Below are positions 1 to 64,000 of a stretch of 64,000 nucleotides of DNA, in pieces. The translations under genes and the position numbers were made by a program. The notes under the pieces were generated by a model, which was given only the letters and a program-made list of their open reading frames with translations, was not told the origin of the DNA and did not search any database. Numbering within the stretch: position 1 is the first letter of the stretch; the number at the start of each line of letters is the position of its first letter. Source of the DNA: Porphyromonas sp. (GTDB lineage Bacteria > Bacteroidota > Bacteroidia > Bacteroidales > Porphyromonadaceae); the NCBI GenBank assembly GCA_022772085.1, contig JALFBN010000003.1, positions 62,001-126,000 of the forward strand, read 5' to 3'.

Positions 1-181
1 TTGGAGCAGCCGTACCAATAGGCAGTTCTTTGTAGATCTGTCGAGAGTCTACGGATATGATGGGGGCTGAGAAGTGGCGAGCTAATCCAAAAGAAAGGTT
101 CGTCTTTCCAACTCCAGTAGGGCCGGTAATTAGAAGAACAATACCTTTTTGAGAAATCGAACTAGTAGATTGAATTATCAC
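1..181 (-). CDS. miaA: tRNA dimethylallyltransferase MiaA, N-terminal fragment cut by the window edge
   Basis: MiaA adds the dimethylallyl group to A37 of tRNAs that read UNN codons. Only about 60 codons are present; the gene continues past the left edge. The visible part has the P-loop GPTGVGKT followed by [16 protein letters not shown], which fits the P-loop and the DSxQxY segment of MiaA. No ATG lies in frame, so I chose GTG at 181-179; it overlaps the end of the upstream gene, and a TTG further upstream is an alternative. It is the last visible gene of a leftward run. Identity is recognised from motifs; the start is uncertain. Confidence 0.82.
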
Positions 182-710
182 TATATAGGTCTTCAGATCC
201 AAACTCGTCGGAGTAAGAGAGTTCATCTTCGTCCAAAGAAAAGTCAAGAGCTCCCTCCTCTTCAAGAGCTAAATCAGAGGTTTCTGCAAAGATTAGAGCA
301 TTCATCTCCTCCTCTGATAACATCGGATTAGGAGCTTTTCCTTTGCTTCTTACAATCCTCTTACTATTCTCTGTTTGGGCGCAATCACCAACAAAATTGA
401 CAAAGAAACAGCGTTCTGCAAGCGAATCAAAAACATAAACCAATTGTACCTCTTCGTTATTAATAATGGACGCGAGATTTGTCCCTTTCATTGTATCTGC
501 CTTGTTCTCAGCATCTTCATCGTTGGTAATCTCTTTCAAAACATTGTAGTCTTCGTCACACAACAAGAATGAGGTAAAAAGATCCTTTGGATAATCTACT
601 GATTGCAAAATGAGCAGATGTAGGTCAAAAAGTGTCGCCGTATCCTCAATCTCCAGAAGTCGTTCAAATTCATCGCTCTCGGGAGATAGTAGTAACAATC
701 TAAAAGCCAT
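162..710 (-). CDS. IS1096-passenger TnpR / pRiA4b ORF-3-like protein
   Basis: A 182-residue protein of the family named after the IS1096 passenger TnpR and plasmid pRiA4b ORF-3, whose function is not established. The N-terminal half ([10 protein letters not shown]...[20 protein letters not shown]) resembles the compact domain of that family. The last 60 residues are very acidic (runs of E and D), probably a flexible tail. It lies 9 bases downstream of folE and overlaps the proposed miaA start, so it is probably co-transcribed with both. Despite the family name there is no sign of a transposon here. The family call is by resemblance; the role is unknown. Confidence 0.65.
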
Positions 711-719
711 TGTGTATTC

Positions 720-1322
720 TTAATTACGATGAATCCCAATTAGAGTCATAAATTCTTCACGGGTACGGGCCTCCTCAAAAGCGCCCGTGAAGTCGCTAGT
801 TGTAGTGAGCGAATTTTGTTTTTCTACTCCGCGCATTTGCATACACATATGTTGAGCCTCAATAACAACAATTGTTCCTAACGGGTTTAACGTATTTTGG
901 ATACAATCTTTAATTTGCGTTGTGAGTCGTTCTTGGACTTGTAAACGACGGGCAAAAACATCTACGACACGTGGTATTTTGCTTAGTCCCGTAATATATT
1001 TGTTGGGAATGTAACCTATATGAGCTTTGCCAAAAAATGGTAACATATGATGTTCACACATGGAGAAGAAATCGATATCCTTCACGATAACCATCTGCCG
1101 ATATTCCTCTCGAAACATGGCAGATCTGAGGATCTCTTCAGGATCTTCTCGATATCCTTTAGTCAAAAAGCGCAGAGATTTGGCGACCCGCTCGGGGGTC
1201 TTGATCAAGCCCTCACGAGTAGGATCTTCTCCAATCATCTCTAATATACGATACTGAAGCCCTTTCATCTCTTCCATCTCTTCGGGGGATAGTTGAGGGT
1301 CAAATGTGGATTGTTTGTTCAC
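720..1322 (-). CDS. folE: GTP cyclohydrolase I
   Basis: Converts GTP to 7,8-dihydroneopterin triphosphate, the first step of tetrahydrofolate synthesis in the cytoplasm. The 200-residue length is normal for the type I family. The zinc ligands are visible as C89 and H92 in [20 protein letters not shown] and C160 in HMCMQMRGV; the GK(A)HIGYIP segment is the family signature. The start codon directly abuts the end of the upstream SPOR-protein gene, pointing to co-translation within one operon. Folate use is also represented by thyA-folA near 30-31 kb. Confidence 0.97.
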
Positions 1323-1870
1323 TAGTTTATTACTCTTATGTTATCTTGAACAATATACAACTCAGGAGCAATATCCGGAATAGACCTTTTGAGTTCTTGC
1401 ATTGCTTTCTGAGCTTCTTCTTTTGTTTTGAAATCTCCCACAGACAAGCGCCAAAATGGTGATTTATAGGTCACGTAGCATCCAAGTGTCGGATTTGCAG
1501 CGTTTATTATTTTAGCACGACGGTAAGCCTCTTGCTTGGACTTGGCCAAATTTCCCGTATAGGCTTGTATACGATAGCCTTGCTGACTGCGTGCTGTGCG
1601 CGTGCTCTCCCCTCTCCCCTCTCCATGACTTGTCTGCTTTTGTGTGGTAGAGCCGACAAGCCTTTTGATATCATCTGGTTGGGAGAGTTCGATATGTCCG
1701 GTGCCATTCCCTTTTTGAGCCAATGCCTCAAAAATATCATTGATGTTGTATTCCTTTGCTGATTGGGCATGGGCACGTTGTGGGTACCAACCTAGGAGCA
1801 AAAGGAATACCAAAGCCACCCCTTTTAGGAAGTTGCGGCATTTGGTATTTTTATGGATTTGATGCGACAC
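1322..1870 (-). CDS. Secreted SPOR-domain protein
   Basis: A 182-residue exported protein. Residues 1-35 form a signal peptide with a hydrophobic core ([12 protein letters not shown]) and an AHA-Q-like cleavage site. The C-terminal domain, about residues 97-182 (GYRIQAYTG...), is a SPOR domain, a fold that binds glycan strands stripped of stem peptides at division sites. The middle (about 70-96) is low-complexity and polar. It sits between tpiA and folE with minimal spacing, so expression is probably coupled, though no functional link to those enzymes is evident. A role in the cell wall or at the septum is inferred from the domain alone. Confidence 0.8.
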
Positions 1871-1878
1871 GTTCTTTC

Positions 1879-2640
1879 TTATTTATTGAAAGCTTGAATA
1901 ATCGGGAGAAAGGAATCAACGGCAAGGGCAGCCCCTCCAATAAGACCTCCATCAACATCAGGATTAGCAAATAACTCCTTTGCATTAGATGCTTTGCAAC
2001 TACCTCCATAAAGAATGGAGCAGTTATCTGCCACCTCTTGTCCATATTTTTTTTCCACAAACTGGCGAATATGCGCATGCATCTCTTGGGCTTGTTCGGG
2101 AGAAGCTGTACATCCTGTACCAATGGCCCAAACGGGTTCGTATGCCAAGATTATCCTAGAAAAATCTGTGGAAGAGAGGTGGAATAAAGCCTCTTCAAGT
2201 TGCTTTTCAATTACTTGGAAGTATTTATTGGATTCGCGGTCTTCGAGTTGTTCTCCAACGCAGAAGATGGGAGTCAAGTTTTCAGCAAGAGCCAAATCAA
2301 CTTTTGTGGCAAGTATAGAACTTGTTTCGTGGTAATACAGACGACGTTCAGAATGTCCAATAATGACATAGCTGACACCACTAGCCGACAACATGGAAGG
2401 CGCAACCTCTCCCGTATAGGCACCACTTGTATGATCAGCACAATTTTGGGCACCAAGTCCGATAACAGTTTGATCAATACGCTCTACCATAGATACTAAG
2501 TGGAGGAATGGAGGAGCAACGATTACTCTACATTTAGGAGTTTGCTTTTTGAGCTCCGTTTGTAGAGCATCAACCAATTCAAGACCTTCTTGAACGGTCT
2601 TATTCATTTTCCAGTTACCGGCAACAATCTTTGTTCTCAT
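1879..2640 (-). CDS. tpiA: Triosephosphate isomerase
   Basis: Interconverts dihydroxyacetone phosphate and glyceraldehyde 3-phosphate in glycolysis. The chosen ATG at 2640 gives [14 protein letters not shown] and 253 residues, the usual length; an upstream in-frame start at 2691 would add 17 residues that do not look like the family. Catalytic residues are visible: K11 (NWKMN), H96 (IIGHSERR) and E168 ([11 protein letters not shown]); the phosphate loop YGGS is at 211-214. It lies 34 bases downstream of the DoxX-family gene in a leftward operon. Confidence 0.98.
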
Positions 2641-2674
2641 AATAATAAACTTATTTAGCAGAGGTAGAAATCTT

Positions 2675-3952
2675 TCAATCCTGTGTTCCATTTACTAAAG
2701 AGACTCCTATTGGTTCTCTGGAGGTAGATCGAATCACAAGAAAAACAGATGTTAAAATAAACCAGACAACAAGCAAGATGGAACGTAGCAGATACCCCTC
2801 TTTGCGAACACCTTGGTTGTATGTTTGATCAATATACTTATCAATAGATTCAGTCTGTTCAGGAAGATCGTATGCATTGATCTTGCGGATAATAACTCCA
2901 TCTTTAAGGAATAGGATAGATGGAACTCCTCGAGCAATGGTCTTGATCGTCGTAGCGTCCAAGAATAGGGTAGGATAGGAGGCCAATGTTTCTTGCTTCC
3001 AGCTATCTTCCTCCTCCGTAGAGGATCCCGAGAGTGCGAAAAGTGTAATCCCTTTTTGTTCGGATAGTGCGTACAATTGATTGAGACGATCGCCATATTT
3101 GGTCGATACTTTGGCCCAACTGGGTGTTACGACAAAGATCATATCACCTGCAATACTCAAGATGTTGTGAGTCACATCTTCCGTACCATTAAAGAGCACA
3201 AAGTCCGTAACGGGAGGTATATATCCCTTAGAAATTAGCTTTTCTTTTCGCTCAATATAGTTCCAAGTACTATCGGGTAGGTGATCTATGTCAAATGTTT
3301 TTTGTACCCCCTCTTTTTCATATACAAACTCATAAGTGTATTCATCCTGTGGGGCATCATCTGGAATCAGGACCAGTGACGGAAGGGACTCTCCCACTTT
3401 GTATGGGCGAAAGTCCAATACGGGCAAATGGAAGTAGTTCGCCATGGTAAAGACAAGGATCGAACTCAATGCCAATAGTCCTCCGAAAAACTGCATTTTC
3501 TTGGATGCAAAAGCCCTGTGGGTGTAGCGATATCCTATTAGGTAAATGATTGTAGCAGACAGTAATACAATGTTTTTTTCAAAAGTCTGCCAATTGGTCA
3601 ACTTGAAGGCATCTCCGAAGCAACCACAATCCGACACAGGATTGTAGAGTGCGAGATAGAGGGTTAATGTAGTCATAAAAGACATAAACCCTACGGATAT
3701 CCACCCCAAGAATTTACGCCACAGTCCCATAAAAAGACAAGCCCCCAAAAAGAACTCCATGGAGGAAAGTAGTATGGCTATGACTAGTGCATACGGTACA
3801 AAAAAAGTCAGGTGGAAAGCCGTAAGGTACTCTCCAACCTTGATACCCGATCCTACAGGATCAATCGCCTTTACGACACCAGAAAAAATCAGCGTAAGGG
3901 CGAGTAGATATCGTGCTGTCTCAAAGAGAATATGTTTCAGAGATAACTTCAT
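2675..3952 (-). CDS. DoxX/MauE-type membrane protein fused to a thioredoxin-like domain
   Basis: A 425-residue inner-membrane protein resembling the BT_3928-type DoxX proteins of Bacteroidales. About four membrane helices occupy residues 1-180, a soluble domain follows (about 190-380), and a last helix lies near residues 388-408. A CGCFG motif between helices recalls MauE/DoxD proteins that handle disulfides or quinone-linked electrons. The soluble domain has the beta strand and GVPS cis-proline pattern of thioredoxin folds, but where CxxC would be expected there is TPSWAKVS with no cysteine. The stop overlaps tpiA's longer alternative start. The upstream DUF1599 gene overlaps by 4 bases. Substrate and role are unknown. 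Confidence 0.75.
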
Positions 3953-4503
3953 CCTTCTACCACAAGCCTAATGAGAGCGAAGATAGCATAATTCGCCACA
4001 TCCATGTAATTAGCCTCAATTCCTTCAGAAACTAATGTCAAACCATGATTATCTTCTATCTGTTTGGTTCGCAAGATCTTAGACAAAATGAGATCAGTAA
4101 ATGAGAAGACACGCATGGTGCGCCATGCCTCGCCATAATCATGATTTTTATCCAACATCAATTCAAAGGTACTCTTTGTAATTCGATCGTACAACTCAAT
4201 AGCCTCTTCCGTAGAGATATCTACATTATCGGTATCTCCCAATAGGAGTTGGATTTGTCCCATAATAGCGTAGTTGAAGATCCCTATAAATTCGGGAATA
4301 ATCCCCTCATTTACCCGGGCTTCGCCCAATCGCTCCAGACTGCGTATGCGCATGACCTTTATGTATAGTTGGTCGGTTAGGGACTCATGGCGAAGTACAC
4401 GCCAAGCCACTCCGTAGTCCTGCAGCTTCTTACAATAAAGCGAACGACAAGTTTCCAATACTTGCAGATATTGACTCCGCGTTAGGTCTAGATCGTGTAC
4501 CAT
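3949..4503 (-). CDS. DUF1599 (nucleotide-modification-associated domain 1) protein
   Basis: A 184-residue soluble protein with two similar halves, each containing a YG(V/E)AWR segment (DYGVAWRVLRHESLTDQLYI near residue 30; DYGEAWRTMRVFSFTDLILS near 125). This internal duplication is typical of DUF1599 proteins. The related domain has been tied to DNA-base modification systems in phages, but no such partners occur here, so the function is open. It overlaps the DoxX-family gene by the four bases of an ATGA junction and follows lon by 22 bases, implying co-transcription. Confidence 0.75.
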   Translation of the reverse strand: MVHDLDLTRSQYLQVLETCRSLYCKKLQDYGVAWRVLRHESLTDQLYIKVMRIRSLERLGEARVNEGIIPEFIGIFNYAIMGQIQLLLGDTDNVDISTEEAIELYDRITKSTFELMLDKNHDYGEAWRTMRVFSFTDLILSKILRTKQIEDNHGLTLVSEGIEANYMDVANYAIFALIRLVVEG

Positions 4504-4525
4504 AAAGATGTATTCTTAAACCGTA

Positions 4526-6991
4526 TTACTTTGTATGAAGAGGGAGCAAAGCAAAGTCCAAAACTTGTTGAATATCATCAATATAATGGAATGTAATCCC
4601 TTTCGTATAGACTTCGTTTATCTCCTCAATATCTTTTCTGTTTTCCGATGAAAGGAGGATGTCTTCAATCCCGGCACGTTTGGCTGCCAAGATCTTCTCT
4701 TTTACTCCACCTACGGGGAGTACTTTGCCTCGCAATGTAATTTCTCCGGTCATCGCAATACGCTCTCGCACCAATCGTTGCGTAAAAGCTGATACGATAG
4801 AAGTAACCATCGTAATACCGGCGGATGGACCATCTTTCGGAATGGCTCCTTCGGGTACGTGGATGTGCAATTCATTGTTTGCAAATAACTCTGGATCAAT
4901 CTCTAGTTCAATGGCATGAGAACGGATATAGTTCAACGCAATAATTGCCGACTCTTTCATTACGTCTCCCAAATTACCCGTGAGCGTAAGACGGCAGTCT
5001 TTACCTTTATGGAGGCTTGATTCGATGAAAAGAATCTCTCCACCCACACTTGTCCATGCCAGACCGGTTACAACCCCTATATATTTATTCCCTTGATATA
5101 CGTCACGCGAGAATGGCGCCACACCGAGGTATTCTTTAAGTTCATTTTGCTTGATCGAAATATTATAGGAATCTTCTGCAACGACCTTTTTGGCTACTTT
5201 ACGCATGATTGCGGCAATTTGCTTGTCCAAAGAACGAACACCGCTCTCACGTGTATAGCGTTCGATAATCGTTTCTAGCACTGAATTACTAATTTTTACC
5301 TGAGACTTGGTTAATCCGTGCTCCTCTAATTGCTGAGGAATTAGGTGACGCTTGGCGATCTCGATCTTCTCTTCAGTGATGTATCCCGATACTTGAATGA
5401 GCTCCATACGATCCAGCAACGGGCGTGATATGGTACCTAGGGTATTGGCTGTGGCGATAAACAACACATTGCTCAGATCGAAATCTACATCAATATAGTT
5501 ATCGTGGAAAGCGTTGTTTTGCTCCGGGTCCAATACCTCTAGAAGGGCAGACGAAGGGTCTCCCTTGTAGTCGCTACTTACCTTATCGATTTCGTCCAAT
5601 ACAACCACAGGATTGGCCGTTCCCGCCTTTTTTATTGCTTGGATAATACGCCCGGGCATAGCACCGATATATGTACGTCTGTGACCCCGTATCTCGGCCT
5701 CGTCATGTACTCCTCCGAGAGAGATACGGACATATTTTCGTCCTAAACTCTCTGCAATACTTTTTCCCAAGGAGGTTTTTCCTACTCCCGGAGGTCCCCA
5801 CAAGCAAAGTATAGGGGACTTTAGATTCTTCTTTAGATGGAGTACGGCCAAGTGCTCTATGATACGTTCTTTGATCTTTTCAAGTCCGAAGTGATCTCGA
5901 TCCAAGATTTTTATGGCGCGCGAGAGGTTAAATTGATCTTCGGAGTATTCATTCCAAGGGAGATCCAATAATGTTTGTAAGTACTGATACTGTACAGCGT
6001 AATCGGGGCTCTGAGGATTGTAGTTTGCGAGTCGGTGTAATTCCTTTGCAAAGACCTTGGCAGTTTCCTCATTCCACTTTTTCTGTTTTGCTAGGATCTC
6101 TAGATCGTAGAGGTCAGAGTCCATACCACCATCAATCCCCAGTTCTGACTGTATTGCATTGATTTGTTGACGGAGGAAGAACTCTTTTTGATTTTGTTCG
6201 ATAGTTTCCTTGGCTGTCGAGCGAATCTCATTTCGGATAGAAAGCAACTGATTCTCTTTGTCCAAATAGGCTAGTAGAAGTTCCGCCCTATTTTTCAGAG
6301 AACGGCACTCTAAGAGTTCCTGTTTAATGGGGAGCTTCAGTGCAGTACATTGGGCAACGAAATTGACCATGTGCAAGGGATCTTCGCTCTCCCACACATT
6401 GCTGAATATCTCTTTAGGTATGTGATCGTACTGATGAGAAATGTTCTTTTTAGAGAGCTCTAGAATATTTGCAATAAGTCCTTTGAGGTAAGCACTCTCC
6501 TCTTCGTTATCCTTGTGTATAATATCGGGATAGCCTTTTGCTTCGACAAAGGTGATTGCTTTACTTGTGTCTACGGATTGTATACGTATGCGTTTTATCC
6601 CGAGGATTATACAGTGGGTAGCCTCCTCTTCGTTAGAGAGGATGCGGATTAACTTACAAAGTACACCACATTTGTAGGAAGACCTTTTGGCTCCCTCTGC
6701 ATCTTCAATCTCCGATTGGGTTGTTGCTACAACAAAATACCCATTCTTACTACGTACCTCTCTGAGCAATCCAAGATCATATTCTGAGACAAACTCAAAA
6801 GGCATGGCAAGACTTGCAAACATAACCATCGTGTTGATGGGCAGGAAGGGAAGGGGAGTCTTGAGGATTTCGGACACATTCGCTTCGCCCAAATACTCAG
6901 CCATTATGGGAAATGGCAGTGGAAAGGGGATATTTGCTTTTGGAGCAAAGTTGAACAAATCTGCCCAATTCGTATTCTTATCTTTCTTCAT
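4526..6991 (-). CDS. lon: ATP-dependent protease La (Lon)
   Basis: Cytoplasmic AAA+ serine protease that degrades damaged and regulatory proteins. It has 821 residues, normal for LonA. The substrate-binding N-terminal domain is at about 45-250, a coiled region at about 250-300, Walker A GPPGVGKT at 399-406 and Walker B VVLDEID at about 463-469. The protease domain carries the dyad S723 (PKDGPSAG) and K764 (GGVKEK). All key residues are intact. The 22-base gap to the DUF1599 gene suggests readthrough. No clear Bacteroidetes -7 box was found in the 88 bases upstream. Confidence 0.98.
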   Translation of the reverse strand: MKKDKNTNWADLFNFAPKANIPFPLPFPIMAEYLGEANVSEILKTPLPFLPINTMVMFASLAMPFEFVSEYDLGLLREVRSKNGYFVVATTQSEIEDAEGAKRSSYKCGVLCKLIRILSNEEEATHCIILGIKRIRIQSVDTSKAITFVEAKGYPDIIHKDNEEESAYLKGLIANILELSKKNISHQYDHIPKEIFSNVWESEDPLHMVNFVAQCTALKLPIKQELLECRSLKNRAELLLAYLDKENQLLSIRNEIRSTAKETIEQNQKEFFLRQQINAIQSELGIDGGMDSDLYDLEILAKQKKWNEETAKVFAKELHRLANYNPQSPDYAVQYQYLQTLLDLPWNEYSEDQFNLSRAIKILDRDHFGLEKIKERIIEHLAVLHLKKNLKSPILCLWGPPGVGKTSLGKSIAESLGRKYVRISLGGVHDEAEIRGHRRTYIGAMPGRIIQAIKKAGTANPVVVLDEIDKVSSDYKGDPSSALLEVLDPEQNNAFHDNYIDVDFDLSNVLFIATANTLGTISRPLLDRMELIQVSGYITEEKIEIAKRHLIPQQLEEHGLTKSQVKISNSVLETIIERYTRESGVRSLDKQIAAIMRKVAKKVVAEDSYNISIKQNELKEYLGVAPFSRDVYQGNKYIGVVTGLAWTSVGGEILFIESSLHKGKDCRLTLTGNLGDVMKESAIIALNYIRSHAIELEIDPELFANNELHIHVPEGAIPKDGPSAGITMVTSIVSAFTQRLVRERIAMTGEITLRGKVLPVGGVKEKILAAKRAGIEDILLSSENRKDIEEINEVYTKGITFHYIDDIQQVLDFALLPLHTK

Positions 6992-7079
6992 TCTCTATTA
7001 TACAGTCGTCTATCTTTCGAGTGACTTTTAAGGAACACTCTTTTGTTGGTGGCTAGATGGTTATCATCTTTACGTTGCC

Positions 7080-7634
7080 TTACCACTTATTGTAATGGAT
7101 GCAAACACTAGCCTCTTTCCTCTTTTTGGAGCGTTTTTTATCTAACGAATAACCTACTGAGATATCGAATAGTACCTTTTTATTCTTGGGAATGCCAAGC
7201 AACTTCGCAACCTCACGCCCATTGAGCCACCCCACAATACACGATCCCAAACCCTCAGCTTCTAGGGCAAGTACGAGGTGTCCGATCAAAATTCCCAGGT
7301 CGTAGGGTACATAGTCTATATTGCGAAACGTTTTGCCCATTGTGGAGGCTAAGAAACTCGGTCTATCACCTATGATAAGCAAGTGTACGGGTGCTTCTTC
7401 TAAAAACTTATTCTGTCCCATCATGCCCGTGCGAGCAGCCTTAGCCACCTGCTGAGACAGCTTGGAATCGTTTACTACAACAATCTGCCAAGGCTGTTGG
7501 TTCGTTGCCGACGGAGCGAGTAGCGCATTTTCTACAACACGCTGTATTGTTTCGTGATCTACCGGGCGTTGCGTATCATAACGTCTATCGCTTTGCCTTT
7601 GACGGAAAAGCGTATATAAATCCTGAGCATTCAT
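7080..7634 (-). CDS. Nitroreductase-family FMN oxidoreductase
   Basis: A 184-residue flavoprotein. The N-terminal RQSDRRYD segment (FMN phosphate site) and SATNQQPWQIVVV (near residues 43-55) are typical of the NADH/NAD(P)H nitroreductase fold, as is the later YDLGILIGHLVLALEAEGLGSCIVGW helix-strand region. Such enzymes reduce quinones, nitro compounds or enones; the natural substrate cannot be read from sequence. It lies 56 bases downstream of riboflavin synthase and may share its transcript, which would place an FMN enzyme next to flavin synthesis. Confidence 0.88.
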   Translation of the reverse strand: MNAQDLYTLFRQRQSDRRYDTQRPVDHETIQRVVENALLAPSATNQQPWQIVVVNDSKLSQQVAKAARTGMMGQNKFLEEAPVHLLIIGDRPSFLASTMGKTFRNIDYVPYDLGILIGHLVLALEAEGLGSCIVGWLNGREVAKLLGIPKNKKVLFDISVGYSLDKKRSKKRKEASVCIHYNKW

Positions 7635-7690
7635 CTCTAGACTAGTATTTATGTGGTGGATGTGTGTCGGAATTTACTTCCATATTCCCC

Positions 7691-8296
7691 TCAATCGAAA
7701 TCCTTTAGTTTCGCTAGGTATTTACCGATGATGTCGAACTCTAGATTAACCACACTTCCACGCTCAATATAACGAAAATTGGTATGCTCCAATGTATAAG
7801 GGATGATAGCGACTTCAAAGCTATCATCTGTCGAATTACACACTGTAAGGCTAACCCCATTGATACAAACAGAGCCTTTTTCCACAGTGGTGTATCCCTT
7901 GCGAGCCATATCGGGCGTGACTTGATACTTGAATTGGAAATAGTGACTACCGTCAGCTTCACGACGATCTACGCACGTAGCCGTACAGTCTACATGCCCC
8001 TGTACAATATGACCGTCTAGACGACTATTGAGTAGCATACTGCGCTCTACATTGACGAAGTCGCCTACGTGTAAAAATCCGAGATTGGATCTATCTAGGG
8101 TCTCCTGAATTGCTGTTACCGTATAGGTCTTGTCCTCTTGTAGTGAAACTACGGTGAGACAAACACCATTATGTGCGATGCTTTGATCTATGGCAAGGGA
8201 TTCCTCAAAAGGAGAGGAGAGTGTAAAATGAATATTCCCTTCTTCTCGACAAATACTAGTGACTTGGGCTGTACCCTCGACTATTCCAGAAAACAT
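7691..8296 (-). CDS. ribE: Riboflavin synthase, alpha subunit
   Basis: Forms riboflavin from two molecules of 6,7-dimethyl-8-ribityllumazine. The 201 residues contain the expected pair of lumazine-binding barrels: MFSGIVEGTA...NGVCLTVV (about 1-90) and GHIVQGHVD...INGVSLTVCN (about 95-190). The start MFSGIVE is the canonical N-terminus, with the active-site-associated F2 and S3. A putative -7 element lies 26 bases upstream. Likely co-transcribed with the nitroreductase gene that follows. Confidence 0.97.
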   Translation of the reverse strand: MFSGIVEGTAQVTSICREEGNIHFTLSSPFEESLAIDQSIAHNGVCLTVVSLQEDKTYTVTAIQETLDRSNLGFLHVGDFVNVERSMLLNSRLDGHIVQGHVDCTATCVDRREADGSHYFQFKYQVTPDMARKGYTTVEKGSVCINGVSLTVCNSTDDSFEVAIIPYTLEHTNFRYIERGSVVNLEFDIIGKYLAKLKDFD

Positions 8297-8321
8297 ATTC
8301 TATATATCAATTTATTCTTCG

Positions 8322-8329
8322 CAAAGGTA
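8322..8329 (-). promoter_or_regulatory. Putative -7 box upstream of ribE
   Basis: Read on the minus strand this is TACCTTTG, matching the Bacteroidetes -7 consensus TAnnTTTG. It lies 26 bases before the ribE ATG. No good TTG -33 box is seen at the usual 19-21 base distance. Confidence 0.42.
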
Positions 8330-8410
8330 ACAATTATCGCGCAATGCAGTCCTTCAGCCTCGACAAACCTAAGCAAATGGATGCATACATGGTGTATATT
8401 GGTGAAAGAT

Positions 8411-9100
8411 TCAGAAGAGTTGGTAGAGGTAGGATAGCTTAACAACTACGGACATCTCACTTGCCTTACTATAAGGATCTGAAACTGTTGTATTAAATAT
8501 ATCATTGAATCCGTAATAGAAACGCCCCTCCAGTTCAATTCGATTTTTTCCGAATGAGAATGCGAGCAAAGGGCCTCCTACAAGCCCCCACGCTAGGCGA
8601 TGAGAAGCTAAAGTCTCATGTCTTGTCATTTCTCGTTCAGTAAACCCTGAACCTTGAGTCCAACTTTTTTCTCCCAACATGTATCCAACTTGAGGTCCCA
8701 TCTTAATACCAAGACGCACCATCCCAATGGGGTAGAATAGTTGGCATAAAAGGGGCATTTCAATGAAGTGCATGCGTCTAGAGTAGGCAAGCTCTGTTCG
8801 AGGAGCTGAGAACTGTTCGGACCAACCTCGAAGGGCATAATTCAATTCGAAGGAGATCGCTGTATAGGGACTATTCTCCACGGAGGCAGAGATCCCTGAA
8901 GTGCATCCAAAAATCTGCTTCTGGGGCACTCTTGGCATAAAGGCTATTTGGGAGAGTGTTGCTCCCAGAGAACCGCCCACATGCAGAGAGGGTGCTACAA
9001 TACTCGGTTCGGTGACTTGCCCCCTTAACGAGACAACAGTTAGAAGAGAGAAAAGGAGTGAGATCCCGATCTTTTGCAATAAAATCCGATGAAAGGACAT
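8411..9100 (-). CDS. PorT-family outer-membrane beta-barrel protein
   Basis: A 229-residue exported protein. Residues 1-28 form a signal peptide ending near LRG-Q. The remainder alternates short amphipathic strands and ends in an aromatic residue (LSYLYQLF), as expected for a small outer-membrane barrel of the PorT/OMP_b-brl_2 type. Segments such as IEMPLLCQLFYPIG and LGIKMGPQVGYML are typical strands of this family. I do not claim that it is the T9SS component PorT. It follows the LysM-protein gene by 13 bases and is probably in the same operon, suggesting a shared envelope role. Confidence 0.72.
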   Translation of the reverse strand: MSFHRILLQKIGISLLFSLLTVVSLRGQVTEPSIVAPSLHVGGSLGATLSQIAFMPRVPQKQIFGCTSGISASVENSPYTAISFELNYALRGWSEQFSAPRTELAYSRRMHFIEMPLLCQLFYPIGMVRLGIKMGPQVGYMLGEKSWTQGSGFTEREMTRHETLASHRLAWGLVGGPLLAFSFGKNRIELEGRFYYGFNDIFNTTVSDPYSKASEMSVVVKLSYLYQLF

Positions 9101-9113
9101 AAAGACTTTTCGC

Positions 9114-10640
9114 TTAGAATATCACTTGGTGTCGAGTTCCAGAACCATCAGAATCCAAATTGATGAAAAACACACCGACATTGGTAAAGTGATTTTCGCC
9201 TTCTGCTTTTCGGAAAATGAAGTCACTTTGTAGTCCATCGTGAGGAATTCCCCCGAAGTATTGCGGAATTTGTGATGCATAAAGAGCCCAAGCCCATACA
9301 AAGTAGTTGGCAACATCATAACCCAAAACGGCATACTTAGGATACCCTTCTAGGTTGGGTCGGTTGTACCATTTATTGTAATTCCGAGCAAAATCGATAC
9401 ACTCCTTTTGGGTTTCATCAAAATAGAATGAAGAGTATATTGTACTACCCATACTACCCACTTTTTTTCTAAAATCTATGCCATAAGACTGCCATTCGGG
9501 ATAACCAAACATATGGATGTGAGTGCTATTACCGAATTTCTTTTCGATAGACTTTATGATAATTTGCGTTGGTTCTTTTCGACCATCATTGAGCATAACG
9601 ATCGTTTCCACACCATCATCTTCAAAGCCCCAATTACCAGCTTTAGCATCATAGAAGCTACAGGTCTTGTAGGCAATTTTCTCTTGGTTAAGTCGCTTTT
9701 TGAGGGCATCTATCACGGGAGTGTGGTTCCCTGACGGATGCTCTACGAAAACAACTCTGCGTTTATATACCTTATCTGCAAAAGCCAAGGAGAGATAGGG
9801 ATAAAGATCTTTCTGAGCAGGATTCAATTGGTAGACTGCAGGGCTATACTGATTGGTCGAGTTTTGAGCAACAAAAGGAGACACATAGATCACATCACGC
9901 TTGTCTACATACTGGGCTAGCTTCTTGGTAGCAGATTCGGAGTGCCCCCCTATGATTATATTGGCAGACTTCAACTTGCCCTCATCAATGAGTTGTTGTA
10001 TCGCCTGCTCCCTCTCAGCATGAAATACTTCGATAGAGGCAGAGACCCCCCTTTCCTTTAGATTCAGGATACCCATTAGGAAGCCTTCATAGAAGTGTAC
10101 GTAGCGTGCAGGACCATTTTTGCCTACGGGTAAGAGTAGGGCAATACGAACGCTATTCTGACGTACTTCGGAATTCTGCTTAACGCTGCCAGATTCTCGC
10201 TTAAAACTTTCTTGGGCAATAATTATAATTTTACCAGCCTCTATATGGTCTGCATTTAGGCCTGGATTTAACTTTAAAATAGCCGGAACTGTTGTACCGT
10301 ATCGCCGAGCGATCGCATAGAGAGTATCCCCGGTCTCTATAATGTGTTGGATTCCTTTAGCAGGCGATGCTTCTTGTGTTCCCTTTTTTGAGGGATTAGT
10401 TTTATGGTTCTCTTTGGACGGAATAGGAATTTTCAGCTGCTCTCCGATACGAATCCCATATTCAGACCCCGGATTTAAGCGATAAATCTCCTCCTCAGAG
10501 ACTTTATATTTACGAGATATAGAGTAAACAGTCTCCTTTTCTTGTACCGTATGAACGTGAGATTGCCCCTGCGCCAAAAGTTGGGATGAAGTAAGCAAGA
10601 GTATAATGGAAAAAACTATACAAAGGAGTTTAGAACTCAT
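9114..10640 (-). CDS. LysM protein with type I periplasmic-binding-like domain
   Basis: An exported 508-residue protein. I chose the ATG at 10640 because it gives a clean signal peptide (MSSKLLCIVFSIILLLTSSQ, cut near LLA-Q); an in-frame start at 10727 would add 29 unlikely residues. Two LysM domains follow, about residues 27-73 (VHTVQEKETVYSISRKYKVS) and 98-142 (IIETGDTLYAIARRYGTTV), which bind peptidoglycan. From about residue 165 the chain (RIALLLPVGKNGPARYVHFY...) resembles a type I periplasmic-binding fold like amino-acid ABC receptors. It may hold a sensor or scaffold at the wall; the ligand is unknown. A barrel-protein gene follows closely. Confidence 0.78.
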   Translation of the reverse strand: MSSKLLCIVFSIILLLTSSQLLAQGQSHVHTVQEKETVYSISRKYKVSEEEIYRLNPGSEYGIRIGEQLKIPIPSKENHKTNPSKKGTQEASPAKGIQHIIETGDTLYAIARRYGTTVPAILKLNPGLNADHIEAGKIIIIAQESFKRESGSVKQNSEVRQNSVRIALLLPVGKNGPARYVHFYEGFLMGILNLKERGVSASIEVFHAEREQAIQQLIDEGKLKSANIIIGGHSESATKKLAQYVDKRDVIYVSPFVAQNSTNQYSPAVYQLNPAQKDLYPYLSLAFADKVYKRRVVFVEHPSGNHTPVIDALKKRLNQEKIAYKTCSFYDAKAGNWGFEDDGVETIVMLNDGRKEPTQIIIKSIEKKFGNSTHIHMFGYPEWQSYGIDFRKKVGSMGSTIYSSFYFDETQKECIDFARNYNKWYNRPNLEGYPKYAVLGYDVANYFVWAWALYASQIPQYFGGIPHDGLQSDFIFRKAEGENHFTNVGVFFINLDSDGSGTRHQVIF

Positions 10641-10683
10641 TATGTGTGATAAATTCATATGCTTTACACTTATGTCTTGGCTG

Positions 10684-10691
10684 CAAAGATA
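10684..10691 (-). promoter_or_regulatory. Putative -7 box upstream of the LysM-protein gene
   Basis: Minus-strand TATCTTTG matches TAnnTTTG. It is 44 bases before the chosen ATG at 10640, and lies inside the longer alternative reading frame, which supports the shorter start. No clear -33 box. Confidence 0.42.
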
Positions 10692-10751
10692 GTAATCACT
10701 TAGCAAAGAGCTTCTAACTTCTTCCAACTCTCTCTCCCTGAGTACACTTTA

Positions 10752-13199
10752 TCAGAGTGGATCTATATCGTAGAGAATATGGGACCGTCGAGCTTCTATC
10801 GAGGTTGCTTCTAACTGTCTCTGCATCTGAAGTAATACGGTTCTAACTTGTGAAGTAGAGTAGTGTGGATCTATTTTTAGGGTCAAATGACGGATATTCC
10901 AAAGCCGAACATAAGAAACATATGGTTTGATAGGACCCAGTACATCGGCCAGCATTGAGTGGTTCTTTAGTAGGAGCAAAAAGTGCGTTGCCACGGATAC
11001 TGCATCTTTCTCCTCTTTACTTTTGATAATTATATTGATCAAACGCTTGTAAGGAGGGAAGCCAAAAACAGAACGTTCCAAGAGTAGTGAGCGGATATAC
11101 TCATTCCTACTATGATTATTCGATTGTAGCAACAGTTGGATCAGGGGACGTTCAGGATCTTTGGTTTGTAAGATCATTTGGGAATCGGGATATTGGACTG
11201 ATAGGCGATACAACAGAGAGAAGACAAATTCATCTGTTCTAAAATCAGGAATTGCCAGCATTTGATCCAATTGTGGCACAGCAACAAGTCCTACCTCTCT
11301 AATAGATAGAATATTGGACAGCATTTGTGTGCCGACATACAGCGAAGCATCCCCCCTTTCAATCTCTTGATAGATGTTTTTTCGTTTGCTCTTGGCATTG
11401 GTTGTATCAGCATCAATACGTATGATTTTCTCTTGAGGATAGCATTCTGTCAAACACTCTTCGATACGTTCAGAGCCATAGCCGATCTTTTGTAATACCT
11501 CTTTTGGAGCACCGCAATGGGGACAAGCAGAAGGACTATCCTGATGAGTTCCGCAATAGTGGCAATTAAGGGTATTGCCTGATTGATGATATGTAAGGCT
11601 GACATCGCATTGAGGGCATCGGATGCTATTGCCACACCTCTTGCATAGAAGGTAGGGGGCATATCCACGTCTAGAACTTAAGACCAAGACCTTTTTCCCC
11701 TTCCGCAATGTATTCGAAATAGCTTGCTGTAAAGGAATGCTTAGCAATGACGCGAATCTTTGGCGTTTAGTTGCATATTCATAAGCTAAATCAACGACCT
11801 TAATTGAGGCTCTGGGAGAGGATTCAGAAGAGTATTCAGCAAGGAACTTACCTTGCTCTACATTGTAAAATGCCTCTACCGAGGGGGTAATGGAAGTTAG
11901 TAAAAGCGGAATTTTTATTTTGGTTGCCCGATAAATCAAGTAATCACGGGCATTGAATCGGGGGGTAGAGTCCTTCTGTTTGTATAGAGAATCCTGCTCT
12001 TCAGCGATGATCACTAGCTCTACTCCTCGCAGAGGAAGTAATCCCGCCATGCGATTTCCGACAAGCAATAACGGCTCATCACCTTCTAACAGACGGTAAC
12101 GCAAGGAAGCTCGCTCTCGATCAGTGAGATCGCCTGTATAGAGGAAGAGAGGCGTCTCTCTAGGAAGTCCTAGAAGCCGACATAAAACCTGCGGATCTCC
12201 CTCAACACCCTTGCTTTGAGGCAAAAGCAGTAGCACTCGTCCCCCAGAAGATAGTACCTGTGCGGCATAATGGCCAATACAATGCAGTTCATCTTCTAAA
12301 TGGGTTGCCGCATAGTAATTGGGACGATCGACCTCAAGAGAGGGAAGTGATACCAACGAATAGGCTATTGATCCTGTATGAGTAGGTTGAGGTTGTTGTA
12401 ATACACGTTCCAAAATTCCCTCTTTGAGCAATAGACTAAGCAGATGTTTTTTATTTGGATTATCACCTACGAGTGTCCGCTCTGGCACCAAATCAGCCTC
12501 CTTTTTAGAGGAGGTTTGTAGTGTAATAAGATCGTACAATAATGACAGTCGAGCCGGTCTCTTTTTATATGCTTGTATGAGTTCTTCCAATGTAGCTTCG
12601 TTTTGGTAGGGCTTGGAGAAATGTAAATACCATTCCCCGATATGTTTATTTACTCCCCGAACCTGCTCTTTAGAAGTAAATATCCCATATTGAACCAAGC
12701 GATCGAAGAGGACAAGTTTGTTGCGTCCCGGGATGTATGTTAGCAATTGGTCGAATGGAAATTTCTGCTTGTGTTGTACTCTCAGGGTCTCTAGCAATTC
12801 ATTTTCTGAGCGAGATAGTGAGGATGTGAGATCTGCTTTGTCAAAATCAATGTAGACCTCTGTTTTACTCTCGGGCAACAAGATGGGTGGAATAGCTGCA
12901 CGTACGAAGTCTCCCATCGTCGCCATATAATAAAAGGCCCCCCATGACCATGAAGCGATTTCCTCTTCACAGACAATAGGAGACCTATCGGGTAAATATA
13001 AAATGGATTTTAGTTTGGTTGAATCTACACCTTGAGGGAGTGTTTCGTCTAGAGAGGCAATAATCCCAACATAAATCCTTTTAGAGCCAAATTGCACGAC
13101 ACAGCGCATTCCGATCTCGATCTCTTCTTGATACTCAGGAGGCACGTTATAATGATAGGTTGTACCCAACTGAAGAGGGAGCAGAACGCTTGAGTACAT
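10752..13199 (-). CDS. priA: Primosomal protein N' PriA lacking helicase motor motifs
   Basis: PriA recognises abandoned replication forks and helps reload the replicative helicase. The 815 residues align in order with the family: DNA-binding N-terminus (1-110), helicase lobe 1 (about 290-460), eight-cysteine zinc region (C519 to C562: CKRCGN, CPQC, CHYC, CPHCG) and lobe 2. The motor residues are missing. Where Walker A (GVTGSGKT) should be there is ATHLEDEL (298-305), putting E304 at the lysine position; DEEH is AEEQ (399-402); SAT is SIT; and the AGRAGR motif is replaced near 666-671. The reading frame is uninterrupted, so this is not decay by frameshift. It begins 1 base after nfnB ends. 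Confidence 0.93.
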   Translation of the reverse strand: MYSSVLLPLQLGTTYHYNVPPEYQEEIEIGMRCVVQFGSKRIYVGIIASLDETLPQGVDSTKLKSILYLPDRSPIVCEEEIASWSWGAFYYMATMGDFVRAAIPPILLPESKTEVYIDFDKADLTSSLSRSENELLETLRVQHKQKFPFDQLLTYIPGRNKLVLFDRLVQYGIFTSKEQVRGVNKHIGEWYLHFSKPYQNEATLEELIQAYKKRPARLSLLYDLITLQTSSKKEADLVPERTLVGDNPNKKHLLSLLLKEGILERVLQQPQPTHTGSIAYSLVSLPSLEVDRPNYYAATHLEDELHCIGHYAAQVLSSGGRVLLLLPQSKGVEGDPQVLCRLLGLPRETPLFLYTGDLTDRERASLRYRLLEGDEPLLLVGNRMAGLLPLRGVELVIIAEEQDSLYKQKDSTPRFNARDYLIYRATKIKIPLLLTSITPSVEAFYNVEQGKFLAEYSSESSPRASIKVVDLAYEYATKRQRFASLLSIPLQQAISNTLRKGKKVLVLSSRRGYAPYLLCKRCGNSIRCPQCDVSLTYHQSGNTLNCHYCGTHQDSPSACPHCGAPKEVLQKIGYGSERIEECLTECYPQEKIIRIDADTTNAKSKRKNIYQEIERGDASLYVGTQMLSNILSIREVGLVAVPQLDQMLAIPDFRTDEFVFSLLYRLSVQYPDSQMILQTKDPERPLIQLLLQSNNHSRNEYIRSLLLERSVFGFPPYKRLINIIIKSKEEKDAVSVATHFLLLLKNHSMLADVLGPIKPYVSYVRLWNIRHLTLKIDPHYSTSQVRTVLLQMQRQLEATSIEARRSHILYDIDPL

Positions 13200-13200
13200 C

Positions 13201-14676
13201 TTACCCGGCTACTTGAGACAGATATTGGTGCATATTGCGGGCGGCTTCTCGGCCATCTCCCATTGCTAATATGACGGTAGCTCCTCCGCGAACGATATCG
13301 CCTCCTGCATACACATCAGCTAAGTCCGTTGCTCCTTTTTCATTGACTACAATTGTACCTTTTGGGCCAATCTTAAGTCCTGATATTGCATTGGGAATTA
13401 ACGGATTTGGAGAAACACCAATACTAACAATAACGACCTCTACGGGGATCTCCTCGATAGCATTTGGTGTGGGAATAGGCTTACGACGTCCAGAAGCATC
13501 AGGTTCACCGAGGTGCATTTTCTGTAAACGCATTCGGGCTACACGCCCATTTTCGTCTGCAGTATACTCAATAGGATTGTGCAGGGTGAGGAATTCAACT
13601 CCCTCCTCTTTGGCATGAACAATCTCTTCGAGACGTGCCGGCATCTCTTCTTCGCTACGACGATAAACAATCATTGCCCGTTTTGCTCCCAGTCGTTTTG
13701 CCGTACGGACACTATCCATTGCTGTATTGCCACCTCCAATTACGGCAACATTTTGTCCTCTAAATACGGGAGTTTCACTTTGATCTGCTCCGGCATTCAT
13801 CAGATTCACTCGTGTGAGGTATTCGTTAGACGACATCACACCTATGAGATTTTCTCCCGGGATATTCATAAAATTGGGCAATCCGGCTCCCGATCCAACG
13901 AATAACCCAGCAAATCCCATATCATGAAGATCTTCGTAAGATATTGTTGCACCAACAATGGTATTAGTCTCAAATTGGACGCCCATCTGTTTAAGTAATT
14001 CAATCTCAGCGTCTACAACATAATTGGGAAGACGATACTCAGGGATTCCATACTTGAGAACACCTCCAATTTCGTGGAGAGCCTCGAAAACGATCACTTC
14101 GTATCCAAATTTTGCCATATCGCCAGCAAAAGACAATCCTGCGGGTCCACTTCCCACAACTGCAACCTTTTTTCCCGTAGAGGGAGCTATTATTGGCTCC
14201 TCCACGGCTTGATGCTCTCGAGCCCAATCAGCTGCAAAGCGTTCCAAATAACCGATGGCGACAGCTTTTTTCTTCATTGAAAGATAAACACATCGGCTTT
14301 CACACTGACGTTCCTGAGGGCATACACGACCGCAAACTGCGGGCAAACTTGTTGTTTCTCGCAATGTCTTAGCTGCAGATCTGAAGTCGCCTCTCTCAAT
14401 CTCTTTGATAAAAGAAGGAATTTGGATTTCCACAGGACATCCCTCCATACAAGTAGGTTTAGCACAATCAAGGCATCGACGCGCTTCCAATAGAGCCTGC
14501 TCTTCAGTCAATCCTTGATTCACTTCTTCGGTTAGAGAGGTGATGCGATACATTGGATCCAACTCTCGCATATGGACACGATCAATGGCAGTCCGATCTT
14601 TGGGAGAGTAGGTTTTGCGCAATGCTTCTCTCCATGGCATATTGCGACGCTTCGCAATTATCTCCTTTATTTCCAT
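13201..14676 (-). CDS. nfnB: NADH-dependent ferredoxin:NADP+ oxidoreductase large subunit NfnB (GltD-like)
   Basis: A 491-residue iron-sulfur flavoprotein of the glutamate-synthase small-chain family. The N-terminal cysteine clusters (CLDCAKPTCMEGCP near residue 70; CGRVCPQERQCESRC near 115) hold two [4Fe-4S] centres. Two dinucleotide folds follow: VAVVGSGPAGLSFAGDMAKFG (about 170) for FAD and VAVIGGGNTAMDSVRTAKRLG (about 310) for NADPH. Because the neighbouring gene encodes the matching small flavoprotein, with a 5-base gap, the pair fits NfnAB, which couples NADH and reduced ferredoxin oxidation to NADP+ reduction. A plain glutamate synthase subunit is less likely since no large gltB is nearby. 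Confidence 0.86.
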   Translation of the reverse strand: MEIKEIIAKRRNMPWREALRKTYSPKDRTAIDRVHMRELDPMYRITSLTEEVNQGLTEEQALLEARRCLDCAKPTCMEGCPVEIQIPSFIKEIERGDFRSAAKTLRETTSLPAVCGRVCPQERQCESRCVYLSMKKKAVAIGYLERFAADWAREHQAVEEPIIAPSTGKKVAVVGSGPAGLSFAGDMAKFGYEVIVFEALHEIGGVLKYGIPEYRLPNYVVDAEIELLKQMGVQFETNTIVGATISYEDLHDMGFAGLFVGSGAGLPNFMNIPGENLIGVMSSNEYLTRVNLMNAGADQSETPVFRGQNVAVIGGGNTAMDSVRTAKRLGAKRAMIVYRRSEEEMPARLEEIVHAKEEGVEFLTLHNPIEYTADENGRVARMRLQKMHLGEPDASGRRKPIPTPNAIEEIPVEVVIVSIGVSPNPLIPNAISGLKIGPKGTIVVNEKGATDLADVYAGGDIVRGGATVILAMGDGREAARNMHQYLSQVAG

Positions 14677-14681
14677 TGTAT

Positions 14682-15476
14682 TTATTGACCAAGATCTTTA
14701 TAAGAACGAAGACGCATGAGTAACTCGTCAAAATCCACTTGATGGGCATCAAACTCAGGACCATCAACACAAACAAACTTCCGTTCGCCTCCGATTGTTA
14801 CTCGACAAGCTCCACACATCCCTGTGCCATCAACCATTATAGTGTTGAGTGATGCAACGGTAGGAATGTTGTGTTTAGCCGTAAGGGCTGATACGAACTT
14901 CATCATGATGGCAGGGCCAATCGTGACACATTTATCCACATGCTCTCGCTGTATGACTGACTCAATCCCTTCGGTCACAAGTCCCTTTTTTCCCAATGAT
15001 CCGTCATCAGTCATAATGATAACCTCATCACTGACCTGTTTCATCTCCTCTTCTAGGATAATGAGTTCTTTGGTGCGAGCTGCAAGTACAACGATAACCC
15101 GATTCCCTTTGGCATGAAATGCTTCGACAATAGGCAAAAGAGGAGCAACTCCAACTCCTCCACCGGCACAAACCACTGTACCTATGCGTTCGACTTCAGT
15201 TGGCCGTCCCAAAGGTCCTACGACATCATGAATATACTCTCCTTCGTTCAAATTGATAATCTTCTGAGAAGAGTTTCCAACCCCCTGCACAACCAGTGTA
15301 ATGGTTCCCTGTGTTATATCCGCACTTGCTATTGTTAGAGGGATACGTTCGCCATGAGCATCTGCTCGTACAATTACAAAGTTACCAGCACGCCTTGCCT
15401 TTGCAATCCGAGGAGCCTCGATACGCAACATAGCAACATTGGGCGAAAAGTATTTCTTCTCTACAATTAAATTCAT
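14682..15476 (-). CDS. nfnA: NfnA: sulfide dehydrogenase / DHOD-like FAD/NAD-binding subunit
   Basis: A 264-residue subunit. The N-terminal ferredoxin-reductase-like FAD domain occupies about 1-95 (RIPLTIASAD is the flavin motif), the NAD-binding domain about 98-215 (VCAGGGVGVAPLLPIVEAF), and a C-terminal [2Fe-2S] site has CGACRVTIGGERKFVCVDGP plus an earlier cysteine. Together with NfnB it would form the bifurcating NADH:ferredoxin:NADP+ transhydrogenase. The pair is followed by priA and preceded, 33 bases away, by the nuclease gene. The paralog PyrK near 34.5 kb has the same fold but a different partner. Confidence 0.86.
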   Translation of the reverse strand: MNLIVEKKYFSPNVAMLRIEAPRIAKARRAGNFVIVRADAHGERIPLTIASADITQGTITLVVQGVGNSSQKIINLNEGEYIHDVVGPLGRPTEVERIGTVVCAGGGVGVAPLLPIVEAFHAKGNRVIVVLAARTKELIILEEEMKQVSDEVIIMTDDGSLGKKGLVTEGIESVIQREHVDKCVTIGPAIMMKFVSALTAKHNIPTVASLNTIMVDGTGMCGACRVTIGGERKFVCVDGPEFDAHQVDFDELLMRLRSYKDLGQ

Positions 15477-15509
15477 TTTTCTCTCTAATGTTGTATGGTG
15501 AAGAATCGG

Positions 15510-16388
15510 TTACAATCCCGGCCAAAGATGTGAGCAATCTTTGGGAGATGTAGCCTCAACCTTTTGTTCTATTGCATCGTCTAAATTATGAAAGAAGTCG
15601 AATTGGGTATACTCTTCCAATTCATCAATGGAACAAGCTAGAGAACCGACTCCTTGCTCTTGACGACTTCGTGCCTCATGACTGATCCAAAACCCAAGAG
15701 CTCGCCACATTCCATTTTTTTCGGCCAATACGGCCATCCAATAATTTCGTGGTACGGAAATCTTCCCTCCTGCGAGAGTAGGATAAATCCCCTTGGGGGT
15801 TAGCGTTCCACCTTTGGCAATGTACATTTTATCCGTTAGTTCGGGATTCCGAGCCCATCCTTGGACAATCTCCTCCAGTTGCTGCCATGCAACTTGATTA
15901 AATGCGGCTTTTTGAGGACTCATGTTGGAATAGTAGAAAGTTTGTTTATTTGCTTCTGCTGAATAAACTCGGTCATAAGAGGCCACAAGATGTCCCCTAT
16001 CATATCCCTTAAAAGAGGTATGATCTACCTTGTATTGATTTGGAATAAATGGATCCCATCCCCAAGCATTCGTTCGTTTAACATTAACCTCTCGAGTGTG
16101 ACTATCGAAACTGAAACAAACCCATAGGGCGTGATGTTGTTTGGAGTCGTATTCAAGAGAATAGTTGACCCGCATCCCTTTTTCAACCCGATGAGTAATA
16201 AAGAAATTGCCTTCCCCTCCTCTTACCTTAGGACACTCCAATAACGCAGGATCTCCAGTGCCATCAGGGGTGTAAATCTCGGGATTCTGCTTGGGTTGAC
16301 ACCCCACAGAAAGAAATCCTAGAAGCACGAAGAGAGTCACACCTCCTCGGACCATTGCATACTCTGACCATTTCATCTTTCCATACAT
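15510..16388 (-). CDS. Lipoprotein DNA/RNA non-specific endonuclease (NucA family)
   Basis: A 292-residue secreted nuclease that should cleave DNA and RNA in the periplasm or at the cell surface. The N-terminal hydrophobic segment ends in the lipobox LSVGC (C30), so the mature protein is likely lipid-anchored. The catalytic motif DRGH is present in YDRGHLVASYD near residue 130, with the downstream NMSPQ...FNQ segment that carries the metal-binding asparagine. Length and motif order fit the family. It may help the cell scavenge nucleotides or break down extracellular DNA; this is inference. An ATG at residue 5 is an alternative start. Confidence 0.9.
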   Translation of the reverse strand: MYGKMKWSEYAMVRGGVTLFVLLGFLSVGCQPKQNPEIYTPDGTGDPALLECPKVRGGEGNFFITHRVEKGMRVNYSLEYDSKQHHALWVCFSFDSHTREVNVKRTNAWGWDPFIPNQYKVDHTSFKGYDRGHLVASYDRVYSAEANKQTFYYSNMSPQKAAFNQVAWQQLEEIVQGWARNPELTDKMYIAKGGTLTPKGIYPTLAGGKISVPRNYWMAVLAEKNGMWRALGFWISHEARSRQEQGVGSLACSIDELEEYTQFDFFHNLDDAIEQKVEATSPKDCSHLWPGL

Positions 16389-16450
16389 TCTCTATCAATC
16401 AAAAAGGAGATCCTTGTACATGCCTCCTATTTGGGATAACCATTTCTCCA

Positions 16451-16458
16451 CAAAGATA
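16451..16458 (-). promoter_or_regulatory. Putative -7 box upstream of the nuclease-nfnAB-priA run
   Basis: Minus-strand TATCTTTG matches TAnnTTTG and lies 63 bases before the nuclease ATG, in the gap after rho. No convincing -33 box is visible. Confidence 0.4.
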
Positions 16459-16595
16459 CCAAATAACCATTAGGTTTTATCTTATTACTGAAAGTATTTA
16501 ACTAAGTGTTGGTAGTATGCATAGGGACAAGAGAAACCCCTCCTGCCTATATTAGAAGCAAAAGGGGCTCTTGGATTCTATATCTCCGTATACTC

Positions 16596-18551
16596 TTAGC
16601 CATTCATGGAAGCCAAGAACTCCAAATTAGAGTCTGTAGATTCGATGCGCTGTTTTACGAATTCCATTGCTTCTATTGGATTCATATCGGATAGATATTT
16701 CCGCAAAATCCACATTCGACTGAGTGTAACGGGATCCAAAAGGAGGTCATCACGGCGAGTACTGCTTGACATGATATCCATAGCAGGGAATAGACGTTTA
16801 TTGGCAATGCGACGATCCAATTGCAATTCCATGTTCCCTGTTCCCTTAAATTCTTCAAAAATTACTTCATCCATCTTTGAACCAGTATCTGTCAAGGCTG
16901 TTGCAAGGATTGTTAAGCTACCTCCATGCTCAATATTGCGGGCGGCTCCAAAGAATCGTTTGGGCTTCTGCAGAGCATTGGCATCGACCCCACCAGAAAG
17001 CACTTTACCTGAGGCCGGTTGTACCGTATTGTACGCACGAGCCAGGCGGGTTATTGAGTCAAGAAGGATCACAACATCGTGCCCACTCTCTACCATACGC
17101 TTGGCTTTGCTTAGTACTATTTCTGCAATCTTTACGTGTCGCTCTGCAGGTTCATCGAAGGTAGAGGCAATTACTTCTGCATTAACATTGCGAGCCATAT
17201 CGGTAACTTCCTCTGGACGCTCATCAATCAATAAGATGATTTCATAAACCTCTGGGTGATTGGCTGCAATAGCATTAGCAATATCTTTGAGCAACATAGT
17301 CTTACCCGTTTTAGGTTGTGATACGATCAACCCACGTTGTCCCTTGCCAATGGGACAGAAAAGATCGACTATACGCATGGCAGTCTTATCGTATACTCCA
17401 GCTACATCCAAGCTCTCCAACTTGAATTTCTCTTCAGGGAACAGAGGTGTTAAGTGATCGAAAGGAACTCGATCCAGAATCTCCGATGGAAGTTTGCCAT
17501 TAACTCGTTCAAGAGAAGCAAAGGGGAAATACTTCTCTCCGTCTCGAGGAGGATAAATTGTACCCTCTACAACATCTCCGGATTTTAAGCCGAATGCCTT
17601 TATCTGTTGCTGAGAGAGATAAACATCATCAGGAGAGGTCAGATAGTTATAATCGGCACTTCTCAAGAATCCATAGCCATCGGGCATGATTTCAAGGACT
17701 CCGATACAGGGAAGCATCCCCTCAAAGTTGTAAAGAGGAGTCTCAGGTTCAGCATTTACCTCTGCTTTCTCCTGCTTAGATGCTTGGAGGCGATTATTCT
17801 TGTCTATACTATTCTTGTTGGACTTCTTTTCTTGTTGCTTTTGAGCATTCTCCTCTCCGCCCTTTTTTACATTAGCTTGCGGTGGGGTTATGAGAGGCAT
17901 GATTGAGTTCAGTACAGAATCCTTGGCATTGGCATTGGTAAAAACCATTTGCTTTTTGACGGATGGTGTAGTCTCAGTCTTTTGCGGAGATTCTCCCAAA
18001 GTTACACTAGGCAAAATGGGACTATCTCCGATTAGAATATCGCTACCAGAATTACTATTCTCTAATCCTTTGCTACGTTCTGAAGTTGTGGAAAGTAGCG
18101 CGGGATGTAGTTTGGACCCTACCTCTTTCGATGAAGTTGCGATCTGCTGTGCACTTTGAGCTGAAGCTGCTTCAATTGCTTTCTTACGAGCCTCGTCATC
18201 CATATCGGGAGAGAATAAACTCTTAGATTGCGTATTAGACGCAGATTCTGTTATAGGGTTATTTTTTTGCACATTGCCTTTTCCCCGATTTTTACTCTGT
18301 TGATTTTGGCTATCCCGCTCTGTTTGACTGTCGTCATTAGTGCGTCGATTACTATTTCGCTTCTCAGCTTTCATAGGAGCTGTTGGTGTATTTATCGCCT
18401 CTGCCTGGAGCTCTGCCTGAAAGTCTAGTATAGCGTAAATAAGGGTGTCTCTATCTGAGGGGATGGGGGACATACCCAACTGCTGAGCAATAGTGCGTAA
18501 TTCCTCATTTTCTTTGTTTCCGAGAGAAACAATTGTGTATTTCGTCTGCAT
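16596..18551 (-). CDS. rho: Transcription termination factor Rho with long disordered insert
   Basis: Hexameric RNA translocase that ends transcription. I chose the ATG at 18551 ([10 protein letters not shown], 651 residues); another in-frame start at 18605 adds 18 residues. Residues 1-48 form the helical Rho N-domain, about 51-272 are a low-complexity stretch rich in N, S, Q, K and E, the cold-shock RNA-binding domain follows near 278-350 ([15 protein letters not shown]), and the ATPase core has P-loop SQPKTGKT (about 411-418) and [13 protein letters not shown]. coli Rho is 419 residues, so the insert explains the excess. Rho of Bacteroides is known to carry such a disordered insert. A 295-base upstream gap may hold a leader. 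Confidence 0.96.
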
Positions 18552-18605
18552 ATAAATGTATTTGCTTTTCAAAGAAGCGAGCTTTCTCTTCAGAACATCT
18601 CGCAT

Positions 18606-18899
18606 CTACATCTGAACATAATGAACTAATGATTAGTACCACAACAGCGAATGGGTTTATCCGACCGAAAAAAGCCATCCTCCACGCAAAAAATCTCCTC
18701 TCTCAAGAAGAAAACAATCCCCTAATTCAAAGAAATGTAGGCTATGCTATAAAGATGGATACGAAGCCTAAGACTCCCTATTTAATGCCATTGGTAGTAT
18801 CGCACTACAAATATACAACACAAATTTCAAATAAAAGGCAAACAGCTTAGTTGTCGAGCGAACTAAAGGGACGATACAAACACTCCTAATCCCTCTGGA
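18606..18899 (-). promoter_or_regulatory. Intergenic region with possible rho promoter and leader
   Basis: This gap separates rho from the upstream sigma-factor gene. Minus-strand TATATTTG at 18815-18808 fits TAnnTTTG and has TTTG 23 bases before it, slightly beyond the usual 19-21 spacing. If used, it would give a leader of over 200 bases, room for the self-control often seen at rho genes. A short hairpin (TTAGTT/AACTAA arms, about 18848-18867) may serve the sigma-factor transcript. No reading frame here looks coding. Confidence 0.3.
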
Positions 18900-19487
18900 T
18901 TACTCGAACACCTTACGAGGCGCCATTTTTCGGAGATTCATCAATGCATATCGCATACGCCCCAAAGCTGTATTGATACTAACACCTGTATAGCTAGCAA
19001 TTTCCTTGAAGCTCATATCATGACGAAAACGTAGCACCAGAACATCCCTCTGCTCTTTGGGGAGACGTGCTACACAAGTTCTAAGTAGGTCCCTGTTGTT
19101 TTGCTCCACGAGAATCTCCTCCATATTAAGGCTCGGAGAGGGAAAACGATCAATGAACTCTTCTCTGAACTGATCATCATGAATTGAATAGACTTTTTGC
19201 GTTTTAGTGCGTCTAAAATGATCAATCACGAGGTTGTGAGCAACTCGAAAAAGCCACTGACGAAATTTGCCTTGCGTCTGATAAGAACCGGCTCTCAAGA
19301 CTTGTATTACCTTCATAAAGGTGTCTTGGAACAGATCGTCTGCTATATCGCTATTGCCTACCTGTATCTGAATATAAGAAAGCAACTCATCATCGTATCG
19401 TTCGATAAGCACATCGAAGGCCTCATTAAGACCTCCTACATAGAGCGAGACCAACTCATCGTCCGATCTCTTCTGTATATCCTTCAT
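18900..19487 (-). CDS. ECF-type RNA polymerase sigma factor
   Basis: A 195-residue sigma-70-family factor with region 2 (DDLFQDTFMKVIQVLR and FRQWLFRVAHNLVIDHFRR, about 50-95) and region 4 (LPKEQRDVLVLRFRHDMSFKEIASYTGVSINTALGRMRYALMNLR, about 140-187), lacking regions 1 and 3 as ECF factors do. No anti-sigma gene is adjacent on either side, so its trigger cannot be inferred. Flanking gaps of about 200 and 295 bases suggest a monocistronic unit. Confidence 0.93.
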   Translation of the reverse strand: MKDIQKRSDDELVSLYVGGLNEAFDVLIERYDDELLSYIQIQVGNSDIADDLFQDTFMKVIQVLRAGSYQTQGKFRQWLFRVAHNLVIDHFRRTKTQKVYSIHDDQFREEFIDRFPSPSLNMEEILVEQNNRDLLRTCVARLPKEQRDVLVLRFRHDMSFKEIASYTGVSINTALGRMRYALMNLRKMAPRKVFE

Positions 19488-19629
19488 ATTGCTATGATCT
19501 TTTTATAGTAAGAAGTAGCAATGTTTCGATAGGCAATCTTGTATATTAGTTCTATAATCAAGCGTATTTTCTAGGGCGCAAAATAAATGGATTTTCCCGA
19601 AATACGCAACTAAGGAGATTTATAGATAG

Positions 19630-19667
19630 GGGAGTGTATTCGATTTTGATCATCACAATATACTCCC
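19630..19667 (-). terminator. Hairpin downstream of the ROK gene
   Basis: Arms GGGAGTGTATT (19630-19640) and AATATACTCCC (19657-19667) pair over 11 positions with one mismatch. They lie 20 bases past the ROK gene stop. There is no strong T-tract on the minus strand, so termination may be weak or factor-assisted. Confidence 0.4.
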
Positions 19668-19686
19668 TCTACCATTTTCAAATTTA

Positions 19687-20919
19687 TCAGCCGATCTTAC
19701 CAAATCGACGGGAACGAGCCATCATACACGAGCCGATTAGCCCAGCCTCTTTTCCGAGAGAGGCAATCTTTATTGAAGTATCATTACTTACTACATTGAG
19801 CGTATAGGTGCGCACAATAGTCTCTACGGGCAAACGTAAAAACTCACCAGTTTCTGCCAATGTACCTCCGAGGATAACAACCTCAGGGTTGAATATATTG
19901 ATCAACCCAGCCAATTGACGTCCGAGCTTTCGACCAACAGAATCAAGAACTTCAAGACATAGAACATCTTCATTATTGATAGCATTGATAATATCGGGTA
20001 GGGTGATAACCTTTCCCTCCCTATGGAGATCAGAGAGAACAGAAACCTCCCCTGCTGCAATGCGCTGAGTCAGTACGCGATGAAGAGCCAAGCCTCCAAT
20101 TTCGGTTTGCATACACCCTTTTTTACCACAGGGACAAAGAATTTCATTGTCATAGATGCTGATATGACCAAACTCTCCACTGAACCCCGACTTTCCGGTA
20201 TAGATCTTTCCGTTTAAGATGATACCAAGTCCAAGCCCCCAGCTCATGTTGATGTATAATACATTCTTAGCCTCAGTACCTGCCGTAACACCTTGGGTAT
20301 ACTCTCCATAAGCCATCCCTCTAGTATCATTATCGAGAGTTACATTGAATCCAAGTTCTTCTCCTATAATATCAGCTAGAGACTGCTTCTTTTGTATCTG
20401 TTGGAAGAAGGTATAACTGTATCCCGTCATGGGATTGATTCGACCCGGGAGATTGATATTTATGTTTAGTAGATTGCTTGTATCAATCTGATGATCCGTA
20501 ATGAAATTACGAATCAAAGTACATAGTTCCGCAATGGAAGAGGCGTCATCATTAAGGATATAGGGAATATCGTATTCTTGTACGAGGATAGCTCCGACCA
20601 AATTCATCAATCCAACATGTACTCGGTCGTGCTGCACATCTACCCCAATGAAGATCCCAGCCTCCGGATGCAACCCATAGATGTAGGGATAACGCCCTCC
20701 ATTCGTTTCTAATTTACCATAATTGGCGATGCATTTCTTGTTCTCAAGTTCTGTAATAAACTTCGTTACAGTCGGAGTACTAAGCATGAGATAATGGGCT
20801 AAATCCGTTATCGTTGATGGTCCATGCTCTATACAATAAGCTATAATTTGGCTTTTGATCTGACCAACTTTCGTGCCAGATTCTATTTCACTAAGCAATG
20901 CTGGTTCTGTCATAGTCAT
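19687..20919 (-). CDS. ROK-family transcriptional regulator (NagC/XylR type)
   Basis: A 410-residue repressor-type protein. A winged helix-turn-helix lies near residues 20-75 (GPSTITDLAHYLMLSTPTVTKFITELE), followed by the ROK sugar-kinase-like domain: GVDVQHDRVHVGLM (about 92), GEFGHISIYDNE and the zinc motif CPCGKKGCMQTE (about 265-277). Such proteins control sugar or amino-sugar genes in response to a carbohydrate ligand; no sugar operon is nearby. It follows the DEAD-box helicase gene by 17 bases and is probably on the same transcript. Confidence 0.9.
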   Translation of the reverse strand: MTMTEPALLSEIESGTKVGQIKSQIIAYCIEHGPSTITDLAHYLMLSTPTVTKFITELENKKCIANYGKLETNGGRYPYIYGLHPEAGIFIGVDVQHDRVHVGLMNLVGAILVQEYDIPYILNDDASSIAELCTLIRNFITDHQIDTSNLLNININLPGRINPMTGYSYTFFQQIQKKQSLADIIGEELGFNVTLDNDTRGMAYGEYTQGVTAGTEAKNVLYINMSWGLGLGIILNGKIYTGKSGFSGEFGHISIYDNEILCPCGKKGCMQTEIGGLALHRVLTQRIAAGEVSVLSDLHREGKVITLPDIINAINNEDVLCLEVLDSVGRKLGRQLAGLINIFNPEVVILGGTLAETGEFLRLPVETIVRTYTLNVVSNDTSIKIASLGKEAGLIGSCMMARSRRFGKIG

Positions 20920-20936
20920 TCCTTTATTAGATCTTT

Positions 20937-22268
20937 TTAATTATCCTTTTTGTGTCTACGAGCACTCTGTGAACTCCCTTTTCGGATCGTTCGTTTGTTC
21001 CTCGAATTAGATTTTCCTACTTTAAAGGCTTCTGCTCTAACTCCTTTTTTATTTCGTGAATAGCGGCCATTGCCTCGCTTGGATGCCTTCCTCATCAACG
21101 ACTCGGGATCGTATGTAGGCGCATCGCCATACTCCGCATCCACGGGTACTTTGTAAACTGAGTAGCCGAGGAACTGCTCTAATAAATAGAAGCTTTTCTG
21201 TTCCTCCTCATTGACCAGCGTTATGGCGAGACCTCTACCATCAGTACCTCTGGCCGTACGTCCGATGCGGTGTACGTAATCTTCTGGATCGTGGGGCATA
21301 TCATAGTTTATAACCACTCTGATATCGTCGATATCAATACCACGAGCCACAATATCGGTTGCGACAAGTACATCAACAAACCCCGTCTTAAAATCTCTCA
21401 TCACCTGCTCTCGCGTTATCTGATCAAGATCCGAATGCATTTCGGCTACGTTAATCCCTTTCAACTTAAGAGAAAGCGATAATTGGTGTACTTTCTGTTT
21501 AGAGGACGAGAATACAACCGTTTTCTGAGTTTTGTGTTCGCTAGAAGAACCTAACAACCCCACGACGATTGGCAACTTCTGCGCCTCATAACAAATATAA
21601 GCACTCTGTAAGATTGATTTAGGAGGTTTGGAAATAGCAATAGTCATCCGAATAGGGTTCTTGAGGATGCTATTGGCTAGTTCCCCTATCTTGGGAGGCA
21701 TAGTTGCAGAGAAAAGGGCAATCTGACACGTTGGGGGGAGTCTTTTCCAAATACTCATGATATCATCGTAGAATCCCATATCGAGCATTCGATCTGCCTC
21801 ATCGATAACGAAATAGGAAACTTTGGATATATTAGCAACTTGTAGATTGAGCATGGAGATGAGACGACCTGGAGTGGCTACAATGATATCTGTGCCTCGC
21901 TCAATACTACGTTGAGCTTGCGACCAAGCGAGTCCATCGGTTCCTCCGTAAATAGCAAGTGATGAAACAGAAACGAAATAACCAAATCCAGAGATCTGTT
22001 GATCTATTTGCTGTGCCAACTCCCGTGTTGGAGCCATCACGATAGCTTTGATTGCATCTTCCTCGAACTCTCCTAGAAAAATTCGGTTAATGATAGGAAG
22101 TAAATAGGCTGCAGTTTTCCCCGTTCCTGTTTGGGCACACCCTAAAAGATCTCTTCCCTGCATCAGGGGAGGAATGGTTGCTTCTTGGATGGGAGTAGGG
22201 GCTATGAAGTTCATAGCTTCTAGTCCATCCAAAACCTCGTCTTCAAAGCCAAAATCGTAGAAATTCAT
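20937..22268 (-). CDS. DEAD-box RNA helicase
   Basis: A 443-residue ATP-dependent RNA helicase. Motifs appear in order: Q motif (FIAPTPIQEATIPPLM), I (AQTGTGKT), Ia (APTRELAQQ), II (DEAD in VIDEADRMLDMGF), III (SAT), V (ATDIVARGIDI) and VI (HRIGRTARG). The last 60 residues are basic and rich in K, R, S and N, a typical RNA-binding tail. It may act in ribosome assembly or mRNA turnover, as RhlE-like enzymes do; which member it is cannot be settled from motifs. Confidence 0.95.
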   Translation of the reverse strand: MNFYDFGFEDEVLDGLEAMNFIAPTPIQEATIPPLMQGRDLLGCAQTGTGKTAAYLLPIINRIFLGEFEEDAIKAIVMAPTRELAQQIDQQISGFGYFVSVSSLAIYGGTDGLAWSQAQRSIERGTDIIVATPGRLISMLNLQVANISKVSYFVIDEADRMLDMGFYDDIMSIWKRLPPTCQIALFSATMPPKIGELANSILKNPIRMTIAISKPPKSILQSAYICYEAQKLPIVVGLLGSSSEHKTQKTVVFSSSKQKVHQLSLSLKLKGINVAEMHSDLDQITREQVMRDFKTGFVDVLVATDIVARGIDIDDIRVVINYDMPHDPEDYVHRIGRTARGTDGRGLAITLVNEEEQKSFYLLEQFLGYSVYKVPVDAEYGDAPTYDPESLMRKASKRGNGRYSRNKKGVRAEAFKVGKSNSRNKRTIRKGSSQSARRHKKDN

Positions 22269-22290
22269 CTCAAATAGTCTTCTTCGCGGA

Positions 22291-22298
22291 CAAAGATA
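22291..22298 (-). promoter_or_regulatory. Putative -7 box upstream of the helicase-ROK operon
   Basis: Minus-strand TATCTTTG fits TAnnTTTG, 23 bases before the helicase ATG. No -33 box is evident. Confidence 0.4.
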
Positions 22299-22442
22299 AT
22301 AGTTTTATTTTTATCCTGCGATGTTTGATGAATAATAAAAGAATCTATTGCTAGGTTAGCTATCAGTTACTTATATTCCAGTTGTCAAAACTGATTTGTA
22401 AACAATCAAAAGCCGAAGTTATGATTCTTCTTTATAAAGAGA

Positions 22443-22478
22443 AATACCCATGCAAGCTATATAACTTACATGAGTATT
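22443..22478 (-). terminator. Hairpin downstream of the greA-HIT operon
   Basis: Fourteen-base arms (22443-22456 and 22465-22478) pair fully as RNA on the minus strand when two G-U pairs are allowed, around an 8-base loop. It lies about 65 bases past the HIT gene stop. The following bases are only moderately T-rich, so this is a probable rather than certain terminator. Confidence 0.45.
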
Positions 22479-22541
22479 CAATTATTCTATTCCAGGAGAG
22501 AATGCTCTTACCCTCTATACAAGAGATACTCCGATAGTTTT

Positions 22542-22940
22542 TTAACCAATCTGTTCAGCAATGCATCGAGCGACCTCTTTCATCTCATCTTTTGTTGGAG
22601 ATAAGTGTCCCTCCGAGCCAAAGCTAACAATAGTATCGCTTTGCAGAGGGATAAGATGAATATGCGCATGAGGCACGTCTAGTCCCAATGTAAAGGATCC
22701 GACTTTAACACAAGGACAGGCCTTTTTGATCGCTTTGGCAACCTTTTTCGCAAATAGTTGCAATGCAATGGTATCCTCATCATCAAGATCAAATATGTAA
22801 TCAACCTCTTTTTTGGGAATGACTAATGTATGCCCCATTGCCAGTGGATTGATATCCAAAAAGGCGAAATGCTTTTCGTCTTCAGCGATCTTGTAGCAAG
22901 GAATATCCCCACAAATGATTTTTGAAAAGACAGAACTCAT
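22542..22940 (-). CDS. HIT-family nucleotide-binding protein
   Basis: A 132-residue protein of the histidine-triad superfamily, which hydrolyses or transfers nucleotide-phosphoramidate-type bonds. The triad is intact: HAHIHLIPL near residues 110-118. The N-terminus MSSVFSKIICGDIPCYKI is canonical; an upstream in-frame TTG (22949) is less likely than this ATG. It lies 29 bases downstream of greA, suggesting joint transcription. Confidence 0.92.
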   Translation of the reverse strand: MSSVFSKIICGDIPCYKIAEDEKHFAFLDINPLAMGHTLVIPKKEVDYIFDLDDEDTIALQLFAKKVAKAIKKACPCVKVGSFTLGLDVPHAHIHLIPLQSDTIVSFGSEGHLSPTKDEMKEVARCIAEQIG

Positions 22941-22969
22941 TATACTCAACGAACTGCGATAAGATTAAC

Positions 22970-23440
22970 TCAAATCGAGATATTCAGGATCTCAAAATGA
23001 AGAGTCCCAATGGGGACCTGCACCTCTACAATCTCTCCGACCCTCTTACCAATAAGGGCTTTTGCAATGGGAGCCGTGATGGAGAGCTTCCGTTCTTTGA
23101 AGTTGGCATCCAACTCAGGAACGATCGTGTACTCTATAATGTCATTATTATCAAGCCGCTTTACCTTAACCTTCGTCAGTAATTGAACCTTACTTGTATC
23201 TATTTTAGTTTCGTCAATTATGCGTGTATTAGCAGCTTGTGTTTTCAATTGAGATATTTTGGCCTCAAGCAGTCCTTGGGCTTCACGAGCAGCATCGTAT
23301 TCTGCATTTTCTGAAAGATCCCCTTTGTCACGGGCTTCAGCAATGGCTTGAGCTATTACGGGACGCTCTTCCCGTTCCAAGCGACTGATTTCATCCATTA
23401 AACGGTCAAAGCCGTCTTGTGTCATGTAGTTATACTCCAT
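22970..23440 (-). CDS. greA: Transcript cleavage factor GreA
   Basis: Rescues backtracked RNA polymerase by stimulating transcript cleavage. The chosen ATG (23440) gives MEYNYMTQDGFDRLMDEI and 156 residues, the usual length; a longer frame from 23494 adds 18 unlikely residues. The N-terminal coiled coil carries the acidic tip DLSENAEYDAA (the D and E coordinate the catalytic magnesium), and the C-terminal FKBP-like domain runs to GTLHFEILNI. A promoter-like pair is found 113 bases upstream. Confidence 0.96.
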   Translation of the reverse strand: MEYNYMTQDGFDRLMDEISRLEREERPVIAQAIAEARDKGDLSENAEYDAAREAQGLLEAKISQLKTQAANTRIIDETKIDTSKVQLLTKVKVKRLDNNDIIEYTIVPELDANFKERKLSITAPIAKALIGKRVGEIVEVQVPIGTLHFEILNISI

Positions 23441-23513
23441 TTTTCTTCGTTTTTTATCCGGATCTCCTCTATAAAAAAGAGCAAGACGAATCATCTACTA
23501 TACCAAAAACTAA

Positions 23514-23529
23514 GGGGATTTGAATCCCC
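23514..23529 (-). terminator. Hairpin between tRNA-Pro and greA
   Basis: GGGGATT and AATCCCC (7-base arms) form a compact GC-capped hairpin; on the minus strand it is followed by TTAGTTTTTGG. It may end the tRNA-Pro transcript, or act as an early attenuator for greA since it lies downstream of the proposed greA promoter. Confidence 0.4.
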
Positions 23530-23552
23530 CCTTAATCGTCATAAATCAACTG

Positions 23553-23582
23553 CAAAATTAGCTATTTCTTTGTACTCTACAA
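23553..23582 (-). promoter_or_regulatory. Putative greA promoter (-33/-7)
   Basis: On the minus strand TTG (23582-23580), 19 bases, then TAATTTTG (23560-23553) fits the Bacteroidetes TTG-N19-TAnnTTTG arrangement. It sits between tRNA-Pro and greA, 113 bases before the greA ATG. Confidence 0.5.
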
Positions 23583-23601
23583 TAGACCGCAGTGTCCTAT
23601 G

Positions 23602-23674
23602 TCGGGATGAGAAGACTCGAACTTCCGACCTCCACGTCCCGAACGTGGCGCGCTACCAACTGTGCTACATCCCG
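23602..23674 (-). tRNA. tRNA-Pro (anticodon CGG)
   Basis: A 73-base cloverleaf on the minus strand. Acceptor arms CGGGATG and CATCCCG pair fully. The anticodon stem CCACG/CGTGG encloses the loop TTCGGGA, giving anticodon CGG, which reads the proline codon CCG. The T arm contains TTCGAGT. The CCA end is not encoded, so it must be added after transcription. Confidence 0.95.
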
Positions 23675-23690
23675 ATTGGTATTACTCCTG

Positions 23691-23698
23691 CAAAGGTA
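23691..23698 (-). promoter_or_regulatory. Putative -7 box of tRNA-Pro
   Basis: Minus-strand TACCTTTG fits TAnnTTTG and ends 17 bases before the tRNA 5' end, a plausible distance for a tRNA promoter. Confidence 0.5.
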
Positions 23699-23718
23699 CA
23701 AAGAAAAAACGATTTTGA

Positions 23719-25209
23719 TTATCTCCTCCAAAAAATGGGTTGAAGGATACAGATCACCGTAAATACCTCTAGACGCCCTGCCAACATGATTAAACTCAAT
23801 ACAATCTTCTCAAATCCAGTGGCATAGGCAAAGTGCATCGAAAATTTACCGAAAGAGGGTCCAACATTACTAATACACGTAAAAGCAGAAGATGCTGCTG
23901 TAATAAAATCGTTACCCGATATAGTTAAAGCAATAGTGCCTAAGAGGATAAGAGATATATACAATGAGATAAAAGCCAAGACCTGTATTACATAATCTCC
24001 TGATATACTATTACCATTAAATCGTACATTAGTCACCATTCTGGGGTGAATCCTCTTTTTGAATTCATTGTTTAGGTTTTTCACCATGACCATGAAGCGA
24101 CTCATTTTGAGTCCACCTGCTGTAGATCCTGCACATCCGCAAATGGCCATCATGGCCATCCCTAGGCAAAAGAATAGAGGGTGCCATTCATTCATATCTG
24201 CCGTAACATATCCAGTACTACTGATGAGGGATATGACTTGGAATGCGGCATAACGGAATGTCTTTTCAGGTGTATCGTACAGATTTTGGTAGGAAAGCCA
24301 AGCCGTTGTCAGGAAAATACAAATCCCAACAAAGGCACAAAACCAGCGAAACTCTTCGTCTTTGAATAACTTCTTTGGCTTCCCCCAAAGGGCGAAAAAT
24401 AGCAAGGTTACATTAAGACTTCCTATAAACATGAATATCGTTATCACGTATTCTATATAGGGTGAATTGAATTCCAAAATACCACTATCTCGAGTGGAGT
24501 ATCCTCCCGTAGAGATACAAGTCAGAGCGTGGCACACAGCCTCAAAGAAATTCATATTTCCCAGCATCAATAAGATGCAGAGCAAAATGGTTAAGCCTAC
24601 ATATACGATCCAAAGCCTCCGAGCCACCTCTGTAATACGGGGCATGAAGCGGTCGTGTTTGATCCCCGTTGTTTCGGCATTGTACAAGAGCCCACCTCCC
24701 GAGCCTAAAGTTGGCATTAAAGCGAGGGTAAATACAACAATACCAATTCCCCCTTGCCATTGCATGAGGCTACGCCAAAGGAGAATTCCAACAGGTAATT
24801 GATGGACGGAGGTAAAAATAGTGGCTCCCGTTGTCGTAAATCCAGAGACAGTCTCAAAAAAAGCATCAATGGGATCCGCAGTGTATCGCCCAAAAATAAA
24901 GGGAAGCATACCGATGAGGGAAAGAATCAACCATGTTGTCGTAACAGATAACATTCCCTCTCGAATCCCTGTATTCTTAGATCTGGAATTTTTGTGATGT
25001 TGCCCATAAAAGAAAAGGGTCCCACCCACTAAAAACATAATTACTAGTGTATAGCAAAATGGGAGGAAATCTCCCCCTTGGGTATAGAGAGCAACAATAC
25101 AGCAAACGAATAGAAATAGTGTCTCAAGTAGACACATGTGTCCTACAACGGACGCAATAAACCGATAATTGATTCCAGAGGATGCTTTTCTATGTAAGAG
25201 GGGGGACAT
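23719..25209 (-). CDS. trkH: Trk-type potassium uptake membrane subunit TrkH
   Basis: A 496-residue inner-membrane K+ transporter subunit with about ten or more hydrophobic segments. Selectivity-loop sequences are recognisable: FFETVSGFTTTGATIF (about 138), ALTCISTGGYSTRD (about 230), VISLISSTGYVTADM (about 330) and FTCISNVGPSFG (about 447), the four pore repeats expected of TrkH. The regulatory partner TrkA is encoded 11 bases upstream. It ends a six-gene leftward run that starts at thyA. Confidence 0.95.
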   Translation of the reverse strand: MSPLLHRKASSGINYRFIASVVGHMCLLETLFLFVCCIVALYTQGGDFLPFCYTLVIMFLVGGTLFFYGQHHKNSRSKNTGIREGMLSVTTTWLILSLIGMLPFIFGRYTADPIDAFFETVSGFTTTGATIFTSVHQLPVGILLWRSLMQWQGGIGIVVFTLALMPTLGSGGGLLYNAETTGIKHDRFMPRITEVARRLWIVYVGLTILLCILLMLGNMNFFEAVCHALTCISTGGYSTRDSGILEFNSPYIEYVITIFMFIGSLNVTLLFFALWGKPKKLFKDEEFRWFCAFVGICIFLTTAWLSYQNLYDTPEKTFRYAAFQVISLISSTGYVTADMNEWHPLFFCLGMAMMAICGCAGSTAGGLKMSRFMVMVKNLNNEFKKRIHPRMVTNVRFNGNSISGDYVIQVLAFISLYISLILLGTIALTISGNDFITAASSAFTCISNVGPSFGKFSMHFAYATGFEKIVLSLIMLAGRLEVFTVICILQPIFWRR

Positions 25210-25220
25210 ATGGGTGTGTT

Positions 25221-26567
25221 CTACTCTTCAAATAGTGCTTTTACTTTGTCAATGGCTAATTCATAACAGAATACAACAACCAGATCATAAGGCTCTATAA
25301 TTGTATTCCCATCGATCATATAGGGTACGCCATTACGCACCATACCTCCAAGGGTAATCCCTTTAGGCAAATTCAAATCCTTCACCGGTTTTCCCGTTAT
25401 GGGAGACCCTCTACGAGCAACGATCTCTGCAACGTCGGCATTTGCTATGGTCAGGCACTTAACCGTACTCGTATCTTGTCCAAGCAGAGAGCGATAAATA
25501 TACCCAGCTGCAATCAGTTTTTTGTTGATAATAGTCCCGATATCCAATCGCTCCGCTAGAGGGATATAGTCGATATTCTCCTCCTTTGCTATCGTTTTGA
25601 ATACATCATAGCGTTTGGCTGCCAGGCAAGCGAGTACGTTGGTCTCGGAGTTTTCTGTCAAAGCCATGAAAACTTGAGCATCTCTTAAACCAACCTCCTC
25701 GAGGAGAGCAGGGTCTCGCCCGTCGCCGTGATAGAGTAATACATTAGCGGGGAGGAGGTCTCTTATTTCTTCAATACGTCGCTTTTCTTTTTCAAAGAGG
25801 ACAAACTCAATATTACGACTAGCCTTTGCAATGGTACGCATAGCAATACTACTAGCTCCCATTACAACGACTCGTTTGACCTCTACTTTCTTCTTCCCGG
25901 CAAGCTGACGTACCTCATCAATGTCACTTCCAATAGCCGTAAAGAAAACAATATCTCCGTGCTCTATTTGAGTTTGTCCCGAAGGGATAATCGTTTCCAC
26001 ACCTCTCTTAATGGCTACGACGTGGAATTTCTTGCGTTCAACTTGAGGTAATTCGATGAGTCGTTTACCTACTAGGGCAGCTCCATTACGAACTTTCACA
26101 CCGAGTAATACAATGTTTCCATTGAATAGTTCAATGTACTGACGAGCCCATGGATTCTGAAAAGTCACATTGATTTCTTCGGCTGCCAATTCCTCCGGAT
26201 AGATTAGGCTAGAGACCCCCAACCCTTCAAAAAATCGAGAATACTCAGGAGCTAGATAACGATGATTGCTGACACGGGCTATCGTTTCTGGCACTCCAAT
26301 AGAGGCTGCTAGTGTGCAAGCCAATATGTTCGTAGGTTCATCGGGCATAACACTGATGAATAGATCGGCATGCTGTACATTGCACTCCCGAAGATCGTGA
26401 GCATCTGTTGGATCGCCTATCACGGCAAGGAGCTCAGCCGAAGAAGAAAACTGATTTAACCGTTTAGGATCGGGATCCATTAACGTAATATCTTGTTGTT
26501 CTTCTGCTGATAATTTATTGGCAAGATGGGTGCCAACTTCTCCAGCTCCCGCAATGATGATTTTCAT
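25221..26567 (-). CDS. trkA: Trk potassium uptake regulator TrkA
   Basis: Cytoplasmic NAD(H)-binding subunit that gates TrkH. The 448 residues show the duplicated architecture: RCK_N at about 1-125 ([16 protein letters not shown]), RCK_C at about 140-220, a second RCK_N from about 230 ([19 protein letters not shown]) and a second RCK_C to the end. Its start overlaps the dxs stop by 4 bases, so translation is probably coupled to an isoprenoid enzyme with no obvious functional tie. Confidence 0.95.
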
Positions 26568-28471
26568 AGATTTTTCCTGATTGAGAGAACCGATTCGACA
26601 ATACTCTGTGCATCAATTCCCGAGTAAGCATATTGTTCCTTAGGCGTACCGTGAGGAATAAACTGATCGGGAATTCCCAACCGTTTTACACTCCCCTTAT
26701 AACCCACTTCTGCTAAATATTCCAAGACTGTAGAACCTAACCCTCCGTGAATTGCGCCATCTTCCACTGTTACAACGGCACTGTATCGCTGAGCAATATC
26801 TTGCAACAAGTCTCGGTCAAATGGCTTTAAGAAGATCATGTCGTAGTGCGCAGGAATAGAGATTCCACGCTCTTTGAGGATTGCTAATGCCTTTTGTACC
26901 TCTACTGCAATGGATCCAATACTGAGTATAGCAACCTCTGATCCTTCTTGTAATAGTTCTCCTTTACCGATAGGAAGGAGTTGTAGTTCATTTTTCCAGT
27001 CAGGACAGGATCCCTTGCCTCTTGGATAACGGATGGCAAAAGGTCCTTCTTGTCCCTTGTATGCTGTGTACATGAGGTTGCGCAATAGATGCTCGTTGCG
27101 AGGAGCTGCTATCGTCAAATTAGGAATACAACTGAGATAGGATAGATCGAATGCCCCTTGATGGGTTGCACCATCTTCTCCAACAAGTCCCGCCCGATCT
27201 AGACACAAAACAACATGATAGTGGGGTAGGCACACGTCATGAATAAGCTGATCGTAAGCACGTTGTGCAAAAGAAGAGTATATGTTACAGAATGGGATTA
27301 TTCCCTCTCGGGCCAGTCCTGCCGAGAATGTTACGGCATGCCCCTCTGCAATACCTACATCAAAACTCCGATCCGGATATTCCCGCATCATCTGAGTCAT
27401 CGAGCATCCTGTAGGCATAGCCGGAGTAATCCCTGCAATACGTTCGTCCATGGCTGCCAATTCTACCAGGGTCTGACCAAAAACGTCTTGAAACTTAGGA
27501 GGTTCTCCTTGAGCGGAGGATTCACTGCGTTCTGCCGTTTGGACATTAAATTTCCCTGGAGCATGCCAAAGGGTAGGCTCCTTTTCGGCGGCTGCGTATC
27601 CCTTTCCCTTTATTGTACGAATATGCAGGATTTTAGGCCCCCTCAAGTCTTTTATCTTACGTAATACTTCTACAAGGCGAAGGACATCATTCCCATCAAT
27701 TGGACCAAAATAGCGGATACTTAATCCATCAAAAAAGGAAGATTGATTGTTAGAGAAGAGGCTTTTTATACTGTTATTAAGCCGTAAGATATTGCGTTTA
27801 TTCCCATCATTGATCAGTTTGATGTGCTTTAATCCCTGATATACATCATAGCGTACTGTGTTATAAGTACGACTTGTGTTGAGGTCTACAAGGTATTTAT
27901 TAAGTCCTCCGACGTTAGCGTCAATGGACATATTGTTGTCATTAAGGATTACGAGTAGGTTATTAGGGTATGAGGACGCATTGTTTAATCCTTCGAAAGC
28001 CAATCCTCCCGTCATGGATCCATCCCCAATCACGGCAACGATATTACGTTTTTCCTTACGCAATTCAGCGGCTACGGACATTCCAAGAGCAGCTGAAATG
28101 GAGTTGGAGGCATGCCCCGCGGGAAAAGTGTCATATTCACTCTCTTCAGGTAGGGGAAAGCCCGCAATGCCCCCCCATTGGCGTAGCGTTTCAAAAGCCT
28201 CCTTGCGCCCTGTCAAGATCTTATGCGCGTAAGCCTGATGCCCAACGTCCCATACGATACGATCGTAGGGCGTCTTAAAAACATAGTGAAGCGCAACCGC
28301 CAAATCGACAGCCCCCAAACTCGATCCCAAATGACCAGGATGTTGCGATAAAACCTCCAATTGGAAATTCCGAAGTTCTTTACAAACTTCTGGTAATTTC
28401 TCTTGAGAAAGTGATCGCAGATCCTTTGGCGATCCTATACTGTCAAGTAACGGATAGGATGAGGTAAGCAT
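26564..28471 (-). CDS. dxs: 1-deoxy-D-xylulose-5-phosphate synthase
   Basis: Thiamine-diphosphate enzyme that joins pyruvate and glyceraldehyde 3-phosphate in the first step of the non-mevalonate isoprenoid pathway. Its 635 residues match the family. The cofactor motif [17 protein letters not shown] is near residues 150-166, the second-domain segment [17 protein letters not shown] near 370, and [15 protein letters not shown] near 425 is the family hallmark. It lies 15 bases after hisS. Confidence 0.97.
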
Positions 28472-28486
28472 GTAAAATCTAATTTG

Positions 28487-29848
28487 TTATGAAAGACTCT
28501 GAATAAGTTGCTCCTCGGAGAGAACCTTTTGATCCCCCGAAACCATATCCTTTAAGGTGAACTTGCCCTGCTTTAACTCCTCGCTTCCAGCAAGTACAAC
28601 ATAAGGGATAGACAAACTATCAGCATAGCTCATTTGCTTTTTTAACTTACTTGATTCAGGGTAAATCTCCACAGAGACTCCCCTTGAACGCAAGATCTGT
28701 ACAAGAGGGAGAAGCTGTTGCACCTCTTCTTGCCCAAAATTGATGAACAGAACTTGGGTAGATGATGCTGTTTCTTTTGGGAAAGCATCCAACTGTGATA
28801 ACACATCATAAATGCGGTCCGCACCAAAGGAGATTCCGACCCCTGATGTACCTTCGAGTCCAAAAATACCCGTAAGGTTATCGTACCGACCTCCTCCCGT
28901 AATGCTGCCAATAGCAACATCTTTTGCTTTTACTTCCAAGATCGTACCTGTGTAATAGCCCAAGCCTCTTGCGAGTGATGGGTCTAAAAGAATTTCGATG
29001 GATAGGCTTGACAAAGTGGATAGGGTAGTCAAGATAAATCGCATCTCACCAATACCTTCCATACCAATAGCCGAAGAGGAGAGTAGTGTAGATAGAGATG
29101 CTAAACGCTCTTCATTGCTACCACCAAGGTGTACAAATGGCTGTAATCGTTGTAAATTCGCCTCCGAAAATCCCTTATCCGAGAGTTCGGAAAGGACTCC
29201 TTCAATGCCAATTTTGTCGCACTTGTCCATCGCGATGGTCATCTCTGTGAGTTGATCGGGTACACCAACGACCTCTGCAATACCTGCTAATATCTTTCTG
29301 TTATTGAGGTGGAGGCACGTAGCAATACCCAGACGACGATACACCTCGTCAATAATTTGGATTAACTCTACTTCGCACAAGAGCGATTGAGTACCGACAA
29401 CATCGGCATCACACTGATAAAACTCCCTGTAACGACCTTTTTGTGGTCGATCCGCTCTCCAAACAGGTTGTATCTGGAAACGCTTGAAGGGAAGAGTTAA
29501 TTCATTCCTGTGTTGGACTACAAAACGGGCAAAAGGCACCGTAAGGTCATAACGCAATCCCTTTTCACAGAGTTTGTTGGCCAAGCGAGCCAAATTCTTC
29601 TCCTCCAATTCTTCTAGAGAAACACTACTTAGAAAATCTCCTGAGTTGAGGACTTTGAATAGCAGTCTATCACCCTCCTCACCATATTTCCCCATGAGGG
29701 TGGATAGCAACTCCAGGGCTGGTGTTTCTATTTGCTTGAAGCCATAGAGACGATAAACTTCTCGAATCGTATCAAAAATATAGTTGCGACGTTGCATCTC
29801 CAGAGTGCCAAAGTCGCGCGTCCCTTTAGGTATAGATGGTTTATTCAT
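28487..29848 (-). CDS. hisS: Histidyl-tRNA synthetase
   Basis: Class II synthetase that charges tRNA-His. In the 453 residues, motif 1 is near residue 40, motif 2 near 115-145 ([27 protein letters not shown]), the histidine-A loop [15 protein letters not shown] near 295, motif 3 [13 protein letters not shown] near 315, and the anticodon-binding domain at about 360-450. The start shares one base with the folA stop. Everything needed for activity appears present. Confidence 0.97.
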
Positions 29849-30360
29849 TACTTGTCTTTGTCTTTAAAGTAGGGTATACGTTGGTATATAGTAAATGTAG
29901 ACGCATATTCATTCTGCTCACTTTGGGGTGAATGCAGACTATATGAAGGCGTCCACTCTGTCAAATCAAAATCAGGAAAAAAAGTATCTGCGTCGGGGAA
30001 ACTCTGTTCAACGCGAGTGAAATAGAGACGATCTGCCAAAGGAAGTGTTGCTGTATACAACTGACCACCCCCGATGACGAAAACCTCCTCTTCTCCACTT
30101 ACGGCATCAAGGGCTGCCGAAAGTGAATCATAACACTCAACCCCTTCAATGCTCGATATCGTACGAGAGACTACAATATTCCTGCGCAAGGGTAGTGCTC
30201 CATTGGGCAATGAATAGAAGGTGTTTCGCCCCATAATAATGGAGTGTCCTTTGGTTATACTCTTAAACCGCTTTAGATCCTCTGACAGATGCCACAACAG
30301 GTTATTTTCTTTTCCTATGGCATTATCTGAAGCAACGGCTACAATGATTGATATGATCAT
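29848..30360 (-). CDS. folA: Dihydrofolate reductase
   Basis: NADPH-dependent reduction of dihydrofolate to tetrahydrofolate. The ATG at 30360 gives [20 protein letters not shown], the normal N-terminus; a longer frame from 30417 would run into thyA. The 170 residues include [18 protein letters not shown] (active-site D and F positions) and [23 protein letters not shown]. It follows thyA by 10 bases; thyA makes dihydrofolate, which this enzyme recycles. Confidence 0.97.
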
Positions 30361-30370
30361 ATCTTTTGCT

Positions 30371-31168
30371 TTACACAGCCACAGGTGCGGCAATGTGCGG
30401 GTAGGGTGTATAATCAACTAAGGAGAAGTCCTCATACGTAAAATCTTGGATATCCTTTATATCAGGATTGATCACCATACGAGGGAGCGTACGAGGAGTG
30501 CGTTCAAGTTGCAGGCGAGCTTGGTCCAAATGATTGCTGTAAAGATGTGCATCCCCTAGAGTGTGAACAAATGTCCCTGGTCGAAGACCTGTAACCTGAG
30601 CCACCATCATTAGAAAGAGTGCGTAGGACGCTATATTGAAAGGTACTCCCAAGAAAACATCTCCCGATCGCTGATAGAGCTGTAGACTAAGCCTACCATC
30701 TACCACATAAAATTGCATAAGACAATGGCACGGGGGGAGGGCCATATCCTTGATCTGTGCTACATTCCAAGCACTAATGATTAACCTGCGACTATCTGAG
30801 TTGGCCTTTATTTCTCTTATAACCTCAGCTACTTGATCAAACGTTTCGTTGGCTTCGTAGCCTGGCCACGAACGCCACTGAACACCATATATAGGACCTA
30901 AATCACCATTGCCATCAGCCCATTCGTCCCAAATACTAACACCATGTTCTTTAAGATAGCGGATGTTCTGATCACCGCGAAGAAACCAAAGCAGCTCATA
31001 TACGATGCTCTTCAGATGGAGTTTTTTCGTCGTAAGTAGAGGGAACCCTTCCTCCAAATCGAAACGCATCTGATACCCAAAAATACTCTTGGTACCAGTC
31101 CCTGTACGATCAGAACGCAACACACCCTCTGATGTAATCTTGTAGAGCAAATCTAGATACTGCTTCAT
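30371..31168 (-). CDS. thyA: Thymidylate synthase (ThyA type)
   Basis: Methylates dUMP to dTMP using methylene-tetrahydrofolate. The 265 residues match the usual 264. The nucleophile cysteine is in [12 protein letters not shown] near residue 148; [14 protein letters not shown] at the N-terminus and [20 protein letters not shown] near 170 are family landmarks. It heads the run thyA-folA-hisS-dxs-trkA-trkH. Confidence 0.98.
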
Positions 31169-31201
31169 ATCCTGCTACTATAAATGACCTTCACAATGGG
31201 A

Positions 31202-31209
31202 CAAAGGTA
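31202..31209 (-). promoter_or_regulatory. Putative -7 box of the thyA operon
   Basis: Minus-strand TACCTTTG fits TAnnTTTG, 34 bases before the thyA ATG, in the short gap after the LptF/G gene. It could start the six-gene thyA-trkH run. Confidence 0.45.
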
Positions 31210-31221
31210 CAAAAACTGCCC

Positions 31222-32379
31222 TTAGCGAGGAGCCCTCCTGTATAAAAATGCAGCTATAACAGCATAGCCCATATTAGGCAATTGTGTAGCAATCACAGGG
31301 GGTAACTCCCCCGAAATAGCAAAGCTGGAGGAGAGTGTCAGGAGTAGGATATAGGTAAAACTGAGCGCAATACCGATAGCCAAAGAGAGCCCCATACCCC
31401 CTTTTCTCTTCTTAGAAGAAAGAGATACTCCGATGAGAGTCAATATAAATGCTGCAGGGATGGCTGCATAGCGTTTATGCAATTCGACCTCCAGCAAGCT
31501 GACATTCGTTGCGCCTCGAGACTTTAATTCCCCAATGTAACGATGAAGGGTAGGAGTCGTATAGGTTTCTGCATCTACCGCCGATATGAGAAAGTCTTGA
31601 GGCTGGAGGTTGATCACTGTATCTAACTGTGCTCCTCGAACTAAAGTATCTCGTCTTACTCCGTAATGCGTAATGCTATAATCGTAGAGATGCCAACGCT
31701 TCAAGGTATCGTATTCAATGGATTGAGCGGTCAATCGACTCTTAAGAGTATTCCGATCAAACTTATCCAGTGTAAAGTTATATCCTGTTTTGGTATCTGC
31801 ACTATAAGAGTGGATATAAGCAAAGAGTTTGGGAGAGACTTGAATCTGCACACTCTCAGCATAAGTCTGACGCTTTTCTCTAAAGTATTTGTTTTGGAAG
31901 TTGTTGCGTATAGCACTCCCCGGAGGAATAACAAAACTACTCAATACAAATGTAAGGAGTGCGATAATCCCTGCCGAGAAGAGGTATGGACGCAGGAAAC
32001 GATTAAAGCTAACTCCACTGGCCAATATAGCTACGATCTCTGTTTTTTCTGCCAATTTAGAGGTAAAGAATATGACAGTCAGAAAAACAAACAGAGGGCT
32101 AAACATATTGGCATAGTAAGGTACAAAATTGAGGTAGTAGTGGAATACAATCTCGTACAACGAACATTCGGGATTCAAAAACTTCGAGATTCGTTCATTG
32201 ATATCGAAGACAATGGCAACCGAAAGGATCAAGAATATAGAAGCAAAATAAGTTCCAAGAAAAAGACGCATGATATAACGATCCAATCTAAGGAAGCTAT
32301 TCCCGAGGGGCCGGGGGCACATGGCCTTTACTTTTGGTAGCAGACCCTTGATAATTCTATCTATATAGGGGATATGCAT
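31222..32379 (-). CDS. LptF/LptG-family lipopolysaccharide export permease
   Basis: A 385-residue inner-membrane protein of the YjgP/YjgQ family, which extracts LPS from the inner membrane with LptB. The layout fits: three N-terminal helices (RYIMRLFLGTYFASIFLILSVAIVF at about 33-57, then about 75-95 and 115-145), a periplasmic beta-jellyroll (about 150-285) and three C-terminal helices. Whether it is the F or G member cannot be told. Internal ATGs, such as residue 20, are possible starts. Confidence 0.9.
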   Translation of the reverse strand: MHIPYIDRIIKGLLPKVKAMCPRPLGNSFLRLDRYIMRLFLGTYFASIFLILSVAIVFDINERISKFLNPECSLYEIVFHYYLNFVPYYANMFSPLFVFLTVIFFTSKLAEKTEIVAILASGVSFNRFLRPYLFSAGIIALLTFVLSSFVIPPGSAIRNNFQNKYFREKRQTYAESVQIQVSPKLFAYIHSYSADTKTGYNFTLDKFDRNTLKSRLTAQSIEYDTLKRWHLYDYSITHYGVRRDTLVRGAQLDTVINLQPQDFLISAVDAETYTTPTLHRYIGELKSRGATNVSLLEVELHKRYAAIPAAFILTLIGVSLSSKKRKGGMGLSLAIGIALSFTYILLLTLSSSFAISGELPPVIATQLPNMGYAVIAAFLYRRAPR

Positions 32380-32463
32380 ATATCACTTATAAAACAAAAA
32401 CCCCACCATAAACTCCCAATAACTGGAGGATACAGTAGGGCGGAATCAGTCCTTATAAAAAAG

Positions 32464-32534
32464 TTGTCTCACAAGGATTCGAACCTTGACAAACAGAACC
32501 AAAACCTGTTGTGCTACCATTACACCATGAGACA
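32464..32534 (-). tRNA. tRNA-Gln (anticodon TTG)
   Basis: A 71-base cloverleaf on the minus strand. Acceptor arms TGTCTCA/TGAGACA pair fully; the anticodon stem ACAGG/TCTGT holds the loop TTTTGGT, giving anticodon TTG, which reads CAA and CAG. The T arm has AAGGTTCGAATCCTT. CCA is not encoded. Confidence 0.96.
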
Positions 32535-32571
32535 AAACCACGAAGCAACTCATCTCACCGAATTGCGAGTG

Positions 32572-32601
32572 CAAAGGTAGTGATTATTTTCAATTACACA
32601 A
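32572..32601 (-). promoter_or_regulatory. Putative tRNA-Gln promoter (-33/-7)
   Basis: Minus-strand TTG (32601-32599), 19 bases, then TACCTTTG (32579-32572), which ends 38 bases before the tRNA. The pair fits the Bacteroidetes consensus well. Confidence 0.52.
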
Positions 32602-32652
32602 GCACTAGAAACAAATAAAACCATTTGAGAGACCGATTTTTTTGACCTTGTT

Positions 32653-33252
32653 CTAGATAATAAGCTCATTAATCCCTCTCTTGGGTACATGATGCACCTT
32701 ATCAGGAGTACGATAGTAGCGAATATCTCGTCCTCGATCTTCTGACAAATTTTCAATACAGATGGTCTCTATGGGTTTACCGATAGCCACAACGGTATTG
32801 GGGATATAATGTTCTGGATCAAGATCCAAGAGGGTTGCCAATTTCTTCTGATCGAATGCTCCCAAGATACATGCTCCATACCCAGCCTCCGATGCCATTA
32901 ACGTAAATGCCTCTAGCTGAATACCCTCATCAAAGCGAGATGAGGAGGAGATGGTACGATCCAATACCTGTATCACAAAAGCTGTAGGGCGTTCCTCAGG
33001 ACTAGGACCAGCCCAATCAGTCAAATAAGCTGCCCAATGCACCAGATCAAAGATAGCTCCAACTTGTACTGGATCGATGACAATCCGATACTTTAAGGGC
33101 TGTGCATTTTTTACTGAAGCCGTATAGCGAAGCGCCTCAATCCACGATATTATCTCCTCAAGGGGGATAGAGACTCGGGCATCAAAACGTCTGTAACTTC
33201 GATTTTGTTTTAGGAGGTCGAGTAGTTTATTTTTCGATTCGCTATTGAACAT
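32653..33252 (-). CDS. Second nitroreductase-family protein
   Basis: A 199-residue putative FMN protein. The start at 33252 (MFNSESKNKLLDLL) avoids overlapping pyrD; an upstream in-frame start at 33288 adds 12 residues. NRSYRRFDA and SVKNAQPLKYRIVID match the flavin-binding positions of the nitroreductase fold, and LMASEAGYGACILGAFD is the conserved helical region. It ends a pyrK-pyrD transcript, so a redox role near pyrimidine synthesis is conceivable but unproven. Confidence 0.83.
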   Translation of the reverse strand: MFNSESKNKLLDLLKQNRSYRRFDARVSIPLEEIISWIEALRYTASVKNAQPLKYRIVIDPVQVGAIFDLVHWAAYLTDWAGPSPEERPTAFVIQVLDRTISSSSRFDEGIQLEAFTLMASEAGYGACILGAFDQKKLATLLDLDPEHYIPNTVVAIGKPIETICIENLSEDRGRDIRYYRTPDKVHHVPKRGINELII

Positions 33253-33265
33253 AATATGTATTATA

Positions 33266-34192
33266 TTACTTTGTAGTAAGTCCTCCAATCAGAGCTGAGA
33301 TATCTTCAATTTGGTGTCGGTTCATATAATCTTTAATACCCGAGACAATCTTTTGGGATATAGATGGGTCCACAAAATTGTAACAGCCAACTTGAATTGC
33401 AGATGCACCTGCCAAGAGGAATTCGATCGCATCTGTTGCAGAAGTAATGCCTCCCATACCAATGACAGGTATATGCACAACCTTTGCCACCTGCCAAACC
33501 ATTCTAAGGGCGACTGGTTTAATGCAAGGTCCTGACAAGCCCCCTGTAATAGTAGATAGGATCGGTTTACGTCGTTCAGCATCGATAGCCATTCCTAATA
33601 TCGTATTGATGAGAGAGAGGCTATCTGCCCCCTCCGCCTCGACCGCTCTAGCGATCTCAGTTATATCTGTAACATTGGGAGATAGTTTTACCATAAGGTG
33701 CTTGGGATAAACCGCTCGCACGGCACGTACAACCTCTGATGCCCCACCAGCCGTAACGCCAAAGGCCATTCCTCCCTCCTTTACATTGGGGCACGATATA
33801 TTCAATTCGATAGCAGGTATGTGATCTAAGATGGATAGGAGCTCCGCGGTGCGTACATAATCCTCAATAGTAGATCCACTCACATTGACAATGACCTGTG
33901 TGAGATAATCCTTGATCTGGGGATAAATATGTTTCACAAAGTAGTGTACACCTTTATTTTGCAGCCCTACGGCATTAAGCATGCCTGCAGGAGTTTCAGC
34001 CATCCTCGGGTAAGGATTTCCCTCTCGAGGACTCCACGTTGTTCCTTTTACGACAATCCCCCCTAAAGTAGATAGGTCTAAAAAATCTTGATATTCGGTA
34101 CCATACCCGAAGGTGCCCGATGCAGTCAGAACAGGATTTTTTAGAGAAAAGTTATTCCCCAAGTCTACGGTCATATTGATATCTTTGCTCAT
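33266..34192 (-). CDS. pyrD: Dihydroorotate dehydrogenase, catalytic subunit (class 1B)
   Basis: Oxidises dihydroorotate to orotate in pyrimidine synthesis, passing electrons through PyrK to NAD+. The start at 34192 overlaps the pyrK stop as ATGA, favouring coupling; the ATG at 34198 is the alternative. The roughly 308-residue FMN barrel has the class 1 catalytic cysteine in [14 protein letters not shown] near residue 130, KLSPNVTDI near 165 and the phosphate loop [18 protein letters not shown] near 248. Confidence 0.97.
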
Positions 34193-34965
34193 AACCATCG
34201 CAATTGTTCGGTTCTAAAAACAGGTCCCTCCGTACATATACATTTGTTGCCCTCTTGAGTGTCTTCTACACAACAGAGGCAAGCACCAATACCACAAGCC
34301 ATCCTATTTTCCAAAGAAACCTCTGAGGGAATTTCGTGAATGTGCGCCCATTTGGTCACATTCTGCATCATAGGCAGAGGACCACACGTATATACGCTAC
34401 TGTACGAGGGGTGAGTGCATATACTGTGATCTGTGACAAACCCTTTTTCTCCTAAAGATCCATCTTCGGTTGTATAGAAAACATCACCACCGAGAGCCTC
34501 GAACTGCTCCTGAAGCACAAGTAGCAATCGTGTGCGACCTCCTAGTAAAAAACTTGGGACAATACCATTTCTCAGCAATTGTTTACCAAGATATAACAAA
34601 GGTGCAATGCCAACACCTCCACCCACGAGGAGCGGTTTGGGGCCTGCAAAATGAGGAGTACAGGTAAATCCATGTCCTAGAGGCCCCACAATATCCAGCG
34701 TGCTTCCGGTCTTGAGCGTAGCCCAATAACGGGACCCCTTACCAACCTGCTGAATGAGAAGGAATAACTTAGCCGGTGCAGCATTATAATCGCAAATAGA
34801 TATGGGTCTGCGCAAAAAAGCCCCAGACTCTCGCGCCAATAGTTGGACAAATTGTCCCGGGTTCACTTCCTCCCACGGAGTGGGTAATGCGACCTCTAAC
34901 TGATAGTAGGACTCATTAAGGGGAGTATTGGATAGAATCGTCCCCTGCAGTATCTCTTTCTTCAT
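34189..34965 (-). CDS. pyrK: Dihydroorotate dehydrogenase electron-transfer subunit
   Basis: A 258-residue FAD and [2Fe-2S] subunit that links PyrD to NAD+. [10 protein letters not shown] (about 52) is the FAD motif, [20 protein letters not shown] (about 108) binds NAD, and the cluster cysteines are CGIGACLCC plus CICTEGP near 222-245. Presence of PyrK defines the 1B enzyme class. It is first in the pyrK-pyrD-nitroreductase run. Confidence 0.96.
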
Positions 34966-35002
34966 TTAAGATCTTCCTCTCGTTCTACATTTATTGTAAG
35001 AA

Positions 35003-35010
35003 CAAAGGTA
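35003..35010 (-). promoter_or_regulatory. Putative -7 box of the pyrK-pyrD operon
   Basis: Minus-strand TACCTTTG fits TAnnTTTG and lies 38 bases before the pyrK ATG, in the 65-base gap after the HTH gene. A -33 box at normal spacing is not evident. Confidence 0.43.
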
Positions 35011-35030
35011 CTGAATATCTAGCCAGTGAG

Positions 35031-35534
35031 CTACTTCAAAACGAAAGTCTCAAAGCTCCCATCCGTATAAAAGACACGTATCTCACTGATGGATCTCGTT
35101 TCAATGGTTGCCTTCTGAATCAGCGTCTCAGAAACCACCTTTGAGATAAAATCGGCAGTAAGAACTCTAGTTGGATCATTTTTTTGATTACTAAAATCCA
35201 TAGATTTACTCCTCATAGAATCCTTATTATCAGTCGATTCAAAGGAAAATAGAGGTGCAAAATCATCATTTATACCCTTTTGATTTTTCGATATTTCAAT
35301 GCGCTCTGGCCCTTCCCCGGAAATAATCCACGAAAGACTCCATTCGGGAAAGCCTTTACTAATCTTCAGCAGGGTGGGTAGCGTTGGGTTGTTCCTGTTA
35401 TCTAATGTTTGGGATAGGGTTGCTGGAGGTATATCTGCCAACTCGGCAAACTTTTTTGCATTCAATCCCAAAGTCTCCATCATATGGCGAAGTCTTGCCG
35501 TAATCTGCTTAATAGAGTTGTTCAGATCATCCAT
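35031..35534 (-). CDS. XRE/Cro-type helix-turn-helix regulator
   Basis: A 167-residue DNA-binding protein. The N-terminal 70 residues hold an XRE-type HTH (LGLNAKKFAELADIPPATLSQTLDNRNNPTLPTLLKISKGFP). The middle (about 85-125) is polar and likely a linker; the C-terminal 40 residues are a short conserved-looking tail ending in SFETFVLK. No peptidase or ligand domain is recognisable, so this is not a LexA/CI-type autocleaving repressor. A perfect palindrome 64 bases upstream suggests self-control. The regulon is unknown. Confidence 0.82.
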   Translation of the reverse strand: MDDLNNSIKQITARLRHMMETLGLNAKKFAELADIPPATLSQTLDNRNNPTLPTLLKISKGFPEWSLSWIISGEGPERIEISKNQKGINDDFAPLFSFESTDNKDSMRSKSMDFSNQKNDPTRVLTADFISKVVSETLIQKATIETRSISEIRVFYTDGSFETFVLK

Positions 35535-35570
35535 AAAATTGCATCAATCGAGTAATTCAAAATCACGGCA

Positions 35571-35578
35571 CAAATATA
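35571..35578 (-). promoter_or_regulatory. Putative -7 box of the HTH gene
   Basis: Minus-strand TATATTTG fits TAnnTTTG, 37 bases before the ATG. It overlaps a GCACAAAT half-site (35569-35576) resembling the arms of the palindrome further upstream. Confidence 0.42.
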
Positions 35579-35597
35579 CAAATTCATTCTCACAATA

Positions 35598-35635
35598 TGC
35601 ATTTTCATTTGTGCTTTTGCACAAATGAAAATGCA
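35598..35635. promoter_or_regulatory. Perfect 17-bp inverted repeat, likely operator
   Basis: Arms TGCATTTTCATTTGTGC and GCACAAATGAAAATGCA are exact reverse complements around a TTTT centre. The site begins about 20 bases upstream of the putative -7 box, so it covers the -33 region where a repressor would block polymerase. The HTH protein encoded just downstream is the obvious candidate binder. It is not followed by a T-tract on the minus strand, so a terminator is less likely. Confidence 0.55.
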
Positions 35636-35639
35636 AAAA

Positions 35640-36690
35640 GCAAAAACGTTTCAAATCCATCATTAGCTAATATATAAGGCGGATTTTTCTAGAATTTATC
35701 TCATAACTGATCTGTTTGCACTAAATGATAAGCACTTATAAACAGGATATGCATTTCTAATACACAAGAGGCTCTGAAAAATCGATTTGGAAGCAATGAT
35801 CCGAAATGACACTCTCATAAAACTAGCACAAAGTGTTTTAATATAGTATGTTATGCATATTTTCTTTGCATGTATATTATCAAAATAGAGAGAGTTGATC
35901 AAACTCATTTCCACAACATGCACTTGAAGAAATATCTACTGCCCTTCTCTTTTTGAAATGAAATATAGAATGAAGATTTGCTGTTTGAGTTTATGACTTT
36001 GAATATTTATTGGTTTTGATAACTTAGAATGAGAATTACAAAGGCTATTCCTTGGGAGTTATACTTCTCCTCTTTCGAGACTCTTTTTTCCGCGCTTTTG
36101 CGAATTTGTATTTTTCGCATCTAAGAATTTGAGATCTGGAATATCTCATTTTTAAGCCAATTATTATGTTCAATTCATAACATCTAATGGAGTAATTTTT
36201 TCCTTGACCCAATGAGGTCTATTCCTTTGAAGGAAAATGGACGCAAATTCTAAAGGTTAATAAAACGGAATAGACTACCCTGATTACTCAAGAAGGAGAG
36301 TCCTCGATTTAGAGCATAAATTACTTAGATTTTCCGTTTGTCCGAAAAAAGAGCATTTTGGGACTCTTCTACCCTTTCTTTTAGAAAGCGCTCAGAGAGA
36401 TCTCAAGCAGGATGTGAAGGCAATTTATGAGCTATGAATCTGTGCAAAGTGATTCTGTGAAACACGAAAAACTTCTGCTCCTATTTTTTGAATTCTTGCC
36501 CAAAACTTTTTTGTTTCACAGGTAGGCGTAAAGATATTGCTACCCTATACGACAAAGATTTGCGCTATTTTACCTTGAAATAAAGCTGTGAAAACAACAT
36601 CTTCAGGAGAATCTTAGGCTCTCAAAGAGCTGCCAATCCCCCCAAAGGGAAGCCTTTTTCAGCAGTCAAACAGCTACTATTGGGTTATCC
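35640..36690. other. AT-rich non-coding region of about 1 kb
   Basis: No convincing gene was found. A 75-codon minus-strand frame (35696-35923) has no family resemblance and is lysine-, isoleucine- and phenylalanine-rich like random AT DNA. Visible structure includes TGCGAA/TTCGCA arms (36099-36119), GTCTATTCC/GGAATAGAC arms (36217-36275) and one copy of a dispersed repeat (36455-36522). No tRNA, rRNA or transposase remnant was recognised. An unrecognised small RNA remains possible. Confidence 0.5.
36455..36522 (-). repeat. Dispersed ~70-bp repeat, copy A
   Basis: Read on the minus strand it begins CCTGTGAAACAAAAAA and ends GTTTCACAG 68 bases later, so its tips are inverted repeats (TGTGAAAC/GTTTCACA). 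A second copy with the same first 16 bases and similar length lies at 51085-51154. Both are in intergenic DNA. Confidence 0.55.
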
Positions 36691-36694
36691 AGAC

Positions 36695-36733
36695 AAAAAA
36701 AGGGGAATTGAATCCATCATTCAAATCCCCTTT
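36695..36733 (-). terminator. Intrinsic terminator after ligA
   Basis: On the minus strand the arms AAAGGGGATTTGAA and TTCAATTCCCCTTT enclose a short loop and are followed by a T run, the classic layout. It lies 41 bases past the ligA stop and would end the rng-recR-GNAT-ligA transcript. Confidence 0.85.
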
Positions 36734-36773
36734 ATGAGAGTCCTTTTTGAGGACTTCTTTGGCTATTTTTTTA

Positions 36774-39303
<2,530 letters not shown>

Positions 39304-39307
<4 letters not shown>

Positions 39308-39930
39308 GATCGATGAAATGATAATGAAAAATCGCTCCGATCTCGTAGAGCACGTGCCAACGTAACATCGTCGGTATATTCTAGTTCGTCTCCCATAGCA
39401 ATTCCTCTAGAGATCAGACTTACCCGAACATCCAGAGAGGAGAGGCGTTTATAGATATAGAAATTCGTCGTTTCGCCCTCCATCGTCGGGCTTACAGCTA
39501 GGATCACCTCATTAATAGACTCCCTAGAGACGCGTTCTATAAGTGAATCAATCTCTAGGTCTTGTGGACTAATGCCATCTATGGGCGATATTACCCCACC
39601 CAATACATGGTAGAGTCCTTTATACTGAGCTGTGTGCTCTATGGCCATTACATCTTGTATGTTTTCTACCACACAAATGGTCTTGTTGTCTCGCGTTGTA
39701 TCACTACAAATAGGACAGCAAATACTATCACTTATATTGTGGCACCGCTCACAATAGATGATATTATCTCTCAGTTCCATGATCGAGGAGCCCAAAAGAT
39801 GAGCAAAGCTCCCCGGTCGGCGTAGTATATACAATGCCAACCGAAGAGCTGTTTTTCTCCCAATTCCGGGTAATAGGGATAACTGGTCTACGGCCTTTTC
39901 AAGCCATCTAGATGGATATTTCGAGTCCAT
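39304..39930 (-). CDS. recR: Recombination mediator RecR
   Basis: Works with RecO and RecF in loading RecA at gaps. The 208 residues show a helix-hairpin-helix (LPGIGRKTALRLALYIL, about 18-34), a C4 zinc finger (CERCHNISDSICCPIC, about 57-72) and a Toprim domain (VVENIQDVMAIEHT... about 84-180). The start is adjacent to the rng stop. It sits between RNase G and ligase genes; the ligase link makes sense for DNA repair. Confidence 0.97.
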
Positions 39931-41499
39931 TTAATCTTCGAATACATCTAGGTCGTTACGCTCTTTGTCGTAGAACTTATAATCCAAAAATGCTATGCTT
40001 TGATCCTCTACCAACTTTAGACCTCGAGAATACTTCTTACGCCATCGAGAAAATATCGATGGAGAGAACATCTCGTGCCTCTGCAGGTAAGCAGCAACGT
40101 AGGGGTTTACATGCAAGTTGCACTGTCTTACATTATGTTTCTCTATGAGGTTAGCCACCTTTTGTTCTATCTGCTCTTCAAGCAATATAGAGGCTTGCAT
40201 CTTTCCTGTCCCCATGCAGGTGGGACAGGTCTCTTCTGTAAGTTCCGTAGTGGCTTCTCGTACTCTTTGTCGAGTAATCTGCATAACGCAAAATTTACTC
40301 AAGGGAAGGATGTTATGTCTCGCTCTATCCGTTTTCATGAGCGTTCTCATGTGGTCATAGAGTTGCTTGCAGTGTTGTGGATCATTCATATCAATGAAAT
40401 CCACTACTATAATACCTCCCATATCTCGCAGACGAAGTTGACGAGCCAATTCTTCTGCAGCGGATAGATTGACATCCAAAGCCGTATCTTCTTGAGCATT
40501 CGACTTTCTAGATCTATTTCCACTATTGACATCGACCACGTGCATAGCTTCAGTTTTTTCGATAATGAGATATGCACCACCCTTATATGTAACAGTGCGT
40601 CCAAAAAGGGACTTTACTTGACGCGTTACATCATAATGGTCAAATATAGGCTTACTGTCTCCGTAGTAGGATACGATATCCGTACTATCTGGGGCTATGG
40701 TTGAGATATAATCCTTTATAGCTCCATACATATCCTTATCGTTGATTGCAATCCCCGTATAAGTTGTTGCGCTGAATGTGTCTCGCAACAATCCCAAAGC
40801 TCTATTCGGCTCTGCACAAATAAGAGTGGGAGCCTTAGCTTTGGATAGTTTTTTTACACTGTCATTCCATCGATTCACGAGCCTATTGAGCTCTGCATGC
40901 AACTCCAAAGCCTTTTTACCAATAGCCGAGGTTCGGATAACCACGGTGAAGCCTTCGGGCTTGATGCTTTGGATCAAACTTTTGAGTCGCTTACTCTCCT
41001 CTTTCGATGCAATCTTCTTGGATACGGATACTTTATCCCCAAAGGGGAATAGAACCATGCTTCGTCCTGCTAAAGACAAAGTAGTACACAACCGAGCCCC
41101 CTTCGTAGAGATAGGTTCTTTGGTTACTTGTACCAATAGTTGCTGACCGGCTACCAAGGTATTCTCAATCCGACCTTCTCGAGGCAGACTCACCCCTGGA
41201 GCTACTTTTGTAAGCGGGGGAATTCCTTTGCCTTGAGCTATCATCTTTAGAAAGTTATCGGTAGCTCCAAACTCCATCCCCAAATCATAATAATGTAAGA
41301 AAGCGTCTTGGCCGGGTCCTATATCTACGAAAGCCGCATTAAGTCCTGGCATGATCTTCTTGACTCGGCCGAGGTAAATATCACCCACAGCGCAAGAAGA
41401 ATTGTTCTTCTCTCGCTGAAATTCGACGAGCTTACGATCCTCAAGAAGAGCCATAGCTACCTCCTGGGGTCGTACATCAATGATGAGCTGACTATCCAC
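39931..41499 (-). CDS. rng: Ribonuclease G/E family endoribonuclease
   Basis: Endonuclease for rRNA maturation and mRNA decay. The 522 residues match RNase G rather than the longer RNase E. The S1 domain is at about 36-120 (GDIYLGRVKKIMPGLNAAFVDIG), the DNase I-like catalytic core has the metal aspartates in MHVVDVNSGN (about 307) and GIIVVDFIDM (about 350), and the Zn-link CPTCMGTGK is near 410. A roughly 250-base leader with two hairpins precedes it, consistent with self-regulated message stability. Confidence 0.95.
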   Translation of the reverse strand: MDSQLIIDVRPQEVAMALLEDRKLVEFQREKNNSSCAVGDIYLGRVKKIMPGLNAAFVDIGPGQDAFLHYYDLGMEFGATDNFLKMIAQGKGIPPLTKVAPGVSLPREGRIENTLVAGQQLLVQVTKEPISTKGARLCTTLSLAGRSMVLFPFGDKVSVSKKIASKEESKRLKSLIQSIKPEGFTVVIRTSAIGKKALELHAELNRLVNRWNDSVKKLSKAKAPTLICAEPNRALGLLRDTFSATTYTGIAINDKDMYGAIKDYISTIAPDSTDIVSYYGDSKPIFDHYDVTRQVKSLFGRTVTYKGGAYLIIEKTEAMHVVDVNSGNRSRKSNAQEDTALDVNLSAAEELARQLRLRDMGGIIVVDFIDMNDPQHCKQLYDHMRTLMKTDRARHNILPLSKFCVMQITRQRVREATTELTEETCPTCMGTGKMQASILLEEQIEQKVANLIEKHNVRQCNLHVNPYVAAYLQRHEMFSPSIFSRWRKKYSRGLKLVEDQSIAFLDYKFYDKERNDLDVFED

Positions 41500-41560
41500 G
41501 TGCTTATTACTCTTTGCTTAGGTTATGACATAAAAATTGGCCGTATACGCCACTCTCTTT

Positions 41561-41605
41561 GTTGTTGCAGTATATCATGACGAAAAGTAGGCACTCCGCA
41601 ACAAC
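41561..41605 (-). promoter_or_regulatory. Leader hairpin 1 upstream of rng
   Basis: Perfect 8-base arms GTTGTTGC (41561-41568) and GCAACAAC (41598-41605) with a 29-base loop, within the untranslated stretch before rng. Possibly a processing or feedback structure. Confidence 0.35.
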
Positions 41606-41630
41606 AGGTCTTACTAGCCTTTGTTATCAC

Positions 41631-41673
41631 GCAAGAGGGGACTTTCCCAAATACACGGAAAAATCCCTCTTAC
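41631..41673 (-). promoter_or_regulatory. Leader hairpin 2 upstream of rng
   Basis: GCAAGAGGG (41631-41639) pairs with CCCTCTTAC (41665-41673), extended by a second short stem TTCCC/GGAA nearer the loop. It has no T-tract, so an RNase target or leader fold is more likely than a terminator. Confidence 0.38.
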
Positions 41674-41727
41674 GTAGCACTCTATTTTGTATGAGGTCTT
41701 TTCTGCAAGGCATTGTAGACCGAACAC

Positions 41728-41747
41728 CTCCAATTACGCAATTGGAG
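41728..41747 (-). terminator. Compact hairpin after the small basic protein gene
   Basis: Perfect 8-base arms CTCCAATT and AATTGGAG around a 4-base loop, starting 5 bases after the stop codon at 41752. No T run follows on the minus strand, so it may be a 3'-end stabiliser or processing signal instead. Confidence 0.4.
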
Positions 41748-41751
41748 TCGA

Positions 41752-41841
41752 TTACTTCTTCTTATGACGATTCTTCTTCAAACGTTTTTTGCGCTTGTGA
41801 GTCGCCATCTTGTGTCTTTTTCTCTTTTTACCACTTGGCAT
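41752..41841 (-). CDS. 29-residue mS38/COX24-like (DUF1713) ribosomal-type protein
   Basis: A very short, very basic protein starting MPSGKKRKRHKMATHKRKK and ending in KKNRHKKK. This matches the small proteins of Bacteroidetes annotated with the AURKAIP1/COX24 domain; relatives include mitochondrial ribosomal protein mS38 and actinobacterial bS22, so a place in the small ribosomal subunit is likely but inferred. The start is set by the M-P-S-G family N-terminus. Unlike nearly all neighbours it has an SD-like GGAGAA six bases away. It lies between the HU gene and rng. Confidence 0.85.
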   Translation of the reverse strand: MPSGKKRKRHKMATHKRKKRLKKNRHKKK

Positions 41842-41844
41842 ATC

Positions 41845-41850
41845 TTCTCC
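41845..41850 (-). promoter_or_regulatory. SD-like ribosome binding site of the 29-residue gene
   Basis: GGAGAA on the minus strand, with 3 bases between it and the ATG (5 from GGAG). Shine-Dalgarno sites are generally absent in this phylum, which makes this one notable. Confidence 0.5.
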
Positions 41851-41954
41851 AAATTTTAAAGGGTGAAACTTATTATTTATTGTAGTTTTAGGACGAAAAG
41901 CAGCTCATCACTCTCTTGGGGATCAGAGAGACTCTGAGACTCTTCCACCTTAAA

Positions 41955-42239
41955 TTACTTCTTATTATTATCAAGCATCTCAGAGAAAACCTTCGAAGGC
42001 TTGAAACTAGGGACATTGTGCTTGGGAATTACGATAGCTTCTTGCTTTGAGATATTGCGAGCAATCTTCTGGGCTCTTTCGCGAATAACAAAACTACCAA
42101 AACCTCTGAGATAGATATTATTACCCTGAGCCATTTCATCCTTTACGACCTCCATAAACGTCTCTACGACACGTAATACCTCATCTCGTTCTACTCCTGT
42201 TCTCTTAGCTATCTGAGCCACAAGATCTGCTTTTGTCAT
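41955..42239 (-). CDS. HU-family DNA-binding protein
   Basis: A 94-residue histone-like protein that bends and compacts DNA. The dimerisation helices (MTKADLVAQIAKRTGVERDEVLRVVETFMEVVKDEMAQG) are followed by RGFGSFVIRERAQKIARNISK, the beta arm with VIPKHNVPSFKPSK, and a short C-terminal helix, as in Bacteroidetes HU/IHF proteins. Whether it acts as HU or a sequence-specific IHF-like protein is undetermined. A putative promoter lies 47 bases upstream. Confidence 0.94.
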   Translation of the reverse strand: MTKADLVAQIAKRTGVERDEVLRVVETFMEVVKDEMAQGNNIYLRGFGSFVIRERAQKIARNISKQEAIVIPKHNVPSFKPSKVFSEMLDNNKK

Positions 42240-42285
42240 TATTCTTCGTATTTAATTATCTGATACTCTATATAGTTTCGGTTGG

Positions 42286-42293
42286 CAAAGATA
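42286..42293 (-). promoter_or_regulatory. Putative -7 box of the HU gene
   Basis: Minus-strand TATCTTTG fits TAnnTTTG, 47 bases before the HU ATG; no -33 box at normal spacing. Confidence 0.42.
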
Positions 42294-42393
42294 GCAATTT
42301 ATTTGCTTTAGGGCATAAGGATTTATGCACAAAACTTTGTTGGCGGGGATTTTTGCCTCTTATGTGATTAGTTCGGAATAAACTGCTCAACGG

Positions 42394-42444
42394 AAAAAAG
42401 CAAGAGGTGCATCGTCTCATAAAACAGAACAATACACCTCTTGC
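42394..42444 (-). terminator. Intrinsic terminator after the TonB receptor operon
   Basis: Perfect 10-base arms GCAAGAGGTG (42400-42409) and CACCTCTTGC (42435-42444); on the minus strand the hairpin is followed by TTTTTT. It sits 20 bases past the receptor stop and would end the T9SS-cargo/receptor transcript. Confidence 0.85.
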
Positions 42445-42463
42445 TATTTTCTTGCTTGTTGGA

Positions 42464-44668
42464 TTAGAAGTTATAGGAGACTGAAGCAGTAAAATTACGT
42501 CCGGGAGCCGATATACCCGAGCTATAATAGCGATAGCGCAGATCGGAAATATTTTCGATTCCTACGTTGAGCCACAGATTCGTACTCGCTCTATATTGAG
42601 CTTTTAGGTTGATAGTCATCCAAGATGGAGCATATACTTTGCCATTGGCATCAAGGGCATACATTTCAGTTTTTGTTTTTTCTTCTTCCGGCATATCGGA
42701 GTGATCACGCTTACCTTGAAAGAGAGTGTACAGTTCCATTTGAAATTTATCCAATGCGTAGGTAAGAGCAGCTTTTCCAAAAAAAGGTGCTGCGTGGCGC
42801 AAGGGGCTGTAGGTACCGCTTTCCAGTTCTTCTTTTCCTTGTTGCCAGTTGAGTTGCGTACTTAGTTCAAACCCCATGGGTAGATAGGCTTTGGCATTAA
42901 AGTGCAGTCCATAAACGTATGCAGCAGCAGTGTTTTGAATAGCAAGAACTTTTTGTTTCTCTCCCTTGAAGAAGATGCTGTCTTGACCATTGAATCGAAA
43001 ATCCCTGCGTACCATGGCATTGGAAATATGTGTGTAGTAGGCAGCCATTTCCATGCTGAGTACATTAGCAACCTTTTTGGAGATTGATGCCTCTATGCTA
43101 TGGGCATACTCGGATTTGAGGTTGGGATTGGGTACAACTACGCAGTTGGCTACAGATTCATAGAGTTTGTCCATATCATCTACATTAGGAGTACGAAATC
43201 CTCGAGAAGCGTTGAGAGAAAATTGCCAATCAGGTGCCAATCTCAAAGCGATCCCTATATTACCGGTAAGTGCACCTTTTCTATTGATTTGCCGAGGAGA
43301 GAAACTCAGCTCCATGTTATGGTTGCTGAAGTCGGCTTGGAGTTGATAAATGTTATAACGAATCCCGGCTTCTATATTCAGGGAAGATGAGTATTTGTAT
43401 ACAGCTTGCAAGTGAGCTGCGCCCGATTGCCAAATGGCTTGTGGGTATCGAGAAGGAGCTGCTTCTGTCTTCCCGGAGATAATGTCAGTAGCTTCTCCTT
43501 GAGAGTGTACATTGTTGCACACATACTCAGTGCCATAGTAGACAGCAACCGATTTCGATAGTGTTTTACTAAAGTCGGCATTGAAGGAGTAGGCATCCAC
43601 TTTCTCACGTGTTGTAGTTCTGATGTTTTTGTTCCATCCTCGATCTATTCGACTTTCTCCAAACCGTTGCACTCCAATCCGTAAGCATAATTGGTCATAA
43701 AACAATGTGCTGTCATTATGGGCCGCCGTCAGCTGATTGAGCATCCATGTTTGTGGCCCATATTTCCATTCCCCGTATCGGGGGATTCCTTTCCGAAGCC
43801 GTGTATGTCTGTCATATCGGTCATAATCGGAGGTCTCAGAGTAATGAAATGCATATTGCAGATCCCATGTATCGGATGGTTTGAAGCGAACTTTTTGCAT
43901 CAGATTAATTTGTGAGTACCCTGAAGGTGATTGCATCAGTGGATTGGGATTGTCTATAGCTATATCTTTGCCATCTTGCCGCTGTACTAAGAGTGGTTTG
44001 AGGTATTCTGTGGGACCATGACTCCCTTGTCTCAGGTCCCCAAAATGAAATGAGCTTATGCTGGACAAAAAAGCCCATTGACCACCTCCCACATTCACAT
44101 CGAAGTGCCCTGTGCGTTCATTGTTGGCAGAGGAATGACGCACTGTGGCACTTCCCGTGGCAAGCCACTGGTTCGTTTTCGAGAGTTGTGCCTGCTTGGT
44201 GGTGAAGCTCATTACTCCACCCATGGCATCACTTCCATAGCCCACGGAGCTGGGCCCGAAGAGTACCTCTGTCTTTTCCAATGAAAAGGGATCTATGGAG
44301 ATAACATTCTGCAGATTGCCCGATCTGAAGATAGCGGTGTTCATACGTATTCCATCAATGGCGTAGAGCAATCGGTTCGTGGCACAGCCCCGTATCATGG
44401 GACTTCCTCCACCTAATTGACTTTTCTGAATAAATACCTCTCCTGATATACCCAGCAAATCAGCAGTCGTCTGCGGGTTTTGAAATCTTGCCTGTTGGGG
44501 AGTGATGGCAATGATCCGTTGAGGAGACTCTTTTTTCGGTCGCTGCCAACGGAGGGCGGAAACCACAATTGGATCCAACTCAAGCTCAATACTGTCAGTA
44601 GGCATGGCAATTGCCGAACCACTCAAGAAGATGGAGAATGCCATTGCTCCGAATAGAACTTTTTTCAT
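42464..44668 (-). CDS. TonB-dependent outer-membrane receptor
   Basis: A 734-residue outer-membrane importer. The signal peptide is MKKVLFGAMAFSIFLSGSAI...; the plug domain spans about 40-160 with GCATNRLLYAIDGIRMN and SVGYGSDAMGGVMSF, and the 22-strand barrel runs to the C-terminal aromatic SYNF. FRTPNVDDMDKLYE and NPNLKSEYAHSIE match the barrel landmarks of heme/hemoglobin- or siderophore-type receptors; the ligand is a guess. No N-terminal carboxypeptidase-like domain and no SusD partner are present, so it is not a glycan SusC. It is last in an operon with two T9SS cargo genes. Confidence 0.92.
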   Translation of the reverse strand: MKKVLFGAMAFSIFLSGSAIAMPTDSIELELDPIVVSALRWQRPKKESPQRIIAITPQQARFQNPQTTADLLGISGEVFIQKSQLGGGSPMIRGCATNRLLYAIDGIRMNTAIFRSGNLQNVISIDPFSLEKTEVLFGPSSVGYGSDAMGGVMSFTTKQAQLSKTNQWLATGSATVRHSSANNERTGHFDVNVGGGQWAFLSSISSFHFGDLRQGSHGPTEYLKPLLVQRQDGKDIAIDNPNPLMQSPSGYSQINLMQKVRFKPSDTWDLQYAFHYSETSDYDRYDRHTRLRKGIPRYGEWKYGPQTWMLNQLTAAHNDSTLFYDQLCLRIGVQRFGESRIDRGWNKNIRTTTREKVDAYSFNADFSKTLSKSVAVYYGTEYVCNNVHSQGEATDIISGKTEAAPSRYPQAIWQSGAAHLQAVYKYSSSLNIEAGIRYNIYQLQADFSNHNMELSFSPRQINRKGALTGNIGIALRLAPDWQFSLNASRGFRTPNVDDMDKLYESVANCVVVPNPNLKSEYAHSIEASISKKVANVLSMEMAAYYTHISNAMVRRDFRFNGQDSIFFKGEKQKVLAIQNTAAAYVYGLHFNAKAYLPMGFELSTQLNWQQGKEELESGTYSPLRHAAPFFGKAALTYALDKFQMELYTLFQGKRDHSDMPEEEKTKTEMYALDANGKVYAPSWMTINLKAQYRASTNLWLNVGIENISDLRYRYYSSGISAPGRNFTASVSYNF

Positions 44669-44677
44669 ACGGTTTTA

Positions 44678-47600
44678 TTATGGTAAAATGAGAAGTTTTC
44701 CATTCTTCTTAAACTCATTGTTAGTGAGCATGAAGAAATAAATCCCGGGAGTAAGCCTGTCAGTAGCAATCTGTGTAGGCTGTTCAGCGTCTACCTCCTG
44801 TGTCTGTACGATAGTTCCGGTGGTATCGAAAAGTTGCCAAAGACAATTTTTGTGCATCCCTTGAGGGCGTAGTTCAATGTTTTGCCCACGGTTGGGCTTG
44901 TTGGTGGAGAGTACAATGTCACGTGCCAAGACTTCCAATCCGGGGAATCCGTTGGGTACAGCCTTGGTTCCCACAATCATGTTTTTGATTGTCTTGATGT
45001 CCGTTCCCTCAGTTGTAGTAACGCGAAGTGTAACATCGTAGCTCTGGTCTGCTTCGACCTTAACAATCGGGTTGCGTACCGATGGGTCAGAAATCGACAA
45101 CGGTTGGGGATTGAGGCTCCACTCCCATTGTGCTCCGTTTTGATTTACAATAGAGTAGCTGTCGAAATACAACTCGGCCTCTCCGGGAGTGTCGCCTTTG
45201 CCTACATTGAGGATAAGAGGTTGGGCAATGGGAGTAAAGCGATAGTCTGCCAAATTGCGTTGCCAAATCCCATTATTGGTAGCAATCCTTATTTTCCCCT
45301 CTTTGTAGAATGGTAACATACGGTTGATGGTGATGACGGGAGGCAATCCTTCGGAGTAGTCTTGCCATCCATCGCTAGTTTCGTCCCAGTATAAAACTCG
45401 CCCTCTTGTTGTGTTGTAGGAGTTGCCCAAGGAGCGATATACATTGCCTACAGCGTAAACGGCATTTTTTTCGTTTCCTGTGAGGAAGAAGCGATATACG
45501 AACAGCTTTTCTTCTGTGCCGTTGAGGGTCAGGTTTTTGTCCATTTTTTCCCAAGTAGTGCCGTTGTCTTTCGTCCTGAACATTCCCCCCGGGTCTCCGG
45601 AACTGAGCCAAATTTCATTTTCATTGCGCGGATGTACCGCCACTCGAGGTTTGTAAGAGTTTTTGATTTCTTCGGGGAGGTTTTTGTATGCTTCAAATGT
45701 TTGCCCACCATCTGCGGAACTGTACAGGTTGCCGGTAGTTGCCACGACTATTTTGTTCGGATTAGATCGGGAAATAACATGTGACGAAATAGGCTGATCA
45801 AAAGTATGTAGAGCCACGAAACTCTCTCCATCGTCTACAGTTTTCCACAGAGTACGGTATTCTTGGTCCCAACTGCCTTGGATGAGAAGGAAACTTTTGG
45901 CGTAGCGAGGGTCAAATTCAAAGCCTTGTCCATACTGTGTAGACTCGGCGGGATAGGTCCAAAAGTTGAGAAATGGAACAAAGTTGTCGGTCCATTGGTC
46001 GGGCATTACAACGTTCTCCGAATCTGAATAAGCGATCTTGCGCGGATTGCTCAAGAAGACGTATCCGGTGGCTCTCTCGCTCCCTTTCATGCTGATAGTA
46101 GCTCCGTTGTAGCGGTCCAGTTGGGACATGTTGCCGTTGTGATTGCGCCCGCCGACCATCACATCCTCATTCCATCCCTGATCAAATCCCCAGAGTTCGG
46201 AAGCATAAATGCCATTGATGCGAGCTTCCGCATGGTCGCCGAAAAAGTCTTTGGAATAGATAATCCCCCCATCGGTGGAGAGCCATGTGTCGTTTCCAAC
46301 GATTTGTATGTCTTGCATATCGCAGTGCAGGTCGAATGGACCATAATATCCTCCTTTATTGGTAATAGTGCTACCTCCATCCTCGGAACGATAAAACTGC
46401 AACAAGCCAAAAAGTATCTGTTCCGGGTCGTTTGGAGAGGCTGCTATCACCATGTCATAGTAACCTTGCCCTCCGGTTTTGTCTACAGATTCCATGCGCG
46501 TACCTATGTCTTGGTGCACGGTCCAGTTCTTACCTCCATCAGTACTTTTGTACAAGACGGGAGTTCCGGAGTAGAATGGCGGAGTGTTGGAGCTTCCGTT
46601 GTCGGCTTTGCATGCCAGAATATAGATGTAGTCTTTTCCCTGCTCTGCTGCTGAAAGCCCTATGCGACCACTAGCCAAAATGAAATCTTGTTGTGGCATG
46701 CACACTTCAAAGGTATTGCCCCCGTTACGACTTATTTGAAATACGGCTGCATTGTTCTTCTTGGCCAGCACGTAGATCACATTGGGATCGCCTGTTCGGT
46801 ACTTGATGTCGAAGCACTGTCCACTGTTGATTTGGCTCCACGATCTCCCATTATTGTTGGTTTTGAAAACACCCATATCGTTGCCGACGAGCATTTGTTG
46901 GTCATTGTCAGGATGGAATACGGCATCCCTTACCCTTGTCGAGTAGTTTTTGACTTGCGTTGGAGTTATATCTATCCAGCTATCGCCTCCATTGTCCGTC
47001 AGCCACAGGAAACTACCGGCTCCGACGAGTACCTTTTGCGGATTGGTGGGTGATACCTCCACCGAGGTAATCTCACCTCCGAGATAATAGTCTCCACCGG
47101 AGCAAGCCTTCCATGTAGAGCCCTTGTCTATAGACTTGAATATCATGCCGGTTTCAGTCCCGCAATATAGGACATCGGGGTGGCTTCGAGAGACCCCGAA
47201 ACGCTGTACATTGGCCTGCGCCGGAGAAGCTTGTTTGGTTTTCCAATCATAAGTCATAATTGGTGAGAGTACTTCCCAGCCGTTGGTTGTCGCTATTGTG
47301 TTTTGCGTTTTACGGTGTTTGAGTTCGATTTGTTTATTTACATCTTGAACAAAACTTCTAAATGAAGCATGTTCGGGCAGACGGATTCGACCATCGCGCA
47401 GTACAAAAGGGAGGTAACTTTTCTGCCATCGTCTGAAGTGGTTCACGATGGCCTTGGTGTGTGGAGTCTTACGACGGGCATCGGGATTCTGTTCGAGGTA
47501 CATTCTGAAAGAATCAACCATGGCATAGTAATTGACCTGTTCCACGTTTTCCAATTGCTCCATCCATTTTGGAGCTCCCATGGGAAGTGCTACCGGAGCG

Positions 47601-47692
47601 TAAGGTTTGTATTGTGTTGTTGGGGGAGTTTGCGCTGTTGCATAGCCCAAAAGAAGGGGGCAAAGGCACATCAGTAAAAGTTTATTTTTCAT
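44678..47692 (-). CDS. T9SS-exported Asp-box (BNR/sortilin-like) repeat protein, paralog 1
   Basis: A 1004-residue secreted protein. A signal peptide (about 1-20, ending TA-Q) is followed by an N-terminal segment shared with its neighbour (PMGAPKWMEQL...), then many Asp-box repeats of the S-x-D-x-G-x-x-W type (e.g. SIDKGSTWKAC, STDGGKNWTVHQ, TKDNGTTWEKM) that form a beta-propeller. A PKD-like domain is near 845-915 (SYDVTLRVTTTEG). The last 75 residues (LWQLFDTTGTIVQ...GIYFFMLTNN...KLLILP) are a type A T9SS sorting signal. Binding or glycosidase activity is unknown; no sialidase catalytic site was identified. Confidence 0.85.
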   Translation of the reverse strand: MKNKLLLMCLCPLLLGYATAQTPPTTQYKPYAPVALPMGAPKWMEQLENVEQVNYYAMVDSFRMYLEQNPDARRKTPHTKAIVNHFRRWQKSYLPFVLRDGRIRLPEHASFRSFVQDVNKQIELKHRKTQNTIATTNGWEVLSPIMTYDWKTKQASPAQANVQRFGVSRSHPDVLYCGTETGMIFKSIDKGSTWKACSGGDYYLGGEITSVEVSPTNPQKVLVGAGSFLWLTDNGGDSWIDITPTQVKNYSTRVRDAVFHPDNDQQMLVGNDMGVFKTNNNGRSWSQINSGQCFDIKYRTGDPNVIYVLAKKNNAAVFQISRNGGNTFEVCMPQQDFILASGRIGLSAAEQGKDYIYILACKADNGSSNTPPFYSGTPVLYKSTDGGKNWTVHQDIGTRMESVDKTGGQGYYDMVIAASPNDPEQILFGLLQFYRSEDGGSTITNKGGYYGPFDLHCDMQDIQIVGNDTWLSTDGGIIYSKDFFGDHAEARINGIYASELWGFDQGWNEDVMVGGRNHNGNMSQLDRYNGATISMKGSERATGYVFLSNPRKIAYSDSENVVMPDQWTDNFVPFLNFWTYPAESTQYGQGFEFDPRYAKSFLLIQGSWDQEYRTLWKTVDDGESFVALHTFDQPISSHVISRSNPNKIVVATTGNLYSSADGGQTFEAYKNLPEEIKNSYKPRVAVHPRNENEIWLSSGDPGGMFRTKDNGTTWEKMDKNLTLNGTEEKLFVYRFFLTGNEKNAVYAVGNVYRSLGNSYNTTRGRVLYWDETSDGWQDYSEGLPPVITINRMLPFYKEGKIRIATNNGIWQRNLADYRFTPIAQPLILNVGKGDTPGEAELYFDSYSIVNQNGAQWEWSLNPQPLSISDPSVRNPIVKVEADQSYDVTLRVTTTEGTDIKTIKNMIVGTKAVPNGFPGLEVLARDIVLSTNKPNRGQNIELRPQGMHKNCLWQLFDTTGTIVQTQEVDAEQPTQIATDRLTPGIYFFMLTNNEFKKNGKLLILP

Positions 47693-47734
47693 TGTGAAGT
47701 CAATTGTATGGGATATTTATAGTAAGTAAGATGA

Positions 47735-50700
47735 TCAGTTCTTGAGGAGCTTGCCGAAGAACTTATGGTGCGGTGTGCGCAGTTCGTAGATATAAACACC
47801 GCCGTCTAGAGGAGGGAGGGCAATGGAGGCTTCACTCTCTTGGGCCGACATGGTAAGGGTATGCAGTAGTCGTCCCTTAGCATCATGCAGGGTAAATATT
47901 TTCTCTTCAGGGAGGTGTTCTGTTTCAATGAGCAGCTTTGCCTCCGCATCATCGGAAGAGAAATGTACCTTCACAGAGGCGATGGATTGCAATACCGTCG
48001 ATGCTCCCTCGATCCCATCAATGCGAATCATCTCGGGGATGGTGCGACTATGACTACCCTGAGGGGTGGTGACCTTGAGTGTCACATCATATAGACCCGG
48101 GAAGCCGAATACGACGCGTGGGTTGCGTGTTCGCTCTCCTATGACTTGCTTCGGTGTTGGACTGAAGGACCACTCCCATTCCACATCATTTTGATTGGCG
48201 ATGGAGTAGCTGTCGAAGAAGACTTCCTTGTCGGGCATCTGTGTCAAGTCTCCATTGCCTAAATTCAGAGCCATCGGTTGTGCCACGGGGATGAATGTTT
48301 CTTCGTATAGGGGGATTTCCCAAATTCCTTGACTCGTGGCCGCACGCAATTTTCCCTCTTTGTAAAAAGGCGTAAGGCGTGCAATGCGAGCAGCAGAGGG
48401 AAGACCGTCAGAGTAATTCATCCACTCGGTCATTGTGTCATCTTTGTAGTAGACGAGAGCATCTCCACCCTGAGTCCCGATGTACACGCCATTGTTTTTA
48501 TTCCCGGTGAGTACGACCCAGTTGAACGTCTTGTCTTTCATGTAGGGGTCTAGCGGATATTGCCATGTGGCACCGCAGTCGGTTGTGTAAGCGACACGTC
48601 CCGGGAAATTGGAGTTGGTAAACCACACTTTATTTTCGTCATGAGGATCCACACTGATACTGATGGCCACACTTCCGATGTATCCGTCGTCAAACGGTCG
48701 TTTTTCAAATTCTTTCCATGTTTTGCCATTGTCGGTGGAGTGGAAGATATTGATTGCCCCGGCAGCGTAAATGTGGTTGGGGTTGGAGCGAGAAAATTCA
48801 TAGCTCGAAACGTTCTCGTCCATGTTCAGCATCAGATGAAAAGACCGGCCTTCATCCTCCGATACATACAATTCGTAGGGATCTTCTCGCGAACTCATCA
48901 CCAATCGGAGGGCGTACCGAGGGTCGAAGCCCAATTCTTTGCTCGTTTGCAGAGCCTCGTGCGGCTTTTTTGTATTGAATTGCTCCATGTAGGTTGTTTG
49001 CACAGGGGCACCGATCTGTTCGGGAACGATGCTTGTGCCCGAGTCGGAGAAGTAGACCTTGCGAGGTTCGCTTGGCAGGATATGCCCGGTTGCATACTCC
49101 ACTCCTCCGACGTGCAAAGTGTTCCCTTCACCATAGGATGAGAGATGTACGGCATCGCCGTTGTGCCAGCGACCGCCTGCCATGATGTCTTCGTTCCATC
49201 CCTGTCCGAATCCGTGATATTCGGCGGCATAAATCCCGAAGTTGCAATCTGTTCCGGGAGTCGTAAAAAAGTCCGACGAGTACTTGATGCCTCCATCGGT
49301 CGAGATCCAGGTATCTTTTCCGCAGACGACAATATCCTGCATATCGGGGTGCATTTTCTCGGGGCTCTGATAGCCTCCAATGGCTGTGGTGTAGACACTG
49401 CCTTTGCCTCCCTGCGTAGAGCGGTAGGCGGAGCAAAGCCCGAAGATGACATGCTCGGGGTCTTGAGCCGAAGCCCCGATGATCATATCGAAGTATCCTT
49501 GTCCCCCCATATTATTGTCCAGCACGGACGAGAAGGTTTGGTTGCGCCCGTCGCGTTGGGTGTGGTCTGTCCAGGTCTTCCCGGCATCGGTGCTTTGCAG
49601 TATGTGTGGTACGCCTTGCCCTCCATAGGTACCCGTATCGTAGTATCCTGCATTGGAATTAACCAGGGCGTAGACATACTTCTCCCCGTTGGGAGCATGG
49701 CTCACGGCAAGTCTTCCTGCTACGATGTTGTCCACCGGCAAGGATTGAGGACAGAAGGTATTGCCTCTATCTTCGGAGATGAGAAGTTCGAACTTGGGTT
49801 GTCCCGGCTTACGACAGAGGAGATAAATCCGCTTGTCGTTGCCCGGTTGCAGCTCGTGGTCATGGCAAACGCCCTCTGCCGTGAGTCGGAAGTGAGCCCC
49901 ACCGTCGGTTGAGAGGTAAAATCCACCGTTCATTCCCCCACCGATGCCGGCACTTACGGTTATGTATTGTGGATCTTGAGGGGAGATGCGGATACTGTTC
50001 ACGCGGGCTGCTATGTCCGGATTCATGTGCCACGAGGCCCCTCCATCGGTCGATTTCCATAGGTTTACACCTCCCCCTGCATAAACTGTATTGGGGTCTT
50101 TGGGGGATACTTGCAGGGCAAAGATCGCTCCGCCGAAGTTGTGGAGCGGGTTACATGGGTGCCAGCTTTTCCCCTTGTCCGTAGTTTTGAAAACCACCCC
50201 TGTTTCAGTACCGCAATAGACAACATTCGGATTGCTCTCTGCCACGGCCAACCGATAGACGCAGGCCTGAGAGTCTTTGGATTTCGGTTTTCCTTGGGCC
50301 GATGTTTGTGTGGTATTCGGACCAATGTTACGCCATCGTTTGCCCGAAGAGACTCCATTACGGGTTTGTTGGCTACGGGTTCGGTTCAGCTGCAGCAAAC
50401 GGGCCGTTCGCTCTTGGTAAGAGGGAAGGCGTATCGCTCCATCTTTATCGACGTAGGGGGCATAGGCCTTGCTCCATCTTCGGTAGAAATTGACTGCCGG
50501 CTTCTTTTCTACGGTTTTGACACGAGCGTCCACATCCTTTTGCATCCATAGGGTGAAGAGAGAGTCCATTCGGGCATAATTCACCCCCGACGGATTGTCT
50601 GCGATCGCTCGCATCCAAGTTGGTGCACCGAGGGGCAATGGCTCGGGGGAATAGGGATCGAAGATGGTCTGATGCGTTTGTGCAATGCCGTTTTGGGTGA

Positions 50701-50743
50701 GCAAAAAAGCGGCGGCCATAAGCGCAAGGGAAGTTCTTTTCAT
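47735..50743 (-). CDS. T9SS-exported Asp-box repeat protein, paralog 2
   Basis: A 1002-residue paralog of the gene 42 bases downstream. I chose the ATG at 50743, which begins a proper signal peptide (MKRTSLALMAAAFLLTQ..., cut near IA-Q); a longer frame from 50845 adds 34 residues without export character. Asp-box repeats include TTDKGKSWHPC, STDGGASWHMN and STDNGKTWKEF; a PKD-like segment is near 885-925 (GLYDVTLKVTTPQG), and the C-terminus (FTLHDAKGRLLHTLTMS...GVYIYELRTP) is a T9SS sorting domain. The gene is visibly richer in G+C than its neighbours. Function unknown; likely cell-surface attached after sorting. Confidence 0.85.
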   Translation of the reverse strand: MKRTSLALMAAAFLLTQNGIAQTHQTIFDPYSPEPLPLGAPTWMRAIADNPSGVNYARMDSLFTLWMQKDVDARVKTVEKKPAVNFYRRWSKAYAPYVDKDGAIRLPSYQERTARLLQLNRTRSQQTRNGVSSGKRWRNIGPNTTQTSAQGKPKSKDSQACVYRLAVAESNPNVVYCGTETGVVFKTTDKGKSWHPCNPLHNFGGAIFALQVSPKDPNTVYAGGGVNLWKSTDGGASWHMNPDIAARVNSIRISPQDPQYITVSAGIGGGMNGGFYLSTDGGAHFRLTAEGVCHDHELQPGNDKRIYLLCRKPGQPKFELLISEDRGNTFCPQSLPVDNIVAGRLAVSHAPNGEKYVYALVNSNAGYYDTGTYGGQGVPHILQSTDAGKTWTDHTQRDGRNQTFSSVLDNNMGGQGYFDMIIGASAQDPEHVIFGLCSAYRSTQGGKGSVYTTAIGGYQSPEKMHPDMQDIVVCGKDTWISTDGGIKYSSDFFTTPGTDCNFGIYAAEYHGFGQGWNEDIMAGGRWHNGDAVHLSSYGEGNTLHVGGVEYATGHILPSEPRKVYFSDSGTSIVPEQIGAPVQTTYMEQFNTKKPHEALQTSKELGFDPRYALRLVMSSREDPYELYVSEDEGRSFHLMLNMDENVSSYEFSRSNPNHIYAAGAINIFHSTDNGKTWKEFEKRPFDDGYIGSVAISISVDPHDENKVWFTNSNFPGRVAYTTDCGATWQYPLDPYMKDKTFNWVVLTGNKNNGVYIGTQGGDALVYYKDDTMTEWMNYSDGLPSAARIARLTPFYKEGKLRAATSQGIWEIPLYEETFIPVAQPMALNLGNGDLTQMPDKEVFFDSYSIANQNDVEWEWSFSPTPKQVIGERTRNPRVVFGFPGLYDVTLKVTTPQGSHSRTIPEMIRIDGIEGASTVLQSIASVKVHFSSDDAEAKLLIETEHLPEEKIFTLHDAKGRLLHTLTMSAQESEASIALPPLDGGVYIYELRTPHHKFFGKLLKN

Positions 50744-50867
50744 AGATGTATTCAAATGGCTTTGTTTTCTAGAACGAGAAAGTTGCAGAGCCTTTTGTGG
50801 TCCTGCTTTTTGACGTAATCTGCTATATTGGGGAGTATATATCATAGAGTATTCACTACCCTGCTCA

Positions 50868-50875
50868 CAAAGGTA
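50868..50875 (-). promoter_or_regulatory. Putative -7 box of the T9SS cargo operon
   Basis: Minus-strand TACCTTTG fits TAnnTTTG, 125 bases before the chosen ATG of paralog 2, implying a leader of roughly 115 bases. It lies outside the longer alternative frame. Confidence 0.43.
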
Positions 50876-51084
50876 ATGTATTCTTGACTCTTAAGTATTG
50901 CTTTGACCAACCTAAAGGTCCTATATACCAATTGCCCGAAAGCAACGGAACCTTTCTCTGAAACCATCCTACTAGGATTTTAACGATAACTTTCAAAGCT
51001 AGAGGTTCCGCATTTCACGCGGAGTCTATTGTATTCAATACGATGCACAAATAAGATTCGAGGGCAAAAACTACACATTTGAAG

Positions 51085-51154
51085 CCTGTGAAACAAAAAA
51101 TTATAGCCCGAAAGTTTTTTTACTTCAGACCTACAAATAAGGAGAGGTTTCACA
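51085..51154 (+). repeat. Dispersed ~70-bp repeat, copy B
   Basis: Begins CCTGTGAAACAAAAAA and ends GTTTCACA 70 bases later; the same tips and length as copy A at 36455-36522, with an internal AAATAAGGAG resembling AAATAGGAG of copy A. The middle differs, so only the ends and some internal blocks are conserved. Confidence 0.52.
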
Positions 51155-51291
51155 ACCATAAAAAAATTGAGATGAGGGGTCCAACATACCGATGAGTGGG
51201 TAATTTTTTGAATACTACTTCCCCTCGATTATTCATTAGTACCTTTGAATCAAATCGTTGTGTGTTTCTCAAAAGATTTCCCCTAGCAATG

Positions 51292-51323
51292 TTTGTCTCT
51301 ATGCCTATAATTTGGTAACTTTG
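51292..51323 (+). promoter_or_regulatory. Promoter of the lysine fermentation operon
   Basis: TTTG (51292-51295), 20 bases, then TAACTTTG (51316-51323): an exact fit to the Bacteroidetes TTTG-N19-21-TAnnTTTG pattern. It would start a transcript about 95 bases before the first ATG. A small CGGGT/ACCCCG hairpin may form in the leader. Confidence 0.62.
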
Positions 51324-51423
51324 GAGCGGAATAAGGTCTATTAGGTTCCTCGGGTATTGCTCAACAACCCCGAAAGGATGCAATGGATCTGCAAGTTATT
51401 AAGGCAACAAATAACATAAATAT

Positions 51424-52086
51424 ATGACAGGAACCATGAAGAAGGCTATTACACTAGCCGAGCTCACCGCCAAATTTCACGACGGCATGTCCGTGATGAT
51501 GGGCGGATTCTTGGGGAATGGAACCCCCGAACGAATTGTGGATGCCCTTATAGAAAGTGGCGTTAAAGATCTTACTCTCATCACCAACGACACCTCATTC
51601 CCTGAAAAAGGTTGCGGACGATTGATCGCCAACCATCAGGTAAAAAAGCTCATTGTATCTCACATTGGAACAAACCCTCTTACGGGAGAGCAACTCAATA
51701 ATGGCTCTCTGGATATAGAGTTTAGTCCCCAAGGTACGTTGGCAGAACGTATCCGTTGCGGTGGTTCGGGTCTCGGTGGCGCACTGACAGCTACCGGTAT
51801 GGGTACCGTTATTGCCGAAGGTAAGGAGATTGTGACCGTGGATGGCAAAGAGTACCTCCTCGAGAAGCCAATCCGAGCAGACTTTGCATTTTTGAAAGGC
51901 TCTATCGGCGACGAAAAGGGTAATCTCGTGTACAAAGGAACTTCTCAAAACTTCCAACCATTGATGGCTATGGCTGCTGATACGGTGGTTGTTGAGATCG
52001 AGGAGCTTGTACCTGTGGGATCTATTGAACCCCACTCGGTACACACCTCTTGTATATTCGTTGATTACATTGTTGTCGATAAATAA
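51424..52086 (+). CDS. atoD: Butyryl-CoA:acetoacetate CoA-transferase, alpha subunit
   Basis: With its beta subunit (60860) it should move CoA from butyryl-CoA to acetoacetate, releasing butyrate and yielding acetoacetyl-CoA. The 220 residues match family I CoA-transferase A chains: MMGGFLGNGTPERIVDAL near residues 24-41 is the glycine-rich loop, and FSPQGTLAERIRCGGSG is the conserved core. Residue 5 (51436) is an alternative start. It is the first gene after the operon promoter; the partner chain lies almost 9 kb away, which is unusual. A hairpin follows. Confidence 0.93.
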   Translation: MTGTMKKAITLAELTAKFHDGMSVMMGGFLGNGTPERIVDALIESGVKDLTLITNDTSFPEKGCGRLIANHQVKKLIVSHIGTNPLTGEQLNNGSLDIEFSPQGTLAERIRCGGSGLGGALTATGMGTVIAEGKEIVTVDGKEYLLEKPIRADFAFLKGSIGDEKGNLVYKGTSQNFQPLMAMAADTVVVEIEELVPVGSIEPHSVHTSCIFVDYIVVDK

Positions 52087-52099
52087 GGGGCACTTTACA

Positions 52100-52132
52100 C
52101 CCCTCTTCCACTTTATCCCTGGAATAGAGGGG
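52100..52132 (+). terminator. Hairpin between atoD and kal
   Basis: CCCCTCT (52100-52106) pairs with AGAGGGG (52126-52132), extended by TCCA/TGGA with a two-base bulge. No T run follows, so it may be an mRNA processing or stabilising element that lets atoD be expressed differently from the downstream genes. Confidence 0.4.
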
Positions 52133-52196
52133 AGATAAGGTGAGTTCTTGCGACAGAGAATAAAATATCTTCCAATTAAATTATACACATATTTGT

Positions 52197-52589
52197 ATGA
52201 GTAATCCCAAGTCTATGATCAGATTGCGCATGTCTCAGGCTGATGCACACTATGGTGGTAATCTTGTAGATGGCGCACGTATGCTCCAATTGTTTGGTGA
52301 TGTAGCTACCGAACTATTGATCATCCAAGATGGAGATGAAGGGCTTTTTTGTGCCTATGACAATGTCGAATTCCTCAACCCTGTATATGCAGGGGACTAT
52401 ATCGAAGCTGTAGGAGAGATTACCCACGTGGGCAATTCTTCTCGTAAAATGACATTCGAAGCGCGTAAGGTAATCAAGCCACGTCCCGACATCAGCGACT
52501 CTGCTGCCGATGTACTGGCGGACCCCATAGTAGTATGCCGTGCGACTGGTACTTGTGTTGTACCCATTAAGTGTCAACGTAATAAGTAA
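52197..52589 (+). CDS. kal: 3-aminobutyryl-CoA ammonia-lyase
   Basis: Removes ammonia from L-3-aminobutyryl-CoA to give crotonyl-CoA, the step after Kce. The 130-residue protein has a hotdog fold pattern ([28 protein letters not shown] then [34 protein letters not shown]), and the length matches Kal. The assignment rests on the fold and on its place directly before kce (8-base gap). A generic thioesterase is the fallback, but the context makes that unlikely. Confidence 0.92.
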
Positions 52590-52597
52590 TCTACACT

Positions 52598-53425
52598 ATG
52601 GATAAACTCATTATTACTGCTGCCATTTGCGGCGCCGAGGTTACCAAGGAACAAAACCCGGCCGTACCCTATACCGTAGAGGAGATTGTACGTGAAGCCA
52701 AAAGTGCGTATGATGCAGGTGCGGCTGTCGTACACATCCATGTGCGTGAAGACGATGGTACACCTACTCAGAGCCGTGACCGCTTCAAAGTGTGTATGGA
52801 TGCTGTTCGCGAGGCTTGCCCCGATGTTATCCTAATCCCATCAACAGGTGGTGCCGTAGGCATGACTGCAGAGGAGCGGTTACAACCTACCGAACTCTTC
52901 CCTGAGATGGCTACGCTAGACTGTGGTACGTGCAACTTCGGAGACGATGTCTTTGAAAACACCATGCCTATGATGCGTGCTTTTGGCAAAAGAATGCTAG
53001 AAAACAATATTAAGCCAGAGTACGAATGCTTCGAGATGGGGCATTTGGATACCATTTTGCGTATGGCTGCCAAAGGCGAAGTTCCCGGAGATCCCATGCA
53101 GTTTAACTTTGTATTAGGAGTACCCGGGTGTACACCTGCCACCGTGGAAAACCTCGTTTGGCTTGTCAATCGCATCCCTACGGGCTCTACATGGACAGCT
53201 ACGGGTATTGGTCGTCATGCCTTCACTCTTGCAGCCCCCACGATCGTAATGGGTGGTAACGTGCGTGTCGGATTTGAAGACAACCTGAACATTTCTCGTG
53301 GAGTACTCGCTCGCTCTAATGGCGAATTGGTCGAAAAGGTTGTTCGTATCTCTCGTGAATTGGGTCGTGAGATCGCGTCCCCCGAAGAGGCAAGAGCCAT
53401 CCTTTCACTACGTCCCCTCAAGTAA
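52598..53425 (+). CDS. kce: 3-keto-5-aminohexanoate cleavage enzyme
   Basis: Condenses 5-amino-3-oxohexanoate with acetyl-CoA to give 3-aminobutyryl-CoA and acetoacetate. The 275-residue TIM barrel of the BKACE family has its zinc site visible: H46 and H48 in VVHIHVRE and E227 in VGFEDNL. Other family segments are PSTGGAVGMTAEERLQP and EYECFEMGHLDTI. It lies between kal and kdd. Confidence 0.97.
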   Translation: MDKLIITAAICGAEVTKEQNPAVPYTVEEIVREAKSAYDAGAAVVHIHVREDDGTPTQSRDRFKVCMDAVREACPDVILIPSTGGAVGMTAEERLQPTELFPEMATLDCGTCNFGDDVFENTMPMMRAFGKRMLENNIKPEYECFEMGHLDTILRMAAKGEVPGDPMQFNFVLGVPGCTPATVENLVWLVNRIPTGSTWTATGIGRHAFTLAAPTIVMGGNVRVGFEDNLNISRGVLARSNGELVEKVVRISRELGREIASPEEARAILSLRPLK

Positions 53426-53464
53426 AAAAACAATAGAAACATAAGTAATACATTAATAAGCTCT

Positions 53465-54508
53465 ATGCAAAAAAAAGGCAACAAGTATGGTACGCACCGC
53501 GTACTCGAGCCCCTAGGCGTACTTCCACAACCCGCCAATAAGATTGACAACAACATGGATGAGATCTACGATAACGAGATCCTCATCGATGTACAAACTC
53601 TAAACATCGACTCTGCTAGCTTTACGCAGATCCACGAGCAAGCTGGTGGCGATAAGGATAAGATCGCTGAAATCATGCTTGACATCGTTGCAAAACAAGG
53701 TAAGCACCGCAACCCTGTAACTGGCTCTGGCGGTATGCTCCTCGGTACCGTAGAAAAGATCGGTGATACCCTCAAGGGCAAAATCGATTTGAAAGAAGGA
53801 GACAAGATCGCAACTCTCGTCTCTCTCTCTCTAACTCCTCTCCGCATCGATAAGATCAAAGAGATCAGAGCTGATGTAGACCAAGTAGATATCGACGGTA
53901 AGGCTATTCTCTTCGAAAGCGGTATCTATGCCAAGATCCCTGCAGACCTTCCTGAAAAGCTTGCACTTTCTGCTCTTGACGTGGCGGGAGCTCCTGCTCA
54001 AACAGCCAAGCTCGTAAAGCCCGGTGATACGGTACTTATCATCGGTGCTGGTGGTAAAAGCGGTATGCTTTGCTGCTATGAAGCGATGAAGCGTGCAGGG
54101 GTTACGGGTAAAGTAATCGGTCTCTGCCACTCTCAAAAGAGTGCAGACCGCCTCAAAGCCCTTGGCTTCTGCCATACGGTGTTTACGGCCGATGCAACGC
54201 AACCCGTACCCGTTATGGAAGAGATAGAAAAGCTCACTGATGGTAAGATGTGTGATGTGACTATTAACAACGTAAACATCCCCGATACCGAAATGACCAG
54301 TATCCTTTGTACAAAAAATGATGGTCTTGTATATTTCTTCTCCATGGCTACAAGCTTTACCAAAGCAGCCCTTGGAGCAGAAGGTGTAGGTAGTGACGTT
54401 ACCATGATTGTAGGTAATGGTTATACCAAGGGTCATGCCGAAATCACCCTCCAAGAACTTCGCGAAAACGAAGCTCTTCGTAAGATCTTCACCGATCTAT
54501 ACGCTTAA
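53465..54508 (+). CDS. kdd: L-erythro-3,5-diaminohexanoate dehydrogenase
   Basis: NAD(P)+-dependent oxidative deamination of 3,5-diaminohexanoate to 5-amino-3-oxohexanoate. The 347 residues have a medium-chain-dehydrogenase-like layout with the Rossmann motif TVLIIGAGGKSGMLCCYEAMKRAG near residues 193-216. The N-terminus KKGNKYGTHRVLEPLGVLPQPA is characteristic of Kdd. It releases the second ammonia and NADH. A long stem-loop follows the gene. Confidence 0.95.
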   Translation: MQKKGNKYGTHRVLEPLGVLPQPANKIDNNMDEIYDNEILIDVQTLNIDSASFTQIHEQAGGDKDKIAEIMLDIVAKQGKHRNPVTGSGGMLLGTVEKIGDTLKGKIDLKEGDKIATLVSLSLTPLRIDKIKEIRADVDQVDIDGKAILFESGIYAKIPADLPEKLALSALDVAGAPAQTAKLVKPGDTVLIIGAGGKSGMLCCYEAMKRAGVTGKVIGLCHSQKSADRLKALGFCHTVFTADATQPVPVMEEIEKLTDGKMCDVTINNVNIPDTEMTSILCTKNDGLVYFFSMATSFTKAALGAEGVGSDVTMIVGNGYTKGHAEITLQELRENEALRKIFTDLYA

Positions 54509-54521
54509 GTTGAGATTATAT

Positions 54522-54568
54522 GAGTAGAGTGTCTTCATTTCTCTGCACGATATGGGGATACTCTACTC
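54522..54568 (+). terminator. Stem-loop between kdd and kamA
   Basis: Twelve-base arms GAGTAGAGTGTC (54522-54533) and GATACTCTACTC (54557-54568) pair with one G-U, closing a 23-base loop, 14 bases after the kdd stop. Only a weak CACTTTTCC follows. It may attenuate transcription between the two halves of the operon. Confidence 0.45.
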
Positions 54569-54776
54569 CACTTTTCCAATAAATAGTACCCTCTATCTCT
54601 CCACCCTGCGTATCTCATTTACGCAACAAGGTCTTCTGGATCCTCTATTTGGATCTTGTACTGTGCTCGAAAAAGGTACCTTGTTTGCTGTAGCACGATT
54701 CTCTAGTGAACACGTGAAGAGTGTACTTTCCTCTTTTAAGGCAACCTCAGATATTTACACTAAAAATATCTCTGAA

Positions 54777-56033
54777 ATGAACGAAAGTAGAAGAAAATAT
54801 TACTTCCCTGATGTAACCGATGAGCAGTGGAATGACTGGCATTGGCAGGTAAAGAATCGCATTGAGACCTTAGATGATCTCAAGAAATATGTCAATCTGA
54901 CTCCCGAAGAGGAAGAAGGTGTACGTGAGTCTCTCAAGACACTACGTATGGCTATTACTCCCTATTACCTCAGTTTGATAGACCCTAATGATCCGAATGA
55001 TCCCGTGCGGAAGCAATCTGTACCCACAGGTAACGAGCTAATCATCAGTGAAGAAGATCAGTTAGATCCACTCAGTGAGGATGAAGACTCTCCTACTCCG
55101 GGGCTTACCCATCGCTACCCAGATCGCGTGTTGTTCCTCATTACGGATATGTGTTCGATGTACTGTAGACACTGCACTCGCCGCAGATTCGCAGGACAGA
55201 AAGATGCGGCTTCGCCTCGTGAGCGTATTGACAAAGCAATCGAATATATCGAACGTACCCCGGAAGTACGTGATGTACTGCTTTCGGGTGGGGATGCTTT
55301 GATGGTCAGTGACTCTTTGATTGAATACATCCTACAACGCCTACGCGCAATTGAGCATGTGGAGATCATCCGCTTTGGGTCTCGTACCCCAGTGGTTTTG
55401 CCACAACGTATCACACCGGAGTTGGTAGAGATCATGAAGAAGTATCATCCCGTTTGGCTGAATACACACTTCAATCACCCCAATGAGATTACGGCAGAGT
55501 CCAAAGCAGCATGCGAACGCTTGGCTAATGCAGGTGTGCCTCTCGGTAATCAGACGGTATTGCTTCGTGGCATCAATGATTGTACCTATGTGATGAAGCA
55601 GTTGGTACATGAATTGGTTAAGATCCGTGTTCGTCCCTATTATATCTATGTATGTGACCTCTCTCGTGGTATTGGTCACTTCCGCACTCCTGTATCTAAA
55701 GGTATCGAAATCATTGAAAACTTGCGTGGACATACATCAGGTTATGCCGTTCCCACTTTCGTCGTAGACGCTCCAGGTGGTGGTGGTAAGATCCCTGTTA
55801 TGCCTAACTATATTGTATCACAAGCTCCTAACAGAGTTGTACTCCGCAATTATGAAGGAGTGCTAACCACCTACACAGAGCCTGCTGATTACAAAGAAGA
55901 GTGCCACTGCCCCGAGTGCGAAAAAGAGCGGAAAGATGGTGTTGCTGCCCTACTTTCGGGACAACAACTCGCCATTGAGCCGAATCACTTAGCACGTAAA
56001 GAACGGAATCGCAAGCGTCAAGAGGCCCAATAA
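54777..56033 (+). CDS. kamA: L-lysine 2,3-aminomutase
   Basis: Radical-SAM, PLP enzyme that converts L-lysine to L-beta-lysine, the entry step. The ATG at 54777 gives MNESRRKYYFPDVTDEQWND and 418 residues, the family length. A reading frame open from 54552 would add 75 residues, but these lack conservation and overlap the stem-loop. Cluster cysteines are C126, C130 and C133 (CSMYCRHC); the PLP lysine is K338 in PGGGGKIP; the substrate-binding aspartates fit D294 and D331. Zinc-type cysteines occur near the C-terminus (CHCPECE). Confidence 0.97.
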   Translation: MNESRRKYYFPDVTDEQWNDWHWQVKNRIETLDDLKKYVNLTPEEEEGVRESLKTLRMAITPYYLSLIDPNDPNDPVRKQSVPTGNELIISEEDQLDPLSEDEDSPTPGLTHRYPDRVLFLITDMCSMYCRHCTRRRFAGQKDAASPRERIDKAIEYIERTPEVRDVLLSGGDALMVSDSLIEYILQRLRAIEHVEIIRFGSRTPVVLPQRITPELVEIMKKYHPVWLNTHFNHPNEITAESKAACERLANAGVPLGNQTVLLRGINDCTYVMKQLVHELVKIRVRPYYIYVCDLSRGIGHFRTPVSKGIEIIENLRGHTSGYAVPTFVVDAPGGGGKIPVMPNYIVSQAPNRVVLRNYEGVLTTYTEPADYKEECHCPECEKERKDGVAALLSGQQLAIEPNHLARKERNRKRQEAQ

Positions 56034-56058
56034 TCAAGTTATTTCGTCATTCTCATCA

Positions 56059-57075
56059 ATGCCATTTGTAGCTAGTCTAACTCAGCTGAGGAGTTTGTCC
56101 ATCGTAGGAACTGCAAAAAACACGGGGAAGACTGAGTGTTTGAACTACGTTTTGCGACGTCTTTGGGAGGAGTTTCCTCAAAAGAGTATTGCACTAACCT
56201 CCATTGGCATTGACGGAGAACGACGAGACCAAGTCACACAAACCGACAAACCCGAGATCTGCCTTTACCCTGGAACCGTTTTTATAACAGCTGAGAAGTT
56301 TTATCGGAGCAAGATGGTAGCTGCAGAGATCATTGATATTGAAGATCAATATGTAACATCTTTAGGACGAGCTATCTATGCCAGATCTAGGGGTACAGGC
56401 AAGGTCTTAATAGCAGGTCCTGCCTCAACGGGAGGACTTAAGCAGATTATCCAAAAGACTCAAGAGAAAGCCATAGACTTGACGATTATAGACGGAGCAT
56501 TGTCCCGCATCAGCCTTGCTGCTCCATCTGTTTCAGATGGCTTGATCTTAGCCACGGGAGCAGCATATAGTGTACAACCCGAGGAGCTTATACGTAGGAC
56601 AAACTACCTCCATAGACTGATTAAGCTACCCGAGTATGGCTCGCGCTCTATTGCAGAGCAACTGACCGATGTGGAGCGAGGGATGTATGTGATTGGTGTA
56701 GATGGAGGGATTCACGATACAGGGTTTGTGTCCGCTCTTTCAGATCAGGCGTGGAAAGATCCTCAATGGACCAAGCTGGGGGATACTCTTTTTGTAGCGG
56801 GTGCTGTATCCGATCCTTTACTTGAACGTTTGAGATTGATCGATGATCACAGCCGTTTGATTGTACGTGATTTTACGAGGATTTTCGCATCCCCTATCGT
56901 ACTCGATAAGTATTTAGCCTCAGGTCGAACCATCGAAGTACTCTACGGAACACGGCTTATGGCCATTACCTTTAACCCTTTAGCTCCATCTGGATATAAA
57001 CTCGATTCCGAAAAAATGTGTGGGCGACTTCAAGAGAGTCTTGGTGTGCCTGTATATGATGTTCGTCGCTTATGA
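56059..57075 (+). CDS. kamB: Lysine 5,6-aminomutase reactivase subunit KamB
   Basis: A 338-residue protein with an N-terminal P-loop GTAKNTGKT (17-25), placed between kamA and kamC as in lysine-fermenting bacteria. By cluster position and length it corresponds to KamB, thought to act with KamC in restoring lysine 5,6-aminomutase after its cobalamin is inactivated. The middle contains GTGKVLIAGPASTGGLK; no other domain was recognised. It overlaps kamC by four bases (ATGA), implying equal synthesis. Confidence 0.88.
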   Translation: MPFVASLTQLRSLSIVGTAKNTGKTECLNYVLRRLWEEFPQKSIALTSIGIDGERRDQVTQTDKPEICLYPGTVFITAEKFYRSKMVAAEIIDIEDQYVTSLGRAIYARSRGTGKVLIAGPASTGGLKQIIQKTQEKAIDLTIIDGALSRISLAAPSVSDGLILATGAAYSVQPEELIRRTNYLHRLIKLPEYGSRSIAEQLTDVERGMYVIGVDGGIHDTGFVSALSDQAWKDPQWTKLGDTLFVAGAVSDPLLERLRLIDDHSRLIVRDFTRIFASPIVLDKYLASGRTIEVLYGTRLMAITFNPLAPSGYKLDSEKMCGRLQESLGVPVYDVRRL

Positions 57076-58463
57076 AAACGTTACGCAGTAGTATTGACTC
57101 TATTTCAGGATTACGGTTTGTCATCAATTCATTGGATCTTGCCTCTTCGTTAGGTAGACAAGCTGTACTAGAGACTTCCTGGACCACCAGTCTTGACGGG
57201 ATTAACAAACGGTTATCTCGAGTTACACGCTTCTACACCTATCTGACTGAAGAGAAAAAGCGAGAGGGTCTCAAAGAGTTGTATCTACTGCTACAAGGTA
57301 TTCGTAACGTATCGGGCTCTATCGGCTTGTTACGAGAGAAAAGAAGTAGCTGTAGCGATGTCGATCTATACGAACTCAAATGCCTCGCCTTACTGTCACT
57401 CAAGGTGGCTAGGCTCTGCCGGCAGTACAATCTAGAATTAGAGCCGATGCCCTCTTTAGAGAAAGCCTTGGATATTTTAGATATAGACGGAGAGCGTCTT
57501 CCCTCGTTCTACATTTCAGATGCGTATAGTGCGTCTCTCGCTGCAATCCGCAAGGAGATCGAATGTGCAACTTCAGAATCAAAACGGGATGAATTAGCCA
57601 TCAAGGCTTCACAAGAAGAGGATCGGGTACGCCGTCGTTTGACTAAGGAATTAGCTCCATTTGCTGATGATTTTAGCCATGTATTGGCCGCATTGGCTTC
57701 GGACGATATGTTATTAGCCAAAGCACGTTGGGCATTTGACAATCATTGCTGTTGCCCCACGCCTTTAGCCTCCGAAGCAGATACCCACATCACAGCTCTA
57801 GTGCATCCCGAAGTGGCCTCCAAAGTAGAGACACTGGGTGATGTATATCAACCCGTATCAATTCATTTCGGAGCCTTTCCAACACTCATTACAGGGGCCA
57901 ATATGGCAGGTAAGAGTGTTTTACTATCGGCAGTAACTCTGGCACAGTGCCTGATGCAATATGGATTTTATGTGCCCGCCAAAGAGGCTCAAATAGCTAT
58001 TGTAGAGGAAATCCTTTGCTCTATGGGCGACGGACAGAACTTCGACAAAGGATTATCCTCATTTGGAGCCGAGGTACTCCGTTTGGATCAAATCGTACAA
58101 GTAGCCAAGCAAGGGATATCTATTTTAGCCCCCATTGACGAACCCGCTCGCACAACCAATCCCGAAGAGGGAGAGGCCATCGTAGATGCACTTGTGCGTC
58201 TCTTTGCGCAATATAGAGTTCGTTCCATTATCACAACACATTACAGTGGTATCAAAGCACCATGCACCAAATACCGAGTCCGCGGATTCATAGAAAAGAG
58301 GATGCAACTCCCTCTAGAAATCAATAAACTCAATAACTACATTGATTATGCACTTGTAGAGGATATCTCTGGAGAGGCTCCTCATGAAGCCATTCGCATC
58401 GCAGAGATATTAGGCATTGATAAAGAGTTGCTGCAATACTGTAAAGAGAATTTGAATCAATAA
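57072..58463 (+). CDS. kamC: Lysine 5,6-aminomutase reactivase ATPase KamC (MutS-like)
   Basis: A 463-residue protein with a MutS-type ATPase at its C-terminus: Walker A GANMAGKS (275-282), DGQNFDKGLSSFGAEV (about 320-335, like the MutS signature), Walker B ILAPIDEP (D356, E357) and SIITTHYSGI (about 390, switch histidine). The first 220 residues are helical and lack mismatch-recognition domains, so this is not a repair MutS. The location between kamB and kamD supports a role in repairing or reloading the aminomutase. Confidence 0.92.
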   Translation: MKTLRSSIDSISGLRFVINSLDLASSLGRQAVLETSWTTSLDGINKRLSRVTRFYTYLTEEKKREGLKELYLLLQGIRNVSGSIGLLREKRSSCSDVDLYELKCLALLSLKVARLCRQYNLELEPMPSLEKALDILDIDGERLPSFYISDAYSASLAAIRKEIECATSESKRDELAIKASQEEDRVRRRLTKELAPFADDFSHVLAALASDDMLLAKARWAFDNHCCCPTPLASEADTHITALVHPEVASKVETLGDVYQPVSIHFGAFPTLITGANMAGKSVLLSAVTLAQCLMQYGFYVPAKEAQIAIVEEILCSMGDGQNFDKGLSSFGAEVLRLDQIVQVAKQGISILAPIDEPARTTNPEEGEAIVDALVRLFAQYRVRSIITTHYSGIKAPCTKYRVRGFIEKRMQLPLEINKLNNYIDYALVEDISGEAPHEAIRIAEILGIDKELLQYCKENLNQ

Positions 58464-58467
58464 TAGA

Positions 58468-60039
58468 ATGAAGAAGAGTAAAGTAGGGATAGACTTTTCC
58501 AAAGTAGAGCGTGCCAGGCATACCGCTCGTGAAATTGCTGACGATGTACAGCAGTTTGTAGACAGGTATACCACCGTAGCTGTCGAACGCACGCTCTGTC
58601 GTTTTATCGGCATTGACAACGTTGATGCCAACGGAGTACCACTCCCCAATGTCGTTGTAAATTACCTCCATGACAATAAACTACTGTCTGATGGAGCTCT
58701 GTTTTATTTAGCCAATGCCATAGCTGCAACAGGTAAAACTCCTCAAGCCATAGCAGAGGAGATCGCCAGTGGATCTATTGATCTTAAACGCTACAAAGCC
58801 CTTTCTAAAGAAGAGGTAGCCAACACTCTTGAACCCTATATCCTAGAAGGGATTCAAAAGATCGTCATGAAGCGCGCTCGTCGTGAGAAATATCTCGAAA
58901 CAATTGGAGAGGGGCCTCAACCCTACCTATACGTTATCGTAGCAACAGGCAACATCTACGAGGACGTGATACAAGCCCAAGCAGCAGCTCGCCAAGGTGC
59001 TGATATTATCGCCGTAATCCGTACTACGGGACAAAGTTTGCTCGACTATGTACCCTATGGTGCGACAACCGAAGGTTTTGGGGGTACTTTTGCAACCCAA
59101 GAGAACTTCCGCATCATGCGTAAGGCTTTGGACGAAGTGGGTGAAGAGGTTGGTCGTTACATCCGACTCTGTAACTACTGCTCGGGATTGTGTATGCCCG
59201 AGATCGCTATCATGGGAGCCTTTGAGGGTCTCGACGTTATGCTCAATGACGCCCTCTACGGTATTCTATTCCGAGACATCAATATGCAACGTACGCTCGT
59301 TGACCAATATATGAGTCGTGTGATCAACGGCTTTGCAGGTGTCATCATCAATACGGGAGAGGATAATTATCTGACTACAGCCGATGCTGTAGAAGAGGCT
59401 CACACAGTGTTGGCTTCTGATCTTATCAATGAGCAATTCGCCCTCAAGGCAGGACTCCCCGAGGAACAGATGGGACTTGGTCACGCCTTTGAAATGGATC
59501 CGCTTCTCGAAAACGGATTCTTGTACGAATTGGCTCAAGCTCAAATGACCAGAGAGATCTTCCCCAAAGCTCCGCTCAAGTATATGCCTCCAACGAAGTT
59601 TATGACCGGAAATATCTTTAGAGGTCATATACAAGATGCACTCTTCAACATGATCGGGATTTGGACACATCAAGGTCTTCAACTCCTTGGTATGCCTACT
59701 GAGGCTATCCACACACCTTTTATGAGTGATCGTTACCTTTCCATCGAAAATGCTCGTTATATTTTTAATAACATGCGCTCTATTGGAGAAGACGTTGAGT
59801 TCAAAGAAGGTGGTATTATGCAGACGCGAGCTCGCCTCGTACTTGATAAAACAATCAATCTTCTTGACGAAATCAATCAACAAGGCATTTTTACGGCTCT
59901 CTCGAAAGGAACTTTTGGAGATGTCAAGCGTCCAATAGATGGTGGTAAAGGGTTGGATGGAGTTGCCCCTAAGGGAGAGCATTACTATAATCCGACAATC
60001 GAACTGATGAAAAACTTTAGAATAGAGGGTAAGCTATGA
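58468..60039 (+). CDS. kamD: Beta-lysine (D-lysine) 5,6-aminomutase, alpha subunit
   Basis: Large, PLP-binding TIM-barrel subunit of the adenosylcobalamin enzyme that converts beta-lysine to 3,5-diaminohexanoate. The 523 residues match the family. Landmarks are IGEGPQPYLYVIVATGNIYEDVIQAQAAARQGADIIAV (about 150-188) and YGATTEGFGGTFATQENFRIMR (about 195-215). It lies 4 bases after kamC and overlaps kamE by four bases, as expected for subunits made in equal amounts. Confidence 0.97.
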   Translation: MKKSKVGIDFSKVERARHTAREIADDVQQFVDRYTTVAVERTLCRFIGIDNVDANGVPLPNVVVNYLHDNKLLSDGALFYLANAIAATGKTPQAIAEEIASGSIDLKRYKALSKEEVANTLEPYILEGIQKIVMKRARREKYLETIGEGPQPYLYVIVATGNIYEDVIQAQAAARQGADIIAVIRTTGQSLLDYVPYGATTEGFGGTFATQENFRIMRKALDEVGEEVGRYIRLCNYCSGLCMPEIAIMGAFEGLDVMLNDALYGILFRDINMQRTLVDQYMSRVINGFAGVIINTGEDNYLTTADAVEEAHTVLASDLINEQFALKAGLPEEQMGLGHAFEMDPLLENGFLYELAQAQMTREIFPKAPLKYMPPTKFMTGNIFRGHIQDALFNMIGIWTHQGLQLLGMPTEAIHTPFMSDRYLSIENARYIFNNMRSIGEDVEFKEGGIMQTRARLVLDKTINLLDEINQQGIFTALSKGTFGDVKRPIDGGKGLDGVAPKGEHYYNPTIELMKNFRIEGKL

Positions 60040-60833
60040 GCGGTGGATTATATTCAATGGAAGAGAAGGACTTTGACCGTACGTTAGATTTAACGCAGGT
60101 CAAGCCCTACGGAGATACGATGAATGATGGGAAGATACAGCTGAGTTTCACTCTGCCTGTTCCCATCGGAGCTGAGGCAGAAGAAGCAGCCAAAATGCTT
60201 CTAAAGGAAATGGGATTGCAAAACCCAATGGTCGTTTTTTCCAAAGAGTTAACTAAGGGTTTTACTTTCTTTAATTGTTATGGGAATTGTAGTCACACCG
60301 TAGATTACACCAATATCTATGTACCCAAAGTAGAAACCTCTACATGGAGTATGGAAGAGACCGACGACTTTATACGTACCAATATCGGACGTCCTATTCG
60401 AATTATTGGTGCAAGTACGGGAACCGATGCACACACCGTGGGTATTGATGCCATCATGAATATGAAGGGCTTTGCGGGGCACTATGGTCTTGAGCGTTAT
60501 GACATGATCGAAGCTCTTAACCTAGGTAGTCAAGTGCCCAATGAAGAATTCATTGCAAAGGCACTTGATTACAACGCCGATGCCCTACTCGTCTCGCAAA
60601 CAGTTACCCAAAAGGATGTACATATCAAGAATCTCACAGAACTCGTTGAATTGCTCGAAGCTGAAGGTCTTAGAGATAAGGTAATCCTAGCTTGTGGCGG
60701 TCCTCGTATTACCCACGAACTTGCCAAGGAACTAGGCTATGATGCTGGATTTGGAGCCAACACATTTGCCGATGATGTGGCTTCTTACATCGCGCAAGAG
60801 CTTCACCGTCGCCTAGAAGAGGGTGTAATTTGA
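60036..60833 (+). CDS. kamE: Beta-lysine (D-lysine) 5,6-aminomutase, beta subunit
   Basis: Cobalamin-binding subunit. The D-x-H-x-x-G motif is DAHTVG with H133 as cobalt ligand, and K144 in NMKGFAGHYG is at the position known to form the PLP Schiff base in the Clostridium sticklandii enzyme; both numbers agree with that protein when the ATG at 60036 is used, which supports this start. The Rossmann-like B12 domain runs from about 120 to the end. The start overlaps the kamD stop (ATGA). Confidence 0.97.
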   Translation: MSGGLYSMEEKDFDRTLDLTQVKPYGDTMNDGKIQLSFTLPVPIGAEAEEAAKMLLKEMGLQNPMVVFSKELTKGFTFFNCYGNCSHTVDYTNIYVPKVETSTWSMEETDDFIRTNIGRPIRIIGASTGTDAHTVGIDAIMNMKGFAGHYGLERYDMIEALNLGSQVPNEEFIAKALDYNADALLVSQTVTQKDVHIKNLTELVELLEAEGLRDKVILACGGPRITHELAKELGYDAGFGANTFADDVASYIAQELHRRLEEGVI

Positions 60834-60859
60834 ATAATAAGTAATTGAAATATATAGCC

Positions 60860-61522
60860 ATGGACAAGAATGAAATAAGAGAGACGATCGCACGTCGTGT
60901 TGCTCTTGAGTTGAAAGATGGAGATGTAGTGAACTTGGGAATCGGTTTGCCAACCATGGTACCAAACTATCTCAAAGCGGATGTCGAAGTGATGTTGCAG
61001 AGTGAGAATGGGATGATTGGCATGGGTGCAGCTCCCGAGGAAGGCGAAGAAAAGGAAGAGTGGACCAATGCCGGAGGTGGTTTTATCACGGCCGTTCCTG
61101 GTGCTGCGACATTTGACAGTGCGACCTCATTCGGAATCATTCGAGGTGGTCACGTAGACGTTAGCATTCTCGGAGCTCTCGAAGTGGACGAAAATGGCGA
61201 CCTCGCCAACTGGATTATCCCCGGAAAGAAGGCACCTGGTATGGGAGGTGCAATGGACTTGCTCGTAGGAACTCGCAAAGTAATCCTCGCAATGGAGCAT
61301 ACCGCTAAGGGTACCCCTAAGATCCTCAAAAAGTGTCATCTTCCCCTCACAGCTAAGGGACAAGTCGATATGATCATCACAGAAATGTGTGTGATAGAGG
61401 TTCGTAAGGGAGAAGGATTAGTGGTAACGGAACTAAATGAGCACTTTACTCGAGAGGAAGTTATTGCAGCTACCGAAGCTTCTATTATCTTTGCAGAAGA
61501 TTTGCGTCCAATGAGACAATAA
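60860..61522 (+). CDS. atoA: Butyryl-CoA:acetoacetate CoA-transferase, beta subunit
   Basis: Catalytic subunit of the CoA-transferase whose alpha chain is encoded at 51424. The ATG at 60860 gives MDKNEIRETIARRVALELKD; a TTG five codons earlier is less likely. The catalytic glutamate is E49 in the SENG motif (LQSENGMIGMG), and GLPTMVPNYL and GAMDLLVGTRKVI are family landmarks. Its product acetoacetyl-CoA needs a thiolase, not seen in this window. Confidence 0.95.
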   Translation: MDKNEIRETIARRVALELKDGDVVNLGIGLPTMVPNYLKADVEVMLQSENGMIGMGAAPEEGEEKEEWTNAGGGFITAVPGAATFDSATSFGIIRGGHVDVSILGALEVDENGDLANWIIPGKKAPGMGGAMDLLVGTRKVILAMEHTAKGTPKILKKCHLPLTAKGQVDMIITEMCVIEVRKGEGLVVTELNEHFTREEVIAATEASIIFAEDLRPMRQ

Positions 61523-61558
61523 AAAGAGAGACTATTATTAAGAATCAAATAAATCACT

Positions 61559-62698
61559 ATGGATTTTTCGCAAACTCCACAAGAGCAACTGTTCTTGCAG
61601 ATGATCACCGCTTTTGCAGAGAAGGAAGTAAAACCCCTAGCTGCCGAGATCGATGAACAAGAACGCTTCCCCATCGAAACTGTAAAGAAGATGGCGAAGT
61701 TGGGTATCATGGGTATACCCATTCCAACTCAATATGGTGGCGCCGGTGCAACCAACCAGATGTACTCTATGGCAGTAGAGGAACTCAGTAGAGTGTGTGC
61801 AACTACGGGTGTTGTGGTTTCGGCACATACCTCGCTTTGCTGTGCTCCTATCCTCGAACATGGGACAGAAGAACAAAAAATGAAGTACCTCCCCAAATTG
61901 GCCTCTGGAGAGTGGATCGGTGCGTTCGGTCTCACAGAACCCAACGCAGGTACGGATGCCTCTGCTCAACAGACTTTCGCTGTAGATAATGGGGATCATT
62001 GGGTACTCAACGGCACTAAGATCTTTATTACGAATGCAGAGTACGCTCACGTATATATCATTTTCGCTATGACCGATAAGAGTCAAGGTAATCATGGTAT
62101 TTCTGCATTTATCGTGGAAAAGGATATGCCAGGCTTTAGCATTGGTAAGAAAGAGCTTAAGTTGGGTATTCGTGGTTCTGCAACTTGTGAGCTCATCATG
62201 GAAAACTGCATCGTTCCCAAAGAAAATCTTTTGGGTAAGATCGGTGGTGGTTTCAAAATTGCCATGAAAACACTTGACGGTGGTCGTATCGGTATCGCCT
62301 CTCAAGCTGTTGGTATAGCTCGTGGGGCTATGGACGAAACAGTGAAGTACACCAAGGAGCGTAAGCAATTTGGTCGTAGCATTGCCAAATTCCAAAATAC
62401 ACAATTCCAACTTGCTGACCTACAAACAAGGATTGATTGTGCACAGCTTCTTATCCGCCGTGCCTCTTGGCTAAAGGATGCTCAGCTCCCCTACTCTGTG
62501 GCAGCTGCAGAAGCTAAACTATTCTGTGCAGAAACAGCAATGGAAATGACAACCAAAGCGGTTCAATTCCATGGTGGTTACGGATATACTCGTGAGTACC
62601 CCGTTGAACGCATGATGCGCGATGCCAAGATTACCGAGATTTACGAAGGAACCAGCGAAGTGCAACGTATGGTTATTTCTGCAAACCTATTAAAATAA
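61559..62698 (+). CDS. bcd: Butyryl-CoA dehydrogenase (acyl-CoA dehydrogenase)
   Basis: FAD enzyme that here should reduce crotonyl-CoA to butyryl-CoA with electrons from EtfAB. The 379 residues match short-chain acyl-CoA dehydrogenases. The flavin/substrate region is FGLTEPNAGTDAS (about 121-133) and WVLNGTKIFITNA; the catalytic base is E363 in IYEGTSE. Adjacent etfB and etfA fit a Bcd-Etf complex; whether it bifurcates electrons to ferredoxin cannot be read here. Confidence 0.95.
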   Translation: MDFSQTPQEQLFLQMITAFAEKEVKPLAAEIDEQERFPIETVKKMAKLGIMGIPIPTQYGGAGATNQMYSMAVEELSRVCATTGVVVSAHTSLCCAPILEHGTEEQKMKYLPKLASGEWIGAFGLTEPNAGTDASAQQTFAVDNGDHWVLNGTKIFITNAEYAHVYIIFAMTDKSQGNHGISAFIVEKDMPGFSIGKKELKLGIRGSATCELIMENCIVPKENLLGKIGGGFKIAMKTLDGGRIGIASQAVGIARGAMDETVKYTKERKQFGRSIAKFQNTQFQLADLQTRIDCAQLLIRRASWLKDAQLPYSVAAAEAKLFCAETAMEMTTKAVQFHGGYGYTREYPVERMMRDAKITEIYEGTSEVQRMVISANLLK

Positions 62699-62713
62699 GA
62701 AGGAGGACTATAG

Positions 62714-63502
62714 ATGTTGAAAATAGTTGTTTGTATCAAGCAAGTTCCCGATACAACTGAAATCAAGCTCGACCCTGTGAAGGGAACGCTCATCCGTGAT
62801 GGGGTACCTAGTATTATGAACCCCGATGATAAGGGAGCGTTGGAGCAAGCTCTTCTCTTCAAGGATAAGTTCGGAGCGGAGGTAACATGTATCACCATGG
62901 GTCCTCCTCAAGCAAAAGATATCATCCGCGAAGCATTCGCAATGGGTGTAGATAAGGGTTATCTCGTAACAGACCGACGTTTTGGTGGTGCTGATACACT
63001 CGCTACCAGTTACACGATCTCCCAAGCTCTTCGTTCATTGGATTATGACATTATTCTTGCAGGTCGTCAAGCTATTGACGGAGACACTGCACAAGTAGGT
63101 CCTCAGATTGCAGAGCAACTAGATCTCCCCCAAATCACTTACGTTGAGAATGTTGAATTTGATGGCAAAGACCTTTTGACTGTTCGCCGTAATGTGGAAG
63201 AAGGTCACGAAGTATTGGAAGTAAAACTTCCCTGTATGCTCACGTTCTTGGCTTCTGCTTATGAACCTCGCTACATGAATGTTCGTGGAGTTATGGAGGC
63301 GTTCGACAAGGAAATCGTTGAACTAAATGCCGATAGCTTCCCCGTTGATCCTGAACGTCTAGGACTCAAAGGATCTCCGACGAGCGTGAAGAAATCATTC
63401 ACAAAGGGTGCCAAAGCTATGGGTACGCTCCACGATGAGATTACACCCGAAGAAGCTGCTGATATTATTATCGAAAAACTCAAAGAGAAATTCATTATCT
63501 AA
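62714..63502 (+). CDS. etfB: Electron transfer flavoprotein, beta subunit
   Basis: A 262-residue partner of EtfA that delivers electrons to or from Bcd. The N-terminus MLKIVVCIKQVPDTTEIKLD and AGRQAIDGDTAQVGPQIAEQL (about 118-138) are the family's nucleotide-binding landmarks. It lies 15 bases after bcd; its stop codon overlaps a possible etfA start (TAATG). Confidence 0.96.
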   Translation: MLKIVVCIKQVPDTTEIKLDPVKGTLIRDGVPSIMNPDDKGALEQALLFKDKFGAEVTCITMGPPQAKDIIREAFAMGVDKGYLVTDRRFGGADTLATSYTISQALRSLDYDIILAGRQAIDGDTAQVGPQIAEQLDLPQITYVENVEFDGKDLLTVRRNVEEGHEVLEVKLPCMLTFLASAYEPRYMNVRGVMEAFDKEIVELNADSFPVDPERLGLKGSPTSVKKSFTKGAKAMGTLHDEITPEEAADIIIEKLKEKFII

Positions 63503-63510
63503 TGCATACT

Positions 63511-64000
63511 ATGGACAAAGAACAATATAAAGGAATACAAGTCTTTGCGGAACAACGCGAAGGGGTGGTTCAAAACGTTGCATTCGAGCTTATCGGTAAA
63601 GCTAGAGAATTAGCAGATTCTATTGGAGAAAAGGTAACTGCAGTACTTCTTGGTAAAGGTGTCGAAGGCCTCTGCCCAGAACTCATTGCGGCCGGAGCTG
63701 ATCGGGTGCTTCTCGTAGAGCATGATCTCCTTAAGGACTATGTAACGGAGCAATACGCTCAAGCAATTACACATATCCTCAATACCTACAAACCCGAGAT
63801 CTTCCTCCTTGGAGCTACGACTATTGGTCGCGATTTAGGTCCTCGCCTTTCGGCTCGTATGCATACCGGTCTTACAGCAGACTGTACCTCCCTTGAGATC
63901 AATGAAGATCGTAACTTGTTAATGACTCGTCCTGCATTCGGTGGTAACCTCATGGCTACTATTATTTGTAAGGAACATCGTCCCCAAATGTCTACGGTAC
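63511..64000 (+). CDS. etfA: Electron transfer flavoprotein, alpha subunit, cut by the window edge
   Basis: The first 163 codons of EtfA are present; the FAD domain lies beyond the edge. The N-terminus MDKEQYKGIQVFAEQREG and LLGATTIGRDLGPRLSARMHTGLTADCTSLE match EtfA. I chose the ATG at 63511; an in-frame ATG at 63502 that overlaps the etfB stop as TAATG is equally possible and adds three residues. Confidence 0.93.
   Translation, partial: MDKEQYKGIQVFAEQREGVVQNVAFELIGKARELADSIGEKVTAVLLGKGVEGLCPELIAAGADRVLLVEHDLLKDYVTEQYAQAITHILNTYKPEIFLLGATTIGRDLGPRLSARMHTGLTADCTSLEINEDRNLLMTRPAFGGNLMATIICKEHRPQMSTV

Follow-up and report, generated by a model that had tools for sequence, protein, structure and literature searches.

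The window, that is, the whole stretch of 64,000 nucleotides of Porphyromonas DNA that was analysed, carries on its minus strand a priA-like gene (10752..13199), which forms a single uninterrupted open reading frame of 815 codons plus stop. The encoded protein scored 316.5 bits against the NCBIfam model TIGR00595 (cut-off 230.35), which places it in the PriA orthologous family. It remained below the own cut-offs of the narrower PRK05580 subfamily models and scored lower still (26-118 bits, far under the cut-offs) with the PRK14873 models, which we take to represent the actinobacterial PriA group. A PDB sequence search with the window protein returned six matches, all of them PriA entries. The genome of the window (2.06 Mb, 99.95% complete) contains a single PriA, the window gene, and neither the protein search nor the TIGR00595 search detected a second one in it. 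The four further TIGR00595 matches in this genome were weak (51, 38, 32, and 18 bits) and are read, judging by their sequences, as Mfd, UvrB, RecG, and a DEAD-box RNA helicase. An earlier note on this DNA had described an uninterrupted PriA of 815 residues and had raised the question of a second copy; the description is borne out, with the strand now added, and the other matches in the genome reach only 18-51 bits.

The motor motifs of the window protein, all encoded on the minus strand, were located by alignment. The Walker A position (motif I) is occupied by ATHLEDEL (residues 298-305; 12285..12308), where none of the six conserved positions is kept; here and below, a position counts as conserved if at least 90% of 114 Walker A-containing PriAs share it. 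Motif II reads AEEQ (399-402; 11994..12005) where DEEH is expected, motif III reads SITPSVE (436-442; 11874..11894), and the motif IV region reads SSRRGYAP (508-515; 11655..11678). Motif V, GTQMLSNILSI (623-633; 11301..11333), retains GTQM and five of nine conserved positions, and its KG is gone. At the position of motif VI, RLSVQYPD (665-672; 11184..11207), the arginine motif is erased (0/7 conserved positions). A pattern search of the whole window protein found zero occurrences of G....GK[ST], A....GK[ST], and GR.{1,2}R. Walker A (GxTxSGKT), motif VI, and DEEH, the features of an active superfamily 2 PriA helicase, are all missing. The earlier note had given the same readings for motifs II, III, and V (AEEQ, SIT, and NILSI) and had reported AGRAGR as absent, in agreement with our results. 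Motifs I and VI together retain 0/13 conserved positions, as opposed to 94/143 elsewhere in the protein (Fisher p = 3e-6). Therefore, the loss of motor motifs exceeds chance.

ATHLEDEL had previously been described as aligning to motif I without gaps. Its location at residues 298-305 stands, but the gap-free register, in which GVTSSGKT is paired with ATHLEDEL, was obtained in only three of five MAFFT alignments; the other two shift the register or insert gaps. No register in any of the five gives GKT in the window protein, and a motif I loss that is merely the artefact of one alignment was rejected on this comparison. In the AlphaFold2 model, a helix starts at residue 304, where the K-T of the P-loop would sit, and this predicted helix start fits the gap-free register. 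Residues 270-302 were modelled with a pLDDT below 50, and the alignment underlying the model is one of the two register-shifting ones (A3).

Parts of PriA outside the motor are retained. The 3' DNA-binding domain (residues 4-104; 12888..13190, minus strand) matches PF17764 (PriA_3primeBD) with 72.7 bits (cut-off 22.7), and Pfam gave 59-89 bits for this domain in each of ten PriAs examined, of which seven belong to the families f9 and f83 (one of them with Walker A) and three to the family of the window. In the stretch before motif I, 20/27 conserved positions are kept. The same holds for 6/8 positions in the aromatic-rich fork-wedge loop and the segment next to it (...LYKQ...PRFNARD, 403-419; 11943..11993, minus strand) and for 14/14 in the zinc region (519-562; 11514..11645, minus strand), which lies inside the second helicase lobe and matches PF18319 (Zn_ribbon_PriA) with 40.4 bits. 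As stated in the earlier note, the eight zinc cysteines are present (C519, 522, 528, 531, 546, 549, 559, and 562), and they are invariant in the 33 of 36 family sequences that were aligned. The C-terminal domain (716-814; 10758..11054, minus strand) reaches 26.2 bits with PF18074, just below the cut-off of 26.9, which is exceeded by some relatives. The AlphaFold2 model, based on an alignment with 61 relatives taken from the 80 named-record controls introduced below, has a pLDDT of 83.8 and a pTM of 0.75. Its top nine Foldseek matches are all PriA chains (E 1.5e-41 to 5e-27), and the fork-bound E. coli PriA (8fak) gave a TMt of 0.81. These matches show that the protein, as modelled, keeps the overall architecture of PriA; they refer to architecture only, because the scores are chain-wide with a large rmsd, and imply no detailed superposition.

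We subsequently compared the PriA proteins of the window's family (f1), which comprises 38 genomes from two genera, the window genus (26) and a second genus (g2, 12). A PriA match is present in 26/26 genomes of the window genus and in 37/38 of the family; the one genome without it is rated 89% complete, and none of the listed matches contains an internal stop. None of the 36 readable PriAs of the family (the window protein, 24 congeners, and 11 second-genus proteins) has Walker A or motif VI. The PriA of the remaining congener, L026 (the 25th), is cut off by a contig end; it begins after Walker A and is not readable there. The earlier note had asked how far the motif loss extends across Bacteroidales; within this family it is lineage-wide. 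DEEH (motif II) is retained in five congeners and two members of the second genus, some congeners carry DEEQ, and motif II is eroded in some lineages. From the retained DEEH in these five congeners and two members of g2, we infer that motifs I and VI were probably lost first and that motif II erodes later. A sequencing error or chimera was rejected as the source of the window sequence, because all 36 readable PriAs of the family share the loss.

A GK[TS] P-loop is present in 115/116 other PriAs that were read, the exception being L076. These controls consist of 36 PriAs of the order and 80 from named records, the latter being the best 80 of 588 retrieved with motif II and motif IV patterns; the record of L154, one of these 80, has the title Azovibrio. 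L085, which NCBI assigns to Porphyromonadaceae, has Walker A and lies outside f1 in our trees. An even sample of the phylum contained PriA in 147/148 genomes at E <= 1e-30. The TIGR00595 match starts at model position 1-2 in 146 of these 147 PriAs (529-640 bits); the window protein alone starts at 18 (318 bits). Model position 18 pairs with window residue 312, and Walker A is therefore located at about positions 4-11 of TIGR00595. In a sample of the order (148 genomes), 145 were above the TIGR00595 cut-off; two members of f1 start at 18 and 11, G119 starts at 9, and nearly all others start at 1-2. In six genomes of this sample (G059, G065, G144, G151, G154, and G176), PriA is incomplete or divided between contigs or stretches. 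In G343, the model match is partial and PriA is intact on inspection. Even with a profile that includes degenerate PriAs, no match was obtained in G053 and G129 (order) and in G034 (family), and G068 (order) and G301 (phylum) gave just weak matches (E 1e-8 to 1e-9). These five genomes are rated 89-99% complete and could represent either assembly gaps or real absence of PriA.

Among 124 sequences compared, motif VI is absent from all 45 PriAs without Walker A. The 79 PriAs with Walker A carry the GR..R of motif VI in 78 cases, and one cannot be read at this site. Of the 45 PriAs without Walker A, 43 still have the [YF][KR]Q of the aromatic loop. These data bear on the idea that the window protein is a divergent helicase that binds or hydrolyses ATP via an unorthodox site. 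The uncertain register of motif I in 2/5 alignments, the low confidence with which this segment was modelled, and the DEEH or DEEQ of many congeners would agree with such a site. But the window protein has neither a P-loop nor an arginine motif anywhere, and motif VI is missing along with Walker A in every one of the 45 proteins, which makes this explanation highly improbable.

The losses are not restricted to f1. In the sister family f9, a search of 59 genomes at E <= 1e-30 yielded 51 PriAs, all of which were read, and GK[TS] is present in 44/51; it is lost in the genera g225 (3/3) and g231 (3/3) and in G388. The zinc region is also lost in three f9 genera, g225, g231, and g226. In g226, represented by one genome, the zinc region is gone and Walker A and motif VI are present. 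A further genus, g235, gave no PriA match at E <= 1e-30, and PriA was found in 3/3 of its genomes with the profile including degenerate PriAs. Its two fully readable copies, with 547 and 585 residues in their open frames, have neither motif I nor the zinc region, and motifs V and VI are not recognisable in them; they match the 3' DNA-binding domain and C-terminal parts of that profile. In total, the zinc-less PriAs are L209-L214, L216, L252, and L253, from g231, g225, g226, and g235. Within the family of G119, Walker A is lost only in G119 and G337 among 29 PriAs, 15 of which were read by eye and the rest judged by the start of the model match. The loss of Walker A and motif VI in these two is separate (L076 in G119, 1.2 Mb; L217 in G337, 1.0 Mb). 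Walker A is intact in those larger-genome relatives of G119 that were read.

A first tree was calculated from 63 chosen rows and a larger one from 99 of the 124 sequences (25 were left out), and 48 rows were chosen for tests; the trees are of a quick kind with long branches, and g235 is in none of them. In trees built without the motif columns, f1 forms one clade (96 and 97, both starred) that adjoins rows of the sister family f9. The neighbour group of f1 in the larger tree consists of 29 f9 rows, and 13 others are placed elsewhere; therefore, f9 is not a single clade in PriA. On the best trees, the state of Walker A has to change five times. AU tests, for groupings that were chosen after tree inspection, gave p 0.099 for f1 together with g231, p 0.019 for g231 with g225, and p 0.0008 for f1 with g231 and g225. 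A single loss common to f1, g231, and g225 was thereby rejected, as was the grouping of g231 with g225. Walker A thus appears to have been lost at least four times within the order, each time along with motif VI; we count at least four losses and not five, because a loss shared by f1 and g231 was not rejected. A sign test for the joint loss of motifs I and VI gave p 0.125 with only four supported pairs, so the joint loss is a pattern and not a proven correlation. On the broader view that Bacteroidales have repeatedly and wholly discarded the PriA motor, on four or more occasions and each time by joint loss of Walker A and motif VI, in some lineages along with the zinc domain, we consider the odds to be even. 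The same balance applies to the proposal that PriA of the zinc-less lineages, at about 550-660 residues, would essentially amount to a dead first lobe plus the 3' DNA-binding and C-terminal domains. If true, restart in Bacteroidales would be a matter of fork recognition alone, and DnaB would be loaded without PriA unwinding or an E. coli-type docking site on the zinc domain.

Eight close within-genus pairs (L008/L009 and seven in the L015-L019 group) gave dN/dS values of 0.09-0.14 (NG86) and 0.10-0.19 (YN00), and a pair of the second genus (L031/L043) gave 0.19 and 0.18, respectively. In four more pairs dS is saturated (2.0-4.1, NG86), and their nominal ratios are low. The motorless PriA of f1 is maintained by purifying selection, since the close pairs give dN/dS values of 0.09-0.19. 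At the same time, PriA evolves rapidly: its median identity is 33% within the genus versus 46% in a subset of 60 from the 114 Walker A-containing PriAs, and the identity of the window protein to its genus is 31-56% for PriA versus 51-75% for RecG. This rapid evolution also fits weakened constraint. It would likewise be expected of a decaying gene that is leaving the genome and keeps a minor role after restart has moved to another pathway, as would the erosion of motif II in some lineages and the additional disappearance of the zinc domain from sister genera. We nevertheless regard decay as unlikely: the gene persists in all but one, incomplete, genome of the family without internal stops among the listed matches, dN/dS is about 0.1-0.2, and the fork-binding parts have been selectively retained. 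Fast divergence also leaves room for recruitment to another task, such as a structural DNA-binding or checkpoint role, with DnaB loading lost. For this we found no direct support, the protein is the sole PriA found, and the domains that it has retained are those for fork recognition; such a new role is quite unlikely.

A loader and ordinary motors are encoded alongside this PriA. DciA matches were obtained in the window genome and in 25/26 genomes of the window genus; 26/38 genomes of the family are above the cut-off, and some of the matches are weak. In the second genus, just 4/12 genomes have a DciA match, and the loader there is perhaps divergent or replaced. A match to RecG is present in 37/38 genomes of the family, and the window genome contains three UvrD-type frames. 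The question of a compensating helicase, raised in the earlier note, can thus be answered to the extent that RecG and UvrD-family motors are present in the window genome. On contig G007:C30, the RecG match is in two frames, one of which has a stop; this genome is 88% complete with 6% contamination, and the broken RecG is perhaps a sequencing error.

Taken together, we think it likely that the sole PriA found in this genome, devoid of ATP binding and hydrolysis, is maintained as an ATP-independent fork-recognition platform that reloads DnaB. We favour this reading because of two precedents, the E. coli Lys230Ala variant and the PriA of D. radiodurans. In this model, abandoned forks or D-loops would be gripped by the 3' DNA-binding and C-terminal domains together with the aromatic loop and the zinc domain. 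These parts would also expose the lagging strand, or hold it, in single-stranded form, which would allow DnaB to be reloaded, probably with DciA. Forks with a duplex lagging strand would go unserved or be opened beforehand by RecG or a UvrD-family helicase. Retained binding of forks and DnaB is predicted from the kept binding domains only. For the window's lineage, we infer that ATPase activity is absent, that forks are bound and DnaB is loaded, and that a helper motor, if there is one, takes part, and the loading step would follow by analogy to E. coli, where the partners are PriB and DnaT. Weighed against the platform are the patchy occurrence of DciA in the second genus and the fast evolution of PriA. 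The claim that this PriA is a pseudohelicase is supported at the sequence level by the motif loss in 36/36 proteins of the family and by the single PriA in the genome, and restart in f1, and in the related groups that share the loss, probably works without PriA unwinding DNA.

PriA pseudohelicases are already known as a kind. We found no earlier report of a Bacteroidota PriA without its motifs in the listed titles and abstract openings of the open-licence literature, and no biochemistry of a PriA of this family in the literature searched. Apparently new in that literature are the Bacteroidota case itself, motifs I and VI being erased and not just poorly matching with a changed lysine, the recurrence of the loss in a single order, and the disappearance of the zinc domain. 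P. gingivalis is presumably a species of the window's genus. Its priA (PG2032) is reported to decrease in expression in biofilm, as do dnaA, ssb, dnaE, and dnaN (PMC2637884), which we count in favour of the platform. Neither 'priA' nor 'primosom' occurs in the main text of an essential-gene paper on this species (PMC3547785), which we count against it. Our results bear on the question why bacteria retain the PriA helicase although E. coli survives without it. A family with an erased motor, next to sister genera that keep the motor or lack the zinc domain, amounts to a natural part-deletion series. This series suggests which pieces of PriA are indispensable for restart, the 3' DNA-binding domain foremost, and the suggestion is testable by comparing neighbours.

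Motorless PriA proteins have also been proposed elsewhere. Actinobacterial PriA is annotated as a probable restart protein in which helicase motifs are not detectable; it is likewise believed to be motorless, and the window protein is far below the cut-offs of the PRK14873 models. Variants of E. coli PriA at Lys230 were reportedly studied by Zavitz and Marians in 1992. In the sections consulted of a more recent paper, the ATPase-dead Lys230Ala is a variant in the DnaB reloading assay, and ATPase and helicase are described as dispensable for PriA-PriB restart in vivo (PMC10175261). The same sections report that E. coli PriA contacts all fork arms and that its zinc domain then rotates, which results in a pore around the lagging strand (PMC10175261). 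The earlier note had likewise stated that an E. coli Walker A mutant still supports restart. These E. coli variants are ATPase-dead proteins that reload DnaB with PriB and DnaT and are laboratory point mutants, whereas the motor loss in f1 is natural and family-wide. As to the loader, DciA promotes DnaB loading in Caulobacter, as stated in the part of the study used here (PMC9825169).

The PriA of D. radiodurans had been named before as a reported pseudohelicase, and the original paper agrees: the protein binds forks and DnaB, its ATPase is not measurable, its unwinding is negligible, its motifs I and II are poor matches, and arginine replaces the lysine of GKT (PMC4504706). The authors leave open whether another helicase takes over, and a word search of the paper for Bacteroid-, Porphyromonas, Actinobacteria, and Mycobacteri- gave no occurrence (PMC4504706). 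The window PriA has the feature that characterises this type, catalytic motifs ruined in a maintained gene. As in D. radiodurans, Walker A and B are ruined, and the protein would act in restart without unwinding. The two proteins come from different phyla, and they differ in that motifs I and II are poor in D. radiodurans, while motifs I and VI are erased in the window PriA. ATPase and binding have been measured for the D. radiodurans protein. Unlike in D. radiodurans, the loss in Bacteroidales recurs within one order, and some genera have in addition dispensed with the zinc domain.
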